Positions 1 through 47,576 of a DNA stretch of 47,576 bases are shown here, piece by piece. Position numbers and translations under genes: made by a program. The notes below the pieces were generated by a model, which saw nothing but the letters and a program-made list of their open reading frames with translations, was not told where the DNA came from and searched no databases. This DNA is from Candidatus Gastranaerophilales bacterium. Its GTDB lineage: Bacteria; Cyanobacteriota; Vampirovibrionia; Gastranaerophilales; Gastranaerophilaceae. Positions within the stretch are counted from its first letter, which is position 1; every line of letters begins with the position of its first letter. The DNA is taken from contig CALVAP010000014.1 of assembly GCA_944325625.1 (NCBI GenBank), positions 1 to 47,576 of the forward strand, in the 5' to 3' direction.

Positions 1-130
1 TAAAAAGAGTATTTATGGTACACATGGTTTGATTATTTCCTACCCCTAAAATCCGCTACACAAGCCGATTGCCCGAAATAATCGCACCATCTGTCATACG
101 CAAAACACTCACTTTATTACACTTGCAGAT
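1..130 (-). pseudogene. Possible remnant of a pilin-like gene, left window edge
   Basis: No intact gene is visible here. On the minus strand, just beyond the tRNA terminator, a short open frame reads K-V-S-V-L-R-M-T-D-G-A-I-I-S before a stop, and stays readable after it. The 'ADG/TDG-x-I-x' pattern resembles the 'LTADGALIW' segment of the pilin-like protein at 698-1378. This may be a decayed 3' part of such a gene. There is no start or signal region, so it could equally be chance. Confidence 0.22.
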
Positions 131-156
131 TCAAAAAGCCCGAATCCGGGCTTTAA
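131..156 (-). terminator. Intrinsic terminator of the tRNA-Phe gene
   Basis: Read on the minus strand, an 8-bp stem (AAAGCCCG/CGGGCTTT, 135-154) with a 4-nt loop is followed by a run of T. It lies 6 bases past the encoded CCA end of the tRNA, so the tRNA appears to be a single-gene transcript. Confidence 0.85.
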
Positions 157-160
157 TAAA

Positions 161-236
161 TGGTGCCACGTCTCGGAATCGAACCAAGGACACAGGGATT
201 TTCAGTCCCTTGCTCTACCAACTGAGCTAACGTGGC
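161..236 (-). tRNA. tRNA-Phe (anticodon GAA)
   Basis: The minus strand folds as a 76-nt cloverleaf. The acceptor stem is GCCACGU/ACGUGGC, with a discriminator A and a genomically encoded CCA. The D-arm carries AGUUGGUAGA. The anticodon stem AGGGA/UCCCU encloses the loop CUGAAAA, giving anticodon GAA. The T-arm CUUGG/CCGAG holds the loop UUCGAUU. All stems are fully paired. It has its own promoter (254-281) and terminator (131-156), so it is transcribed independently. Confidence 0.97.
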
Positions 237-253
237 TTACTGGTTACCTATAA

Positions 254-281
254 ATAATACCAATTAAAGATTTTAAGTCAA
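254..281 (-). promoter_or_regulatory. Promoter of tRNA-Phe
   Basis: Minus-strand -35 TTGACT (276-281), a 16-nt spacer and -10 TATTAT (254-259). The expected start near 247 leaves a 5' leader of about 10 nt before the tRNA. Confidence 0.75.
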
Positions 282-305
282 GATTTTGTTTTAAAGTTTT
301 TCCAA

Positions 306-542
306 CTATATGCTAAAGTCAAAAAATTCCTTTATATCGACGCCCAGTGCACTTGCTATTGTATAGATACAATATATAGACGGACTTCTCTTTCCTTGCT
401 CTATTGCACCTATGTATGTCCTATCAACCCCAACTTGAAACGCAAGTCTCTCTTGTGAAATTCCTTTGGTTGTCCGAAGAAATTTCATCCGCTCTCCAAA
501 TACTTTTAAAATTTTTCTTTTTAATCTAATTTTGGTTCTCAT
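306..542 (-). CDS. XRE-family helix-turn-helix regulator
   Basis: A small DNA-binding protein of about 78 residues that is almost entirely one Cro/CI-type HTH_3 domain. The core F-G-E-R-M-K-F-L-R-T-T-K-G-I-S-Q-E-R-L-A, followed by V-D-R-T-Y-I-G-A-I-E-Q-G-K-R-S-P-S, is the canonical helix 2/3 pattern, and A-L-G-V-D-I-K-E-F-F closes the fold. There is no sensor domain, so it is probably an autoregulator or the regulator of a neighbour. The ATG at 542 is preferred over the in-frame TTG at 545. Neither has a clear Shine-Dalgarno, and a CATAAT -10 (551-556) puts transcription start almost on the start codon. A 10-bp-arm palindrome at 565-591 overlaps its promoter. Its target is unknown; the divergent pilin-like gene is the obvious candidate. 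Confidence 0.85.
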   Translation of the reverse strand: MRTKIRLKRKILKVFGERMKFLRTTKGISQERLAFQVGVDRTYIGAIEQGKRSPSIYCIYTIASALGVDIKEFFDFSI

Positions 543-564
543 CAAATATGATTATGCAATGATT

Positions 565-591
565 ACTATTTGTCATCTACCGACAAATAGT
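565..591. promoter_or_regulatory. Palindromic candidate operator for the XRE regulator
   Basis: A perfect inverted repeat, ACTATTTGTC (565-574) and GACAAATAGT (582-591), separated by 7 bp. It lies in the 152-bp gap between the XRE gene and the divergent pilin-like gene, just upstream of the XRE -10 box (551-556). The arms and spacing fit a dimeric HTH protein, so autoregulation is the simplest reading. This is inferred from position and symmetry. Confidence 0.6.
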
Positions 592-649
592 CACATATAA
601 ATATATACCTATTTCACTTTATGGATAAGGATTTTAGAGAACGAGCTCA

Positions 650-678
650 TTGACTTTTACATTAAATTATGGTAAAAT
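650..678 (+). promoter_or_regulatory. Promoter of the pilin-like gene
   Basis: -35 TTGACT (650-655), a 17-nt spacer and -10 TAAAAT (673-678). Transcription would start near 685, leaving a short leader that holds the AAAAAGG ribosome-binding site (684-690) ahead of the ATG at 698. Confidence 0.75.
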
Positions 679-697
679 TTTTTAAAAAGGATATTCT

Positions 698-1378
698 ATG
701 AAAAAACTTGAAGCCTTCTCACTTGCTGAAATACTTATTACTCTTTCTGTTGTCGGTATTACAGCGGTTTTAACAATCCCCAATTTAATTTTAAAATACA
801 ACCAAAAAGTACTTGAAACTCAATTTAAAAAAAACTATGCTGCACTACAATCCGCCCTGCAGCTTTTAACAAATGAGGGTTACGATTCATACTCCGAACT
901 ACAGAACACACCAGATAGAACTAGCAAAAATACAGCTCATTTAAAAAAGCTAAAACCCTACTTTAAAGACAGCCAACTATGCACAAAACATTATCTTGAA
1001 TGCGGTGGCAGCACAAGGGCAAAGGGATATCAAAATTATTCAAATACATCATATGCACACATTGACGCCGACTCTACTACAAATTTATCAATTCTTACCG
1101 CTGATGGAGCGCTCATATGGATGGGACCTTGGGGAGTTAATGGTTACCATGTCGATATAAACGGCCCGCAAAAAGGTCCTAATTTACTAGGACATGACAT
1201 GTTTAGCTTTACCATTAACCAAAATAATACCATCGAACCCTATACTCGCTATGGTAATTGTACGTATAATACTCCAAATCAAGGACTAGCATACAACGGT
1301 TTTACATGTTCACAACACGCAATAAAAAATGTTTGCCCGGATGATCAAACAAAAACTTATTGGGAATGTTTGAGATAA
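698..1378 (+). CDS. Type IV pilin-like / type II secretion pseudopilin-like protein
   Basis: A 226-residue protein with a classic class III prepilin start: a short basic leader M-K-K-L-E-A, then F-S-L-A-E-I-L-I-T-L-S-V-V-G-I. Glu is at +5 if prepilin peptidase cuts before F7, and a hydrophobic helix runs to about residue 30. The remainder is a predicted exported globular domain with several cysteines (near 96, 102, 187, 204, 213 and 224) and an aromatic C-terminus. Expected role: a pilus or pseudopilus subunit, or a substrate of that machinery, held in the inner membrane before assembly. No assembly genes lie nearby, so this is an orphan subunit. It has its own promoter, and ATG 698 has AAGG 7 nt upstream. 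A related protein is encoded at 23901-24989. Confidence 0.85.
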   Translation: MKKLEAFSLAEILITLSVVGITAVLTIPNLILKYNQKVLETQFKKNYAALQSALQLLTNEGYDSYSELQNTPDRTSKNTAHLKKLKPYFKDSQLCTKHYLECGGSTRAKGYQNYSNTSYAHIDADSTTNLSILTADGALIWMGPWGVNGYHVDINGPQKGPNLLGHDMFSFTINQNNTIEPYTRYGNCTYNTPNQGLAYNGFTCSQHAIKNVCPDDQTKTYWECLR

Positions 1379-1389
1379 ACTTTCGCCCT

Positions 1390-1418
1390 CTGGCATTTTT
1401 TTCTGCTTATAATATAAT
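1390..1418 (+). promoter_or_regulatory. Promoter of ffh, possibly giving a leaderless mRNA
   Basis: -35-like CTGGCA (1390-1395), a 17-nt spacer and a perfect TATAAT (1413-1418). The +1 expected 7 nt after the box is 1425, which is the A of the ffh ATG. No Shine-Dalgarno precedes that ATG. An overlapping TATAAT at 1408-1413 would give a leader of only about 5 nt. Confidence 0.55.
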
Positions 1419-1424
1419 GTTCTT

Positions 1425-2813
1425 ATGTTTGATACGTTATCTGACCGTTTACAAGAAATTATTAAAAAGACTTCGGGAAATGCTGAGCTTAGCGAAGAAA
1501 ATATGTCTGACTCACTTCGAGAAATCAGACGAGCGTTACTTGAAGCAGATGTTAACCTTAGAGTTGTTAAAGCATTTATTTCTAACATAAAAACTCGTGC
1601 AGAAGGCGAAGAAGTTTTAAAAGGTGTTAACCCTGCCCAACAGCTTGTTAAAATAGTCAATGACGAACTTGTTTCAATACTTGGGGGGCAGAATGAGCCG
1701 CTTAACCTTGCCCAAAAACCTTCTATAATTATGATGCTTGGGCTTCAAGGTTCAGGAAAAACAACTTCTTGTGCCAAATTAGCAATAAAATTAAAAAAAG
1801 AAGGCAAAAATCCGCTTTTGGTTGCCTGCGACGTATATAGACCTGCGGCTATCAAACAGCTTGAAACACTTGCGCTTCAAACTCAGAGTGATTTCTTTTC
1901 CATAGAAAACTGCTCTGATGTTAAAAAAATTACTCAAGAAGCACTAAACTATGCAAGAGAACATAACAACAATGTGGTAATTCTTGATACAGCAGGACGA
2001 CTGCAAATTGATACAGATATGATGGCTGAACTAATGATTTTGGATAGAATGTTCAACCCGCATGAAAAATTACTCGTAATTGATGCTATGACAGGTCAAG
2101 AAGCCGTCAATGTCGCTGAAAATTTTAACGAACAACTGGGTATAACCGGAGTTGTTCTAACAAAACTTGACGGTGATGCCAGAGGCGGGGCAGCTTTGAG
2201 TGTCGTCTATTGTTGCCAAAAACCTATTAAGCTTACCGGAACAGGCGAAAAATTATCCGCTCTCGAAGACTTTTATCCGGAACGTATGGCTACACGTATT
2301 CTTGGTATGGGCGATATAGTTTCTCTTGTTGAACGAGCTCAAGAAGCCATCGACATTGAACAAGCAAAAGAGTTCGAAAAGAAAATGCGAAAAGCTGAGT
2401 TTACTTATTCCGATTTCCGCAAAATGCAAAAACAAATGAAAATGCTTGGCTCAATGGAACAAATTTTAGGAATGCTTCCTATACCCGGATTAAAAAAAGA
2501 CGATAGAGAAGAAATTGCTAATGCGGGAGAAAAACAGCTTAAAAGAATCGAGGCGTTTATAAACTCAATGACGCCGGAAGAGCGAGATAACCCGCAAATC
2601 ATTAACTCAAGTAGAAAAAAACGTATAGCAAAAGGTTGCGCTATGGAGCTTTCTGAGATTAATGCTTTTATTAACCAGTTTGAACAAATGCGAAAAATGA
2701 TGAAAGGCTTCTCTGGGCTACAGGATAAACTTAAAAAGCAAAAAAATAAATTTGGAAAAATCCCTAATATGCCCAATTTACCCAAAAATTTTAACGGCAA
2801 ATTTCCATTTTAA
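1425..2813 (+). CDS. ffh: Signal recognition particle GTPase Ffh
   Basis: The protein subunit of the SRP. It binds signal sequences on ribosomes and delivers them to FtsY at the inner membrane. At 462 residues it is full length for the family. The N-terminal four-helix bundle (about 1-90) leads to the G domain with P-loop G-L-Q-G-S-G-K-T-T near 106, D-V-Y-R-P-A-A, D-T-A-G-R-L-Q, and T-K-L-D-G-D-A-R-G-G. The methionine-rich M domain follows from about 300, and the C-terminal tail is Lys/Asn/Phe rich. The start is the ATG giving M-F-D-T-L-S-D-R-L. The gene stands alone: rpsP and rimM, frequent neighbours in other bacteria, are absent. No SRP RNA was recognised in the window. Confidence 0.97.
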   Translation: MFDTLSDRLQEIIKKTSGNAELSEENMSDSLREIRRALLEADVNLRVVKAFISNIKTRAEGEEVLKGVNPAQQLVKIVNDELVSILGGQNEPLNLAQKPSIIMMLGLQGSGKTTSCAKLAIKLKKEGKNPLLVACDVYRPAAIKQLETLALQTQSDFFSIENCSDVKKITQEALNYAREHNNNVVILDTAGRLQIDTDMMAELMILDRMFNPHEKLLVIDAMTGQEAVNVAENFNEQLGITGVVLTKLDGDARGGAALSVVYCCQKPIKLTGTGEKLSALEDFYPERMATRILGMGDIVSLVERAQEAIDIEQAKEFEKKMRKAEFTYSDFRKMQKQMKMLGSMEQILGMLPIPGLKKDDREEIANAGEKQLKRIEAFINSMTPEERDNPQIINSSRKKRIAKGCAMELSEINAFINQFEQMRKMMKGFSGLQDKLKKQKNKFGKIPNMPNLPKNFNGKFPF

Positions 2814-2834
2814 TTTCTACTAATGATTTTAGAC

Positions 2835-2861
2835 ACAAAAAAAAAGCCGTCGTGCGGCTTA
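2835..2861 (-). terminator. Intrinsic terminator facing the minus strand, between ffh and a TPR gene
   Basis: A 6-bp stem AAGCCG/CGGCTT (2844-2849 and 2855-2860) with a 5-nt loop is followed on the minus strand by nine T. On the plus strand the hairpin is followed by mixed sequence, so it is a poor ffh terminator. No minus-strand gene lies upstream to account for it; see the finding on a possible small RNA. Confidence 0.65.
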
Positions 2862-2990
2862 TGTTAATAATCTTGGGAGGAGATTTTGGGGATTTGTTAC
2901 ATGCATAATAATTCAGTATTTTATTTTTGTCATGGGTTATTTTAAAATTGTTACACAACTTAATATATTTCTCAAAACCCATGCCCGCGA
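2862..2990 (-). ncRNA. Candidate small RNA (tentative)
   Basis: This noncoding stretch lies directly upstream of the minus-strand terminator at 2835-2861. It contains a perfect 8-bp inverted repeat, CATGGGTT (2931-2938) with AACCCATG (2976-2983), and a smaller imperfect hairpin in the enclosed 37 nt (TTGT/ACAA). No convincing minus-strand promoter was found; a TTGACA at 3003-3008 lacks a -10 at the right distance. An open frame crossing the region (2791-2982) runs through the terminator and was rejected. The case rests only on an otherwise unexplained terminator plus structure. Confidence 0.3.
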
Positions 2991-3075
2991 CATGTTCGAA
3001 CTTGTCAAGCCCTGATTGAACATGGCAATTCTGTTATTTTCATGTAAAATGTTAATAAACATTAAGGAAAAACAA

Positions 3076-3660
3076 ATGAAAAAATTTTTTAGCATAATTT
3101 TGTATTGCACTATGTTGTCATTAACAACTCAGCCGACTTTCTGCGCAACAAATGATGAAATCAGAGAACAGGCTAAAATTCTATATATGAGTAACAATCC
3201 ACAAGAAGCGCAAAAGCGAATTCTACTCATTCCTGAAAATCAAAGAACTGCAGCAGATTATTTTATAATAGGCAACAGTCAATCTGATTTAAAACAGGCT
3301 ATAAAATATTATGAGCAGGCTATAAAACTTGATGAAAATTTTTATCAAGCATACTTTAACATCGGAAACTTATACCTGTCCGTCCAAAACTATGAAAAGG
3401 CAATTCACTATTTTAAACAATCAATAAAACACAACAAAGAATTTGCCTATGGATATTACAACCTCGGTTGTGCATACTTAAAAATAAATGAATACAATCA
3501 AGCTCGCAAAAGCTTCGAATCTGCAATAAAACTAAAACCGGAAGAACCTGATTACTACTACAACCTAGGCTATACCTACAAAAAAATGGAAAACCTAAAA
3601 CGTGCAGATAAAGCCATAAAGCTATACAACGAATTAATAAAAAAACGTAACGAATCCTAG
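3076..3660 (+). CDS. Exported TPR-repeat protein
   Basis: A 194-residue protein with a signal peptide (M-K-K-F-F-S-I-I-L-Y then a hydrophobic core, likely cut after T-F-C-A) and at least three tetratricopeptide repeats. The repeats read A-I-K-Y-Y-E-Q-A-I-K-L-D, then Y-E-K-A-I-H-Y-F-K-Q-S-I-K, then Y-N-Q-A-R-K-S-F-E-S-A-I-K-L-K-P. It is probably a periplasmic scaffold for protein contacts; the partner is unknown. An upstream ATG at 3016 is in frame, but 3076 is preferred because it has AAGGA 7 nt upstream and starts the signal peptide. The stop overlaps the stop of the opposing gene within CTAG (3657-3660). Confidence 0.82.
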   Translation: MKKFFSIILYCTMLSLTTQPTFCATNDEIREQAKILYMSNNPQEAQKRILLIPENQRTAADYFIIGNSQSDLKQAIKYYEQAIKLDENFYQAYFNIGNLYLSVQNYEKAIHYFKQSIKHNKEFAYGYYNLGCAYLKINEYNQARKSFESAIKLKPEEPDYYYNLGYTYKKMENLKRADKAIKLYNELIKKRNES

Positions 3661-4802
3661 AACTTAAACATATTTGTTATATTTCCAAGAATAGTTTCTG
3701 CTCCGTTCGAATCTTTTTGGGAACTAATCGTTGCCTCAAGCAGAGTAATGGATTCCTTGAGCTTTTCATCATCAGGTGAAAGCCTTGAAGCTTGTTTTAA
3801 ATCAGACAATGCACTTCGATACATTCCAAGTTCTTGCCTTGCCAGCCCTCTTATACAAAAAGCCAAAGTATAATTAGGATATAACTTTAAAACCTTATCA
3901 CAATCTTCAACCGCTTCTTTAAACAAGCCCATTGAATATCTCAAAAAGGCACGATTACTATAAGCCCCAACATCTTTAGGATTAAGCTCTACTGCCTTTG
4001 TATAATCTTCAAGTGCGCCTTGTTTATCCCCTTTCAAAGACCGTATCTTCCCTCTATTGTTGTAAGCTACGCTCCAAGAAGGATTTAGCTCAATAGACTT
4101 TGTATAATCTTCTATTGCTCCATCAAAATCTTTTATATCTGCTTTCAACTTACCTCGGTTATTATATGTTGCACTCTGATTGGGATTTAGGTCAATTGAC
4201 TTGTTATAATCCGCTATCGCTCCGAGATAATCACTGACACAACTTTTTACTAGTCCTCTGTAGTAATATACATAACTATCATCAGGCTTTAGCTCCAGTG
4301 AGGCTGTAAAATCTTTTATAGCTAAAGAATAATTCTTAAGCTTATATGCTACATATGCTCTATTGTTAAATGCAACGTTCCATTTGGGATAAAGCTCTAT
4401 TGCCCTGCTATAATCCGATAAAGCTCCATTCAAATCCTTCAACTCGCTTTTTGCCAATCCTCGGTTATTCCAAGCTGTGAAGTCGCTTTCATTCAGTGCT
4501 ATAGCTTTGTTAAAATCACTTATAGCTGATTTTAAATCTCCCTTTTGAGATAACAAAAGCCCCCTGCTATTATATGCCTTTTGATAATCGGGGTTTAATT
4601 TGATTGTTTCTCCAAAATATTCTATTGCAGATTTCTTATCACCTATGGCATTTGCTGCTCTTCCAAGATAAAACCATAAATCTGCCTCTTTAGGGTCCTT
4701 TTTCAACAGTTCTTTACATTTATCAAAGACTATTTTATAGTCCTTTTTTTCCATTTGTGAATCAAAATCAGCTAAAATTTGGTCTAATTGCGAACTTTCC
4801 AT
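3657..4802 (-). CDS. Multi-TPR protein, no signal peptide
   Basis: 381 residues made almost entirely of about ten tetratricopeptide repeats at a 34-residue period. Each carries the pattern A-Y-N-N-R-G then G-D/A-I-x-D-Y-x-K-A/S-I-E-L-N-P, and the run is unusually regular from about residue 40 to 345. The N-terminus is acidic and soluble with no export signal, so a cytoplasmic interaction scaffold is likely. No catalytic domain is attached, and the function cannot be read from sequence. An AGGA lies about 7 nt before the ATG. It converges on the exported TPR gene, and the two stop codons share four bases. Confidence 0.82.
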   Translation of the reverse strand: MESSQLDQILADFDSQMEKKDYKIVFDKCKELLKKDPKEADLWFYLGRAANAIGDKKSAIEYFGETIKLNPDYQKAYNSRGLLLSQKGDLKSAISDFNKAIALNESDFTAWNNRGLAKSELKDLNGALSDYSRAIELYPKWNVAFNNRAYVAYKLKNYSLAIKDFTASLELKPDDSYVYYYRGLVKSCVSDYLGAIADYNKSIDLNPNQSATYNNRGKLKADIKDFDGAIEDYTKSIELNPSWSVAYNNRGKIRSLKGDKQGALEDYTKAVELNPKDVGAYSNRAFLRYSMGLFKEAVEDCDKVLKLYPNYTLAFCIRGLARQELGMYRSALSDLKQASRLSPDDEKLKESITLLEATISSQKDSNGAETILGNITNMFKF

Positions 4803-4883
4803 ATATCCATCCTAAAACATAACAAACTCATTATACAAATTCTCTCAATAAAAGCAAATACGTACTTAGGTGGATTTTTTCAC

Positions 4884-4912
4884 ATAAAAAAGAAGGCTTT
4901 CGCCTTCTTTTC
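4884..4912 (-). terminator. Intrinsic terminator of rpsO
   Basis: A hairpin AAGAAGGC/GCCTTCTT (4890-4909) with a TTTC loop, followed on the minus strand by six T. It lies 20 nt past the rpsO stop and separates rpsO from the multi-TPR gene. The plus strand downstream is also pyrimidine-rich. Confidence 0.85.
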
Positions 4913-4928
4913 TCTCTGTAATTCTCTC

Positions 4929-5198
4929 TTAACCTCTCAAGTTTAATTTCTTAACCAATTCTCTGTAACCTTCGAGATTATTTTTCTTGAGGTATGCGAG
5001 AAGATTCTTTCTTCTACCAACCATCATCAAAAGCCCGCGACGTCCTTGGAAATCTTTCGGATTGGACTTCAAATGTTCCGTTAGCTCGTTAATTTTTTCT
5101 GTCAAAAGCGCAACTTGAACATCTACTGAACCTGTGTCTTGAGCATTTTTTCCGTATTTTTCTACGATTTCTGATTTGTTTTTTAAGTTGATTGTCAT
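4929..5198 (-). CDS. rpsO: 30S ribosomal protein uS15
   Basis: An 89-residue primary-binding protein of the small-subunit platform, of standard family length. It binds the central domain of 16S rRNA and helps bridge to the 50S subunit. Diagnostic stretches are [21 protein letters not shown], and the conserved C-terminal half beginning H-L-K-S-N-P-K-D, then [18 protein letters not shown]. The ATG has AAAAAGGA upstream. The gene is monocistronic, with its own promoter (5250-5277), a leader hairpin (5221-5243) and a terminator. pnp, a common downstream partner, is absent. S15 often represses its own mRNA through leader structure, so the hairpin may be its autoregulatory site (inference). Confidence 0.97.
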
Positions 5199-5220
5199 TA
5201 TTTATTTTCCTTTTTATTTC

Positions 5221-5243
5221 ACTTACATTTCGGTGGTGTAAGT
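5221..5243 (-). promoter_or_regulatory. Leader hairpin of rpsO mRNA
   Basis: A perfect 7-bp stem ACTTACA/TGTAAGT encloses a 9-nt loop (CCACCGAAA on the RNA strand). The predicted transcription start falls at about 5243, so the hairpin forms the 5' end of the transcript, with the ribosome-binding site just behind it. Position and size suit an S15 autoregulatory element or a 5' stabiliser. Confidence 0.55.
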
Positions 5244-5249
5244 TCCTTT

Positions 5250-5277
5250 AATATAACATCTAAAGAATAGATTTCAA
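5250..5277 (-). promoter_or_regulatory. Promoter of rpsO
   Basis: Minus-strand -35 TTGAAA (5272-5277), a 16-nt spacer and -10 TATATT (5250-5255). The -10 is preceded by TGT, making an extended -10. Confidence 0.75.
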
Positions 5278-5295
5278 GTAAGTTTTTAAGATTTT

Positions 5296-7269
5296 TTAAC
5301 TTTTTTCGTATAAGATATCCGCATAATGTGAAAGTTTAGCTATAAGATTATTCATTTTTCTTTCTTCAATCTCATCTGATTTCTTTCTTACTTGTTTCCA
5401 AGATAACTTCGATTTTAGAGCTGCTGCAAGAATTTCGGGCATATTCAACGCTATTCTGTCTTTTGACTGTTCCTCTAATGTTTTATAATAATCTTCCTTA
5501 AAACAAGGAGTAAGTCGCAGTTTCCAATTTCTGGGGTCTTTTGTCCCCATATAATTGTATACTTTTTTCAAACCGAACAAATCCATAAATGAAATTTGAA
5601 TATTTTTGCCATTAGCAAGCATTTCTACGAATTTATACTTTAAACGTTCTCGGGGATCATTTTTTACACCCAAAACTATAGGTTCTCGCTGCTTATTAGT
5701 CCAACCAGGATACAAAAATCCTGCAAGATAAAGCGGGTTAAACGCCTCATTAGACGGTCTTCCCCAGTTTTCTTCAGGAGGAATATACTTTAACTCGTTA
5801 TCTATTTTTGTTGACAATGGCGGATCGTCATGTGAGCCGACCAACCACCAATAATTTGACGGCGCATCTTCTGCCCTTATCCATTTCAGATTTTTTATAC
5901 CGGGCAACTTTAACTCTTTATAGTATTTATTCTTAAATAAATCTGTCTGAGCGCCCAAATCCTCCCATACTACATCTTTTTTATCAACGCCATGCTCTTT
6001 TAAAAGTGGAAGAATTATTTTTTCTATTACTCTGCTAAACTTCCTTTCAGGATCTAAATGTGGAAGATTTGAAATATTTTGTCCGTTTGTAAACACACTA
6101 CCGTCAGCCTCTTTTCTCACACTCGACTTCTCGTAGTACCAAGGATCCAACAAGCCGATAGCATGGTCTATTCTTATCGCTTTTGCATCTTGCAAAACCT
6201 TCTCAAACTTACGTTTGATAAGCTTTCCGCCTTCCAACAACTCGCCTTTTTCATCGAATAATTTTTGCGGATCTATAACCGGAATGTCCCAAACTTGATG
6301 TGAATTATTAGGTCCGCCCCCGGGGCAACCTAGTGCATATCCGCTTAGAAACGCTTCTGGATTTCCCCATACATCTGCCTCTGAAAATCCTACCAGCGCA
6401 TCTCCTATCAAGTTCATTCTTGATGGTGTATCTCTTAGAAATTCCTTCAATTGCTTATTATATATAAACTGTTTGAACTTATACAGTTCTACATCGGGTT
6501 TATACTCTTGTTCAAGTTCAACCTTTCTCGCAACTGCCAAATCATGATTAGGACTGCTTTTATCATTTATGTATAGAATTAAATTCTTATCAATATCATT
6601 CCATTCTGAGCTTTGCTTTCCGTCATATATTCGGCTTTTTATAACATCAAATAAAGCATCCGTTTCAAGCCATTTACCTTCTTCTTGCTTATATGTTTCG
6701 AACTCTGACTTTAACTGCACAACCTCTTTCACACCGTTTCGGGCTCTTGTCTTCATTGAACGGTATGCGTTATACAATAAATTATCATAGGCGTTAAAAG
6801 CTTTTTGAAAATCAGTTTCATCCTCTAGCCTGTCTGTATTTTTAAATGCATTCAATACATTTTCATCAAGAATATTTCCATACTCTCTTGTTGCAAGTTT
6901 GTTCAAATCTATGAAAAGATAATTTGCGGAAAAAGCTCTGCCTCCATAAGGTGAAACGTCTTCCCTTGATATTAAACCGTTTGGTCCCAATTGAATAGAA
7001 TTAAATCCTAACATGGACACAAATTCATTAACATCCTGCGCCTTATCATTAAAGAATGACCCTATATAAAAATCTCTATCTGCAGCAGGAAAACTCGAGC
7101 CATGCAATATTAAGGACAAATTTTTAACCCCGAGAAGTCTTAAAGCATCTTTTGAGGCTTTTGCACAACCAGCTTGCTCCTCCTTTGTCAATGCTCGCCC
7201 AAATGTCGGTTTTTGCAATATATTTCTGTAATAAATACTTTTATTTGTATCTGTTGCGCCTATTCTCAT
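5296..7269 (-). CDS. malQ: 4-alpha-glucanotransferase (GH77, amylomaltase type)
   Basis: Transfers alpha-1,4-glucan segments between maltooligosaccharides in glycogen or maltodextrin metabolism. GH77 signatures appear in order: P-Y-G-G-R-A-F-S-A-N-Y near 110; F-S-E-A-D-V-W-G-N-P-E-A-F; the nucleophile Asp in R-I-D-H-A-I-G-L; the acid/base Glu in E-D-L-G; and the third Asp in G-S-H-D-D-P-P-L. All three catalytic residues are therefore present. At 657 residues it is longer than the roughly 500-residue amylomaltases, with extra helical sequence around 150-280. The first ~28 residues precede the catalytic fold and contain K-P-T-F-G-R-A-L, the short tag also seen in other proteins here. A GAAGGG site precedes the ATG. 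It follows aroE after 86 nt and has no clear terminator before the rpsO promoter. Confidence 0.9.
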   Translation of the reverse strand: MRIGATDTNKSIYYRNILQKPTFGRALTKEEQAGCAKASKDALRLLGVKNLSLILHGSSFPAADRDFYIGSFFNDKAQDVNEFVSMLGFNSIQLGPNGLISREDVSPYGGRAFSANYLFIDLNKLATREYGNILDENVLNAFKNTDRLEDETDFQKAFNAYDNLLYNAYRSMKTRARNGVKEVVQLKSEFETYKQEEGKWLETDALFDVIKSRIYDGKQSSEWNDIDKNLILYINDKSSPNHDLAVARKVELEQEYKPDVELYKFKQFIYNKQLKEFLRDTPSRMNLIGDALVGFSEADVWGNPEAFLSGYALGCPGGGPNNSHQVWDIPVIDPQKLFDEKGELLEGGKLIKRKFEKVLQDAKAIRIDHAIGLLDPWYYEKSSVRKEADGSVFTNGQNISNLPHLDPERKFSRVIEKIILPLLKEHGVDKKDVVWEDLGAQTDLFKNKYYKELKLPGIKNLKWIRAEDAPSNYWWLVGSHDDPPLSTKIDNELKYIPPEENWGRPSNEAFNPLYLAGFLYPGWTNKQREPIVLGVKNDPRERLKYKFVEMLANGKNIQISFMDLFGLKKVYNYMGTKDPRNWKLRLTPCFKEDYYKTLEEQSKDRIALNMPEILAAALKSKLSWKQVRKKSDEIEERKMNNLIAKLSHYADILYEKS

Positions 7270-7355
7270 ACCAAAAGCCCTTCACAAAGGCTAAAAACCT
7301 CAGGATAAATCTTTTGAACCCCAACCGAACGAATTTTTATAATACTTAACAATTG

Positions 7356-8207
7356 CTACTGCGCGAGACTTTCAAGAAGTGCTATTTTCATAACTGATAT
7401 AGACGGTTTCTGTCCGGTCCACAATTCAAACGCTCTCGCGCCCTGATAAATTAACATCTCACAGCCGTCAATTATCTCTAAGCCTAAACTCTGCGCATCT
7501 TTTAACAGTATTGTTTTTCTGGGATTGTAAACTATATCATACACTATCGCCGAGTTTGTCATCGTTTTTAGAATAGGCAACTCTACAGGCGTTAAATCCA
7601 TAGCCTTACCTCTCATTCCAATAGGGCTGGCGTTTACAAGTATTGCAACATCAGACAAATCAGACATGCTTTGCACTTGCTTTAGGTTAAACTCAACCCC
7701 ACCGAATTGAGAACGCAAAAAATTAACCATATTACTTGCATTGACAATATTACGGGTATAAAAATCTATATACTTTACTCCTGCCTGACAAAGTCCGATT
7801 GCAGCGGCTCTCGCTGCTCCACCTGTCCCTATTATTGCTCCCTTTTTGCCTCGAATAAAACTCTTTTGCTCATGGGAAATTGCCTCGCTAAATCCATAAA
7901 CATCCGTATTAAATCCTTTCAAAGACTTATCCGGCATAACCTTAACCGTGTTCACACAACCTGCAATATTTGCAACATCATCAAAGTCATCTATCATCAT
8001 TGTCATAGGTACCTTAAACGGTATCGTTACATTAAACCCGAGATAACCTTCTCTTTTTATATCCTTAACCTTCTGAATCAAGTCCTCGGGATTTGTTTCC
8101 ATAATGTCATATGAACCTGCTATGCCAAGCTCCTTAATCACAGCTTCGTGCATCACCTTTGATAGTGAATGCCCAAGAGGATAACCTATAATCCCAAGCT
8201 TAATCAT
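7356..8207 (-). CDS. aroE: Shikimate dehydrogenase
   Basis: NADP-dependent reduction of 3-dehydroshikimate to shikimate in the chorismate pathway. At 283 residues it has normal length. The shikimate-binding N-terminal domain shows G-Y-P-L-G-H-S-L-S-K and G-F-N-V-T-I-P-F-K with the catalytic Lys, then G-C-V-N-T-V and G-F-N-T-D with its Asp. The cofactor domain carries the glycine-rich loop G-T-G-G-A-A-R-A-A and N-A-S-P-I-G-M. The start codon overlaps the end of topA by 8 nt, so the two are probably translationally coupled in the gcvPB-dprA-topA-aroE transcript. No other aromatic-pathway genes are adjacent. Confidence 0.95.
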   Translation of the reverse strand: MIKLGIIGYPLGHSLSKVMHEAVIKELGIAGSYDIMETNPEDLIQKVKDIKREGYLGFNVTIPFKVPMTMMIDDFDDVANIAGCVNTVKVMPDKSLKGFNTDVYGFSEAISHEQKSFIRGKKGAIIGTGGAARAAAIGLCQAGVKYIDFYTRNIVNASNMVNFLRSQFGGVEFNLKQVQSMSDLSDVAILVNASPIGMRGKAMDLTPVELPILKTMTNSAIVYDIVYNPRKTILLKDAQSLGLEIIDGCEMLIYQGARAFELWTGQKPSISVMKIALLESLAQ

Positions 8208-10530
8208 TATTTTCTACCTCTGCGTCTCTTATATATTTACAGTCTTTATTGGAGCATGCAATTTTGGGCATTTTCTTTTGAACTTTTTTAACCAGTATAG
8301 AACCACACTTAGGACATTTTTCATCTATAGGCTCATTCCATAGGACTGACGTACAGTTCGGGTAGTTACTACAACCATAAAATAACTTTCCAAAACGTGA
8401 CTTTCTAACAAGATACTCCCCGTCACATCCTTCAACCTGGCATTTAATTCCTGTTGTTTGAACAATCTTTTTACGATTTTTACATTCTTCGTTTGTACAT
8501 TGAAGGTATTTTCCGTAAGGACCTCGTTTGATAAGCATTTCACTGCCACATTTTTCACATTTTTCGTCTGATTTTTCGTCCTCTATAGGCGCCTTAGCCT
8601 CACCATCCAAAGACATCATCGTTTTACATTCGGGATAACCCTCACATCCCAAAAACTGTGTTCCCCAACGGCTTGTTTTTACGAGCATTTTTTTTCCACA
8701 GTTCGGGCATACTACATCAGACTCTATTCTGACAATTTCCATATTCTTTTTTGCATCATCCACTGTGGATATAAACGGTGAATAAAAATCTTTCAAAACA
8801 TTAGTCCAATTTGCCTTATCCTCAGCTATTTCATCAAGTTTTGTCTCCATGCCCGCAGTAAACTTGTAATCCATAATATCTTTAAAATGTTGGTTCAACT
8901 GGGCACATACGGTTTTTCCCAAAAGAGTCGGCAAAAGCGCCTTATCTATTTTCTCCACATAATTACGTGTTTGTATTTTTGTGATAATCGTAGCGTAAGT
9001 GGACGGTCTGCCTATTCCGTATTCTTCAAGAGCTTTTACAAGTGATGCTTCGCTATACCTTGGCGGTGGTTGTGTAAAATGTTGTTTGGGATTAAGTTTT
9101 TTCAGTTCAACTTTATCACCCTGTTTGAAATCCGGCATTTTCTTGTCTATACAATCGTCACCTTCGCAATTTTCATCCGGAGTTTCTTGATACAACTTCA
9201 AAAAGCCATCAAACACAACTTTTGATGTTCCAACTTTGAATTGATAATCTTTTGCACTAATTTCTACCGTCTTATTTTTTATTGTGGCATTTTCCATTTG
9301 GGAAGACATAAATCTATCCCAAATAAGCTTATATAGCTTAAACTGTTCTGAAGTAAGATATTTTTTGATACTTTCTGGAGTTTTGTCTATATAAGAGGGT
9401 CTTATTGCCTCGTGAGCATCTTGTACATTTTTCTTTCCCGCCTTAACATAATTATTTGGAGTCTTGGGATAGTACTTTTCACCAAAATTGTTAACTATAA
9501 AATCTTTCGCTGCAATTTGGGCATCATCTGAAACCCTTACCGAGTCAGTTCTCATGTATGTAATAAGCCCAACAGGCTCACCATCTATCTCCATGCCTTC
9601 ATAAAGCTTCTGCGCTATTTGCATTGTCTTTGAAACTCCATACCCCAACTTTGAGGAAGCTTCTCGTTGTAATGTCGATGTAATAAAAGGCGCAGAGGGT
9701 TTTCTTGTGGTGTTTCTTTCGGCAATATTGGAAACTTTGTACTCAACACCACTTGCTGATAAATCCTTAAGTATTTTATCCGTCTCTTCTTTTGAAGATA
9801 TCTCTATTTTTTTGCCTTTATACCTTGTAAGCTCCGCACTAAACGGAATTTTATCTTTAACGCAATCTGCATCAATCGACCAATACTCAACAGGAACAAA
9901 TGCATCAATAAGTTCTTCCCTCTCAACAATCATCTTAAGCGCAACACTTTGCACTCTGCCTGCTGAAAGTTTGTAATTTTTCATTTTTTCCCAAAGGACA
10001 GGACTAATTTTGAACCCTACAAGCTTATCTAAAATTTGTCTTGTCTGTTGTGCCTGCACTAGGTGCATATCTATTTCATGAGGGGTTTCAACGGCATGCT
10101 GAACTGCTTTTGGTGTAATTTCGTTGAATACAATTCTACGAATTTTTGTATCAGGCACTTTCAAAATTTCCTTAACATGCCATGCTATTGCCTCTCCTTC
10201 CCTATCTGGGTCGGACGCAAGATAAACCAAATCCGCAGCTTTTGCTGCTTTGTTGAGTTTATCAACTACATCTTTTTTCTCCGGAATCACTACAAATGTT
10301 GGTTTAAAATTATCTTCTACATCAAATCCCATGCCTTTTTTGGCTAAATCTCTTACATGCCCATAACTTGCTTCTATCGTATATTTATCCCCCAAAATCT
10401 TTTTAATAGTTTTAGATTTTGCAGGGGACTCAACTATTACCAAAACCTTTCCATTTGAGGTTTTAGCGGTTTTTGCCGCTGTTTTCTTTGTTATTTTAGA
10501 TGTTTCTTTTTTTACTGCAGTCTTTGCCAT
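8200..10530 (-). CDS. topA: DNA topoisomerase I (type IA)
   Basis: Relaxes negative supercoils through a 5'-phosphotyrosine intermediate. The 776-residue protein starts with a Lys/Ala/Thr-rich extension of about 27 residues, then the TOPRIM domain (V-I-V-E-S-P-A-K-S-K-T-I, and D-P-D-R-E-G-E-A-I-A-W-H). The active-site Tyr is in G-L-I-T-Y-M-R-T-D-S near 323. The core includes G-I-G-R-P-S-T-Y-A. The C-terminus has four Cys-rich zinc-ribbon-like units from about 600 (C-P-N-C-G, C-E-K-C-G, C-x4-C and C-P-K-C-G types). The basic N-terminal tail is unusual and may add DNA contacts (inference). It starts 5 nt after the dprA stop and has a weak ribosome-binding site, which suggests coupling. Confidence 0.96.
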   Translation of the reverse strand: MAKTAVKKETSKITKKTAAKTAKTSNGKVLVIVESPAKSKTIKKILGDKYTIEASYGHVRDLAKKGMGFDVEDNFKPTFVVIPEKKDVVDKLNKAAKAADLVYLASDPDREGEAIAWHVKEILKVPDTKIRRIVFNEITPKAVQHAVETPHEIDMHLVQAQQTRQILDKLVGFKISPVLWEKMKNYKLSAGRVQSVALKMIVEREELIDAFVPVEYWSIDADCVKDKIPFSAELTRYKGKKIEISSKEETDKILKDLSASGVEYKVSNIAERNTTRKPSAPFITSTLQREASSKLGYGVSKTMQIAQKLYEGMEIDGEPVGLITYMRTDSVRVSDDAQIAAKDFIVNNFGEKYYPKTPNNYVKAGKKNVQDAHEAIRPSYIDKTPESIKKYLTSEQFKLYKLIWDRFMSSQMENATIKNKTVEISAKDYQFKVGTSKVVFDGFLKLYQETPDENCEGDDCIDKKMPDFKQGDKVELKKLNPKQHFTQPPPRYSEASLVKALEEYGIGRPSTYATIITKIQTRNYVEKIDKALLPTLLGKTVCAQLNQHFKDIMDYKFTAGMETKLDEIAEDKANWTNVLKDFYSPFISTVDDAKKNMEIVRIESDVVCPNCGKKMLVKTSRWGTQFLGCEGYPECKTMMSLDGEAKAPIEDEKSDEKCEKCGSEMLIKRGPYGKYLQCTNEECKNRKKIVQTTGIKCQVEGCDGEYLVRKSRFGKLFYGCSNYPNCTSVLWNEPIDEKCPKCGSILVKKVQKKMPKIACSNKDCKYIRDAEVENND

Positions 10531-10535
10531 AATTC

Positions 10536-11633
10536 TTAAATTTTAACGCATGAGGCGTACTTCTCTCCTTCAATTTGTTTAATTATGCCTTTAAGCTCCA
10601 ACATTGTCAAGATAGACATTAAATCTCCAAATTCTATTCCGGTCAAATCTAATATTTCATCAAAAGATTTAGGCTCTATTTCAATAGCATTAAAAATTTT
10701 TTGTTCCATAGGCTCAAGCTCAAAATTCGTTGTTTTAACACTTTTAGGCTTACTAACCGTCCATTCAAGTGTATTCAAAATATCATCCGCACAAGTTACA
10801 ATCGAAGCTCCGTCTTTAAGAAGCTTATAAATACCTTCTGTATTTGGATTACTAACAGCTCCTGGGATACACATAAGTTCACGATTTTGCTCAAGAGTTA
10901 AATTAGCAGTAATCATAGCACCGCTTTTTATTGCTGCTTCTGCTATCAATGTACCATATGACAAGCCCGAAACTATCCTGTTTCTCTGTGGAAATCTGAA
11001 ACTCAAAGGTTCAAATGTAGGCCAATATTCACTAACTATTGCACCATTTCCATCTGTTATATCTTTATACAATTTTTTATTTGCGGCAGGATAGCAGTAT
11101 TCAAAACCGCTTGCTATAACGCCTATCGTCTTTAATCCTGCTTCTAAAGCCGACTTATGCGCTATCGTATCAATCCCTGCTGCCAAACCTGATACTACGC
11201 ACAAATCTGTTCCTTCAAATTCCAATAAGATTTTATTTAATACCTCCCTTGCCACACAGCTTGCTCGCCTTGAGCCTACTACTGCAAGAGTTCTTCCAAG
11301 ATTACAATCCTCTAAATTTCCCTTTATAAATAAAACAGTTGGAGGATTATGAATCTCTTTCAGCATTCTGGGATAATCCTCATCTTCTAATGTTAAATAT
11401 TTTATACCCTTTTTTTCTATATATTCAAAACATTCATCAGGGTTAATATTTTTTCGCTTCTCAAGAAAATATTCAACCTGCTTTTTTGTAACTCCCTCCA
11501 CCCGAACAAGTTCAGAGGGGGCAATAGTCCAAGCATTTTCAATACAACCAAAATGTTTAAAAAGTCTTTGGACAAAACCGGAACCCAACTCCTCTATCGA
11601 AGAAAACGCTAACCAAAACTTACTCTTACACAC
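10536..11633 (-). CDS. dprA: DNA-processing protein DprA
   Basis: Loads RecA on incoming single-stranded DNA during natural transformation. It is 365 residues long. An N-terminal helix-hairpin-helix/SAM-like region is followed by the Rossmann-like DprA fold with V-G-S-R-R-A-S, V-S-G-L-A-A-G-I-D-T-I-A-H, F-R-F-P-Q-R-N-R-I-V-S-G-L-S, and a winged-helix C-terminus (about 300-365). The start is GTG and overlaps the gcvPB stop by one base (TAGTG), so translation is probably coupled. Adjacency of dprA and topA is a common arrangement. DprA is widespread and does not by itself prove competence. Confidence 0.95.
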   Translation of the reverse strand: MCKSKFWLAFSSIEELGSGFVQRLFKHFGCIENAWTIAPSELVRVEGVTKKQVEYFLEKRKNINPDECFEYIEKKGIKYLTLEDEDYPRMLKEIHNPPTVLFIKGNLEDCNLGRTLAVVGSRRASCVAREVLNKILLEFEGTDLCVVSGLAAGIDTIAHKSALEAGLKTIGVIASGFEYCYPAANKKLYKDITDGNGAIVSEYWPTFEPLSFRFPQRNRIVSGLSYGTLIAEAAIKSGAMITANLTLEQNRELMCIPGAVSNPNTEGIYKLLKDGASIVTCADDILNTLEWTVSKPKSVKTTNFELEPMEQKIFNAIEIEPKSFDEILDLTGIEFGDLMSILTMLELKGIIKQIEGEKYASCVKI

Positions 11634-13069
11634 TATTTATTCCCTATCCATCTTAAGTCCGGTTTTCTTGCCGCTAAAGTTTCATCTACTCTTTTTACAG
11701 GTGTTTTTTGCGGATGGTTTAAAACTTCATCAGGATTTTGTTCGATTTCTCTGGCTATTTTGAGCATAACCGCAACAAATTCATCTAAGCGTTCCTTGCT
11801 CTCGGTTTCCGTAGGCTCAATCATCATAGCCTCGTGAACTATAAGCGGGAAATAAACGGTTGGAGGATGAAATTTATCATCCATTAACCTTTTTGCAATA
11901 TGAAGCGTATCAACTCCAAGCTCTTTTTGCCTGTCGCCTGATAAAACAAATTCATGCATACACGGTGCATCATAAGGTAGTAAAAAATCACCTTTAAGCT
12001 TTTCTTTCAAGTAATTAGCATTTAAAACAGCGTCCTCGCTGACTCTTTTTAAGTCATTTCCCATCATTAGAATATAAGCATAAGCTCGAACAAGAACACC
12101 AAAATTGCCATAAAACGCCTTAACTTTACCTATAGAGTTTTTCAATGCATAATCTCTATAATACTTTTCACCATCAAAACTAACGATAGGAACAGGTAAA
12201 AATTCCTTTAATTTTTCAACCACTCCGACCGGTCCTGCCCCAGGTCCACCACCACCATGCGGCGTTGAAAAAGTCTTATGCAAATTCAAATGCACTATAT
12301 CAAACCCCATTTTGGCAGGATTTGTATAACCTAAAATCGCATTGGAATTGGCCCCGTCATAATATAGCAACGCACCTTTTTCGTGCATTAATTTGGAAAT
12401 TTCCAGTATATTCTCCTCAAAAAGCCCCAAAGTATTTGGATTGGTTAGCATAATCGCTGCTACACTTTCATCCAAAACCGCCTTAAGAGCCTCAACATCA
12501 ACCTGACCATTTGGCAGAGATTTTATTTCAACAACCTCAAACCCGCACATCGCAGCGCTTGCGGGATTTGTTCCATGCGCGGAATCAGGAATAATAACCT
12601 TTGTACGAGCCTCACCTCTTGTTTCAAAGTATTTTTTTACAATCATCATGCCTGTAAGTTCGCCATGCGCCCCTGCTGCAGGCTGAAGCGTAATCGCATC
12701 CATACCTGTAATGTTTTTTAATGCCTCTTGAAGCTTATACATAAGCTCCAAAGCCCCCTGACAATCATCGTCTTTCTGATTTGGATGAAGATTTAAAAAT
12801 CCTTCTAAATTACACAAAAATTCATTAACCTTGGGATTATACTTCATTGTGCAAGAACCTAGAGGATAAAAACCACTTTCTATACAAAAATTTTTATCAG
12901 AAAGTTCCTTGTAATGACGCATAACCTCAAGCTCAGAAACCTCAGGCAAAATAGCATCTTTTATTCTTAAATATTTTTCATCGACATAATTCTGTGACTT
13001 AATTTCTTCTTCGCACAAAGATATTGCACTCAAACCAATTTTAGACTTCTCAAAAATAACACTTGTCAT
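11633..13069 (-). CDS. gcvPB: Glycine dehydrogenase (decarboxylating) subunit 2
   Basis: The PLP-binding half of the two-subunit P-protein of the glycine cleavage system. It decarboxylates glycine and passes the aminomethyl group to H-protein lipoyl-lysine. At 478 residues it matches the subunit 2 length. The PLP lysine lies in [15 protein letters not shown] near 267, and A-A-G-A-H-G-E and [11 protein letters not shown] are present. GGGAG sits 6 nt before the ATG. Subunit 1 (gcvPA), gcvT and gcvH are not in the window, so they must be elsewhere or the system is split. It is the first gene of a minus-strand run with dprA, topA and aroE. Confidence 0.95.
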
Positions 13070-13092
13070 AAACTTCTCCCAATTTAAAATAC

Positions 13093-13120
13093 ATTATACA
13101 ACAAGTTATATTTTTGTAAT
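13093..13120 (-). promoter_or_regulatory. Promoter of the gcvPB-dprA-topA-aroE run
   Basis: Minus-strand -35-like ATTACA (13115-13120), a 16-nt spacer and a perfect TATAAT (13093-13098). Predicted start near 13086, giving a leader of about 17 nt that holds GGGAG. Confidence 0.6.
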
Positions 13121-13160
13121 AGAATGTAAATATACAATTGAGTTAAATAGGGTGAACAAT

Positions 13161-15986
13161 ATGACAGAGACAAAAATGGAATATAAAAATACACTTAACC
13201 TGCCGCAAACAACGCTTGAAATGCGCGCAAATGCAGCGGTAAAAGAGGTTGAAACACAAAAATTTTGGGAAGAAAACAAAATTTACGAAAAATCAATCGC
13301 ACAACGAGATAAAGCAAACAAATTTATACTCCATGATGGTCCTCCATACCTAAGCTCGGACAAAATTCACATAGGAACTGCGCTTAATAAAATTCTCAAA
13401 GATATTCTGATAAAATACAAATCTCAATCCGGATTTTATGCACCTTATGTTCCGGGATACGATGCTCATGGTTTGCCTATTGAAAATGCTGTCGTAAAAA
13501 ACATTAAAGGCGGAAAAGATGCACTTACTCCGCTTGAACTTCGCCAGAAATGCCGTGAGTTCGCAGCTCAAAATTTGAAAGGACAAGAAGCAAACTTTAA
13601 AAGACTTGGAGTACTTGGTAATTGGGAAAACCCTTATTTAACAATTAATCCTGCCTTTGAAGCTGAACAGGTCAGAGTTTTTGGCGAAATGTTTGAAAAA
13701 GGATATATTGAAAAAGGTCTAAAACCGGTTTACTGGTGTGCTTCTTGTGAAACAGCTCTTGCAGAGGCTGAGGTGGAATATCAAGACCATACATCTACAA
13801 GTATTTATGTAAGATTTAAGTTTGACGAAGAAGATGCTCTCAAAATCTCTTCTCTGGCAGGAATTTCACCACAGAAAGAAATATTTGCAGTAATCTGGAC
13901 AACAACCCCTTGGACAATTCCTTCCAATATGGCAATCTGTTTGAATGCGCGCCTGGACTACATTCTAATTAAAAAAGATAATTCAATATACCTTATCGGA
14001 CAAGACCTGCTATCTCAGTTCTTAAACGGTGTAGGTTGGGAAGAAAACCAAATTGAAGTCCTCGGAAAACCAATGAAAGGTCAGGAGCTGGAACTTTTCA
14101 AAACGACACACCCGCTTTATGAAAGAAAATCGCCAATAATCCTTGGTGATCACGTAACAACAGAAGCCGGTACAGGCTGCGTTCATACTGCACCGGGTCA
14201 TGGTCTTGAGGACTGGGAAGTCGGCATAAAATACGGCATTGACGTTTTCTCACCAATTAATGAAAAAGGACTTTGGACCTCTCAAGTACCTGAATTGGAA
14301 GGTGTTCCATACTACAAAGGCAACAAAATGGTTATTGAAATGCTTGAAGAAAAACAAGCATTACTAAGCCAAAACGATATCACTCACTCTTATCCCCACT
14401 GTTGGCGTTGTAAAAATCCGGTAATATATCGAGCTACACCCCAGTGGTTTGTAAAAGTTAACAAGTTTAAAGAAAAAGCCTTGGAAGAAATTAAAAAAGT
14501 AAAATGGATTCCAGCCTCAGGCGAGCAAAGAATTTCAAACATGGTTGACGGTCGTTCGGATTGGTGTATTTCCCGTCAAAGAGCTTGGGGAGTACCCATA
14601 CCGGTATTCTATTGTGAAGACTGTGGTGAAATTATTGTTACCAAAGAAACAATCTCCAACGTTGCCAGAATATTTGAAAAAGAAAGCTCAGACGCCTGGG
14701 TTAAATACGAAGCAAAAGAGCTTTTACCGGAAGGGTTTGTTTGTCCTAAGTGTGGCAAGACACACTTCACAAAAGAAACAGATATCATGGACGTATGGTT
14801 TGACAGCGGAATAACATGGCGTGCAGTAGTTGAAAAAAGAAATGAAGAATTAGGTTCAACTCCGGTAGAAATGTACCTTGAAGGCTCAGACCAACACCGC
14901 GGATGGTTCCAATCATCGTTGTTAACCTCAGTAGCAACACAAGGAATTGCGCCTTACAAATCCGTTCTTACCCATGGGTTTGTTATGGACGGCGAAGGCA
15001 GAAAAATGTCTAAGTCGCTTGGAAACACAGTTGCGCCTCAAGAAGTCATCAAAGTATACGGAACAGATGTTCTAAGGCTCTGGGCTGCATCTGTTGATTA
15101 CCGAAACGACAGCAAAATCGGGGATACCATAATCAAACAATTAGTCGAAATCTTCAAAAAAACCAGAAACACTGCAAGATTTTTGCTCGGTAACATATAT
15201 GACTTTGACCCGTCAGTTGATTTAGTTCCGTACGAAGAACTTAACAACCTTGATAAATTTGCACTGCATAAACTCAATACACTTGTAAAAACGGTGACAG
15301 AAGCATTTGATGCCTACGAATTTTACAAGTATTTCCAACAACTGCAAAACTTTGCAGCTGTTGATTTGAGCTCATTCTACCTTGACATTGTTAAAGACCG
15401 GCTATATACACAAGGCAAAAAATCAAAATCGAGAAGAGCATGTCAGACAGTGTTATATACAATTCTTCAAACATTGGTAAGACTTCTCGTACCTGTAATG
15501 CCCCACCAAGCAGAAGATATCTGGCGTAACACACCTGAATGTCAACGCTTGGGGCTTGAAAGTATCTTATTATCTGATTGGCCAAAATACGATGAAAAAC
15601 TTAATAATGAAAAACTTGAAGAAGACTTTTCAAAAATCTTGAAACTAAGAGAATTGGTGACAAAAGCTATAGAACCACTAAGAGCTGATAAAAAAGTCGG
15701 AAGCTCTTTAGAGGTAGCTGTTTATGTTAATACCAAAGATGAAACCGACAAAAAAGTTCTAACAGAAAATGAATCAGAACTTGCAAATATCTTCATCACC
15801 TCTCAAGCATCATTGACAGATAAAGCACCGCAAAATACTCTTAATATACTTGAAGAAGAAGGATACGCAATTTATGTAACTTCAGCAGAAGGTGAAAAAT
15901 GCGAAAGATGCTGGAAATACAGAAAACTGGGAACAAATTCCCAACATCCAACTCTTTGCAGTGATTGTGTTGAAGCAATTTCATAA
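13161..15986 (+). CDS. ileS: Isoleucyl-tRNA synthetase
   Basis: Charges tRNA-Ile with editing of valine. About 941 residues, full length. The N-terminal catalytic core carries H-D-G-P-P-Y; the HIGH-box position reads H-I-G-T. The CP1 editing domain includes W-T-T-T-P-W-T-I-P-S-N. R-K-M-S-K-S-L-G-N (KMSKS) is intact, and the tRNA-binding helical domain follows. The C-terminal zinc finger has C-E-R-C-W and C-S-D-C. The ATG at 13161 is preferred over an in-frame GTG at 13152 because GGGTGA lies 5 nt before it. It diverges from gcvPB and ends in a strong bidirectional terminator. The Thr in the HIGH box is noted as a finding. Confidence 0.96.
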   Translation: MTETKMEYKNTLNLPQTTLEMRANAAVKEVETQKFWEENKIYEKSIAQRDKANKFILHDGPPYLSSDKIHIGTALNKILKDILIKYKSQSGFYAPYVPGYDAHGLPIENAVVKNIKGGKDALTPLELRQKCREFAAQNLKGQEANFKRLGVLGNWENPYLTINPAFEAEQVRVFGEMFEKGYIEKGLKPVYWCASCETALAEAEVEYQDHTSTSIYVRFKFDEEDALKISSLAGISPQKEIFAVIWTTTPWTIPSNMAICLNARLDYILIKKDNSIYLIGQDLLSQFLNGVGWEENQIEVLGKPMKGQELELFKTTHPLYERKSPIILGDHVTTEAGTGCVHTAPGHGLEDWEVGIKYGIDVFSPINEKGLWTSQVPELEGVPYYKGNKMVIEMLEEKQALLSQNDITHSYPHCWRCKNPVIYRATPQWFVKVNKFKEKALEEIKKVKWIPASGEQRISNMVDGRSDWCISRQRAWGVPIPVFYCEDCGEIIVTKETISNVARIFEKESSDAWVKYEAKELLPEGFVCPKCGKTHFTKETDIMDVWFDSGITWRAVVEKRNEELGSTPVEMYLEGSDQHRGWFQSSLLTSVATQGIAPYKSVLTHGFVMDGEGRKMSKSLGNTVAPQEVIKVYGTDVLRLWAASVDYRNDSKIGDTIIKQLVEIFKKTRNTARFLLGNIYDFDPSVDLVPYEELNNLDKFALHKLNTLVKTVTEAFDAYEFYKYFQQLQNFAAVDLSSFYLDIVKDRLYTQGKKSKSRRACQTVLYTILQTLVRLLVPVMPHQAEDIWRNTPECQRLGLESILLSDWPKYDEKLNNEKLEEDFSKILKLRELVTKAIEPLRADKKVGSSLEVAVYVNTKDETDKKVLTENESELANIFITSQASLTDKAPQNTLNILEEEGYAIYVTSAEGEKCERCWKYRKLGTNSQHPTLCSDCVEAIS

Positions 15987-16003
15987 AAAAATCAAAAAAT
16001 TAC

Positions 16004-16037
16004 AAAAGCGCCGGCACATCATGCCGGCGCTTTTTTT
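16004..16037. terminator. Bidirectional terminator between ileS and rsmD
   Basis: A 13-bp stem with core GCGCCGGCA/TGCCGGCGC and loop CATCA, flanked by A on the left and T on the right, so it works in both directions. The right arm also encodes the last codons and stop of rsmD. Confidence 0.92.
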
Positions 16038-16561
16038 AGATAACTTATAACCTTATCCGAATACTTTTTCTGCTTCAAAACCTCAAACCCTGAAAAATCA
16101 ATTTTCTCATCTTCAGGATACTCAACTATTATAACAGCCCCGTCATTTAGCAAATCATTTTCTAAAAGAGCTGCTAATGCAGGATTATAAAGCCCTTCTC
16201 TATAAGGCGGGTCAATATATACAACATCAAACTTCTTACGAATACTTCCAATCTTCTTTATACTATCCCCCAGAATTAAATCATGTTTTACCCCAAGCAA
16301 TTCGTAGTTTGACTTAATGTTAAAAAGAGTTTTTTTATCCTTTTCAATTGCGCAACAACTCGAAAAACCTCTCGAAATTGCCTCCAAACCCATTATCCCA
16401 GAACCTGCAAACATATCAAGAAAATTTCTACCCTCAAATTCCATAAACTGACATAAAACATCAAAAATTGCTGCTCTGGTCTTAGAAAGCGTAGGACGAA
16501 CATTTCTTCCCTTTGGAGAAAGAAGTTTTCGAGAATTAAATTTTCCTCCTGTAATATGCAT
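16019..16561 (-). CDS. rsmD: 16S rRNA (guanine-N2)-methyltransferase, RsmD family
   Basis: Predicted to methylate G966 (E. coli numbering) of 16S rRNA using SAM. 180 residues, normal length. It begins with the family start M-H-I-T-G-G-K-F-N-S-R-K-L, then R-P-T-L-S-K-T-R-A-A-I-F. Motif I is F-L-D-M-F-A-G-S-G-I-M-G-L-E-A, and the catalytic tetrapeptide is D-P-P-Y. The C-terminal K-K-A-P-A and stop lie inside the shared terminator hairpin. It is transcribed divergently from rplY and is probably monocistronic. coaD, often its neighbour elsewhere, is absent. Confidence 0.94.
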   Translation of the reverse strand: MHITGGKFNSRKLLSPKGRNVRPTLSKTRAAIFDVLCQFMEFEGRNFLDMFAGSGIMGLEAISRGFSSCCAIEKDKKTLFNIKSNYELLGVKHDLILGDSIKKIGSIRKKFDVVYIDPPYREGLYNPALAALLENDLLNDGAVIIVEYPEDEKIDFSGFEVLKQKKYSDKVISYLKKAPA

Positions 16562-16625
16562 ACATAAATTTTATAACAAAACTGTATTCGAATATATACA
16601 GGTTTAACTTTTTGCAACAAAACAT

Positions 16626-16653
16626 TTGAAATATAACTTGTTTACGATAGAAT
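16626..16653 (+). promoter_or_regulatory. Promoter of rplY
   Basis: -35 TTGAAA (16626-16631), a 16-nt spacer and -10 TAGAAT (16648-16653). The ribosome-binding site GAAGGAG follows at 16675-16681. Confidence 0.7.
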
Positions 16654-16688
16654 AAAGTAACATTGAAACAAACCGAAGGAGAAATAAA

Positions 16689-16970
16689 ATGGCTGAAGTT
16701 ATAAAATTAAAAGCTGAAAAAAGAAGCGAAGACAAAAATCCCAGACAACTTAGAGCAGAAGGCATTCTTCCTGCAACTGTTTACGGAAAAGGCACTGACA
16801 GTATGTCTATTCAATTGAACACAAAAGAATTCACTCTCGCATACAGAAATAACAATGATGCAACTTTTGAATTATCAATTGGCAATAAAACATATAAAAC
16901 AGTTGCTCAGTCTGTACAAAAAAATTACGCAACTAACGAAACACAAAACGTGGAATTTAAGTTGGTTTAA
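16689..16970 (+). CDS. rplY: 50S ribosomal protein bL25 (short form)
   Basis: A 5S-rRNA-binding protein of the large subunit. At 93 residues this is the short E. coli-like L25 without the C-terminal CTC extension. Recognisable segments are L-K-A-E-K-R with R-Q-L-R-A-E-G-I-L-P-A-T-V-Y-G-K-G, the classic L25 signature, and a C-terminal beta strand V-E-F-K-L-V. It has a strong ribosome-binding site (GAAGGAG), its own promoter and a terminator at 16992-17020. The usual neighbour pth is missing. Confidence 0.93.
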   Translation: MAEVIKLKAEKRSEDKNPRQLRAEGILPATVYGKGTDSMSIQLNTKEFTLAYRNNNDATFELSIGNKTYKTVAQSVQKNYATNETQNVEFKLV

Positions 16971-16991
16971 GTTCACCAAACATATTAGAAC

Positions 16992-17020
16992 AAAAAATCC
17001 CGAAAATTTCGGGATTTTTT
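16992..17020 (+). terminator. Terminator of rplY
   Basis: A near-continuous palindrome with core ATCCCG/CGGGAT, flanked by six A and six T. It can act in both directions. Confidence 0.9.
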
Positions 17021-17034
17021 GTTTATATTAGAAA

Positions 17035-17060
17035 ATAAAAAGAGGGGTAACCCCCTCTCT
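17035..17060 (-). terminator. Terminator of the two-gene unknown operon
   Basis: AGAGGGG/CCCCTCT stem with a 4-nt loop, followed on the minus strand by TTTTATTTT. It lies about 10 nt past the stop of the 153-residue gene. Confidence 0.82.
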
Positions 17061-17069
17061 TAATATTAA

Positions 17070-17531
17070 TTATTTTTTGGAATAAGTATCAACAGCCTCA
17101 AGAGCCATATCACCTGCACTATATAACTGAGCACCTGTAATACCTAGTGCGAGAAGTCCGCCAAAACCTGCACCAAACTTCTTGACACAGGGATTTTCCA
17201 TAAGCTTCGCTGCCCAAGAGGTCAACTTAGATGCTTTGAATGCTTTTCCCATATTTGTTGCAAATTCCGTAAGAAGCGAAAGGTTCTTTGCGTTAAGCGC
17301 CCTAGTTCTATTTGCGAGGCTTGAACCTGATACAGCAATATTCTTCATAGTCTTTAGTCTGCTTGCAACAACAGCCGCGCCACCTACGCCACCTGCTGCC
17401 ACTGCTCCACCCACTGCTGCATCCTTGTTATTAACATCAGTCGGATCTGCTATTGTACGTTTTATACCTGTTTCAACTCTTTCTGAAAAACTGTTTCCAA
17501 AATTAGGGGTTGTAATACTTGATACCACCAT
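17070..17531 (-). CDS. Small Gly/Ala-rich protein with N-terminal P-N-F-G tag, unknown function
   Basis: 153 residues, family not recognised. The N-terminus M-V-V-S-S-I-T-T-P-N-F-G-N-S-F carries the short tag seen in other proteins here. Two weakly hydrophobic Gly/Ala segments follow: G-G-A-V-A-A-G-G-V-G-G-A-A-V-V near 42-56 and G-A-G-F-G-G-L-L-A-L-G-I-T-G-A near 119-133. The middle is amphipathic and basic. There is no signal peptide. The first codon overlaps the stop of the upstream gene (TAATG), so both are made from one transcript. Membrane association or self-packing helices are possible readings, not conclusions. Confidence 0.7.
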   Translation of the reverse strand: MVVSSITTPNFGNSFSERVETGIKRTIADPTDVNNKDAAVGGAVAAGGVGGAAVVASRLKTMKNIAVSGSSLANRTRALNAKNLSLLTEFATNMGKAFKASKLTSWAAKLMENPCVKKFGAGFGGLLALGITGAQLYSAGDMALEAVDTYSKK

Positions 17532-18151
17532 TATTCAATCCCCCCATCATTTTTATTCTCCAAGGAAGCGTTGATAGCTGTGGTGGCTGCCGGAACCGCT
17601 ACAAGAACACCTCCAACATTATTTGCCGTGTTGCCTACAGCTGCTCTATCAATTTTATGCTTTTGCGCAAAATCCACCACTTTAGACTTCACCTTTGAGT
17701 AGGCGGAACCAATCTTATCTGACAAATAATTTTTTATCTTACCCAATTTAGATTCAGGATTAATGCCGTTCAATACGTTTTTAGCTTTATCCAAACCAAT
17801 ATTCACATATTTTTTAACAAAATTAGTTGCTTTTTGAGTGTATTTAAAATTTGCAACTTTAGCATAAATACTTTTAAGTGTCTGCGCGCCTTTTGGAGCC
17901 ATTGTTTTGAAAGTCAGGAAGCTCGCAGCTCCTGCGGCAATACCCAAACCCAATGTTCCAACAGAAGATAAGAACTTACTATCTTTATTTTGAGCCAGTC
18001 TTTCTAAATCAGTTCTTTCTTGCTCTAAGTCCAAGAAATCATTTTCCATAATATCTTCTGAACAAAAATCTTCATCATGACCAAACGACGGCTTAGAATT
18101 TAACTGATAAACCGGACGAATTGGCTGACAATTTATAGTCTGTATATTCAT
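17531..18151 (-). CDS. Small protein with N-terminal P-S-F-G tag and hydrophobic segments, unknown function
   Basis: 206 residues, family not recognised. It begins M-N-I-Q-T-I-N and has S-K-P-S-F-G-H-D-E-D at 19-27, then an acidic stretch (about 25-55). A hydrophobic Gly/Ala segment follows near 63-80 (V-G-T-L-G-L-G-I-A-A-G-A-A-S-F-L), then a long Lys-rich amphipathic region and a second hydrophobic segment near 178-195 (V-G-G-V-L-V-A-V-P-A-A). The layout (tag, two hydrophobic patches, basic middle) parallels the downstream 153-residue protein, with which it is co-transcribed and translationally coupled. Start ATG has AAGGAG 8-9 nt upstream. Confidence 0.72.
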   Translation of the reverse strand: MNIQTINCQPIRPVYQLNSKPSFGHDEDFCSEDIMENDFLDLEQERTDLERLAQNKDSKFLSSVGTLGLGIAAGAASFLTFKTMAPKGAQTLKSIYAKVANFKYTQKATNFVKKYVNIGLDKAKNVLNGINPESKLGKIKNYLSDKIGSAYSKVKSKVVDFAQKHKIDRAAVGNTANNVGGVLVAVPAATTAINASLENKNDGGIE

Positions 18152-18323
18152 TTATTTTTGCTCCTTATATTTTGTGCAGCAATTATATAAAGCTTGAAAA
18201 CATATATTTTGCTACATGAGACATAAATTATTAAAAAAAATTTACATACTCTCACTCAGAACAACATACTAACTTAAATTGTTAAAAATTAAAAGCAATT
18301 GTAAAAATTTAGCAATTTTTTGC

Positions 18324-18332
18324 TGTTATAAT
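18324..18332 (+). promoter_or_regulatory. Extended -10 promoter of the M16 peptidase gene
   Basis: TGT directly before a perfect TATAAT (18327-18332). No good -35 is seen, as is usual for extended -10 promoters. Its position rules out the in-frame TTG at 18332 as the start codon. Confidence 0.6.
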
Positions 18333-18364
18333 TGTTTTTAGAGTATACGGGAAGTTATATCACT

Positions 18365-21172
18365 ATGCTGAAAATCAATCAAATTCTTATAAAACCTCCA
18401 CACGTAGAAACGTCTTTTCGAGGAACAACACCTCAGACGTCAGCAACTACAGAAAAAGAAGCAAGTGAAAACACTATTCAACCGAATATAAGTCAACCTA
18501 TAGGCATAAACACTCCGATTGAATACAAATATAGCGGTCAACTAAATATATTGGGCGACCTAACAGCACAAACTTATCGACTGGCGAACGGTCAAAAAAT
18601 AATAATACTACCCAAAAAAGGACCGACAGTGATAAAAACATATGTCAATGCAGGCTCTATGAACGAACCTGATGAGCTAAGAGGCATAAGTCACTATATT
18701 GAGCATAATCTTTTTAATGGAACAAATAACCTCAAAGCCGGCGAATTTTTTAAGAGAGTAAATAGCCTTGGAGCATCAACAAATGCATCAACAAGTTTTT
18801 CGACAACAGATTTCTATATAAGCTCTCAACTTCTAAAGAAAGGTGATTTGGAGGAAAAAATCAAACTCCACTCTGATATGCTCCAAAATCCCGTTTTTGC
18901 ACCGGATATGCTGGATAAAGAACGTGGACCTGTAATATCGGAAATAAGCATGGTGATGGATGAACCTGAAAATACAGCAATCAATCTTGCCATAAAAAAC
19001 CTTTATCAAATTAAAACGAAATCACCTGACTTAATTGCAGGAACAATTGAAAACATCAAAAATGTCACTCGAGAGGACGTTGTAGCATACTATAACACCC
19101 ACTACACCCCAGACAATTTTACCACAATAATATCCGGAGATGTTGACCCGAAAGAAGTTATGAGATACATCTCAAAATACTTCACCAAAAAAAATCCAAC
19201 AAAACCAATGGTAAAAAAATATGAAGAGTTAAATCCAATAGAAACTTCAATAAGGGTTGAGAAAAAATCGGACAAAGCAACAGCAAGTACAACCGTCCTA
19301 GCTTTTGCCGGTCCTGAAAATAACAATACAAAAGATAAACTTATAACAGAAGTATTAACAACCATTCTTACCGGTCATAAGAATGCTCGATTTAACAAAG
19401 CTTTTGAAAAATTATACATAAATGTTGACGCAGGAATAGAAAAAATAGGAAACAAACAAAATGACCAAAAAGCCGTACTTTTTATAACTTCCTGTACCCC
19501 TGACAAAACAGATGAAGCAATAAAAACTATGTATAAGGAGCTTTTCGATATACAAAACGGAAAACTTTCACAAAAAGAACTTGAAACAGCCAAAAAACAT
19601 CTAAGAACCAGCATTCAAGAAGTAAGTGAAAATTCCTACTTATTAAATAACTTGATTGGTTCTGCTTATCTTGACGGTGATATGGATTACCTGGGCGAAT
19701 ATGAAAACATTCTCAACCAAATAACAGTACAAGATATACAAACTGTCGCAAAAAAATATTTTAACCTTAACAAGGCTTCAATCGCAACAGTTTCACCAAG
19801 CGAAAAGGCACTAAAACAAGATAACTCAAAAGTTTCTTTCGGTAACTCAAACGAAAGTGAATTGGTAAAAAAAGAAGCTTATAAAATTGAAAATATAAAA
19901 AACTATCGTCTGCACAACAATGTGGAAATAGTAACTTCTTCCGGCGATTCTGATATTTCGGTGTTCAACCTTGAACTTGGATGTCAACAGCCCGCAGCAG
20001 TTAAACCGGCAGTAGCTGAAATATTGCAAATAATGCTAAATCGTGGTTCAGCCCACAAAGATAAAGAAAACTTCTTTGATGAAGCAGATACAAAAGGGAT
20101 TGAAATTAATTTCAATGCCACTCCGGAAAAAATTACCGCCTGTGCTAAATCAAATTATACAGAAACAGCTGCTGCATTACAGCTTGCAAAAGAAGTCCTT
20201 TTTTCACCTCGATTTAGTAAAGCTGATTTTGACTACGCAAAAGAAGAACTGAAAGAAACAATTACTCAACAACCAAAATCTGCCCAGGCAAATGCAATAG
20301 AAGAACTGTTTAAACATATTCCATACTCTGCCTCAAAAGAAACCTTCCTAAAATCACTGGATGAAGTGACACTGGAAGACGTCAAAGGGTTATACGCATA
20401 TATTATGAAAAACTCGTCTGCAATTTGTACAACAACTGCGCCTTTTAAAGAAAACCCCGAGTTATTAAACGTTTTTACAAGCGAATTAGCAAATAATTTA
20501 CCAAACTTTAAACCGCTAAAAGTGGAAATTTTCAACTCATTTATCCCCGCCTCAAAAAACAAAATTATAGCGCAGGCAGATCAACGAAACCAAGCCGATG
20601 TAGCTAAATGCTATAAATTTAAGACAAATTCTAACATGTCGGATATAGCAAAATTTACGTTACTTAATATAATTTTGGGCGGTAATCCGAATTCAAGACT
20701 GTTTAATGACTTGAGAGAAAGACAAAAATTAGCATATCGAGTACGCTCTAATATTGATTTTATAGGCAATACAGGAGTAATGCAGCTAACAATAAAAACA
20801 ACAACGGATAACCCGCTTGAGGGAGATGACAAAATCTCCAATCTCAACAAAGCACTGGACGGATTTGACGCAAATATTGAAAGAATTTGTAAAGAATATG
20901 TATCAGATGAAGAACTTGAGAGTGCAAAACTTTATCTTAAAACAAAAATTCTTGATGAAGCAGAAACCTCTTCAGGCAGAGTAAAACTTCTTGCCCAGAA
21001 CAAAAACACATTCTATGGATTAAATGCAACTAATATATTTCTGGAAGAAATTGACAATATAACAAAAGAAGACATTATGGCTGCAGCAAATTATATTTTC
21101 CAAAATCCTTCTTTAACCTCGATAGTCGCAAGTCCAAAAACTCTCGATTATTTTAAATCTCATTTAAAATAA
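18365..21172 (+). CDS. M16 family (pitrilysin/insulinase-like) zinc peptidase, two-half form
   Basis: About 935 residues with two M16 units joined in one chain. The first half has the inverted zinc motif H-Y-I-E-H near 110 and the distal Glu region (residues 185-200, G-P-V-I-S-E-I-S). The second half lacks the zinc motif and carries the substrate-side R/Y segment, F-N-D-L-R-E-R-Q-K-L-A-Y-R-V-R near 780. Together they should close as a peptide-degrading clamshell. There is no signal peptide. The N-terminus M-L-K-I-N-Q with T-S-F-R-G-T-T-P near 16-23 resembles the tag of other genes here, and a second K-V-S-F-G-N-S sits in the linker between the halves. ATG 18365 is chosen because the longer reading would start inside the promoter; GGGAAG lies 10 nt upstream. 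Confidence 0.88.
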   Translation: MLKINQILIKPPHVETSFRGTTPQTSATTEKEASENTIQPNISQPIGINTPIEYKYSGQLNILGDLTAQTYRLANGQKIIILPKKGPTVIKTYVNAGSMNEPDELRGISHYIEHNLFNGTNNLKAGEFFKRVNSLGASTNASTSFSTTDFYISSQLLKKGDLEEKIKLHSDMLQNPVFAPDMLDKERGPVISEISMVMDEPENTAINLAIKNLYQIKTKSPDLIAGTIENIKNVTREDVVAYYNTHYTPDNFTTIISGDVDPKEVMRYISKYFTKKNPTKPMVKKYEELNPIETSIRVEKKSDKATASTTVLAFAGPENNNTKDKLITEVLTTILTGHKNARFNKAFEKLYINVDAGIEKIGNKQNDQKAVLFITSCTPDKTDEAIKTMYKELFDIQNGKLSQKELETAKKHLRTSIQEVSENSYLLNNLIGSAYLDGDMDYLGEYENILNQITVQDIQTVAKKYFNLNKASIATVSPSEKALKQDNSKVSFGNSNESELVKKEAYKIENIKNYRLHNNVEIVTSSGDSDISVFNLELGCQQPAAVKPAVAEILQIMLNRGSAHKDKENFFDEADTKGIEINFNATPEKITACAKSNYTETAAALQLAKEVLFSPRFSKADFDYAKEELKETITQQPKSAQANAIEELFKHIPYSASKETFLKSLDEVTLEDVKGLYAYIMKNSSAICTTTAPFKENPELLNVFTSELANNLPNFKPLKVEIFNSFIPASKNKIIAQADQRNQADVAKCYKFKTNSNMSDIAKFTLLNIILGGNPNSRLFNDLRERQKLAYRVRSNIDFIGNTGVMQLTIKTTTDNPLEGDDKISNLNKALDGFDANIERICKEYVSDEELESAKLYLKTKILDEAETSSGRVKLLAQNKNTFYGLNATNIFLEEIDNITKEDIMAAANYIFQNPSLTSIVASPKTLDYFKSHLK

Positions 21173-21173
21173 C

Positions 21174-21203
21174 TTGAATAATCCCCATCTAAAATGCTAA
21201 AAT
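21174..21203 (+). promoter_or_regulatory. Promoter of the PC4-like/priA operon
   Basis: -35 TTGAAT (21174-21179), an 18-nt spacer and -10 TAAAAT (21198-21203), then GATGGGAG as ribosome-binding site. Confidence 0.6.
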
Positions 21204-21230
21204 TGTTGTACAAAAAGATGGGAGAAAATT

Positions 21231-21467
21231 ATGGCAGACGATTCAAAACTTATTGCCTCTATTGCGCGCAGTGCTACGGAGCAGCTTCAGATTTCATTGA
21301 GTGAATATAAAAGCAAAAAATATTTAGACTTAAGAATTTTTTATACAACAGATAATGGTCAAACTTGGCTTCCAACGAAAAAAGGCGTAACCGTTTCACC
21401 CGAAAACTTAACCCTACTAAAAGATGCCATTGAACAAGCAATTAACCAACTGAACGAAGCACTTTAA
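21231..21467 (+). CDS. PC4/YdbC-like ssDNA-binding protein
   Basis: 78 residues matching the bacterial PC4 (transcriptional coactivator p15) fold by pattern. K-Y-L-D-L-R-I-F-Y-T-T-D-N-G-Q-T-W-L-P-T and K-K-G-V-T-V-S-P-E-N-L-T-L-L-K-D-A-I-E are the beta-sheet and helix typical of YdbC-like proteins, which bind single-stranded DNA as dimers. It lies 13 nt before the priA start with no terminator, so co-expression with replication restart is likely. A role at ssDNA beside PriA is attractive but inferred. Confidence 0.78.
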   Translation: MADDSKLIASIARSATEQLQISLSEYKSKKYLDLRIFYTTDNGQTWLPTKKGVTVSPENLTLLKDAIEQAINQLNEAL

Positions 21468-21480
21468 AATGGAGAATTAT

Positions 21481-23898
21481 ATGGCTCAATATGCCTATGC
21501 CTTGGTGCTTGTGAATGTTGCAAAACTCGGAACAAGAACTTTTAGTTATTCAATTCCCGACGAATTCAAAGACAAAATCAAAATAGGTCAACCCGTTTTG
21601 ATTTCATTTGGCGCTCAAGGGATTATAAACGGCTTTATCGTAGGGTTTTCTAACTACTTGCCAGAAAATATTAAAGCAAAAGAAATTCTTGAAATTATAG
21701 ATGAAACCCCCTTATTTTCTCTTGACTACTTAAAGCTTTTAGAATGGGTGTCAAATTATTATTGCTGTGATTTACAAACCGTTATAAACAGCGCTGTTCC
21801 GATGAAATTTCTTGCTCAAAGCAAACGCATTATAAACGTCTTAGATAAAAACTTTAAAGGAACGAAGACGGAAAATGCATTAATAGAAAAAGCCTCAAAA
21901 AAAACTCTTACTACAACATCTTTACAAAAATCCCTAAAAATACCTCAATCCAAATTCTATAACATAATTCGTAAATTACGAGAAAAAGGAATAATAGAAG
22001 TCCAAAACGTTATGGAGGACAAAAATCAACACGACAAGTTTGAAAAATACATAGTCTATAAACATGACGAAGGAGCAACAAAACGACAAAAGGAAATTCT
22101 TGAAACACTAAAACCACTTAAAGAAACAAATCTTATATCTTTTGAAAAGCATGCAAAAACCACAAGAGCCAGTATAAAAAAACTGGCAGACAACGGTTTT
22201 GTAGAAATTATTGAAAAACAAATATACCGCAACCCTTTAGAAATATTTAAACCTGATGAGTTAGAAAAATTCCCAAAACTTTCTACCGAACAACAAACAG
22301 CACTCAACGAGATTATAAAACGTCAAAATAAAAAACAGCCCCTCTATTTGTACGGAGTAACAGGCTCCGGAAAAACAGAAATTTATTTTAATCTGGCAAA
22401 AAAAATTCTAAAAGAAGGCAAAAATATACTCTTTCTTGCGCCAGAAATAGCACTTGCCTCACAACTAACAGATAGATTAGCAAAAAGATTTGGAATAGAA
22501 GACGTAGCAATATGGCACAGCTCAATTTCTGAAGGAGAAAGATATGACGTCTGGCAAAAACTCAAGCAAAATAAAATAAGAATTTTAGCCGGCGCACGCT
22601 CTGCCGTTTTTGCCCCGCTACAGAATATAGGTCTGATAATAATAGACGAGGAACACGAAAACAGTTATAAACAAACAACGCCCGCACCTCGCTATGATGC
22701 AAGAAAAGTTGCACAAAAACTCTCAGAACTCAACAACTCACTTCTTCTTCTTGGCTCTGCTACTCCCGATATAAATAATTACTACTACGCACAAAATTCT
22801 GACAACCTTATTGAACTCAAAAACAGATTTAATAATGCAGATATGGCAAAAGTTGTAGTTCTCAATCTAAAAGAAGAAAAAACAGAAGCAAATAACGGAA
22901 TATTTTCACGCACACTAATAGGCGCAATTCAAAAAAACCTTGAAGAACAAAAACAGACAATTCTTTTGATTAACCGACGAGGATTTTCAACCTTTACGAT
23001 GTGTCAATCATGTCAAACAGTAATTCAATGTCCCAAATGCGCTATTCCACTCATCTGGCACGCTGCGGACCAAAAATTAAAATGTCATTACTGTAACCAT
23101 GAACAAGATTTTCCGGAATTTTGCCCGAACTGTGGTTCAAGCGCGCTAAAACGCTCCGGAACAGGTATTCAACGAGTTGAAGAAATTACTTCAAAACTTT
23201 TTCCAAAAGCAAAAATTGCAAGACTGGACAGCGATGTTTTGACAAAAAAATATGAACACATAGACATCCTAAAGTCTTTTCAAATGGGTGATATAGACAT
23301 ATTAATCGGCACGCAAATGATAGCAAAAGGTCTGGATAATCCAAATGTCACAATAGTTGGAGTAATAAGTGCAGATACAAGTTTTAACCTTCCCGACTAC
23401 CGCTCCTGTGAAAGAGGGTTTCAACTTCTCACTCAAGTTGCAGGTAGAGCGGGAAGGGGCGATTTTGAAGGAAAAGTCTACTTTCAGACAAATAACCCGA
23501 ATTTTTATGCCCTAAAATCGGCTAAAGAACAAAACTACAAAGAATTTTACGAAAAAGAAATCCAAACCAGATTAGAATTCGACTATCCTCCATACTCGCA
23601 AATACTAAGACTTGTGTTATCAAGCGAAAACAATTTCCGTGCCGAAAAATCCGCACTGGAAATAGCTTTAAGGCTTTCACAGATAATAGATAAAAGAAAT
23701 ATCAGCGAACATATAATTGTCCTTGGTCCCTCACCTTGCATTTTCGAACGCATAAGAGGCGAATACCGTTTTCAAATTCTAATCAAAAATAAATTAGGCG
23801 AAAAAGGACATTTCTTAATAACCTCGTTCATCTCCAAAATAAAAATGCCTGAAGACATCAAAATGATTGTAGACGTTGACCCATCAGACATTTTATAA
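21481..23898 (+). CDS. priA: Primosomal protein N' (replication restart helicase PriA)
   Basis: A superfamily 2 helicase that recognises stalled forks and starts DnaB reloading. About 805 residues. The N-terminal 3'-DNA-binding domain is followed by Walker A G-V-T-G-S-G-K-T-E-I-Y near 295, Walker B D-E-E-H near 388, and G-S-A-T-P. A zinc-binding insertion of paired Cys (C-Q-S-C, C-P-K-C, C-H-Y-C, C-P-N-C) lies at about 506-553. Motif VI region Q-V-A-G-R-A-G-R is present. The ATG at 21481 is preferred over one at 21469 because GGAG lies 6 nt before it. It ends 2 nt from the stop of the convergent pilin-like gene, with no terminator between. Confidence 0.95.
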   Translation: MAQYAYALVLVNVAKLGTRTFSYSIPDEFKDKIKIGQPVLISFGAQGIINGFIVGFSNYLPENIKAKEILEIIDETPLFSLDYLKLLEWVSNYYCCDLQTVINSAVPMKFLAQSKRIINVLDKNFKGTKTENALIEKASKKTLTTTSLQKSLKIPQSKFYNIIRKLREKGIIEVQNVMEDKNQHDKFEKYIVYKHDEGATKRQKEILETLKPLKETNLISFEKHAKTTRASIKKLADNGFVEIIEKQIYRNPLEIFKPDELEKFPKLSTEQQTALNEIIKRQNKKQPLYLYGVTGSGKTEIYFNLAKKILKEGKNILFLAPEIALASQLTDRLAKRFGIEDVAIWHSSISEGERYDVWQKLKQNKIRILAGARSAVFAPLQNIGLIIIDEEHENSYKQTTPAPRYDARKVAQKLSELNNSLLLLGSATPDINNYYYAQNSDNLIELKNRFNNADMAKVVVLNLKEEKTEANNGIFSRTLIGAIQKNLEEQKQTILLINRRGFSTFTMCQSCQTVIQCPKCAIPLIWHAADQKLKCHYCNHEQDFPEFCPNCGSSALKRSGTGIQRVEEITSKLFPKAKIARLDSDVLTKKYEHIDILKSFQMGDIDILIGTQMIAKGLDNPNVTIVGVISADTSFNLPDYRSCERGFQLLTQVAGRAGRGDFEGKVYFQTNNPNFYALKSAKEQNYKEFYEKEIQTRLEFDYPPYSQILRLVLSSENNFRAEKSALEIALRLSQIIDKRNISEHIIVLGPSPCIFERIRGEYRFQILIKNKLGEKGHFLITSFISKIKMPEDIKMIVDVDPSDIL

Positions 23899-23900
23899 AA

Positions 23901-24989
23901 TTATTGAGAAATTTCTGCCCACTCGGGAGTCATGCAAGACCCTTTTTCATCCAAAATACTTTGTGGACAATCAGTTGTCGCAGTAGTAACACCCTGACAA
24001 TATTTAGCCTTATACGCGACTTTATAGCACTTCTTGCAACGGTTTACAACATCGCTATTTGCCTTTGCCAACCCCTTCGCAACAGATTTACTATTGGTAT
24101 ACAGATTAGAGCAAATGGTATTATTAGTAGCTTGGTTTTTTCGATAATTTTTAATAGCTTCTTCTCTTTGAGCAGTTTTAGAAGCTAAATCCGAGCTACT
24201 TGCATTTTTAACTGCATTAATTGCATTACGGACAGTATTATCCTCAACACACATTTGGACATCATACGGGGCAGAACGTGCACGATATGGGAATATATTA
24301 CCGCTCAAACACTGAGCCTCCGAATAACTAAGACGATTTCCCATCGTTTGGTAATCTGCCTTGTCAGTAGCACCTTCGGGAATATAAGCAGCACTGACTG
24401 TATAAAGCGATGGGTCACGTGCAACATTTCCCTTAATAGCAACTTGTGAACCTCCTGTATCTAAAACCGCTGCACCGGAAGGTCTTATCCTTCCGTTTTG
24501 TAATAACTCAAATGAGTGAATATCCTTATTTAGAGTATTTTCGCCAAACAATCCATCCAAATCAACATCGACGATTATGAAATTTCCATCATCAGTATCA
24601 TTAGCCTTCTTAAAAGAAGCATTCAACCCAAAAAACCTCATGCCCGAAGTTGTTGTAAAATTTGGCAAAGCCGGAAGTGAACTTATATCACAATTTTTAT
24701 CCCCAAGGGTATTAAACGCATCAAAAAGGCTATTACAAATAGGATTGGGCAAAGTATTTGCATATGAATCCGTTTCCGTTGCAGTATAAGAAATCATATC
24801 ATTTATCAAATTTTTATAAGCATATTTTGTCGCAATAGCATCTTTATCGACCGTTCTTTGATACAAGACGTACAATATACCAACGATAGCCAAAATTATA
24901 AGCAACTCTACAAAAGAAGTTGCAAGTCTTTTCCTGCTAAAAACTATACTTTTTAAAGATTTAATCAACTTTTCAAAAACCTCAAACAT
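23901..24989 (-). CDS. Large pilin-like (class III signal) Cys-rich protein
   Basis: 362 residues. After a basic leader (K-S-I-V-F-S-R-K-R-L-A) comes T-S-F-V-E-L-L-I-I-L-A-I-V-G-I, a prepilin-type helix with Glu at +5 if cut after Ala. The exported part is large and has cysteines, dense in the last 70 residues (C-K-K-C, Y-C, D-C-P, S-C), probably disulfide-bonded. A role as minor pilin, pseudopilin or a substrate fits; no assembly genes are adjacent. The ATG overlaps the upstream DUF3326 gene by 25 nt and lacks a clear ribosome-binding site, so translation may be coupled or may begin slightly downstream. Confidence 0.78.
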   Translation of the reverse strand: MFEVFEKLIKSLKSIVFSRKRLATSFVELLIILAIVGILYVLYQRTVDKDAIATKYAYKNLINDMISYTATETDSYANTLPNPICNSLFDAFNTLGDKNCDISSLPALPNFTTTSGMRFFGLNASFKKANDTDDGNFIIVDVDLDGLFGENTLNKDIHSFELLQNGRIRPSGAAVLDTGGSQVAIKGNVARDPSLYTVSAAYIPEGATDKADYQTMGNRLSYSEAQCLSGNIFPYRARSAPYDVQMCVEDNTVRNAINAVKNASSSDLASKTAQREEAIKNYRKNQATNNTICSNLYTNSKSVAKGLAKANSDVVNRCKKCYKVAYKAKYCQGVTTATTDCPQSILDEKGSCMTPEWAEISQ

Positions 24990-25948
24990 TCGTCATAATC
25001 CTTAAACTCTATTATACTATTTTGAATATTTAATGCATCTTTGTCAATATTCAAAACAGTTGAATTTTGCTTTACAGCACAAACCTTGATGTTATTCTTT
25101 ATGGCATCAAAAACAATTGAGCTGCCAAGAGAATTAAACGGTACAACTAAAGCCTTTACATCCCTGATATTTAGCCCCAAATTACTATTTTGAGAAATTA
25201 AAGGAGCTTGAGAAAGCCCAAGTAAAATACAAGGCAAAAAAGTAGGAGTAATATACTCAGCACTGGCTCTGGCATCAACAATATTTTCAGATATTTCATT
25301 ATTACGAAATGCAGGAGCATGTGCGACAGGAACCATTAATTCAGATGAAAGATAATGAGAAATAACCGCCTCCACGCCACCAACAACGTCAACAGCCTCA
25401 CCTTGCGAATATCCATCCGCTTCATCCGGATCATCAAACAAAGCAACTACAGCAATTGTCTGTACACCTTTTGACAAAAGCTTTTTCCCCGCACTTAAAA
25501 GTGTTTCCGGATTATTAAGCCTACCGGAGGAAATACCGCTTTCTGTCATAAAAAACTCAACCCCGCAAGGTTTATCCGTCTTTTCAACTGCTGCTATATC
25601 CACTCCATAAACGGTTTTCACCGCATTAATAGTATTTATGTGTATATTTAAAATATTTTGAGGAATAGCACAATCAAAAATAACTCCAACGCTATTATCG
25701 ACAGAAGGCAAAAGATTAATCTCACCTCTAAAAAATTTAGAAAGAGCAAATCCTTCAGTATAAAGCATGTTTTCCGTAATACCGGAAAAGCAAGCCGCAT
25801 TAACCACATTAGGATTAACAATCAAATTAAATTCACGCGCAAATTTTCTTGCCCAAACACTTGCATCACCGGCAAAACCGCCTATAGAAGCACCAACGCC
25901 GGTCGGCACAACAAACGCAACCGTAGACCTATTATCTAAATCAATCAT
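24965..25948 (-). CDS. DUF3326 family protein
   Basis: 327 residues. The opening V-A-F-V-V-P-T-G-V-G-A-S-I-G-G-F-A-G-D-A, then N-P-N-V-V-N-A-A, and E-G-F-A-L-S-K-F are the hallmark of DUF3326, known mainly from cyanobacteria and plants with no assigned biochemical role. The glycine-rich N-terminal loop suggests nucleotide or cofactor contact (inference). It starts four bases inside the end of the UPF0173 gene (ATGA overlap) and overlaps the pilin-like gene downstream, so it sits in the middle of a tightly coupled transcript. It is the strongest single pointer to cyanobacterial kinship in the window. Confidence 0.85.
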   Translation of the reverse strand: MIDLDNRSTVAFVVPTGVGASIGGFAGDASVWARKFAREFNLIVNPNVVNAACFSGITENMLYTEGFALSKFFRGEINLLPSVDNSVGVIFDCAIPQNILNIHINTINAVKTVYGVDIAAVEKTDKPCGVEFFMTESGISSGRLNNPETLLSAGKKLLSKGVQTIAVVALFDDPDEADGYSQGEAVDVVGGVEAVISHYLSSELMVPVAHAPAFRNNEISENIVDARASAEYITPTFLPCILLGLSQAPLISQNSNLGLNIRDVKALVVPFNSLGSSIVFDAIKNNIKVCAVKQNSTVLNIDKDALNIQNSIIEFKDYDECLRFLKS

Positions 25949-26619
25949 AACTCTATATTTTCACCGGGTTTCAGGATAATCGCCTCTAACCCATGAGTTT
26001 CAAGCTTATACTTAAAACTATCAATATTGACGTTAATAGCCGGGAATGTATTGTAATGCATAGGAATAACTTTGCCAACACCAAGCAGCTGAGCCGCAAT
26101 CACTGCCTCATCAACCCCCATTGTATAAAAACCGCCAACAGGCAAAAGTGCAATTTCAGGCTTATAAACCTCTTTTATAAGCTTCATCTCCGCACTTAAA
26201 GACGTATCACCTGCGTGGTATATTTTTGTTCCGTTAATATTCAAAATTATACCCGCGGCAATCCCGCCATAAACTCCATCAGGAGTCGAAGAGCTATGCT
26301 GCGCAGGTACAAACCAGGCATCACCCCACTCATAATTTAGTTTTCCGCCTAAATTTACACCCCTAACACTTGCCCCTTTGGATGCACAGTAATTAGCAAG
26401 CTCAAACACAGCTGTAATCGTCGCATGTTTTCTTTTTGCAATTTCTACAGCATCACCCAAATGGTCTCCATGCGAATGCGTAAGCAGAATATCTCTGATA
26501 TTTCTATTTTCCCAATCATAATTTGCCAATGGATTTTGGCTGATAAATGGGTCAATAAGAATTGTCCTACCGTTTACATCTATCGCAAAAGCACTATGTG
26601 CAATATATTCCAGCCTCAT
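25945..26619 (-). CDS. UPF0173 metal-dependent hydrolase (metallo-beta-lactamase fold)
   Basis: 224 residues of the UPF0173/YtkL-type branch. The metal-binding motif T-H-S-H-G-D-H-L-G-D-A is near residue 47, with further ligands in A-Q-H-S-S-S, H-A-G-D-T-S and M-H-Y-N-T. The opening A-H-S-A-F-A-I-D and I-L-I-D-P-F-I match the family. The natural substrate is unknown. AAAGGAG precedes the ATG. It is coupled downstream to DUF3326. Confidence 0.93.
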   Translation of the reverse strand: MRLEYIAHSAFAIDVNGRTILIDPFISQNPLANYDWENRNIRDILLTHSHGDHLGDAVEIAKRKHATITAVFELANYCASKGASVRGVNLGGKLNYEWGDAWFVPAQHSSSTPDGVYGGIAAGIILNINGTKIYHAGDTSLSAEMKLIKEVYKPEIALLPVGGFYTMGVDEAVIAAQLLGVGKVIPMHYNTFPAINVNIDSFKYKLETHGLEAIILKPGENIEL

Positions 26620-26632
26620 ATAAACTCCTTTA

Positions 26633-26980
26633 CTAATTATTATCCAAAGACTGCTGCAATGCCGTTTCTAATGTTTTTATCTTTGCCTCGAGAACCTCAA
26701 CTCTTGATTGATTTGTCTCTTTAACTACAGACAATTTTTCTAATTGACGCTTATACGCAGAAATAGTTTCCTTTTGTCCCAATACAAAAGATATTCCAAA
26801 GAGTAACCCCGAAAGACATCCCAAAAGAAGTACCCCGACCACGTATACAAAAGAATTAGTAAAAATTGTAAGCTTTATAATCGGTACAGATAGTGCAATG
26901 ACGGCCGAAGGATTATTCCAAGCCATTATCACAACTGCAAAAAGTAAAAACACCGACAAAGTTCCTAAAACATATTTCAT
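26633..26980 (-). CDS. LapA-like (DUF1049) two-helix membrane protein with coiled coil
   Basis: 115 residues. A first transmembrane helix lies at about 3-20 and a second at 40-68 (F-V-Y-V-V-G-V-L-L-L-G-C-L-S-G-L-L-F-G). A cytoplasmic coiled coil (about 75-112) follows, with heptad-like L/V spacing. This is the architecture of the LapA domain family, which in E. coli helps control lipopolysaccharide assembly. Exact orthology cannot be claimed. It starts 2 nt after the pseudouridine synthase stop; its ribosome-binding site (AAAAGGAA) lies inside that gene's end. Confidence 0.7.
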   Translation of the reverse strand: MKYVLGTLSVFLLFAVVIMAWNNPSAVIALSVPIIKLTIFTNSFVYVVGVLLLGCLSGLLFGISFVLGQKETISAYKRQLEKLSVVKETNQSRVEVLEAKIKTLETALQQSLDNN

Positions 26981-26982
26981 AA

Positions 26983-27903
26983 CTATTTCCTTTTACTCCT
27001 TAGGTAATTTAAAACCTTCGAAACATCTTCATCAGGTTCTAATGTTATCTTTGTAATAATATTATCGTTCAATCGATTGAAAGTCAATTGGTAAGCTTGT
27101 AAAACCTGCTCTGTTGTCTTTACGGGGATTATCCTTCCGCCATAAAAACTGTCATTAACAATCGGATGTCCTATATAATTCAAATGCACCCTAATTTGAT
27201 GTGTACGCCCTGTTTCAAGTTCAAGCTCGACATAAGTATACCCCTCAAAACGTTCCAAAACCCTAACATGTGTAATAGAAGGTTTTCCACCTTCACACAC
27301 CTTCATTTTTGCAGGATTTGAAGGACTTCTGCCAATTGGTGCTGAAATAGTTTTTGTTTCAAAGTCCAAATTTCCGCATACAACTGCAAGATAATTACGT
27401 TTTGCTGTTTTTTGTTTAATTTTTTCCGCAAGAATTTCATGTGAATGATTATTTTTTGCAATCATCAACAATCCCGATGTATTTCTATCCAATCTATGAA
27501 CAATCCCAGGACGCATCTGCCCGTTTATATCAGATAAATTATCTCCATACCTATATAAAAGAGCATTAACCAGGGTATTTTCCGTCTCCAACGCAGTAGG
27601 GTGAGTAAGCATATTCTTGGGCTTATTCACAACCAGCATATCATCATCTTCATATCTAACATCAAGCTCTATCGGCTGTGGAGGAATAATAATTTTTCCA
27701 TCTGGCTTATCAAAAAAAACAACATCTTCTTCTTTTAAAATCGCAGCAACTTTAACCGCTTTATCATTAATCTTTATCTGTCCATTTTTTATAAACTTTT
27801 GGATTTTACTTCTCGAGAACTCAGGAAATTTCCAAGCAACAAAATTATCAATTCTATCGCCTGCAAATTCCTCCTCTACAACAATTTTGATAATTTCACT
27901 CAT
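26983..27903 (-). CDS. RluA/RluD-family 23S rRNA pseudouridine synthase
   Basis: 306 residues. An N-terminal S4 RNA-binding domain (R-I-D-N-F-V-A-W-K-F-P-E, S-R-S-K-I-Q-K-F-I-K-N-G) is followed by the catalytic domain with R-P-G-I-V-H-R-L-D-R-N-T-S-G, whose second Asp is the nucleophile, and R-T-H-Q-I-R-V-H. The layout fits RluD, which modifies helix 69 of 23S rRNA, but the target is inferred. The ATG at 27903 overlaps the lspA stop by 8 nt. An in-frame TTG farther upstream is less likely. The lspA-rluD order is a conserved pair in many bacteria. Confidence 0.92.
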   Translation of the reverse strand: MSEIIKIVVEEEFAGDRIDNFVAWKFPEFSRSKIQKFIKNGQIKINDKAVKVAAILKEEDVVFFDKPDGKIIIPPQPIELDVRYEDDDMLVVNKPKNMLTHPTALETENTLVNALLYRYGDNLSDINGQMRPGIVHRLDRNTSGLLMIAKNNHSHEILAEKIKQKTAKRNYLAVVCGNLDFETKTISAPIGRSPSNPAKMKVCEGGKPSITHVRVLERFEGYTYVELELETGRTHQIRVHLNYIGHPIVNDSFYGGRIIPVKTTEQVLQAYQLTFNRLNDNIITKITLEPDEDVSKVLNYLRSKRK

Positions 27904-28387
27904 CTTGAACACCACCAAAATCTTTTTTTGACAAAAAGAAAAACAAAATCAGAACAACCGCAACATTGATAAAAACATCCGCAACATTAAAAATTGGAAA
28001 ATCAACAAACTTTAACCTGAAATAATCTGTCACATACCCGTCAACAAATCGCTCAAGCATATTGGAACTCACGCCCGCAAGCAATATTGCAATAGAATAA
28101 AGCTCAGATTTTGAAAAAATTTGTATCTTTTTAAACACAAAAACACCTATTCCCAGACAAACAAAAAATGAAAAAATACCAAGAAGCAAATTACCGTTGT
28201 GAAATATCGAAAAAGCTGCTCCTGTATTTTTTGCAACATAAAAATCAAAGATTGGATTTTGAGGAAAAATCCCAGCCAAACCAAACTTCAAAACCAAAAA
28301 CTTAAAAAAATAGCAAATTGCTAAGCCAACAACAAAAAGCCCAACAAATGAATAAATTTTAAAGGTTTGATTCTGAATTTTGTCCAT
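27896..28387 (-). CDS. lspA: Lipoprotein signal peptidase II
   Basis: The inner-membrane aspartyl protease that removes lipoprotein signal peptides after lipidation. About 163 residues with four transmembrane helices. Conserved motifs: K-N-T-G-A-A-F-S near 55, and the two catalytic Asp, one in V-T-D-Y-F and one in F-N-V-A-D-V-F near 138. The start is the ATG at 28387; a GTG lies one codon earlier. Both lie inside the upstream gene (29-nt overlap for ATG) and no clear ribosome-binding site is present, so it probably relies on coupling. Confidence 0.94.
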   Translation of the reverse strand: MDKIQNQTFKIYSFVGLFVVGLAICYFFKFLVLKFGLAGIFPQNPIFDFYVAKNTGAAFSIFHNGNLLLGIFSFFVCLGIGVFVFKKIQIFSKSELYSIAILLAGVSSNMLERFVDGYVTDYFRLKFVDFPIFNVADVFINVAVVLILFFFLSKKDFGGVQDE

Positions 28388-29285
28388 CACTAGGCACGCT
28401 CAAATCAAAGTTTTTAGACTTAACAACGTTAACTCTGGTCATCAAAAATGCAACACCAGATACACTAAGCTTGATATCTTGTTCTTCTAAGACCTCTGTC
28501 TTTGTTACACCGACAGAAACAACAGCCTGTTCATTATACCCATCAGTATTTGAGCGAACAACCCTTTCCAACATACCGTCATCTCTAAGCTTACGGAAAA
28601 CTTCTTTTGGTCTTTCGCTCGGATATGTAATTTTTTCATTCGTTATAGACCCGAGCAAAATTTTATCCTTAGGCATATCAGCCGCAAAAATGATAGTATA
28701 CTCCTCTCCTGCGGGAATCATACCTGGCGCAACAACGTCAAATGCTACATTCTTGGCATCACCAAATTTCAAAAACGTTTTTTCTGAAATAGCAGAATCC
28801 GAAATTATAACCCATTTATTCCCTTTTTTCTTCAGATAATAAACAATCTCGGAAGAACTCTCCAAGCTCCCTTTATCATCCAAATATTCTGATGGTTCTT
28901 TGGCATTTCCAACAGCCGTTTCCTTAGTTTGAACAACTGCATAATCACCATTTACGGAAATGTTTTGAATCTCGGTTGTATACGTCATATCAGGATACAT
29001 ATCCCAAGTCTGTTTGACAAGCTCGAAATATGTTTTATAATCAAATCCGTCAGAATTTACATACTTTTCATCATAAAAAGATTGAACCTTTTTCAAATTA
29101 TGTTTATTACCATATTTTGCATAATCCGCAAACAATTTTGTCAACTGTTCTTTAGGCTCAAGAGCAAAAACTTTAGCAAACCAAACAGCAGCAATTTTCT
29201 CATTAATTTCTGCCTGAGTTTGTTCCGCCAAAACTTGATTTGAGAATATAACAGCTAATAAAAGCGTAATAAATATTTTTTTCAT
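28359..29285 (-). CDS. Exported protein with NTF2-like domain, unknown function
   Basis: 308 residues with a clear signal peptide (M-K-K-I-F-I-T-L-L-L-A-V, cut after V-L-A). Residues about 60-180 look like an NTF2/SnoaL-type cone: a helix, then strands D-Y-A-V-V-Q-T-K-E-T and S-E-I-V-Y-Y-L-K-K-K-G-N-K-W-V-I-I-S-D-S. The C-terminal half is a beta-rich domain that I cannot name. Placement immediately before lspA suggests an envelope role, but it has no lipobox. It starts one base after the SemiSWEET-like gene's stop. Confidence 0.75.
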   Translation of the reverse strand: MKKIFITLLLAVIFSNQVLAEQTQAEINEKIAAVWFAKVFALEPKEQLTKLFADYAKYGNKHNLKKVQSFYDEKYVNSDGFDYKTYFELVKQTWDMYPDMTYTTEIQNISVNGDYAVVQTKETAVGNAKEPSEYLDDKGSLESSSEIVYYLKKKGNKWVIISDSAISEKTFLKFGDAKNVAFDVVAPGMIPAGEEYTIIFAADMPKDKILLGSITNEKITYPSERPKEVFRKLRDDGMLERVVRSNTDGYNEQAVVSVGVTKTEVLEEQDIKLSVSGVAFLMTRVNVVKSKNFDLSVPSDGQNSESNL

Positions 29286-29558
29286 CTAATTTCCTTCAAT
29301 TCGAACTTCTCTGTTTCTATACCTAAACCATAATAGCAAATCAGCACTCACAAGCGCAAGGTTTGCAACATAAAGCCATATAACGGCATCAGGCTTATAA
29401 AGACACTTATGGATTATTCCGCAAATGTATCCAATAATAATAAGCGTCAAAAACACAAGACTTTTGCCCTTAACATTTTTTGTCCTATAAGTTTTTATAA
29501 CTGCAAAAGGCCAGCTTGCACCAAAACAAATCAACATTAATGCTTCATAAATGCTCAT
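29286..29558 (-). CDS. SemiSWEET/PQ-loop-like small membrane protein
   Basis: 90 residues with three predicted transmembrane helices (about 4-18, 33-50 and 60-78). The first helix region G-A-S-W-P-F-A-V-I-K-T-Y-R-T-K-N-V-K-G-K-S resembles the PQ-loop and the K-S of SemiSWEETs, dimeric sugar transporters, although the Pro-Gln pair itself is replaced by W-P-F. Transport is therefore a guess. Ribosome-binding site GAGG precedes ATG, and an extended -10 (TGG before TAAAAT, 29583-29588) starts the long minus-strand operon here. Confidence 0.7.
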   Translation of the reverse strand: MSIYEALMLICFGASWPFAVIKTYRTKNVKGKSLVFLTLIIIGYICGIIHKCLYKPDAVIWLYVANLALVSADLLLWFRYRNREVRIEGN

Positions 29559-29689
29559 AAAAAACCTCTACTTTCAAAATTAATTTTACCATAAATCAGC
29601 AAAAAGCATAAACAGCATTTTTAAATTATTCGATTTATTAAAAAAGTTTAAAATATATTAACATATCGACAAAAAATAATCTAAATTTC

Positions 29690-29718
29690 TTTACTATTTA
29701 AATTATTTCACCTAATAT
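29690..29718 (+). promoter_or_regulatory. Promoter upstream of the ftsZ leader
   Basis: -35 TTTACT (29690-29695), a 17-nt spacer and -10 TAATAT (29713-29718), predicted start near 29725. That leaves about 256 nt of leader before the ftsZ GTG, far longer than other leaders here. Confidence 0.6.
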
Positions 29719-29724
29719 GTTAGT

Positions 29725-29980
29725 AGTTAAAGAATAACCTTTCCATCGGGGGAGGGGCGTAAAAAGAACAGTGCTGAATGTTGCTAAGTACAATGAGATA
29801 AAGCAGGTTGCGCCATAAGAAATATACCAACGGTAAAATCCTGTTCATTGTAATCGCATAAGCATAAAGGTATAAAAGACAAAAGCGCACTCTCACATCG
29901 AATAAAATCGAAGCTCCAAAAGCCGACGGAAGAAATCCTTCGAAACTGAAACGTATTAGATTAAATATGAGGGTCAATTA
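29725..29980 (+). promoter_or_regulatory. Structured RNA leader of ftsZ (candidate cis-regulatory RNA)
   Basis: This noncoding stretch is richer in GC than flanking gaps and has paired segments found by eye. The closing helix is TTCC-A-TCGG plus GGAG (29741-29754) with CTCC and CCGA-C-GGAA (29914-29931). P2 is GGCGTAA (29756-29762) with TTGCGCC (29808-29814), extended by TGCT/AGCA (29782-29785 and 29802-29805). P3 is TATACC (29823-29828) with GGTATA (29869-29874). P4 is TCGA/TCGA (29898-29911). The P2 loop word TACAATGA (29789-29796) is the exact complement of TCATTGTA (29845-29852) inside P3, which would form a loop-loop contact. There is no terminator before ftsZ. It matches no riboswitch, RNase P, tmRNA or SRP hallmark I know. 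Confidence 0.55.
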
Positions 29981-31168
29981 GTGGAAAACTATGACATTTT
30001 TGGAAGAAAAGAACCTGTGCAAATGGGTGCATCAGCTGATAATAAAGTAGAAATGCCAAGTGGTGTAAATCCGGCAGAAATTAAAGTTATCGGCGTTGGT
30101 GGCGGTGGCGGAAACGCTGTTAACCGAATGATTAAAGCCGGTTTGTGCGGTGTTGATTTTTGGGCTATGAACACTGATGCTCAAGTTTTGGGTATGAGTT
30201 CCGCTAAAAATCGTATTCAACTCGGAAGCAAACTTACACAAGGTCTTGGCGCAGGCGGTGACCCGTCGATTGGAGAAAAGGCAGCAGAAGAAACTCGTGA
30301 AAATATTATGCAGGCTCTTGATGGCGCTGATATGGTTTTCATTACTGCAGGTATGGGTGGTGGAACCGGTACGGGAGCTGCTCCTGTTGTGGCCAAAATA
30401 GCTAAAGAACTCGGCGCTTTGACTATTGGTGTTGTTACAAAACCTTTTACTTTCGAAGGTAAAAGAAGACTCAACCAAGCTCTTCAAGGTCTTGAAAAAT
30501 TGAAGGAAACAGTTGATGCTTTGATTGTTATTCCTAATGACAAGCTTATGGAAGTTGTTGACAAACGTACTACAATGAGAGAAGCATTCCAGGTTGTTGA
30601 TGAAGTTCTCCTTCGTGGTGTACAAGGTATTTCAGACATCATAACTGTTCCGGGTCTTATTAACGTAGACTTTGCTGATGTTAAGGCAGTTATGGAATCT
30701 TCCGGTTCTGCACTTATGGGTATCGGTCGCGGTTCTGGAGAAGGAAGAGCTATGGAAGCAGCTACTGCAGCTATTAACTCTCCATTGCTCGAAACTACTA
30801 TCCACGGCGCTTCAGGTATTATCCTTAACGTAACCGGCGGTTCGGATATGACTCTTCATGAAGTTACAGAAGCTGCTCAAGTTATTCATGACGCTGTTTC
30901 TGAAGATGCTATCGTTACTTTCGGTTCTGTTATCGATGATAGAATTCAAGGTGAAATTCAGATTACCGTTATTGCTACAGGCTTTGAACTTAAAAACGCT
31001 ATGCCTAAAGCAAAAGAAGAAACAAGAACCCTAAGTGCGGCTGATTTCTTCTCGGGTTCATTCAGTGCGGCAAACGTTTCTAACGATTCTGCTATGCCGT
31101 CTGTAAACAAATCAGCTCAAGAAGTTGCAACAAGCCTTCTTGATATTCCTGAATTTCTTAAGAAATAA
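29981..31168 (+). CDS. ftsZ: Cell division GTPase FtsZ
   Basis: Tubulin-like GTPase forming the Z-ring at mid-cell. 395 residues. After a ~30-residue N-terminal tail come [13 protein letters not shown], the tubulin signature [11 protein letters not shown]7 loop N-V-D-F-A-D-V, and the C-terminal partner peptide L-D-I-P-E-F-L-K-K. The linker before it is short. Start is GTG with GAGGGT 8 nt upstream. Codons end in T (GCT, GGT, GTT) more than in its neighbours, as expected for a highly expressed gene. It stands alone, without ftsA or ftsQ, behind an unusual leader (29725-29980), and has a strong terminator. Confidence 0.98.
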
Positions 31169-31187
31169 CAAATGATTAAAATACATT

Positions 31188-31216
31188 AAGCCGAAGGAAA
31201 TCCTTCGGCTTTTTTA
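31188..31216 (+). terminator. Terminator of ftsZ
   Basis: A hairpin with an 11-bp potential stem, AAGCCGAAGGA/TCCTTCGGCTT (31188-31211), then six T, 19 nt after the ftsZ stop. Confidence 0.93.
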
Positions 31217-31287
31217 ATTTTTGTTAACAATTGAGGCAAAAAAATTTTTTCAGCTTATTTATCTGCACCATAAAAGGAAAAAATAAA

Positions 31288-32313
31288 TTGACATCAATAA
31301 GCTTAATAAATAATATAACTTCAAAACAACTCACAGGTACAAGGTCTTTTGCTGCCGATAATAGAAATCGTGCCAATGGAATAAAAGAACAGGGCAACGA
31401 ATTTTTAAAACAAAATGAGTTGGACAAAGCTATTGAATGCTATCTTCGAGCAATCGCAATAGACCCTAATTTTGCAGATGCTTACTTTAATTTGGGTAAA
31501 GCTTATAATCTAAAAAAACAATACAAAGAAGCAGCACAAGCACTTGAAAAAGCAAAAGAACTCAATCCGAACGATATTGAAACAATAATTGTCTTAGGTG
31601 AAAGCTACAAACATAGTGGTCAGTATAATTTTGCAATAAGAAATTTTGAAACGGCATTACAAAAAGATAACACGTCAGATTATGCAAAGCGTAATCTGGA
31701 AGAAACAAAAAACCTTTATCTTGCAGTATTCAACCCTAAAACAGCACTGGAAGAAAAAAAAGCACAAGCACAAAAAAATCTTAATGATGCCATTTCCATT
31801 GCAAAAAACTACCTACCCAAAGGATATCTGAAAGATATGTCAGACCTTGCTATTGCATTTGACACAACAAATGAAATGGGTGGTCGAAGCAACATTGCAC
31901 AATATGAACATGCAAAACGCAAAATTACGATAACCGGTGATTATATATGGGCAAACCCGAGGATTGTCGGAGCTTATCTTGTGCATGAATTTGTACATGC
32001 AAAAGACAATGACCCCTATACCTCTATTACTGAAGAACAAGATGCATACGAAGAGGCAGCAAAATTTTGGACATCAAAGCTTCCTACAGACACACAACCA
32101 CCTGTTAAAGACCCCGAAATGGATTATGTAGCAGAATTATACTTAATCTCACCACAAAAGCTTAAAGACAGAGTTGCTGAAATCTACACACTAAGAGACC
32201 CGCAAATTGCTAAAACATCTCCAAATCATCCTCCACAAAAAATTGCAGCATCATCAAGTCTTTCTGAAGACATAAACGCACAATCCTTGAGAAAATACGA
32301 TATAATTGCATAA
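31288..32313 (+). CDS. TPR-repeat protein fused to a putative zincin (HExxH) domain
   Basis: About 342 residues. Three TPR units (roughly 25-135) with A-I-E-C-Y-L-R-A-I-A-I-D-P and Y-N-F-A-I-R-N-F-E-T-A-L-Q precede a C-terminal domain containing L-V-H-E-F-V-H-A-K-D near 233. This is an HExxH zinc motif, followed by acidic E-E-Q-D-A-Y-E-E-A that could supply a third ligand. Zincin-type peptidase activity is therefore plausible. No signal peptide is seen. The start is taken as TTG 31288 because AAAAGGA lies 9 nt before it; a TTG at 31231 has no such site. The N-terminal T-S-I-S-L-I-N-N ... T-G-T-R-S-F-A-A resembles the start of the tagged proteins here. Convergent with dnaB, 13 nt apart. Confidence 0.78.
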   Translation: MTSISLINNITSKQLTGTRSFAADNRNRANGIKEQGNEFLKQNELDKAIECYLRAIAIDPNFADAYFNLGKAYNLKKQYKEAAQALEKAKELNPNDIETIIVLGESYKHSGQYNFAIRNFETALQKDNTSDYAKRNLEETKNLYLAVFNPKTALEEKKAQAQKNLNDAISIAKNYLPKGYLKDMSDLAIAFDTTNEMGGRSNIAQYEHAKRKITITGDYIWANPRIVGAYLVHEFVHAKDNDPYTSITEEQDAYEEAAKFWTSKLPTDTQPPVKDPEMDYVAELYLISPQKLKDRVAEIYTLRDPQIAKTSPNHPPQKIAASSSLSEDINAQSLRKYDIIA

Positions 32314-32326
32314 AATTTACAGCATA

Positions 32327-33688
32327 CTAAAAAACTGTAGCTTTCACTTTATTTTTAAATTTTGTAATAGAAGACTGAAATAGAAGTTCAACATTACCGA
32401 CAGGACCATTCCTGTGTTTTGCCACAACAACCTCTGCAGTACCTTTATTTTCACTCTTATCTTTGTTGTAATACTCATCCCTATAGATAAACATAACAAT
32501 GTCAGCGTCTTGTTCTATGGCGCCTGATTCCCTCAAGTCAGAGAGCATAGGTCGTTTATCTGTTCTTGATTCAACCGCACGTGAGAGCTGAGAAAGGGCA
32601 ATAATCGGAACATCAAGTTCTCTTGCGAGGGTTTTTAATCCTCTTGAAATTGCAGAAACCTGTTGGAACCTATCATCTGTAGAACTACCTTCCATTAGCT
32701 GCAAGTAATCAATTACAACCAGAGCCAAGTCTTTTTCTTGCATAGCAAGCCGCCTACACTTTGCACGAATATCCATAACTGTCAAACCGGATGTATCATC
32801 TATATATATTGGCGCATCCGTAAACATACTCATTGTATTTGTAAGTCTCTCCCAATCTGCAGATCCCATATTCCCTGTTTTGAGTCTTTGAGAGTCGACT
32901 TCAGCCTCAGAACACATCATACGGGAAACCAATTGTTCCTTAGGCATCTCAAGTGAAAAGATAGCTACAGGTTTTTTCTCTTTCAGACCGACATGTTGTG
33001 CTATATTGAGTGCAAATGCTGTTTTTCCCATTGAAGGACGCGCTGCAAGAATAATTAAGTCTGATTTTTGGAGTCCTGATGTCATATCATCCAAATCATA
33101 AAAACCTGTTGAGATTCCTGTCAACATATCTCTATTGTTATAACGATACTCAATCTTTTCAAACGTTGGGATAACCAAGTCTTTAACCGACTCTAAATCT
33201 GCAGATGTTTTTTTTTGCGCAATATCAAAAATCAACCTTTCCGCACTATCCAAAGTATCTTCTGTCGTACGATTATCATAAGCCATCGAAACAATCTCTG
33301 AACCTGCATTTATCAAGGAGCGTTTTATAGCTTTTTCTTGAACAATTTTAGCGTAATACTCAACGTTTGCAGTCGTAGTTACGCCAAGCGCCAAATCATT
33401 TATATATGCTCGTCCGCCTATTGCCTCCAACTTGTCCTGCTCGCGCAACATTTCAGAAACAGTAACAATATCTATAGCATGATTATCCGCATAAAGTTTT
33501 AAAATCGCCTTGTATATATGCTTATGCGCAGGCTTATAAAAAGTATCCGCATCAATATATTCAACAACTTTATTTAAGCACACAGGGTTTGTAAGAACTG
33601 CGCCCAATATAGCTTCTTCTGCTTCGACACTCTGCGGCGGAAGCTTAATCGCCGCATTTTCATTTGTTTTGACTAAGTTTGTAGACAT
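32327..33688 (-). CDS. dnaB: Replicative DNA helicase DnaB
   Basis: Hexameric fork helicase. 453 residues, full length, with no intein. The N-terminal helical domain (P-P-Q-S-V-E-A-E-E-A-I-L-G-A-V-L) leads to a RecA-like motor with Walker A A-A-R-P-S-M-G-K-T-A-F-A near 215, F-S-L-E-M-P-K-E-Q-L, the Walker B region V-V-I-D-Y-L-Q-L-M, and L-S-D-L-R-E-S-G-A-I-E-Q-D-A-D. The ATG has TAGGAAG upstream. It diverges from the first RWYD-repeat gene and is probably a single-gene transcript; rplI, its neighbour in many bacteria, is not here. Confidence 0.97.
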   Translation of the reverse strand: MSTNLVKTNENAAIKLPPQSVEAEEAILGAVLTNPVCLNKVVEYIDADTFYKPAHKHIYKAILKLYADNHAIDIVTVSEMLREQDKLEAIGGRAYINDLALGVTTTANVEYYAKIVQEKAIKRSLINAGSEIVSMAYDNRTTEDTLDSAERLIFDIAQKKTSADLESVKDLVIPTFEKIEYRYNNRDMLTGISTGFYDLDDMTSGLQKSDLIILAARPSMGKTAFALNIAQHVGLKEKKPVAIFSLEMPKEQLVSRMMCSEAEVDSQRLKTGNMGSADWERLTNTMSMFTDAPIYIDDTSGLTVMDIRAKCRRLAMQEKDLALVVIDYLQLMEGSSTDDRFQQVSAISRGLKTLARELDVPIIALSQLSRAVESRTDKRPMLSDLRESGAIEQDADIVMFIYRDEYYNKDKSENKGTAEVVVAKHRNGPVGNVELLFQSSITKFKNKVKATVF

Positions 33689-33752
33689 CTTTTTTCTTCC
33701 TAATTTTATTCTATATAAACTAACAACTTTTATCTACAATTATTAAGATTAT

Positions 33753-33780
33753 TTTACTTTAGGCATAAAAGTGATATAAT
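33753..33780 (+). promoter_or_regulatory. Promoter of the RWYD gene, likely leaderless
   Basis: -35 TTTACT (33753-33758), a 16-nt spacer and perfect TATAAT (33775-33780). The expected +1 at 33787 is the A of the ATG. Confidence 0.6.
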
Positions 33781-33786
33781 AAAGGC

Positions 33787-34119
33787 ATGAAATATGTACG
33801 CTGGTATGATGAAGACCCATATTTATCTCCTGTAATGAAGATTCTTGAAAAGCTTCCTACAGAAATTCAAGACTCCGTTGCTCAGGATTTAGTGCAAATT
33901 ATAATGTGTTATCACAACAATCTGAATGACACAAAAATTGAGTATCTCAACAAAAATATATTACCGAGCTACAGACGCTGGTACGATGTAAACCCAAATC
34001 TTCATTCATCAATCGAGTTGTTGAAAGCGACTGATGAAAAAACAAAAAAAGAAATTTGTGAATCCGTTCTTGAGTTTCTCTTCCAAATTATGGTGCAGGA
34101 AAAAATGATTGATGAATAA
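33787..34119 (+). CDS. RWYD-repeat protein A, unknown function
   Basis: 110 residues, family not recognised. It has two similar units, each beginning with R-W-Y-D (5-8 and 64-67), then x-x-P-x-L-x-x-x-I/M-x-x-L, then a predicted helix. The units are R-W-Y-D-E-D-P-Y-L-S-P-V-M and R-W-Y-D-V-N-P-N-L-H-S-S-I. It is helical, soluble and acidic, with no signal. The same two-unit plan is seen in the opposed gene at 34834-35172, and the SDR gene lies between and overlaps this one by 8 nt. A helical repeat for protein contact is a reasonable guess. No ribosome-binding site at useful distance; the mRNA is probably leaderless. Confidence 0.75.
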   Translation: MKYVRWYDEDPYLSPVMKILEKLPTEIQDSVAQDLVQIIMCYHNNLNDTKIEYLNKNILPSYRRWYDVNPNLHSSIELLKATDEKTKKEICESVLEFLFQIMVQEKMIDE

Positions 34120-34831
34120 AAAAGTTCTTGTAACAGGCGGATCCAAAGGTATAGGAAAAAGTATTGCAAAACTGTTAAGCGAATACGGCTATGATGTTTA
34201 TATATGCGCAAGAAATATAGAACATCTGGAACAAACCGCCCGCCAAATAAAGGTCAAAAATTACTTTTCCTGTGATTTGACCAATCCTAAAAGTTGTCAA
34301 GAACTTATTGAAAAAATTGGAAATGTTGATATTCTGATAAACAATGCAGGTGAATACATCTGGAACCCTATAGAAAAAACAACTGAAGACCAATTGTGCA
34401 ACTTAGTGGAAATTAATATCAAAGCGCCATATAGGCTTATAGCTCTTTGCATTTCGTCAATGAAACAAAAAAAATGGGGGAGAATTGTAAATATAGGTTC
34501 GATTTCAGGTGTTGTTGGCGAAGCAAATGCCTCTGTTTATTCTATGACAAAATCTGCCCTTAATGGGCTTACAAAATCGTTAGGGCTTGAGCTGGCTGAA
34601 TATGGAATAACCGTTAACACAATAAATCCGGGGTGGGTTAGTACTGAACTTGCCCAAAATGCTGTTGAAGATTGTGATTTTAGTAACCAAGAAGTAATTG
34701 ATATGATTCCTCAAAAAAGATTTATTTCTCCTGATGAAATTGCACATCTGGTTAAATATATTATCTCAGAAGAAGCAAAAGGGCTTACTGCCCAGAATAT
34801 TAGTCTTTGTGCAGGTCTTTCTGCAGGGTAA
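34112..34831 (+). CDS. Short-chain dehydrogenase/reductase, 3-oxoacyl-ACP reductase-like
   Basis: 239 residues of a classical SDR. The cofactor loop T-G-G-S-K-G-I-G is near 10, N-N-A-G near 80, catalytic Ser in G-S-I-S, and Tyr/Lys in Y-S-M-T-K. The end N-P-G-W-V-S-T and the length fit FabG-like enzymes, but no fatty-acid genes are adjacent, so the substrate is open. The start ATG lies inside the tail of the RWYD gene (8-nt overlap), with AGGA 11 nt upstream. An in-frame TTG at 34109 is also possible. Coupled to RWYD protein A and convergent with RWYD protein B (2 nt apart). Confidence 0.92.
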   Translation: MNKKVLVTGGSKGIGKSIAKLLSEYGYDVYICARNIEHLEQTARQIKVKNYFSCDLTNPKSCQELIEKIGNVDILINNAGEYIWNPIEKTTEDQLCNLVEINIKAPYRLIALCISSMKQKKWGRIVNIGSISGVVGEANASVYSMTKSALNGLTKSLGLELAEYGITVNTINPGWVSTELAQNAVEDCDFSNQEVIDMIPQKRFISPDEIAHLVKYIISEEAKGLTAQNISLCAGLSAG

Positions 34832-34833
34832 AA

Positions 34834-35172
34834 TTAAGTATTTGTTTGCAAAGAGTCACATATCCCTTCCATAATATTGACATAATCTTCTTCCGGAAGG
34901 GTAGAAATCGTTAATATTGCTTGGTTAAGATAAGGATATTTATCATACCAACGTCGCATGTTACTTGCCTGATATAGCCCCAATACCCTATCTAAACCTA
35001 TACTTACCGGTTGTTCTATATCCTCTTCCCTATGGGCTGCCTTAATTGCACTAGCAATAGAGATAATATCCTGCGATATCTCATACTGACTTTTAAAATC
35101 GAGCTCCTTTAAAAGCTTAAAGGCTTTTTCCGTATCCTTATGCCTATCATACCAACGTTTTTTCATATTCAT
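34834..35172 (-). CDS. RWYD-repeat protein B, unknown function
   Basis: 112 residues with two units starting R-W-Y-D at 6-9 and 74-77 (R-W-Y-D-R-H-K-D-T-E-K-A-F and R-W-Y-D-K-Y-P-Y-L-N-Q-A-I), separated by a helical, acidic linker. It is a paralog of the 110-residue protein on the other side of the SDR gene, inverted. The spacing between units (68 versus 59 residues) differs. It has a strong promoter (35203-35231). The ATG at 35172 has AGGGGG about 12 nt upstream; M3 at 35166 is an alternative. Confidence 0.75.
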   Translation of the reverse strand: MNMKKRWYDRHKDTEKAFKLLKELDFKSQYEISQDIISIASAIKAAHREEDIEQPVSIGLDRVLGLYQASNMRRWYDKYPYLNQAILTISTLPEEDYVNIMEGICDSLQTNT

Positions 35173-35202
35173 AAAATTTACAGCCCCCTGTCGATTAATC
35201 TC

Positions 35203-35231
35203 ATTATAATCCCTGTTTTTTACATTATCAA
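35203..35231 (-). promoter_or_regulatory. Promoter of RWYD protein B
   Basis: Minus-strand -35 TTGATA (35226-35231), a 17-nt spacer and a perfect TATAAT (35203-35208). Only four bases separate its -35 from the -35 of the divergent AsmA-like gene. Confidence 0.8.
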
Positions 35232-35243
35232 CTATTTTACATT
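35218..35243. repeat. Direct repeat TTTTACATT between divergent promoters
   Basis: TTTTACATT at 35218-35226 and again at 35235-35243, period 17, overlapping both -35 boxes of the RWYD B / AsmA-like divergent pair. One factor could control both genes. Confidence 0.4.
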
Positions 35244-35264
35244 ACCTGCTTTTTAGTTTAAAAT
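35236..35264 (+). promoter_or_regulatory. Promoter of the AsmA-like gene
   Basis: -35 TTTACA (35236-35241), a 17-nt spacer and -10 TAAAAT (35259-35264). GGAG at 35285-35288 serves the ATG at 35297. Confidence 0.7.
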
Positions 35265-35296
35265 TTGGGTGTAGATTTGTATTTTGGAGCTAGTTT

Positions 35297-38200
35297 ATGA
35301 AAATATTGAAAATCACAGCTATTGCTGCTTTATCTTTAGTGCTTGTGTTATATTTGAGCTTCCTGTTTATTCTGCCCAACATAATCAACTTAAATAACTA
35401 TAAATCAGATTTGACTAAAATAGTAAAAGATACTTCAAATCTTGAGTTTAATACTGAAAATATAAAGCTTAAAACGAGCTGGAACCTTCAAACAAAACTC
35501 CTGCTTGATGATGTTTCAATAAAATACTCAAACCAAAAAGAACTTATCCAATCAAAACAAATAGAAGCCGGATTGAAACTTCTTCCGCTTGCTATTTTGA
35601 AAATAGAACTTGCTCCAATTAAAATATCTAATCCCAAATTAAATATAACCATAGACAAAGACGGCAGATATGACATAGAAAAATACCTAAATGAACTCCT
35701 AACAAAACTCAATGAGCAACCTCAAAAGACTCAAGAACAAACCACCATTCCAATAAAATTATCCAATAAAATGCCGGATATCATACTCTCAAATTATGAA
35801 ATTAATCTAAAAGACGAAGTTAAAAAAGATGAACTAAAAATACAAGGAAAAGAGTTCAAAATTACCGATTTCATATTGGGCGAAAAAATAAAAATAACAA
35901 CTCAAGGCGCCCTAACTCTTAACAACAACCAACACTGTACATATAATGCTAAGATATTGTCATTCTTACCTCCTATGGAAGAAAACCAAAAGCAAGATAA
36001 TGAACTACTTATTCCTGAAATAAAGTTTAATCCTATCCCTGTTATAAAAAACTATAACTTTAAAGCCAATGTTGATACAGACTTAAAAATCTCTCAAAAA
36101 GACAAAGATATTCTTTTAAAAGGCTTTTTAAACGCAACCGAACTAAATTATAAAATCAAAGGTCAAAATATCGACAAAAGCTTCTTAAAACTGGCATTTA
36201 AAGATAGCAAAATTGATATAAATTCGAACCTCTACGTTGATAAAAATGATAAATTCAACATAGAAGGTCAGTTTAAAAATGGAAAACGACAGTCAATTGA
36301 CTTAAAAATTCTCTCCGACAAAATAGAACTCTCTGACATTCAAAATGTCATAATTGCCCTTACCGATATTGCAAATATAAAAACAGATATAAACAAGCTT
36401 AAACTTACTGGCTATATGGATTCTAATTTTAATGTTAAAAGCGATATGAAAAAAATAGAATCTTCGGGATATCTAAAAATAGTCAACGCAAGTATAAAGC
36501 ACTCGGATATTCCACTTACAATAAGCTCCATAAAATCAAATCTGGATTTTAACAACAACAAAATAACAATTAAGGATACATCCGCGTTGGTAAATAATGC
36601 AAAATTTGATATCACAGGCAACATTGATACAAACGCCAATGCCGATATCAAAATAAATGCAAATAAACTTCCGTTAAATCTTTTATACGAAGCTTTTGCA
36701 CCGGTTGAAACAAAGAAAACCATAAAACTCGCCAACGGCACTTTAGACCTAAACACCACAATAAAAGGAAAACTCGATAAAATTGAACCCAAAATACTGC
36801 TTGATATCAATGGGCTCAAAATCAAAGAAACATCTCTTCTTGCAGATATTAAACTTGATACAATTAATGTTGATTTAACAGCCAACGCAAAAGGTGAATA
36901 TAAAGGCAGCGCAAATGCTAAAAATACTTTGTTATCAATAACAAATCCAAAAACCACAGTTTCTATGCCAAATGGTGTAATAAATTTTGACACAAAAGAT
37001 ATAACAATTATTCCCTCCATTATAACTATCGACAACTCAAAATTCACACTAAGCGGCAAAATAAAAGATTATACTTCCAAATTAAATGCATTAGTAAATA
37101 TTGATGGTTCATACAACGCCAATGACATATTAAAATATCTCCCCAAAGAATATACCTCAATGATTAGTACAAAAGGGCAAATTCCAGTATTTGCAGAAAT
37201 TACATCCGACGGAAAAAACACAAAAATAAATGCCCAAGCTGTTTCTAATTCTCAAAATTATATAAGCTTGTTGGATATCAAAACACTTAGTGCAAAACCT
37301 GCTTTAGTTAACCTTGATATTTCCACTGATGCAAATAGCCTAAAAATCAATGATATAGGGCTTTATGGTTTAAACAAAAATATAAAACCGGACAAAAACT
37401 TCAAAAATAATCTCTCTAATACACAAAAAATTGCAGCCATAGAAGGAAAACTCTCAGAAATAACAACTCCTTCTCCCAAAATGCAGAATATTAAAATTTA
37501 CACACCAAGTCCGATTAATGCAAGTATCCCCCCAATAAGCGGTTCAAGCCTAAACGCCAAAGCAGATATAACCATTAACGGCAGCGTAAATTCACCAACA
37601 ATAAAAGGAACAATCTCAATTCCAAACTTTAATATACCTTTATATAAAGCATCGGGAAATGATGTAAGTATAGATTTTAATAAAGACGTAATCTATGCAA
37701 AAAGCCCCAAAATTAATCTAAATGGCTCAATAATCGCATTTGATACAGAAGTTAGCACCAATTTCAACAAATATACAACGATTAATAATCTAAACCTGAG
37801 CGCAGAAACCGTTGACGTTGATAAACTCGTACAAATTATGGAAGCCATACCTCAAAATAATGTATCACCAAGTGCGAGCATTCCTGTAATAATAAAAAAA
37901 GGACACGGAATACTTACAAAAATAAAATCAGGAAACATAATTTTAACAAACGCATCCGGCGACTTCACACTAAAAAACAATCTCTTTAAGTTAACCAATA
38001 TGAAAACTACCGCCTACAACGGTATAATTGTCGGTACGGTAGATTATAATATTCCGTACGAAACGCTAAAAACCAACCTCCAAGGGCGAGGACTTGATGC
38101 AAGCACCGCATTATATGCCGTTAGCGGCTTGAAAGATCAAATGAGCGGAAAACTTGATTTTGACGCAGATATTTCAATGATAGGAATGACATACGAACAA

Positions 38201-39046
38201 CAAATGAAAACCCTTAAAGGTACTGTTAACTTTAGCGTAAGCAACGGACAAATGGGTTCATTAGGCAGACTTGAACATTTCATCTATGCATCAAACCTCA
38301 TATCACAAAAATTTGCAAGCTCAAATCTAAACTCAATAATCCAAACTCTTGCCCCAAAAAATACAGGCAAATTCAATTATCTTAAAGGACATCTAACCTT
38401 TGCCAACGGTTGGGCACAAATAAATCCCATTCACTCTGGCGGGCCACAAATGAGTTTATACATAACAGGAAGTTACAACTTGCTAAATAACTACGCCAAA
38501 GTAGAAATACTGGGTAGAATAGCAAAAGAAATAGTAAGCGTAATGGGACCTGTAGGAGATATGTCCGTAAGTAAACTTATTGGCAACTTCACCCAATTTG
38601 GCTCAGGAGCAACGAATATTCTCAACAGCTATAATGCTATCAAAGACGCCACAACAATCTCTAAAATTCCGCAACTTGTTCCACAAAGTACCGAAACAAA
38701 ACAGTTTCAGGTGCTAATTGACGGAAACGTCGAAAAACCGACTTCAGTGCGGAGTTTTAAATGGATAGCCTCTGAGGCAGAAATAAACGCAGCAAAAGCA
38801 CAAATCAGCACTCAACTTCAAAATCTTATACCTTCAAAAATTAAAGAATTTATTGCCCCTGCAGCATCAAATACTCAACCTGCAAATCAAAACACAACTA
38901 CGACTACAACTCAAACTCAAACCTCAACAAATACTACAACACCATCTGTACAAGCTGCAGGTAATGCTCTAAAAGAAGCAGCAAAAAATGCTGCTAAAGA
39001 ACAGCTAAAAAACGCTCTTCCCAATTTTTGGGATAAAATTGAATAA
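35297..39046 (+). CDS. AsmA-like large envelope protein
   Basis: 1249 residues. One N-terminal transmembrane helix (A-L-S-L-V-L-V-L-Y-L-S-F-L-F-I) is followed by the AsmA N-terminal domain (N-L-N-N-Y-K-S-D-L-T-K-I, L-K-T-S-W-N, V-S-I-K-Y), then a very long series of short beta strands rich in Lys, Asn, Ile and Asp. The C-terminal AsmA_2-like region (about 900-1150) includes Y-N-G-I-I-V-G-T-V-D-Y, S-G-K-L-D-F-D-A-D-I and G-S-Y-N-L-L. The tail has a Thr/Gln/Asn low-complexity linker (about 1193-1217). AsmA/TamB proteins form hydrophobic grooves spanning the periplasm for phospholipid transport; a bridge-like lipid carrier is the best inference. This supports a diderm envelope. Confidence 0.88.
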   Translation: MKILKITAIAALSLVLVLYLSFLFILPNIINLNNYKSDLTKIVKDTSNLEFNTENIKLKTSWNLQTKLLLDDVSIKYSNQKELIQSKQIEAGLKLLPLAILKIELAPIKISNPKLNITIDKDGRYDIEKYLNELLTKLNEQPQKTQEQTTIPIKLSNKMPDIILSNYEINLKDEVKKDELKIQGKEFKITDFILGEKIKITTQGALTLNNNQHCTYNAKILSFLPPMEENQKQDNELLIPEIKFNPIPVIKNYNFKANVDTDLKISQKDKDILLKGFLNATELNYKIKGQNIDKSFLKLAFKDSKIDINSNLYVDKNDKFNIEGQFKNGKRQSIDLKILSDKIELSDIQNVIIALTDIANIKTDINKLKLTGYMDSNFNVKSDMKKIESSGYLKIVNASIKHSDIPLTISSIKSNLDFNNNKITIKDTSALVNNAKFDITGNIDTNANADIKINANKLPLNLLYEAFAPVETKKTIKLANGTLDLNTTIKGKLDKIEPKILLDINGLKIKETSLLADIKLDTINVDLTANAKGEYKGSANAKNTLLSITNPKTTVSMPNGVINFDTKDITIIPSIITIDNSKFTLSGKIKDYTSKLNALVNIDGSYNANDILKYLPKEYTSMISTKGQIPVFAEITSDGKNTKINAQAVSNSQNYISLLDIKTLSAKPALVNLDISTDANSLKINDIGLYGLNKNIKPDKNFKNNLSNTQKIAAIEGKLSEITTPSPKMQNIKIYTPSPINASIPPISGSSLNAKADITINGSVNSPTIKGTISIPNFNIPLYKASGNDVSIDFNKDVIYAKSPKINLNGSIIAFDTEVSTNFNKYTTINNLNLSAETVDVDKLVQIMEAIPQNNVSPSASIPVIIKKGHGILTKIKSGNIILTNASGDFTLKNNLFKLTNMKTTAYNGIIVGTVDYNIPYETLKTNLQGRGLDASTALYAVSGLKDQMSGKLDFDADISMIGMTYEQQMKTLKGTVNFSVSNGQMGSLGRLEHFIYASNLISQKFASSNLNSIIQTLAPKNTGKFNYLKGHLTFANGWAQINPIHSGGPQMSLYITGSYNLLNNYAKVEILGRIAKEIVSVMGPVGDMSVSKLIGNFTQFGSGATNILNSYNAIKDATTISKIPQLVPQSTETKQFQVLIDGNVEKPTSVRSFKWIASEAEINAAKAQISTQLQNLIPSKIKEFIAPAASNTQPANQNTTTTTTQTQTSTNTTTPSVQAAGNALKEAAKNAAKEQLKNALPNFWDKIE

Positions 39047-39052
39047 ATAAAT

Positions 39053-39093
39053 AAAAAGAGGCAAAGTGCAGTTTTTGCACTTTGCCTCTTTTT
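39053..39093. terminator. Bidirectional terminator between the AsmA-like gene and clpB
   Basis: An 18-bp stem with core GAGGCAAAGTGCA/TGCACTTTGCCTC and a short loop, flanked by A and T runs. It serves both convergent genes. Confidence 0.95.
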
Positions 39094-39104
39094 AACAGTT
39101 ATGT

Positions 39105-41711
39105 TTAACCTTTTCTAAACACAATTTCGTCATTTTCCGTATCAATAATTATGTTATCGCCTATAGAAAACTCTTGAGCGAGAATTTTCTTAGACAAGGG
39201 ATTTTCAACCATTTGGCGAATAGTTCGCTTCAAAGGTCTTGCGCCATATATCGGATTAAAACCACGCTGAGCAAGCAACTCTGAAGCTTCATCCGTTATT
39301 TCCAAAGTCATATTCTTATCTTGAAGCAAAGATTTTAGATGAGCAACTTGGATATCGACAATCGGTGATAGTTCCGCCATAGTAAGTGCCTTGAAGAATA
39401 CTATATCATCAATACGGTTCAAGAATTCCGGTCTGAAATGTTGTTTCATAAGCTCCATAACCTGTTCTTTTGTTTCTTCATATTTGGCTCCTGAAACCAT
39501 AGAAGACAAAGTATTTTCAAGAATAATATTAGACCCTATATTGGAAGTCATAATAATTAAGGTATTTTTAAAGTCTACGGTTCTGCCTTTGCTGTCCGTC
39601 AATCTGCCATCATCAAGAATTTGAAGCATTATATTAAATACGTCAGGGTGTGCTTTTTCAATTTCATCAAAAAGCACAACAGAATATGGTTTTCTACGAA
39701 CCGCCTCAGTAAGTTGACCTCCTTCATCATATCCGACATATCCGGGAGGCGCACCTACAAGTCTTGATACAGTATGCTTTTCCATATATTCTGACATATC
39801 AATTCTGATAAGACTGTCTTCATCATTGAACAAAAACTCTGCTAACGCTTTTGCAAGCTCAGTTTTACCAACACCGGTAGGTCCGAGAAATATAAATGAA
39901 CCAATCGGACGTTTTGGATCTTTTAAACCGGAACGAGCTCGCCTTATGGCATCAGAAACAACATCTACTGCTTCATCTTGACCAATTACTCTCTTGTGCA
40001 GTGAGTCTTCCATTCTTAAAAGCTTTTGCATTTCACTTTCAACAAGCCTGCTAACTTCTATTCCTGTCCATTTAGATACTATTTCTGCTATATCATCTTC
40101 ATCAATTTCTTCTTTAAGAAGATGCGTTTTAGAATCATGCTCTCTGTTTTGGACTGCTTTCAGCTGTTTTTCCAGCTCAATAAGCTTGCCATATTTAAGT
40201 TCTGCAGCTTTTTGCAAATCTGCATTTCTCTCGGCTATTTCTATTTCATGCTTAGTTGCATCAATATCGTCTTTGAGTTTTGCTTCACCTTGAATAACAG
40301 CTTTTTCTTCTTCCCATTGAGTTTTCAACTTATTAATTTTTTCATTTAAGTCGTCAATGGTTTTTGTAAGATTTTGAATTTTTTCGTTATTTTCATCTCC
40401 AAATTCCTTTTTCAAGGCTTCACGTTCAATCTCAAGCTGAATTTTTTGACGCATCATAGAGTCAATTTCTTCCGGCATAGAATCTATTTCAATTCTCAGT
40501 TTTGAAGCTGCTTCATCAATAAGATCTATTGCCTTGTCGGGTAAAAATCTATCTGTAATGTATCTATCAGAAAGTTTTGCCGCTGCAATCAAAGCAGAAT
40601 CTTTAATACGAACTCCATGGTGGACTTCATATCTTTCATCAAGTCCTCTTAGAATGCTTATTGTATCTTCAACGCTGGGCTCATCAACATACACAGGTTG
40701 AAAACGGCGTTCCAAAGCGGGGTCTTTTTCAATGTATTTACGATACTCATTAATTGTGGTAGCGCCTACACATCTTAAAAGTCCTCTGGCCAACATAGGT
40801 TTAAGCAGGTTTCCCGCATCCATAGACCCTTCAGAACCACCTGCGCCTATAACCGTATGAAGTTCATCTATAAACATTACAATCTCGCCATTAGAATCTT
40901 CTACTTCTTTCAAAACGGCTTTTAATCTTTCTTCAAATTCACCTCTAAACTTAGCCCCAGCAACCAAAGCTCCCAAATCAAGCGAGATCAATTTTGTATC
41001 TTTTAAACTTTCTGGGACATCACCTCTTACGATACGTTGAGCCAAACCTTCTATAATAGCTGTTTTACCAACACCAGGCTCACCTATCAAAACAGGATTG
41101 TTCTTTGTTCTTCTGTTAAGAACTTGTACAACACGACGAATTTCTTCATCTCTGCCTATCACCGGGTCTAATTTACCCTTCCTTGCAAGTGCTGTCAAAT
41201 CTGTTGAATATTTTTCCAATGCCTTATATTGTTCTTCTGCGTTTTTCGAATTCACTGATTTATTACCCCTTATTTTTTTCATAGCTTTCAGTACCGCCTC
41301 TGTGTTGACCCCTGCTTTCTTCAACAAAAGTTGAATTTCCGAGTTATCAAGCCTTGTCATTGCTATTAATATATGCTCAATTGAAATAAATTCATCTTTA
41401 AGTTTGTCAGCTTCTTGCGCTGCTGTATCTAAAAGCAAGTTGGTTTCATTTGAAAGATACAACTGTTGCGAAGACGTCATGTTGGATACTTTTGGCTGCT
41501 GTTCCAATATTTCAATCAACGAATGCTTAAAGTTTCCCTTATCAAGCCCAAGTTCCTGAACAAAGTCCTTCGAAACTCCTTCATTATCTTCTACTATTGC
41601 CAACGCTATATGTTCAGGTGTCATCTGAGAATTACGGTATCTTGCCATAATCTGTTGTGATGCATAAATTATTTGCTGAGTGTAATCTGTCAATCTGTTA
41701 AAGTCAATCAT
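39105..41711 (-). CDS. clpB: ATP-dependent disaggregase ClpB
   Basis: Hexameric chaperone that pulls proteins out of aggregates together with DnaK. 868 residues, full length. N domain ([10 protein letters not shown]), NBD1 with Walker A G-E-P-G-V-G-K-T at 210-217, the coiled-coil M domain (about 400-530) that distinguishes ClpB from ClpA/C, and NBD2 with [10 protein letters not shown] near 609, ending [14 protein letters not shown] precedes the ATG. No CIRCE element was found upstream; instead a 9-bp direct repeat lies at 41747-41766. Confidence 0.97.
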
Positions 41712-41746
41712 AATCGACCCTCCTAATTTATTTTATTTCATATTGT

Positions 41747-41766
41747 TATTTTAAGACTATTTTAAG
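41747..41766. repeat. 9-bp direct repeat upstream of clpB
   Basis: TATTTTAAG at 41747-41755 and 41758-41766, period 11 bp, about one helical turn. On the minus strand each copy contains TTAAAATA, so they may be tandem -10 boxes or an operator for clpB. Low-complexity AT sequence makes chance a serious alternative. Confidence 0.35.
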
Positions 41767-41801
41767 AAAATTCAGCAAAAATTTATTTTTATTTAACTTT
41801 T

Positions 41802-41810
41802 TGCTATAAT
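41802..41810 (+). promoter_or_regulatory. Extended -10 promoter of the glycosyltransferase gene
   Basis: TGC directly before TATAAT (41805-41810). A purine-rich GGGAGTAGGA follows as ribosome-binding site before ATG 41841. Confidence 0.6.
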
Positions 41811-41840
41811 TTTATTGCTCGGGAGTAGGAATATTATAAA

Positions 41841-44060
41841 ATGAATAATTTTGACATTAATAGCGAAAAAATAGATTTGGTATACCTTTGGGTGGATGAT
41901 AATGACCCAAAATGGCAGGAAAAAAAATCCCTATGGCAACAAAAATTAAATATAATTGACAATATAGAAAACTCAACGTCCAAATGCCGGTTTAGAAACA
42001 ATGATGAACTCAAATATTCACTTCGATCCGTAGAGAAGTTTGCGCCTTGGATTAACAAAATTTTTATCGTCACTGACAATCAAATTCCAAATTGGCTTGA
42101 TACAAGCAATCCTAAAATTGAAGTAATTTTTCATCAAGATTTTATCGAGCAAAAATATCTTCCTTGCTTTAATTCTATTGCGTTGGAATTTCATTTGCAT
42201 AAAATTCCAAATCTCTCTGAATATTTTCTTCTGGCAAATGATGATATGTTCTTTGGCAGAAAGGTTAAAAAACAGGATTTTTATACCAAATCAGGTAAAA
42301 TTATAGAAAGAACAAACAGATTAAACTATTCAAAAGAACAAATAGCAGATGCCTCAAATTTTATGGATACAATTCCTGTAGAGTTTAACAAATGCATTTT
42401 TTGGACAAACGCTGTTGTATATAACAAACTTAACTTTATTCCAAATTACATAGATATTCATAATATAACCGCCTACAAAAAAAGCTTGATTAAGGAATGC
42501 TGTGAAATTTTTAAAGAAGAAGTTGAAAAAGTTTGTTCACAAAAATTCAGGAACGGACACTGTATAGAGCGCTTAATCTACTCCTACTACGCATATTATA
42601 AAAAAGAGCTTGAAAGAAAAGAAGTCTATAATAACCAAACTCAGAAAAAAATGTTGGAACGCTCAAAATTCAACCCCAAAAGCTGGTTCCAAAAATTTGA
42701 ATACATAACCCTGCATATGGGAAAAATATACTCACCATTTTCTCCTGAATGTATACTTGAGAAAAGACCAAAATTTTTCTGCGCAAACGATACAAATAAT
42801 ACAAAAGAAAGACATCGCGAGTTATTCAAGAAAATGATAACTGAATACTTCCCGCAGCCATCCTCATACGAAAAACAAGAACAAATTAATATCTGCCTCG
42901 CAACTGATGACAATTACATTCCACATTGTGCAGCAACTATATTGTCCATCATAAAAAATGCAACTTCAAATTCATACCTAAATTTTTTCATTCTAAATAA
43001 AGGACTTTTAGAAGAAAATATCCAAAAAATCAGAACTATAGCAAATACCCAAAATTCTAAAGTCATTTTCAAGCAAGTAAACAATGCAGATTTCAAAAAT
43101 TGTCCCGTACCAAAACACATGCATTTTTCCATTGAAACCTATTTTAGAATAAAAATAGCCTCTTTGTTTCCTGCGATTGATAAAATGCTTTATATAGACT
43201 GTGACACAATTATATTATCTGACATTAAAACCCTGTGGGAAACAGATATAAAAGAGCATTGTGTTGCTGTTTGCAAAGATCTGAATATCCAATTTTCGCA
43301 CCTTACTCCTTTAATTGGCGAACATATTTATTTTAATGCAGGTATAATGCTTATTAATTGCAAAAAATGGCGTGAAGAAAATATTGAAGAAAAATGCTTC
43401 GACTTTATAAATAAACACAGTGACTACATAATCTGGGTTGATCAGGATGTACTTAACTGCGTGCTTTTAAAGAAACTCCGGTTCTTTTCTGAAACTTGGA
43501 ATTTTCAATATCATCCGGCATACGATACATTAAGCTATTTATATAAAGATAAAGAACTGAATTTAATTCACTATATATCTAAAAATAAACCCTGGAAAAC
43601 CAATGTCAAATGTAAGTATGCAAAATATTACTATAAATATGCATTTAAAACTCCATGGAAAGCAAAGGCACTTAAAAACTACATAGAAAATGTTATATTT
43701 AACAAAGTTGCAATACTTAGAACCTTTATGGAAGATAAAAGGGTAGCCAAAAGTCTTATAAAAGAGGTTCACAACCGAAGAGTCGTCTTATGGGGAGCTA
43801 GCATATACCTCAAAAACCTCATAAAATACCACAACATTAAAACCTCCGAAATTGTTGGTATAATAGACCGTGATCCCGGAAAAACAGGTAAAAAGCTTGG
43901 TAAATACATGATTTATCACCCCAATTCACTCGATAGTCTAAAACCTGATATCATCATTTCTTCTGTAGTAAACCATCCTAAAATGGGAGAATTTATTAAT
44001 GAAGAACTTACTCAACGTAAGCTGGATATAGAAGTTAATACTCAAATATTTGTCAAATAA
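41841..44060 (+). CDS. Stealth-type phosphotransferase fused to GT8 glycosyltransferase and C-terminal Rossmann-like module
   Basis: 739 residues in three parts. (1) About 10-150: Stealth CR1 (I-D-L-V-Y-L-W-V-D-D-N-D-P-K-W) and CR2 (L-R-S-V-E-K-F-A-P-W-I-N-K-I-F-I-V-T-D and L-L-A-N-D-D-M-F-F), the family that joins sugars by phosphodiester linkage in capsules. (2) About 350-620: GT8 with A-T-D-D-N-Y at its start and the D-x-D metal motif in Y-I-D-C-D-T near 451. (3) About 645-739: V-V-L-W-G-A-S ... I-V-G-I-I-D, a Rossmann-like module that the next gene also carries. It acts in surface polysaccharide synthesis (inference). The gene pair is separated by 9 nt. Confidence 0.9.
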   Translation: MNNFDINSEKIDLVYLWVDDNDPKWQEKKSLWQQKLNIIDNIENSTSKCRFRNNDELKYSLRSVEKFAPWINKIFIVTDNQIPNWLDTSNPKIEVIFHQDFIEQKYLPCFNSIALEFHLHKIPNLSEYFLLANDDMFFGRKVKKQDFYTKSGKIIERTNRLNYSKEQIADASNFMDTIPVEFNKCIFWTNAVVYNKLNFIPNYIDIHNITAYKKSLIKECCEIFKEEVEKVCSQKFRNGHCIERLIYSYYAYYKKELERKEVYNNQTQKKMLERSKFNPKSWFQKFEYITLHMGKIYSPFSPECILEKRPKFFCANDTNNTKERHRELFKKMITEYFPQPSSYEKQEQINICLATDDNYIPHCAATILSIIKNATSNSYLNFFILNKGLLEENIQKIRTIANTQNSKVIFKQVNNADFKNCPVPKHMHFSIETYFRIKIASLFPAIDKMLYIDCDTIILSDIKTLWETDIKEHCVAVCKDLNIQFSHLTPLIGEHIYFNAGIMLINCKKWREENIEEKCFDFINKHSDYIIWVDQDVLNCVLLKKLRFFSETWNFQYHPAYDTLSYLYKDKELNLIHYISKNKPWKTNVKCKYAKYYYKYAFKTPWKAKALKNYIENVIFNKVAILRTFMEDKRVAKSLIKEVHNRRVVLWGASIYLKNLIKYHNIKTSEIVGIIDRDPGKTGKKLGKYMIYHPNSLDSLKPDIIISSVVNHPKMGEFINEELTQRKLDIEVNTQIFVK

Positions 44061-44069
44061 AGGTGTAAA

Positions 44070-45299
44070 ATGAAAACAGGCAAAGAATATTGGGATTTAC
44101 ATCATAAAGACACGGTAGAATTATTCAAAACTCGACCAGACTGGATGCAAAACTACGACAATGACTATCCTTCCGCTGTCTTAATAAGAGGACTTATCGA
44201 AGAATATAAACCGGAAAATATTCTTGAAATCGGTACAGCCGCGGGTTGGGCTGCGTATTATATGCTCGAAGAAGCTCTAAAACACAATCCTTATACCAAA
44301 ATTACATCAATAGATTTTGGACACCACCTGTATTATTCTCAAGAAAGGGAAATAGGCGCAGCGTTCAAAGAGGTTTCTCCTAATTTATATGAAAAGTGGC
44401 AACTTAAAACAGGACTGATGGCTGTAGATTTTGCAGCCAATTGCAAAGAAAAATATGACTTTGTGTTTATAGATGCAAACCATATTCATCCTTGGGCAAC
44501 ACTTGATTTTATTGCCATTCTCCCATTACTCAAAGAAAATGCCATAGTAGTTTTCCATGATGTCTATCTGAATGAAATTTGTCTTGGTAAAAAACCAGCA
44601 AACCGTCATCCTGACAATCTTCCAATCGGTCAAGAAATGTGCAAAGGTCCAAATGTCATATACAATATTTTTAAAAAAGAAATGGTTCTTTCATACGACG
44701 ATATAGCTCCAAATTGCGCAGCCATGATTGTAAAAAATAAAAATGAGATTTTACAAAAACTTCTATTCGCTCTTAATTCACCTTGGGAAAATAAATACTT
44801 AAATTCAAATCAAATTAAAGATATTATTCCTAAGTATTTCGATTTTGTGAACAAAAATTTTGAAAAGAAAATTGCAAAAAATATTCTAAACTCTATCAAA
44901 ACAAACAACTTCAAACTTGAGTTACTTAATAATATAAGAAATATCACAAAAAAATTTGTACAATTTAACAATGACTATAAAAAAAGCAAAGAGTTAAAAC
45001 ATAATATTAAAAATAAAAAAGCCGTGTTCTGGGGAGCAAGTGAATACCTCAAAGTTTTGGTAAAACAATACAAAATAGATAACAAAGAAATTATCGGAAT
45101 AATTGACGTAAATCAATCAAGACAAGGTGAAAAAATCGGCAGATACGAAATTTTTTCACCCGAGAAATTGAAAATATTAAAGCCTAATCTAATAATTCCT
45201 GCAGCGATAAACCATCCCCAAATAATCGATTTTATTGAAAAAGAACTTGTAAACCAAAATTTATCAATTGAAATAGACCAAACATTAATGTCAAAATAA
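44070..45299 (+). CDS. SAM-dependent methyltransferase with the same C-terminal module
   Basis: 409 residues. A class I methyltransferase (about 30-225) has motif I L-E-I-G-T-A-A-G-W-A near 51, the acidic I-D-F-G, and F-V-F-I-D-A-N-H-I-H with V-V-F-H-D-V-Y. A helical linker (240-310) leads to a C-terminal module A-V-F-W-G-A-S-E-Y-L-K ... I-I-G-I-I-D. This aligns without gaps to the end of the upstream glycosyltransferase at roughly 40 of 94 positions by hand count. The likely job is modification of a surface sugar with its partner. AAAGGTG is the ribosome-binding site. Convergent with the TolC-like gene, 7 nt apart. Confidence 0.88.
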   Translation: MKTGKEYWDLHHKDTVELFKTRPDWMQNYDNDYPSAVLIRGLIEEYKPENILEIGTAAGWAAYYMLEEALKHNPYTKITSIDFGHHLYYSQEREIGAAFKEVSPNLYEKWQLKTGLMAVDFAANCKEKYDFVFIDANHIHPWATLDFIAILPLLKENAIVVFHDVYLNEICLGKKPANRHPDNLPIGQEMCKGPNVIYNIFKKEMVLSYDDIAPNCAAMIVKNKNEILQKLLFALNSPWENKYLNSNQIKDIIPKYFDFVNKNFEKKIAKNILNSIKTNNFKLELLNNIRNITKKFVQFNNDYKKSKELKHNIKNKKAVFWGASEYLKVLVKQYKIDNKEIIGIIDVNQSRQGEKIGRYEIFSPEKLKILKPNLIIPAAINHPQIIDFIEKELVNQNLSIEIDQTLMSK

Positions 45300-45306
45300 T
45301 GCCAAA

Positions 45307-46767
45307 TTATTTTGGAATTCGATAGTTGGTTAAAACCGCAGATTTTGTAATAAGTCCAATATTAAATAAGTTTTGGATTTGGGACTTATTATAATCAACA
45401 ATATGTTGAATAAGCATCTGACGAGCCTCGGTCTTTGCTTTTTGAGCCTGCAACACATCCAAAAATGTAGCCTCACCAACTTCCATTCTAATAAGGGCGA
45501 TTTTTAAACTCTCATCCGCAGCGATAACCTCTTTTTTACTTGCCTCAATTTTTTCAAGTTGAGTTTTCGAATCATAATATGAGCTTATAATATCTTCTTT
45601 GACTTGACGCTCAAGTTTTTTTAATCGTAACTTTTCAGCCTTAATCGTTTCTAACTCCTGTTTAGCACGCAAAACAGTATTAACGCCCAAATTTCTCCCC
45701 AAAGGAACAACTGTTTGTAATCCAACCGATTCATTTGTTCTTAACCCCCTTCTTACCGTTCCAACATCTTGGTGAGATAAATACACACCTACTTGGGGTA
45801 TAAAATCTGCATACACCTCTTTTTGTCTAATTTCCATAGCACGAATTTCAGCTCGCTTGGTAGTCAAATCATCTCGCTCTTTCAATGCAATTTTGTACAA
45901 ATCCTCAACACTGTAACTGGGGTCTAATATTCTTTGTATACGTATCGTTTGCTCTACAGGATAAACCGTAGTTATTACATCTATTCCCATGATATTTGCA
46001 AGCTTAGCTTGAGAATACCGCATGGTATTGAAAAGTGTAATGTACTCCTGTCTGGCTTTTGCTGCTTCTGCTTCTGCTCTGTACACATCAAAACGCGAAC
46101 TTATACCAATACGATATTTCGCCTCTACCATTTTTAATTGTTCTTCTCTATCTTTCAAGTTTATTCTATATACGTCTATTTCAAGCTTCTTCCCAAGTAA
46201 ATCATAGTAATTCAACGCAGTATTCAACAAAACTTCATCTAAAGTGTAATCAAGATTGTATCCGGCAGCTTTGTATGCGTTTTTTATTGCAGCCATTTCA
46301 AATATCGTTTTCCCCTGATTGGTAATGTCCCAACTCAATTCAATAGCGCTCTGTATAACCGTTTCATGAACTTTTATAGGGACAACACCCCCAACAAGAA
46401 ACTCACCCTTTAAATCAGCTATATCAAATGAATATGTAAAATTCGGCAAAAGTTCAGAAGTCTTGGCCCAAAACTCCCATTGCGTAGCTCTTTTTACATG
46501 CTCACTTATTTTAAGGTCATAACTGTTTTGTGCTGCAGTAATGATACAACTTGCAAGATTTGCATAAGTCACATCCGTGTCAAGCACCTTCTTTATTTCA
46601 GCTTCTAAAAAAACTTTTTTTTCTTCATTTATTGGCGAATCTGCAGAATCAATATTCTCCAAAAAATTATCATCCTTATACTCCCATATCAAATCACTCT
46701 CTGCTTTCACCGCTTGAGAACAAGTAAACATTAAAAATACAATCGCTGCGAAAATAAATCTTTTCAT
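45307..46767 (-). CDS. TolC-family outer-membrane efflux channel
   Basis: About 486 residues. The signal peptide is M-K-R-F-I-F-A-A-I-V-F-L-M-F, probably cut near V-K-A. Then come two tandem OEP halves: long coiled-coil helices (residues 160-290 and 340-460) with beta segments. Typical family patterns are Y-R-I-G-I-S-S-R-F-D-V-Y-R-A-E-A-E-A-A-K, and V-G-E-A-T-F-L-D-V-L-Q-A-Q near the end. It forms a trimeric tunnel in the outer membrane for efflux or type I secretion. No membrane-fusion or inner-membrane partner is adjacent, so the pump is incomplete here. The ATG at 46767 is chosen over TTG 46773; no good ribosome-binding site, and a TAAAAT at 46780-46785 lies very close. Confidence 0.9.
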   Translation of the reverse strand: MKRFIFAAIVFLMFTCSQAVKAESDLIWEYKDDNFLENIDSADSPINEEKKVFLEAEIKKVLDTDVTYANLASCIITAAQNSYDLKISEHVKRATQWEFWAKTSELLPNFTYSFDIADLKGEFLVGGVVPIKVHETVIQSAIELSWDITNQGKTIFEMAAIKNAYKAAGYNLDYTLDEVLLNTALNYYDLLGKKLEIDVYRINLKDREEQLKMVEAKYRIGISSRFDVYRAEAEAAKARQEYITLFNTMRYSQAKLANIMGIDVITTVYPVEQTIRIQRILDPSYSVEDLYKIALKERDDLTTKRAEIRAMEIRQKEVYADFIPQVGVYLSHQDVGTVRRGLRTNESVGLQTVVPLGRNLGVNTVLRAKQELETIKAEKLRLKKLERQVKEDIISSYYDSKTQLEKIEASKKEVIAADESLKIALIRMEVGEATFLDVLQAQKAKTEARQMLIQHIVDYNKSQIQNLFNIGLITKSAVLTNYRIPK

Positions 46768-47095
46768 AGCCAAAATTGTATTTTAAATTGTAAACTTGTT
46801 TTATACACTACACGGGTATAAGAGTTTTGAGACAGACCTAATCCAATAGAGGATGTTAATCTTTAAAATTATTAAGTTTCATATAAACATAATGTAAACA
46901 AATGTAAAATCGAAAACCCCCATATTCTAAAGTTTTTCTCTATCAGGTTCGACATATACTACACATGAAATTTCAGTATGCATGGAGTATATTGTTTCTA
47001 TATCGTTAAGATATGTAAATTATTTCTTACTTATTGAAATAAATCTCCGCCCTACGTTTTTTCATGCATGTGTGGTTTAACTGAGGTATTTTATT
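46768..47095. promoter_or_regulatory. Divergent regulatory gap between the TolC-like and coiled-coil genes
   Basis: 328 nt without a gene. It holds the minus-strand TAAAAT close to the TolC-like start, and plus-strand promoter candidates such as TATACT near 46957 and TAAATT near 47017, none with a strong -35. A direct repeat AATGTAAA at 46891 and 46901 (period 10) lies in the middle and could be an operator. No terminator or RNA gene is seen. Confidence 0.35.
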
Positions 47096-47576
47096 ATGAA
47101 CATTCAAAGTGTAGATTCTTTTAACGCAGCTGTTGGTCAGCTTAGTGCCATCAAGGGTGACGTTACTGCTGAACAGCTTTCTTCCCTTACGGAATTGTTC
47201 TCTACTCAAATTTGGAACACTTCTGATGCTGAAGGAACTTCAGCTACTCTTGACAGGCAAATTGCTGAACTTCAAGCTCTTTTAGACGAAATTCAAGCTG
47301 ATATCGATGAACTTTACGAACAGCAAAAATCGGCTAATGATGAAATGAACGCACTTGTTAATGATTTGAATCAAGAGTCTTATCAAGCTTCTAAACAAGC
47401 TGATAAAAACATCAAAGAACAGCAAGATTTAGTTTCTGCTGCTACTGACGCTGCCTACAATGCTTATATGAAAGGCGAAATCGAAAAAGAAGAAATCCCT
47501 CTTTACATCGCTAATCAACTTTCTAAAAGCAATGCTCCTGGTGGCGCTAAATTACAAGCTCACCTAGAAGCTATGG
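47096..47576 (+). CDS. Coiled-coil protein of unknown function (3' end beyond window)
   Basis: The first 160 residues are visible; the gene runs off the end. It starts M-N-I-Q-S-V-D-S-F-N-A-A-V-G-Q-L and is followed by an acidic helical stretch with strong coiled-coil character (D-R-Q-I-A-E-L-Q-A-L-L-D-E-I-Q-A-D-I-D-E-L), rich in Gln, Ala and Asp. No signal peptide. A GAGGT site lies 8 nt before the ATG. T-ending Ala/Gly codons (GCT dominating) resemble ftsZ and suggest high expression. The function cannot be read from this fragment. The M-N-I-Q start matches the 206-residue protein at 17531-18151. Confidence 0.8.
   Translation, partial: MNIQSVDSFNAAVGQLSAIKGDVTAEQLSSLTELFSTQIWNTSDAEGTSATLDRQIAELQALLDEIQADIDELYEQQKSANDEMNALVNDLNQESYQASKQADKNIKEQQDLVSAATDAAYNAYMKGEIEKEEIPLYIANQLSKSNAPGGAKLQAHLEAM

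What the first reader, a model, noticed from the sequence alone, without database searches (positions are those of the whole stretch)
17070..18430. Short N-terminal P-x-F-G-like tag on unrelated proteins
Seen: K-P-T-F-G-R (GH77 enzyme, residues 20-25), T-P-N-F-G-N (153-residue protein, 8-13), K-P-S-F-G-H (206-residue protein, 20-25), T-S-F-R-G-T (M16 peptidase, 16-21) and K-V-S-F-G-N (linker of the same peptidase). The TPR-zincin has T-R-S-F-A at residues 18-22. All N-terminal copies lie within the first ~25 residues, after a short polar lead such as M-N-I-Q or M-L-K-I-N and before the recognisable domain. None of these proteins has a signal peptide. Five or six such cases in 47 kb, on unrelated folds, suggest a sorting, docking or modification signal special to this lineage.
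Basis: partly seen in the sequence, partly recalled or inferred. Interest (0 to 1): 0.78.

Follow-up and report, generated by a model that had tools for sequence, protein, structure and literature searches.

The report
A shared address tag on proteins
In a group of non-photosynthetic gut cyanobacteria, many unrelated proteins begin with the same short, flexible "M-K-I…I-N…S-F-x-G" address tag, which probably tells the cell where to send or attach them and may be read by a second, flagellum-independent export machine that these bacteria keep.

Summary
A model trained on one enzyme family finds it in others: M16-trained on 80 GH77 loci, 35 score >=10 against 1.4 from shuffles; a third, GNAT-like family, 13 of 26 >=12 against 0.17. 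AlphaFold leaves the tag disordered. The core recurs in the linker at the YfmH/YfmF joint of the M16 peptidase, where F is invariant in 30 of 30 orthologs and the motif is missing from two Sec-type paralogs. The organism is a gut Candidatus Gastranaerophilales. Tagged proteins include amylase, glucanotransferases, peptidase and 5'-nucleotidase, without Sec signals. Members of the order keep a second FliP/FlhA/FlhB export gate even when flagellin is absent, and tagged genes lie next to gate genes in several genomes. Best reading: a non-Sec export or docking signal, with the second type III gate as the leading but unproven reader.

The parts
18077..18151 (-). N-terminal tag of the 206-aa protein (residues 1-25, MNIQTIN...KPSFGH)
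   Evidence: genus orthologs keep it as PSFTS (G001) and QAFGN (G002)
17531..18151 (-). 206-aa tagged protein with a Gly/Ala-rich hydrophobic stretch; no known family
   Evidence: orthologs at E<=1e-40 only in its genus (2 of 99 relatives; 3 further hits, 2 of them near E 1e-4)
17493..17531 (-). N-terminal tag of the 153-aa protein (residues 1-13, MVVSSITTPNFGN)
   Evidence: genus orthologs MQVPSISPSFQS and MTISVINVNPTFQG
17070..17531 (-). 153-aa tagged protein, overlaps the 206-aa gene by one base; no known family
   Evidence: strong orthologs only in its genus
18368..18430 (+). N-terminal tag of the M16 peptidase (residues 1-21, MLKINQI...ETSFRGT)
18368..21172 (+). M16 peptidase: YfmH-like half (residues 71-478) fused to YfmF-like half (601-910)
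   Evidence: NCBIfam NF047421 and NF047422 below cut-off; matches in 99 of 99 relatives
19829..19846 (+). Internal copy of the core (KVSFGN) in the linker between the two M16 halves
   Evidence: F invariant in 30 of 30 orthologs; 13 of 15 delimited linkers against 1.6 from shuffles
7195..7269 (-). N-terminal tag of the GH77 enzyme (residues 1-25, MRIGATD...QKPTFGR)
   Evidence: pLDDT below 50 at residues 1-3 and 6-23
5296..7269 (-). GH77 4-alpha-glucanotransferase carrying the tag
31288..31353 (+).
   Evidence: not above my score threshold or 46

Best explanation
The tag is a disordered N-terminal address signal of the Gastranaerophilales: a hydrophobic/Asn-Ser lead (M-K-I-x-x-I-N), a spacer, and an S-F-x-G short linear motif. 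It sits on proteins that lack Sec signal peptides and marks them for a non-Sec route. The most likely reader is the second, flagellum-independent type III export gate (FlhA/SctV, FlhB, FliP/SctR, FliQ, FliR, with FliF, FliH, FliI, FliE and FliM/N-like parts) kept throughout the order. Substrates would be exported to the surface or outside, where amylase, glucanotransferase, peptidase and nucleotidase would act. Shown: the tag, its conservation, its predicted disorder, the absence of a Sec signal by inspection, and the gate's persistence without flagellin. Inferred: that the tag is an export signal, and that this gate reads it.
For: Cross-family prediction. Conserved residues in a disordered tail. 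Paralog contrast: the untagged M16 in the same genome starts with a Sec-type signal, and the untagged GH77 has no extension. Tagged enzymes include a GH13 alpha-amylase and a 5'-nucleotidase (weaker tag), families usually exported (recalled). 34 of 59 same-family relatives lack flagellin, and each keeps exactly one FliP; 33 of those 34 keep an FHIPEP match, and 20 of the 20 flagellin-less genomes covered (19 of the family plus G072) keep FlhB. Sixteen flagellin-less genomes have a tagged GH77. Tagged genes abut gate genes: two next to FliP in G000, syntenic in G001 and G002; one next to FliR/SctT in G008, with relatives beside SctR in G045 and G058.
Against: No secretion or binding was measured. 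The S-F-x-G core is also invariant inside the M16 linker, which an N-terminal export signal does not explain. Class members outside the order have the same kind of gate but showed no tag enrichment in the samples scanned (G083, G086, G096: 1 of 375 ORFs >=12, and that one looks false). The gate's likely early substrates (FliE-, FlgC-like) do not carry the tag. The tagged M16 lies about 1.2 kb from the second FlhB in 2 genomes (G013, G017), weak evidence. In G000 the adjacent gate is the flagellar one.
Confidence: 0.38

Rival explanations
1. Docking motif: S-F-x-G is a short linear motif bound by one lineage-specific partner (scaffold, envelope protein or chaperone), wherever it lies in a disordered region; the lead adds affinity. 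The partner gathers otherwise unrelated enzymes in one place.
For: Core also present and invariant in the M16 inter-domain linker and absent from two Sec-type M16 paralogs; some N-termini carry two cores (G070 C3:580033; G008 C11:193201); conserved F in a tail predicted disordered.
Against: The strict core is not enriched inside proteins in general (14 forward, 19 mirror); the lead is tied to the N-terminus; no partner identified. Bacterial microcompartment shells are absent (0 of 39 relatives).
Confidence: 0.33
2. Processing site: a dedicated protease cuts at the core, removing an N-terminal propeptide and splitting the M16 fusion into its YfmH-like and YfmF-like subunits.
For: The motif sits at domain joints, both N-terminal and at the M16 fusion joint; strict F with a small residue before it and V/I/P two before it looks like protease subsites (inference).
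Against: The residue two after F varies (R, G, A, S, N, E, K); the conserved lead is not needed for a cut site; no protease identified.
Confidence: 0.14
3. Chance or ordinary N-terminal composition, with no shared function.
For: Loose forms of the motif are not enriched over position.
Against: Cross-family held-out tests, mirror control, invariant linker F, and codon diversity at the conserved positions showing selection on the protein.
Confidence: 0.03

Closest known systems
N-terminal secretion signals of type III (flagellar and injectisome) substrates
   Same: Short, uncleaved, disordered N-terminus rich in Ser, Asn, Ile and Thr; no Sec signal; unrelated passenger proteins; a type III gate is present. 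General features recalled.
   Different: Such signals usually have little sequence conservation (recalled); here a core with strict F is shared across families and recurs inside one protein. Export not shown.
Effector-specific N-terminal motifs of one secretion system (e.g. the SPI-2 translocation motif, recalled)
   Same: A conserved N-terminal motif shared by otherwise unrelated proteins.
   Different: Different sequence, lineage and protein set.
Encapsulation peptides of bacterial microcompartments
   Same: Short extension joined by a linker to unrelated enzymes.
   Different: No shell protein (PF00936) in 39 of 39 relatives searched or in the genome itself.
YfmF/YfmH M16 subunits (NF047422, NF047421)
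   Same: The tagged peptidase has both halves.
   Different: Here fused into one chain with a tag before each half; scores are below the curated cut-offs.

Membership tests
Type III secretion signal | N-terminal, within the first ~30 residues, disordered | tested here: met
   F at residue 11-25, median 16, in 64 of 80 GH77 loci; pLDDT <50 over residues 1-3 and 6-23
Type III secretion signal | A type III export gate independent of flagellum loss | tested here: met
Type III secretion signal | Substrate genes linked to gate genes | tested here: inconclusive
Type III secretion signal | Tag directs export through the gate | not testable with these tools
   needs experiment
Sec signal peptide | Hydrophobic core of at least ~8 residues after a basic start | tested here: not met
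   tags are polar by inspection; the Sec-type paralog is visibly different. No signal-peptide predictor was available.
Microcompartment encapsulation peptide | BMC shell proteins in the genome | tested here: not met
   0 of 39 relatives and 0 in G000
   the related pattern P-x-F-[GKRS] is not enriched outside the window; only F is strict
Injectisome-type or flagellar-type type III system (second gate) | Components pass the curated NCBIfam cut-offs for one type | tested here: inconclusive
   FliP-like passes fliP (TIGR01103) and a YscR-subfamily model (NF009438); FlhA-like, FliQ-, FliR-, FliF- and FliM/N-like fall below the cut-offs of both types

The most novel reading that the evidence does not exclude
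The Gastranaerophilales, common gut bacteria of animals, universally run a flagellum-independent type III secretion system. Its substrates, among them starch- and peptide-degrading enzymes and fast-evolving small proteins, are recognised by a conserved M-K-I-x-x-I-N…S-F-x-G address tag. What has been read as a decaying flagellum in this group is then a working secretion machine.
Probability: 0.33. Interest if true: 0.88.

Novelty: new variant of a known kind. Interest (0 to 1): 0.72.

Why it matters
A shared tag turns dozens of 'hypothetical proteins' in a widespread, hardly cultured gut lineage into one co-targeted set that can be listed from sequence. If it is an export signal, it shows how these bacteria act on their surroundings, and it explains why flagellar export genes persist in members without flagellin.

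Tried and rejected
Simple patterns (P-x-F-G, [ST]-F-[GKR], F-x-G) gave no N-terminal enrichment; the signal appears only when lead and core are scored together or the core is strict. A DNA-pattern count over genomes was dropped because the pattern was too strict. A viral-contig scan with a window protein found no relative. The flagellum as reader was rejected because the tag persists in flagellin-less genomes. Microcompartments were rejected. A shared DNA element was rejected: codons at the conserved positions vary and no repeat is present around 18100-18500. PADLOC found nothing in five proteins.
Full report
What is there. The window is contig 14 of a 1.70-Mb genome. The nearest named hits of the window's GH77 protein are gut metagenome-assembled genomes, mostly titled Candidatus Gastranaerophilales, Melainabacteria, Cyanobacteria or uncultured bacterium; the closest is a goat-colon genome at 69%.

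Is it more than chance? Orthologs show why. In most GH77 and many M16 orthologs from relatives the N-terminus has the same architecture although its length and sequence drift. From 39 N-termini chosen by eye for a visible tag (26 GH77, 13 M16) I derived a lead M-[KR]-[IV]-[SN]-[GPSA]-I-[NS] and a core [PVIT]-[SA]-F-[GKQT]-[RG]. I then tested it where it was not trained. Other proteins of the genome: 7 of 794 ORFs score >=12, expected 1.15 (shuffled) and 0.25 (internal Met); one of the 7 is a GH77 paralog that escaped my exclusion. A model from M16 alone on 80 GH77 loci: 49 score >=8 (4.3 expected) and 35 >=10 (1.4); a model from GH77 alone on 30 M16 loci: 10 score >=10 (0.2 expected). A third family, the 217-aa protein beside FliP (GNAT-like by eye; Pfam finds nothing), was in no training set: 13 of 26 distinct relatives score >=12 (0.17 expected). 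Of the 35 matches, 30 had loci; I scored 26 and left out L181 (wrong ORF), L188 (none found), L198 (same ORF as L190) and L197 (the third paralog of the window's own genome, which has no tag, so 13 of 27 with it). The strict core in the first 60 residues of five order genomes occurs 12 times against 2 for the mirrored pattern; inside proteins it is not enriched (14 against 19). In a broader scan with alternative starts, 19 of 877 ORFs of the genome score >=12 with none expected from internal anchors; by my reading about 14 of them are real and the rest are wrong starts, so that control is too mild. Six class genomes outside the order showed no excess.

Anatomy. In the GH77 model residues 1-3 and 6-23 have pLDDT below 50 and the fold begins near residue 25, yet F23 is invariant among the 53 aligned sequences (these were picked for a tag-like start, 72 of 80 loci having one). 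Codons at conserved positions vary, so selection acts on the protein. In 64 of 80 GH77 loci a strict expression finds the tag, with F at residue 11-25; most of the 16 misses carry it by eye but lacked my domain landmark.

The internal copy. NCBIfam shows a YfmH-like half (residues 71-478) followed by a YfmF-like half (601-910), both below cut-off. At the joint the motif [VIL]-[STAPN]-F-[TKGSH] recurs; F is the only invariant residue in a linker of varying length, 30 of 30, and 13 of 15 linkers that could be delimited hold the core against 1.6 by shuffling (15 further linkers could not be delimited by my expression). Two M16 paralogs with Sec-type signals lack it. So the core works, or once worked, at the start of each half. 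This favours a linear motif over a purely N-terminal export signal.

What carries it. Two GH77 enzymes (window), a GH13 alpha-amylase, the M16 fusion, a 5'-nucleotidase and an HNH protein (weaker tags), TPR proteins, a GNAT-like family, and many small proteins without a family, some with Gly/Ala-rich hydrophobic stretches such as the 153- and 206-aa pair. In the genus the 153-aa, 206-aa and M16 genes stay together, so the finding's span is a conserved trio; all three carry the tag in G000 and G002, while in G001 the M16 start shows no clear tag.

Who reads it? FHIPEP (FlhA/SctV) occurs in 94 of 99 relatives, mostly in two full-length kinds (about 870 and 720 bits). FliP likewise occurs in 94 of 99 in two kinds. 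Flagellin is present in 54 of 99. Of 59 relatives in the same family, 34 lack flagellin; each has exactly one FliP, and all but one (63% complete) have a FHIPEP match (one only partial). FlhB is found in 20 of 20 flagellin-less genomes covered. In G000 the second system has FlgC-, FliE-, FliF-, FliH- and FliI-like genes with its FlhA, and FliM/N-like, FliO-, FliP-, FliQ- and FliR-like genes elsewhere; G008, without flagellin, has nearly the same set. NCBIfam puts these parts between the flagellar and injectisome types. The tag is present in flagellin-less genomes, so the flagellum is not its reader. Tagged genes lie next to gate genes: two beside the flagellar FliP in G000, syntenic in G001 and G002; one beside FliR in G008 and a second 1.3 kb from the FliM/N-like gene; distant relatives of the first beside SctR in G045 and G058. 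This looks like more than chance but rests on few independent cases.

Literature. [quoted passage not shown] 'type III' does not occur in its main text, nor in the termite paper PMC5877343 (passages). Searches for Gastranaerophilales, Melainabacteria or Vampirovibrio with type III secretion, secretion system, N-terminal motif, or effector and secreted proteins gave no paper whose listing describes this system or tag (listings only apart from those two papers). Preprints and most subscription journals are not held.

Verdict. The tag is real, lineage-wide and in all likelihood functional. Its reader is not proven. I rate a second-gate export signal first (0.38), a docking motif for an unknown partner close behind (0.33), and a processing site third (0.14).

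Noticed in passing
L007 11690-20006 (G000:C6); L204/L205 (G000:C2:82714-86784); L155 and L206 (G008): A second, flagellum-independent type III export system with its own FlhA, FlhB, FliP, FliQ, FliR, FliF, FliE, FliH, FliI and FliM/N-like parts, kept in flagellin-less members of the order.
   Followed up: partly
L155 2585-5202 (G008:C11); L153 11076-11402 (G000:C6): Small proteins beginning MGMAASQAR / MTMAAAQAR; in G008 they lie just upstream of the second FliE/FliF cluster and could be structural substrates of it.
   Followed up: no
L153 3560-5564 (G000:C6:43560-45564): Three tandem GNAT-like paralogs beside FliP; two start with the tag, the third has none. Their distant relatives evolve fast but mostly keep the tag.
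   Followed up: partly
window 18368-21172: The M16 peptidase looks like a natural fusion of YfmH-like and YfmF-like subunits, which are separate models in NCBIfam.
   Followed up: yes
window 47096-47576: A coiled-coil-like protein cut by the window's end starts MNIQSVDSF, like the lead of the tag but without the core.
   Followed up: no
L155 12232-13245; L007 14888-15808: A conserved protein of about 310-340 aa with no Pfam family lies between the FliF- and FliH-like genes of the second system.
   Followed up: no
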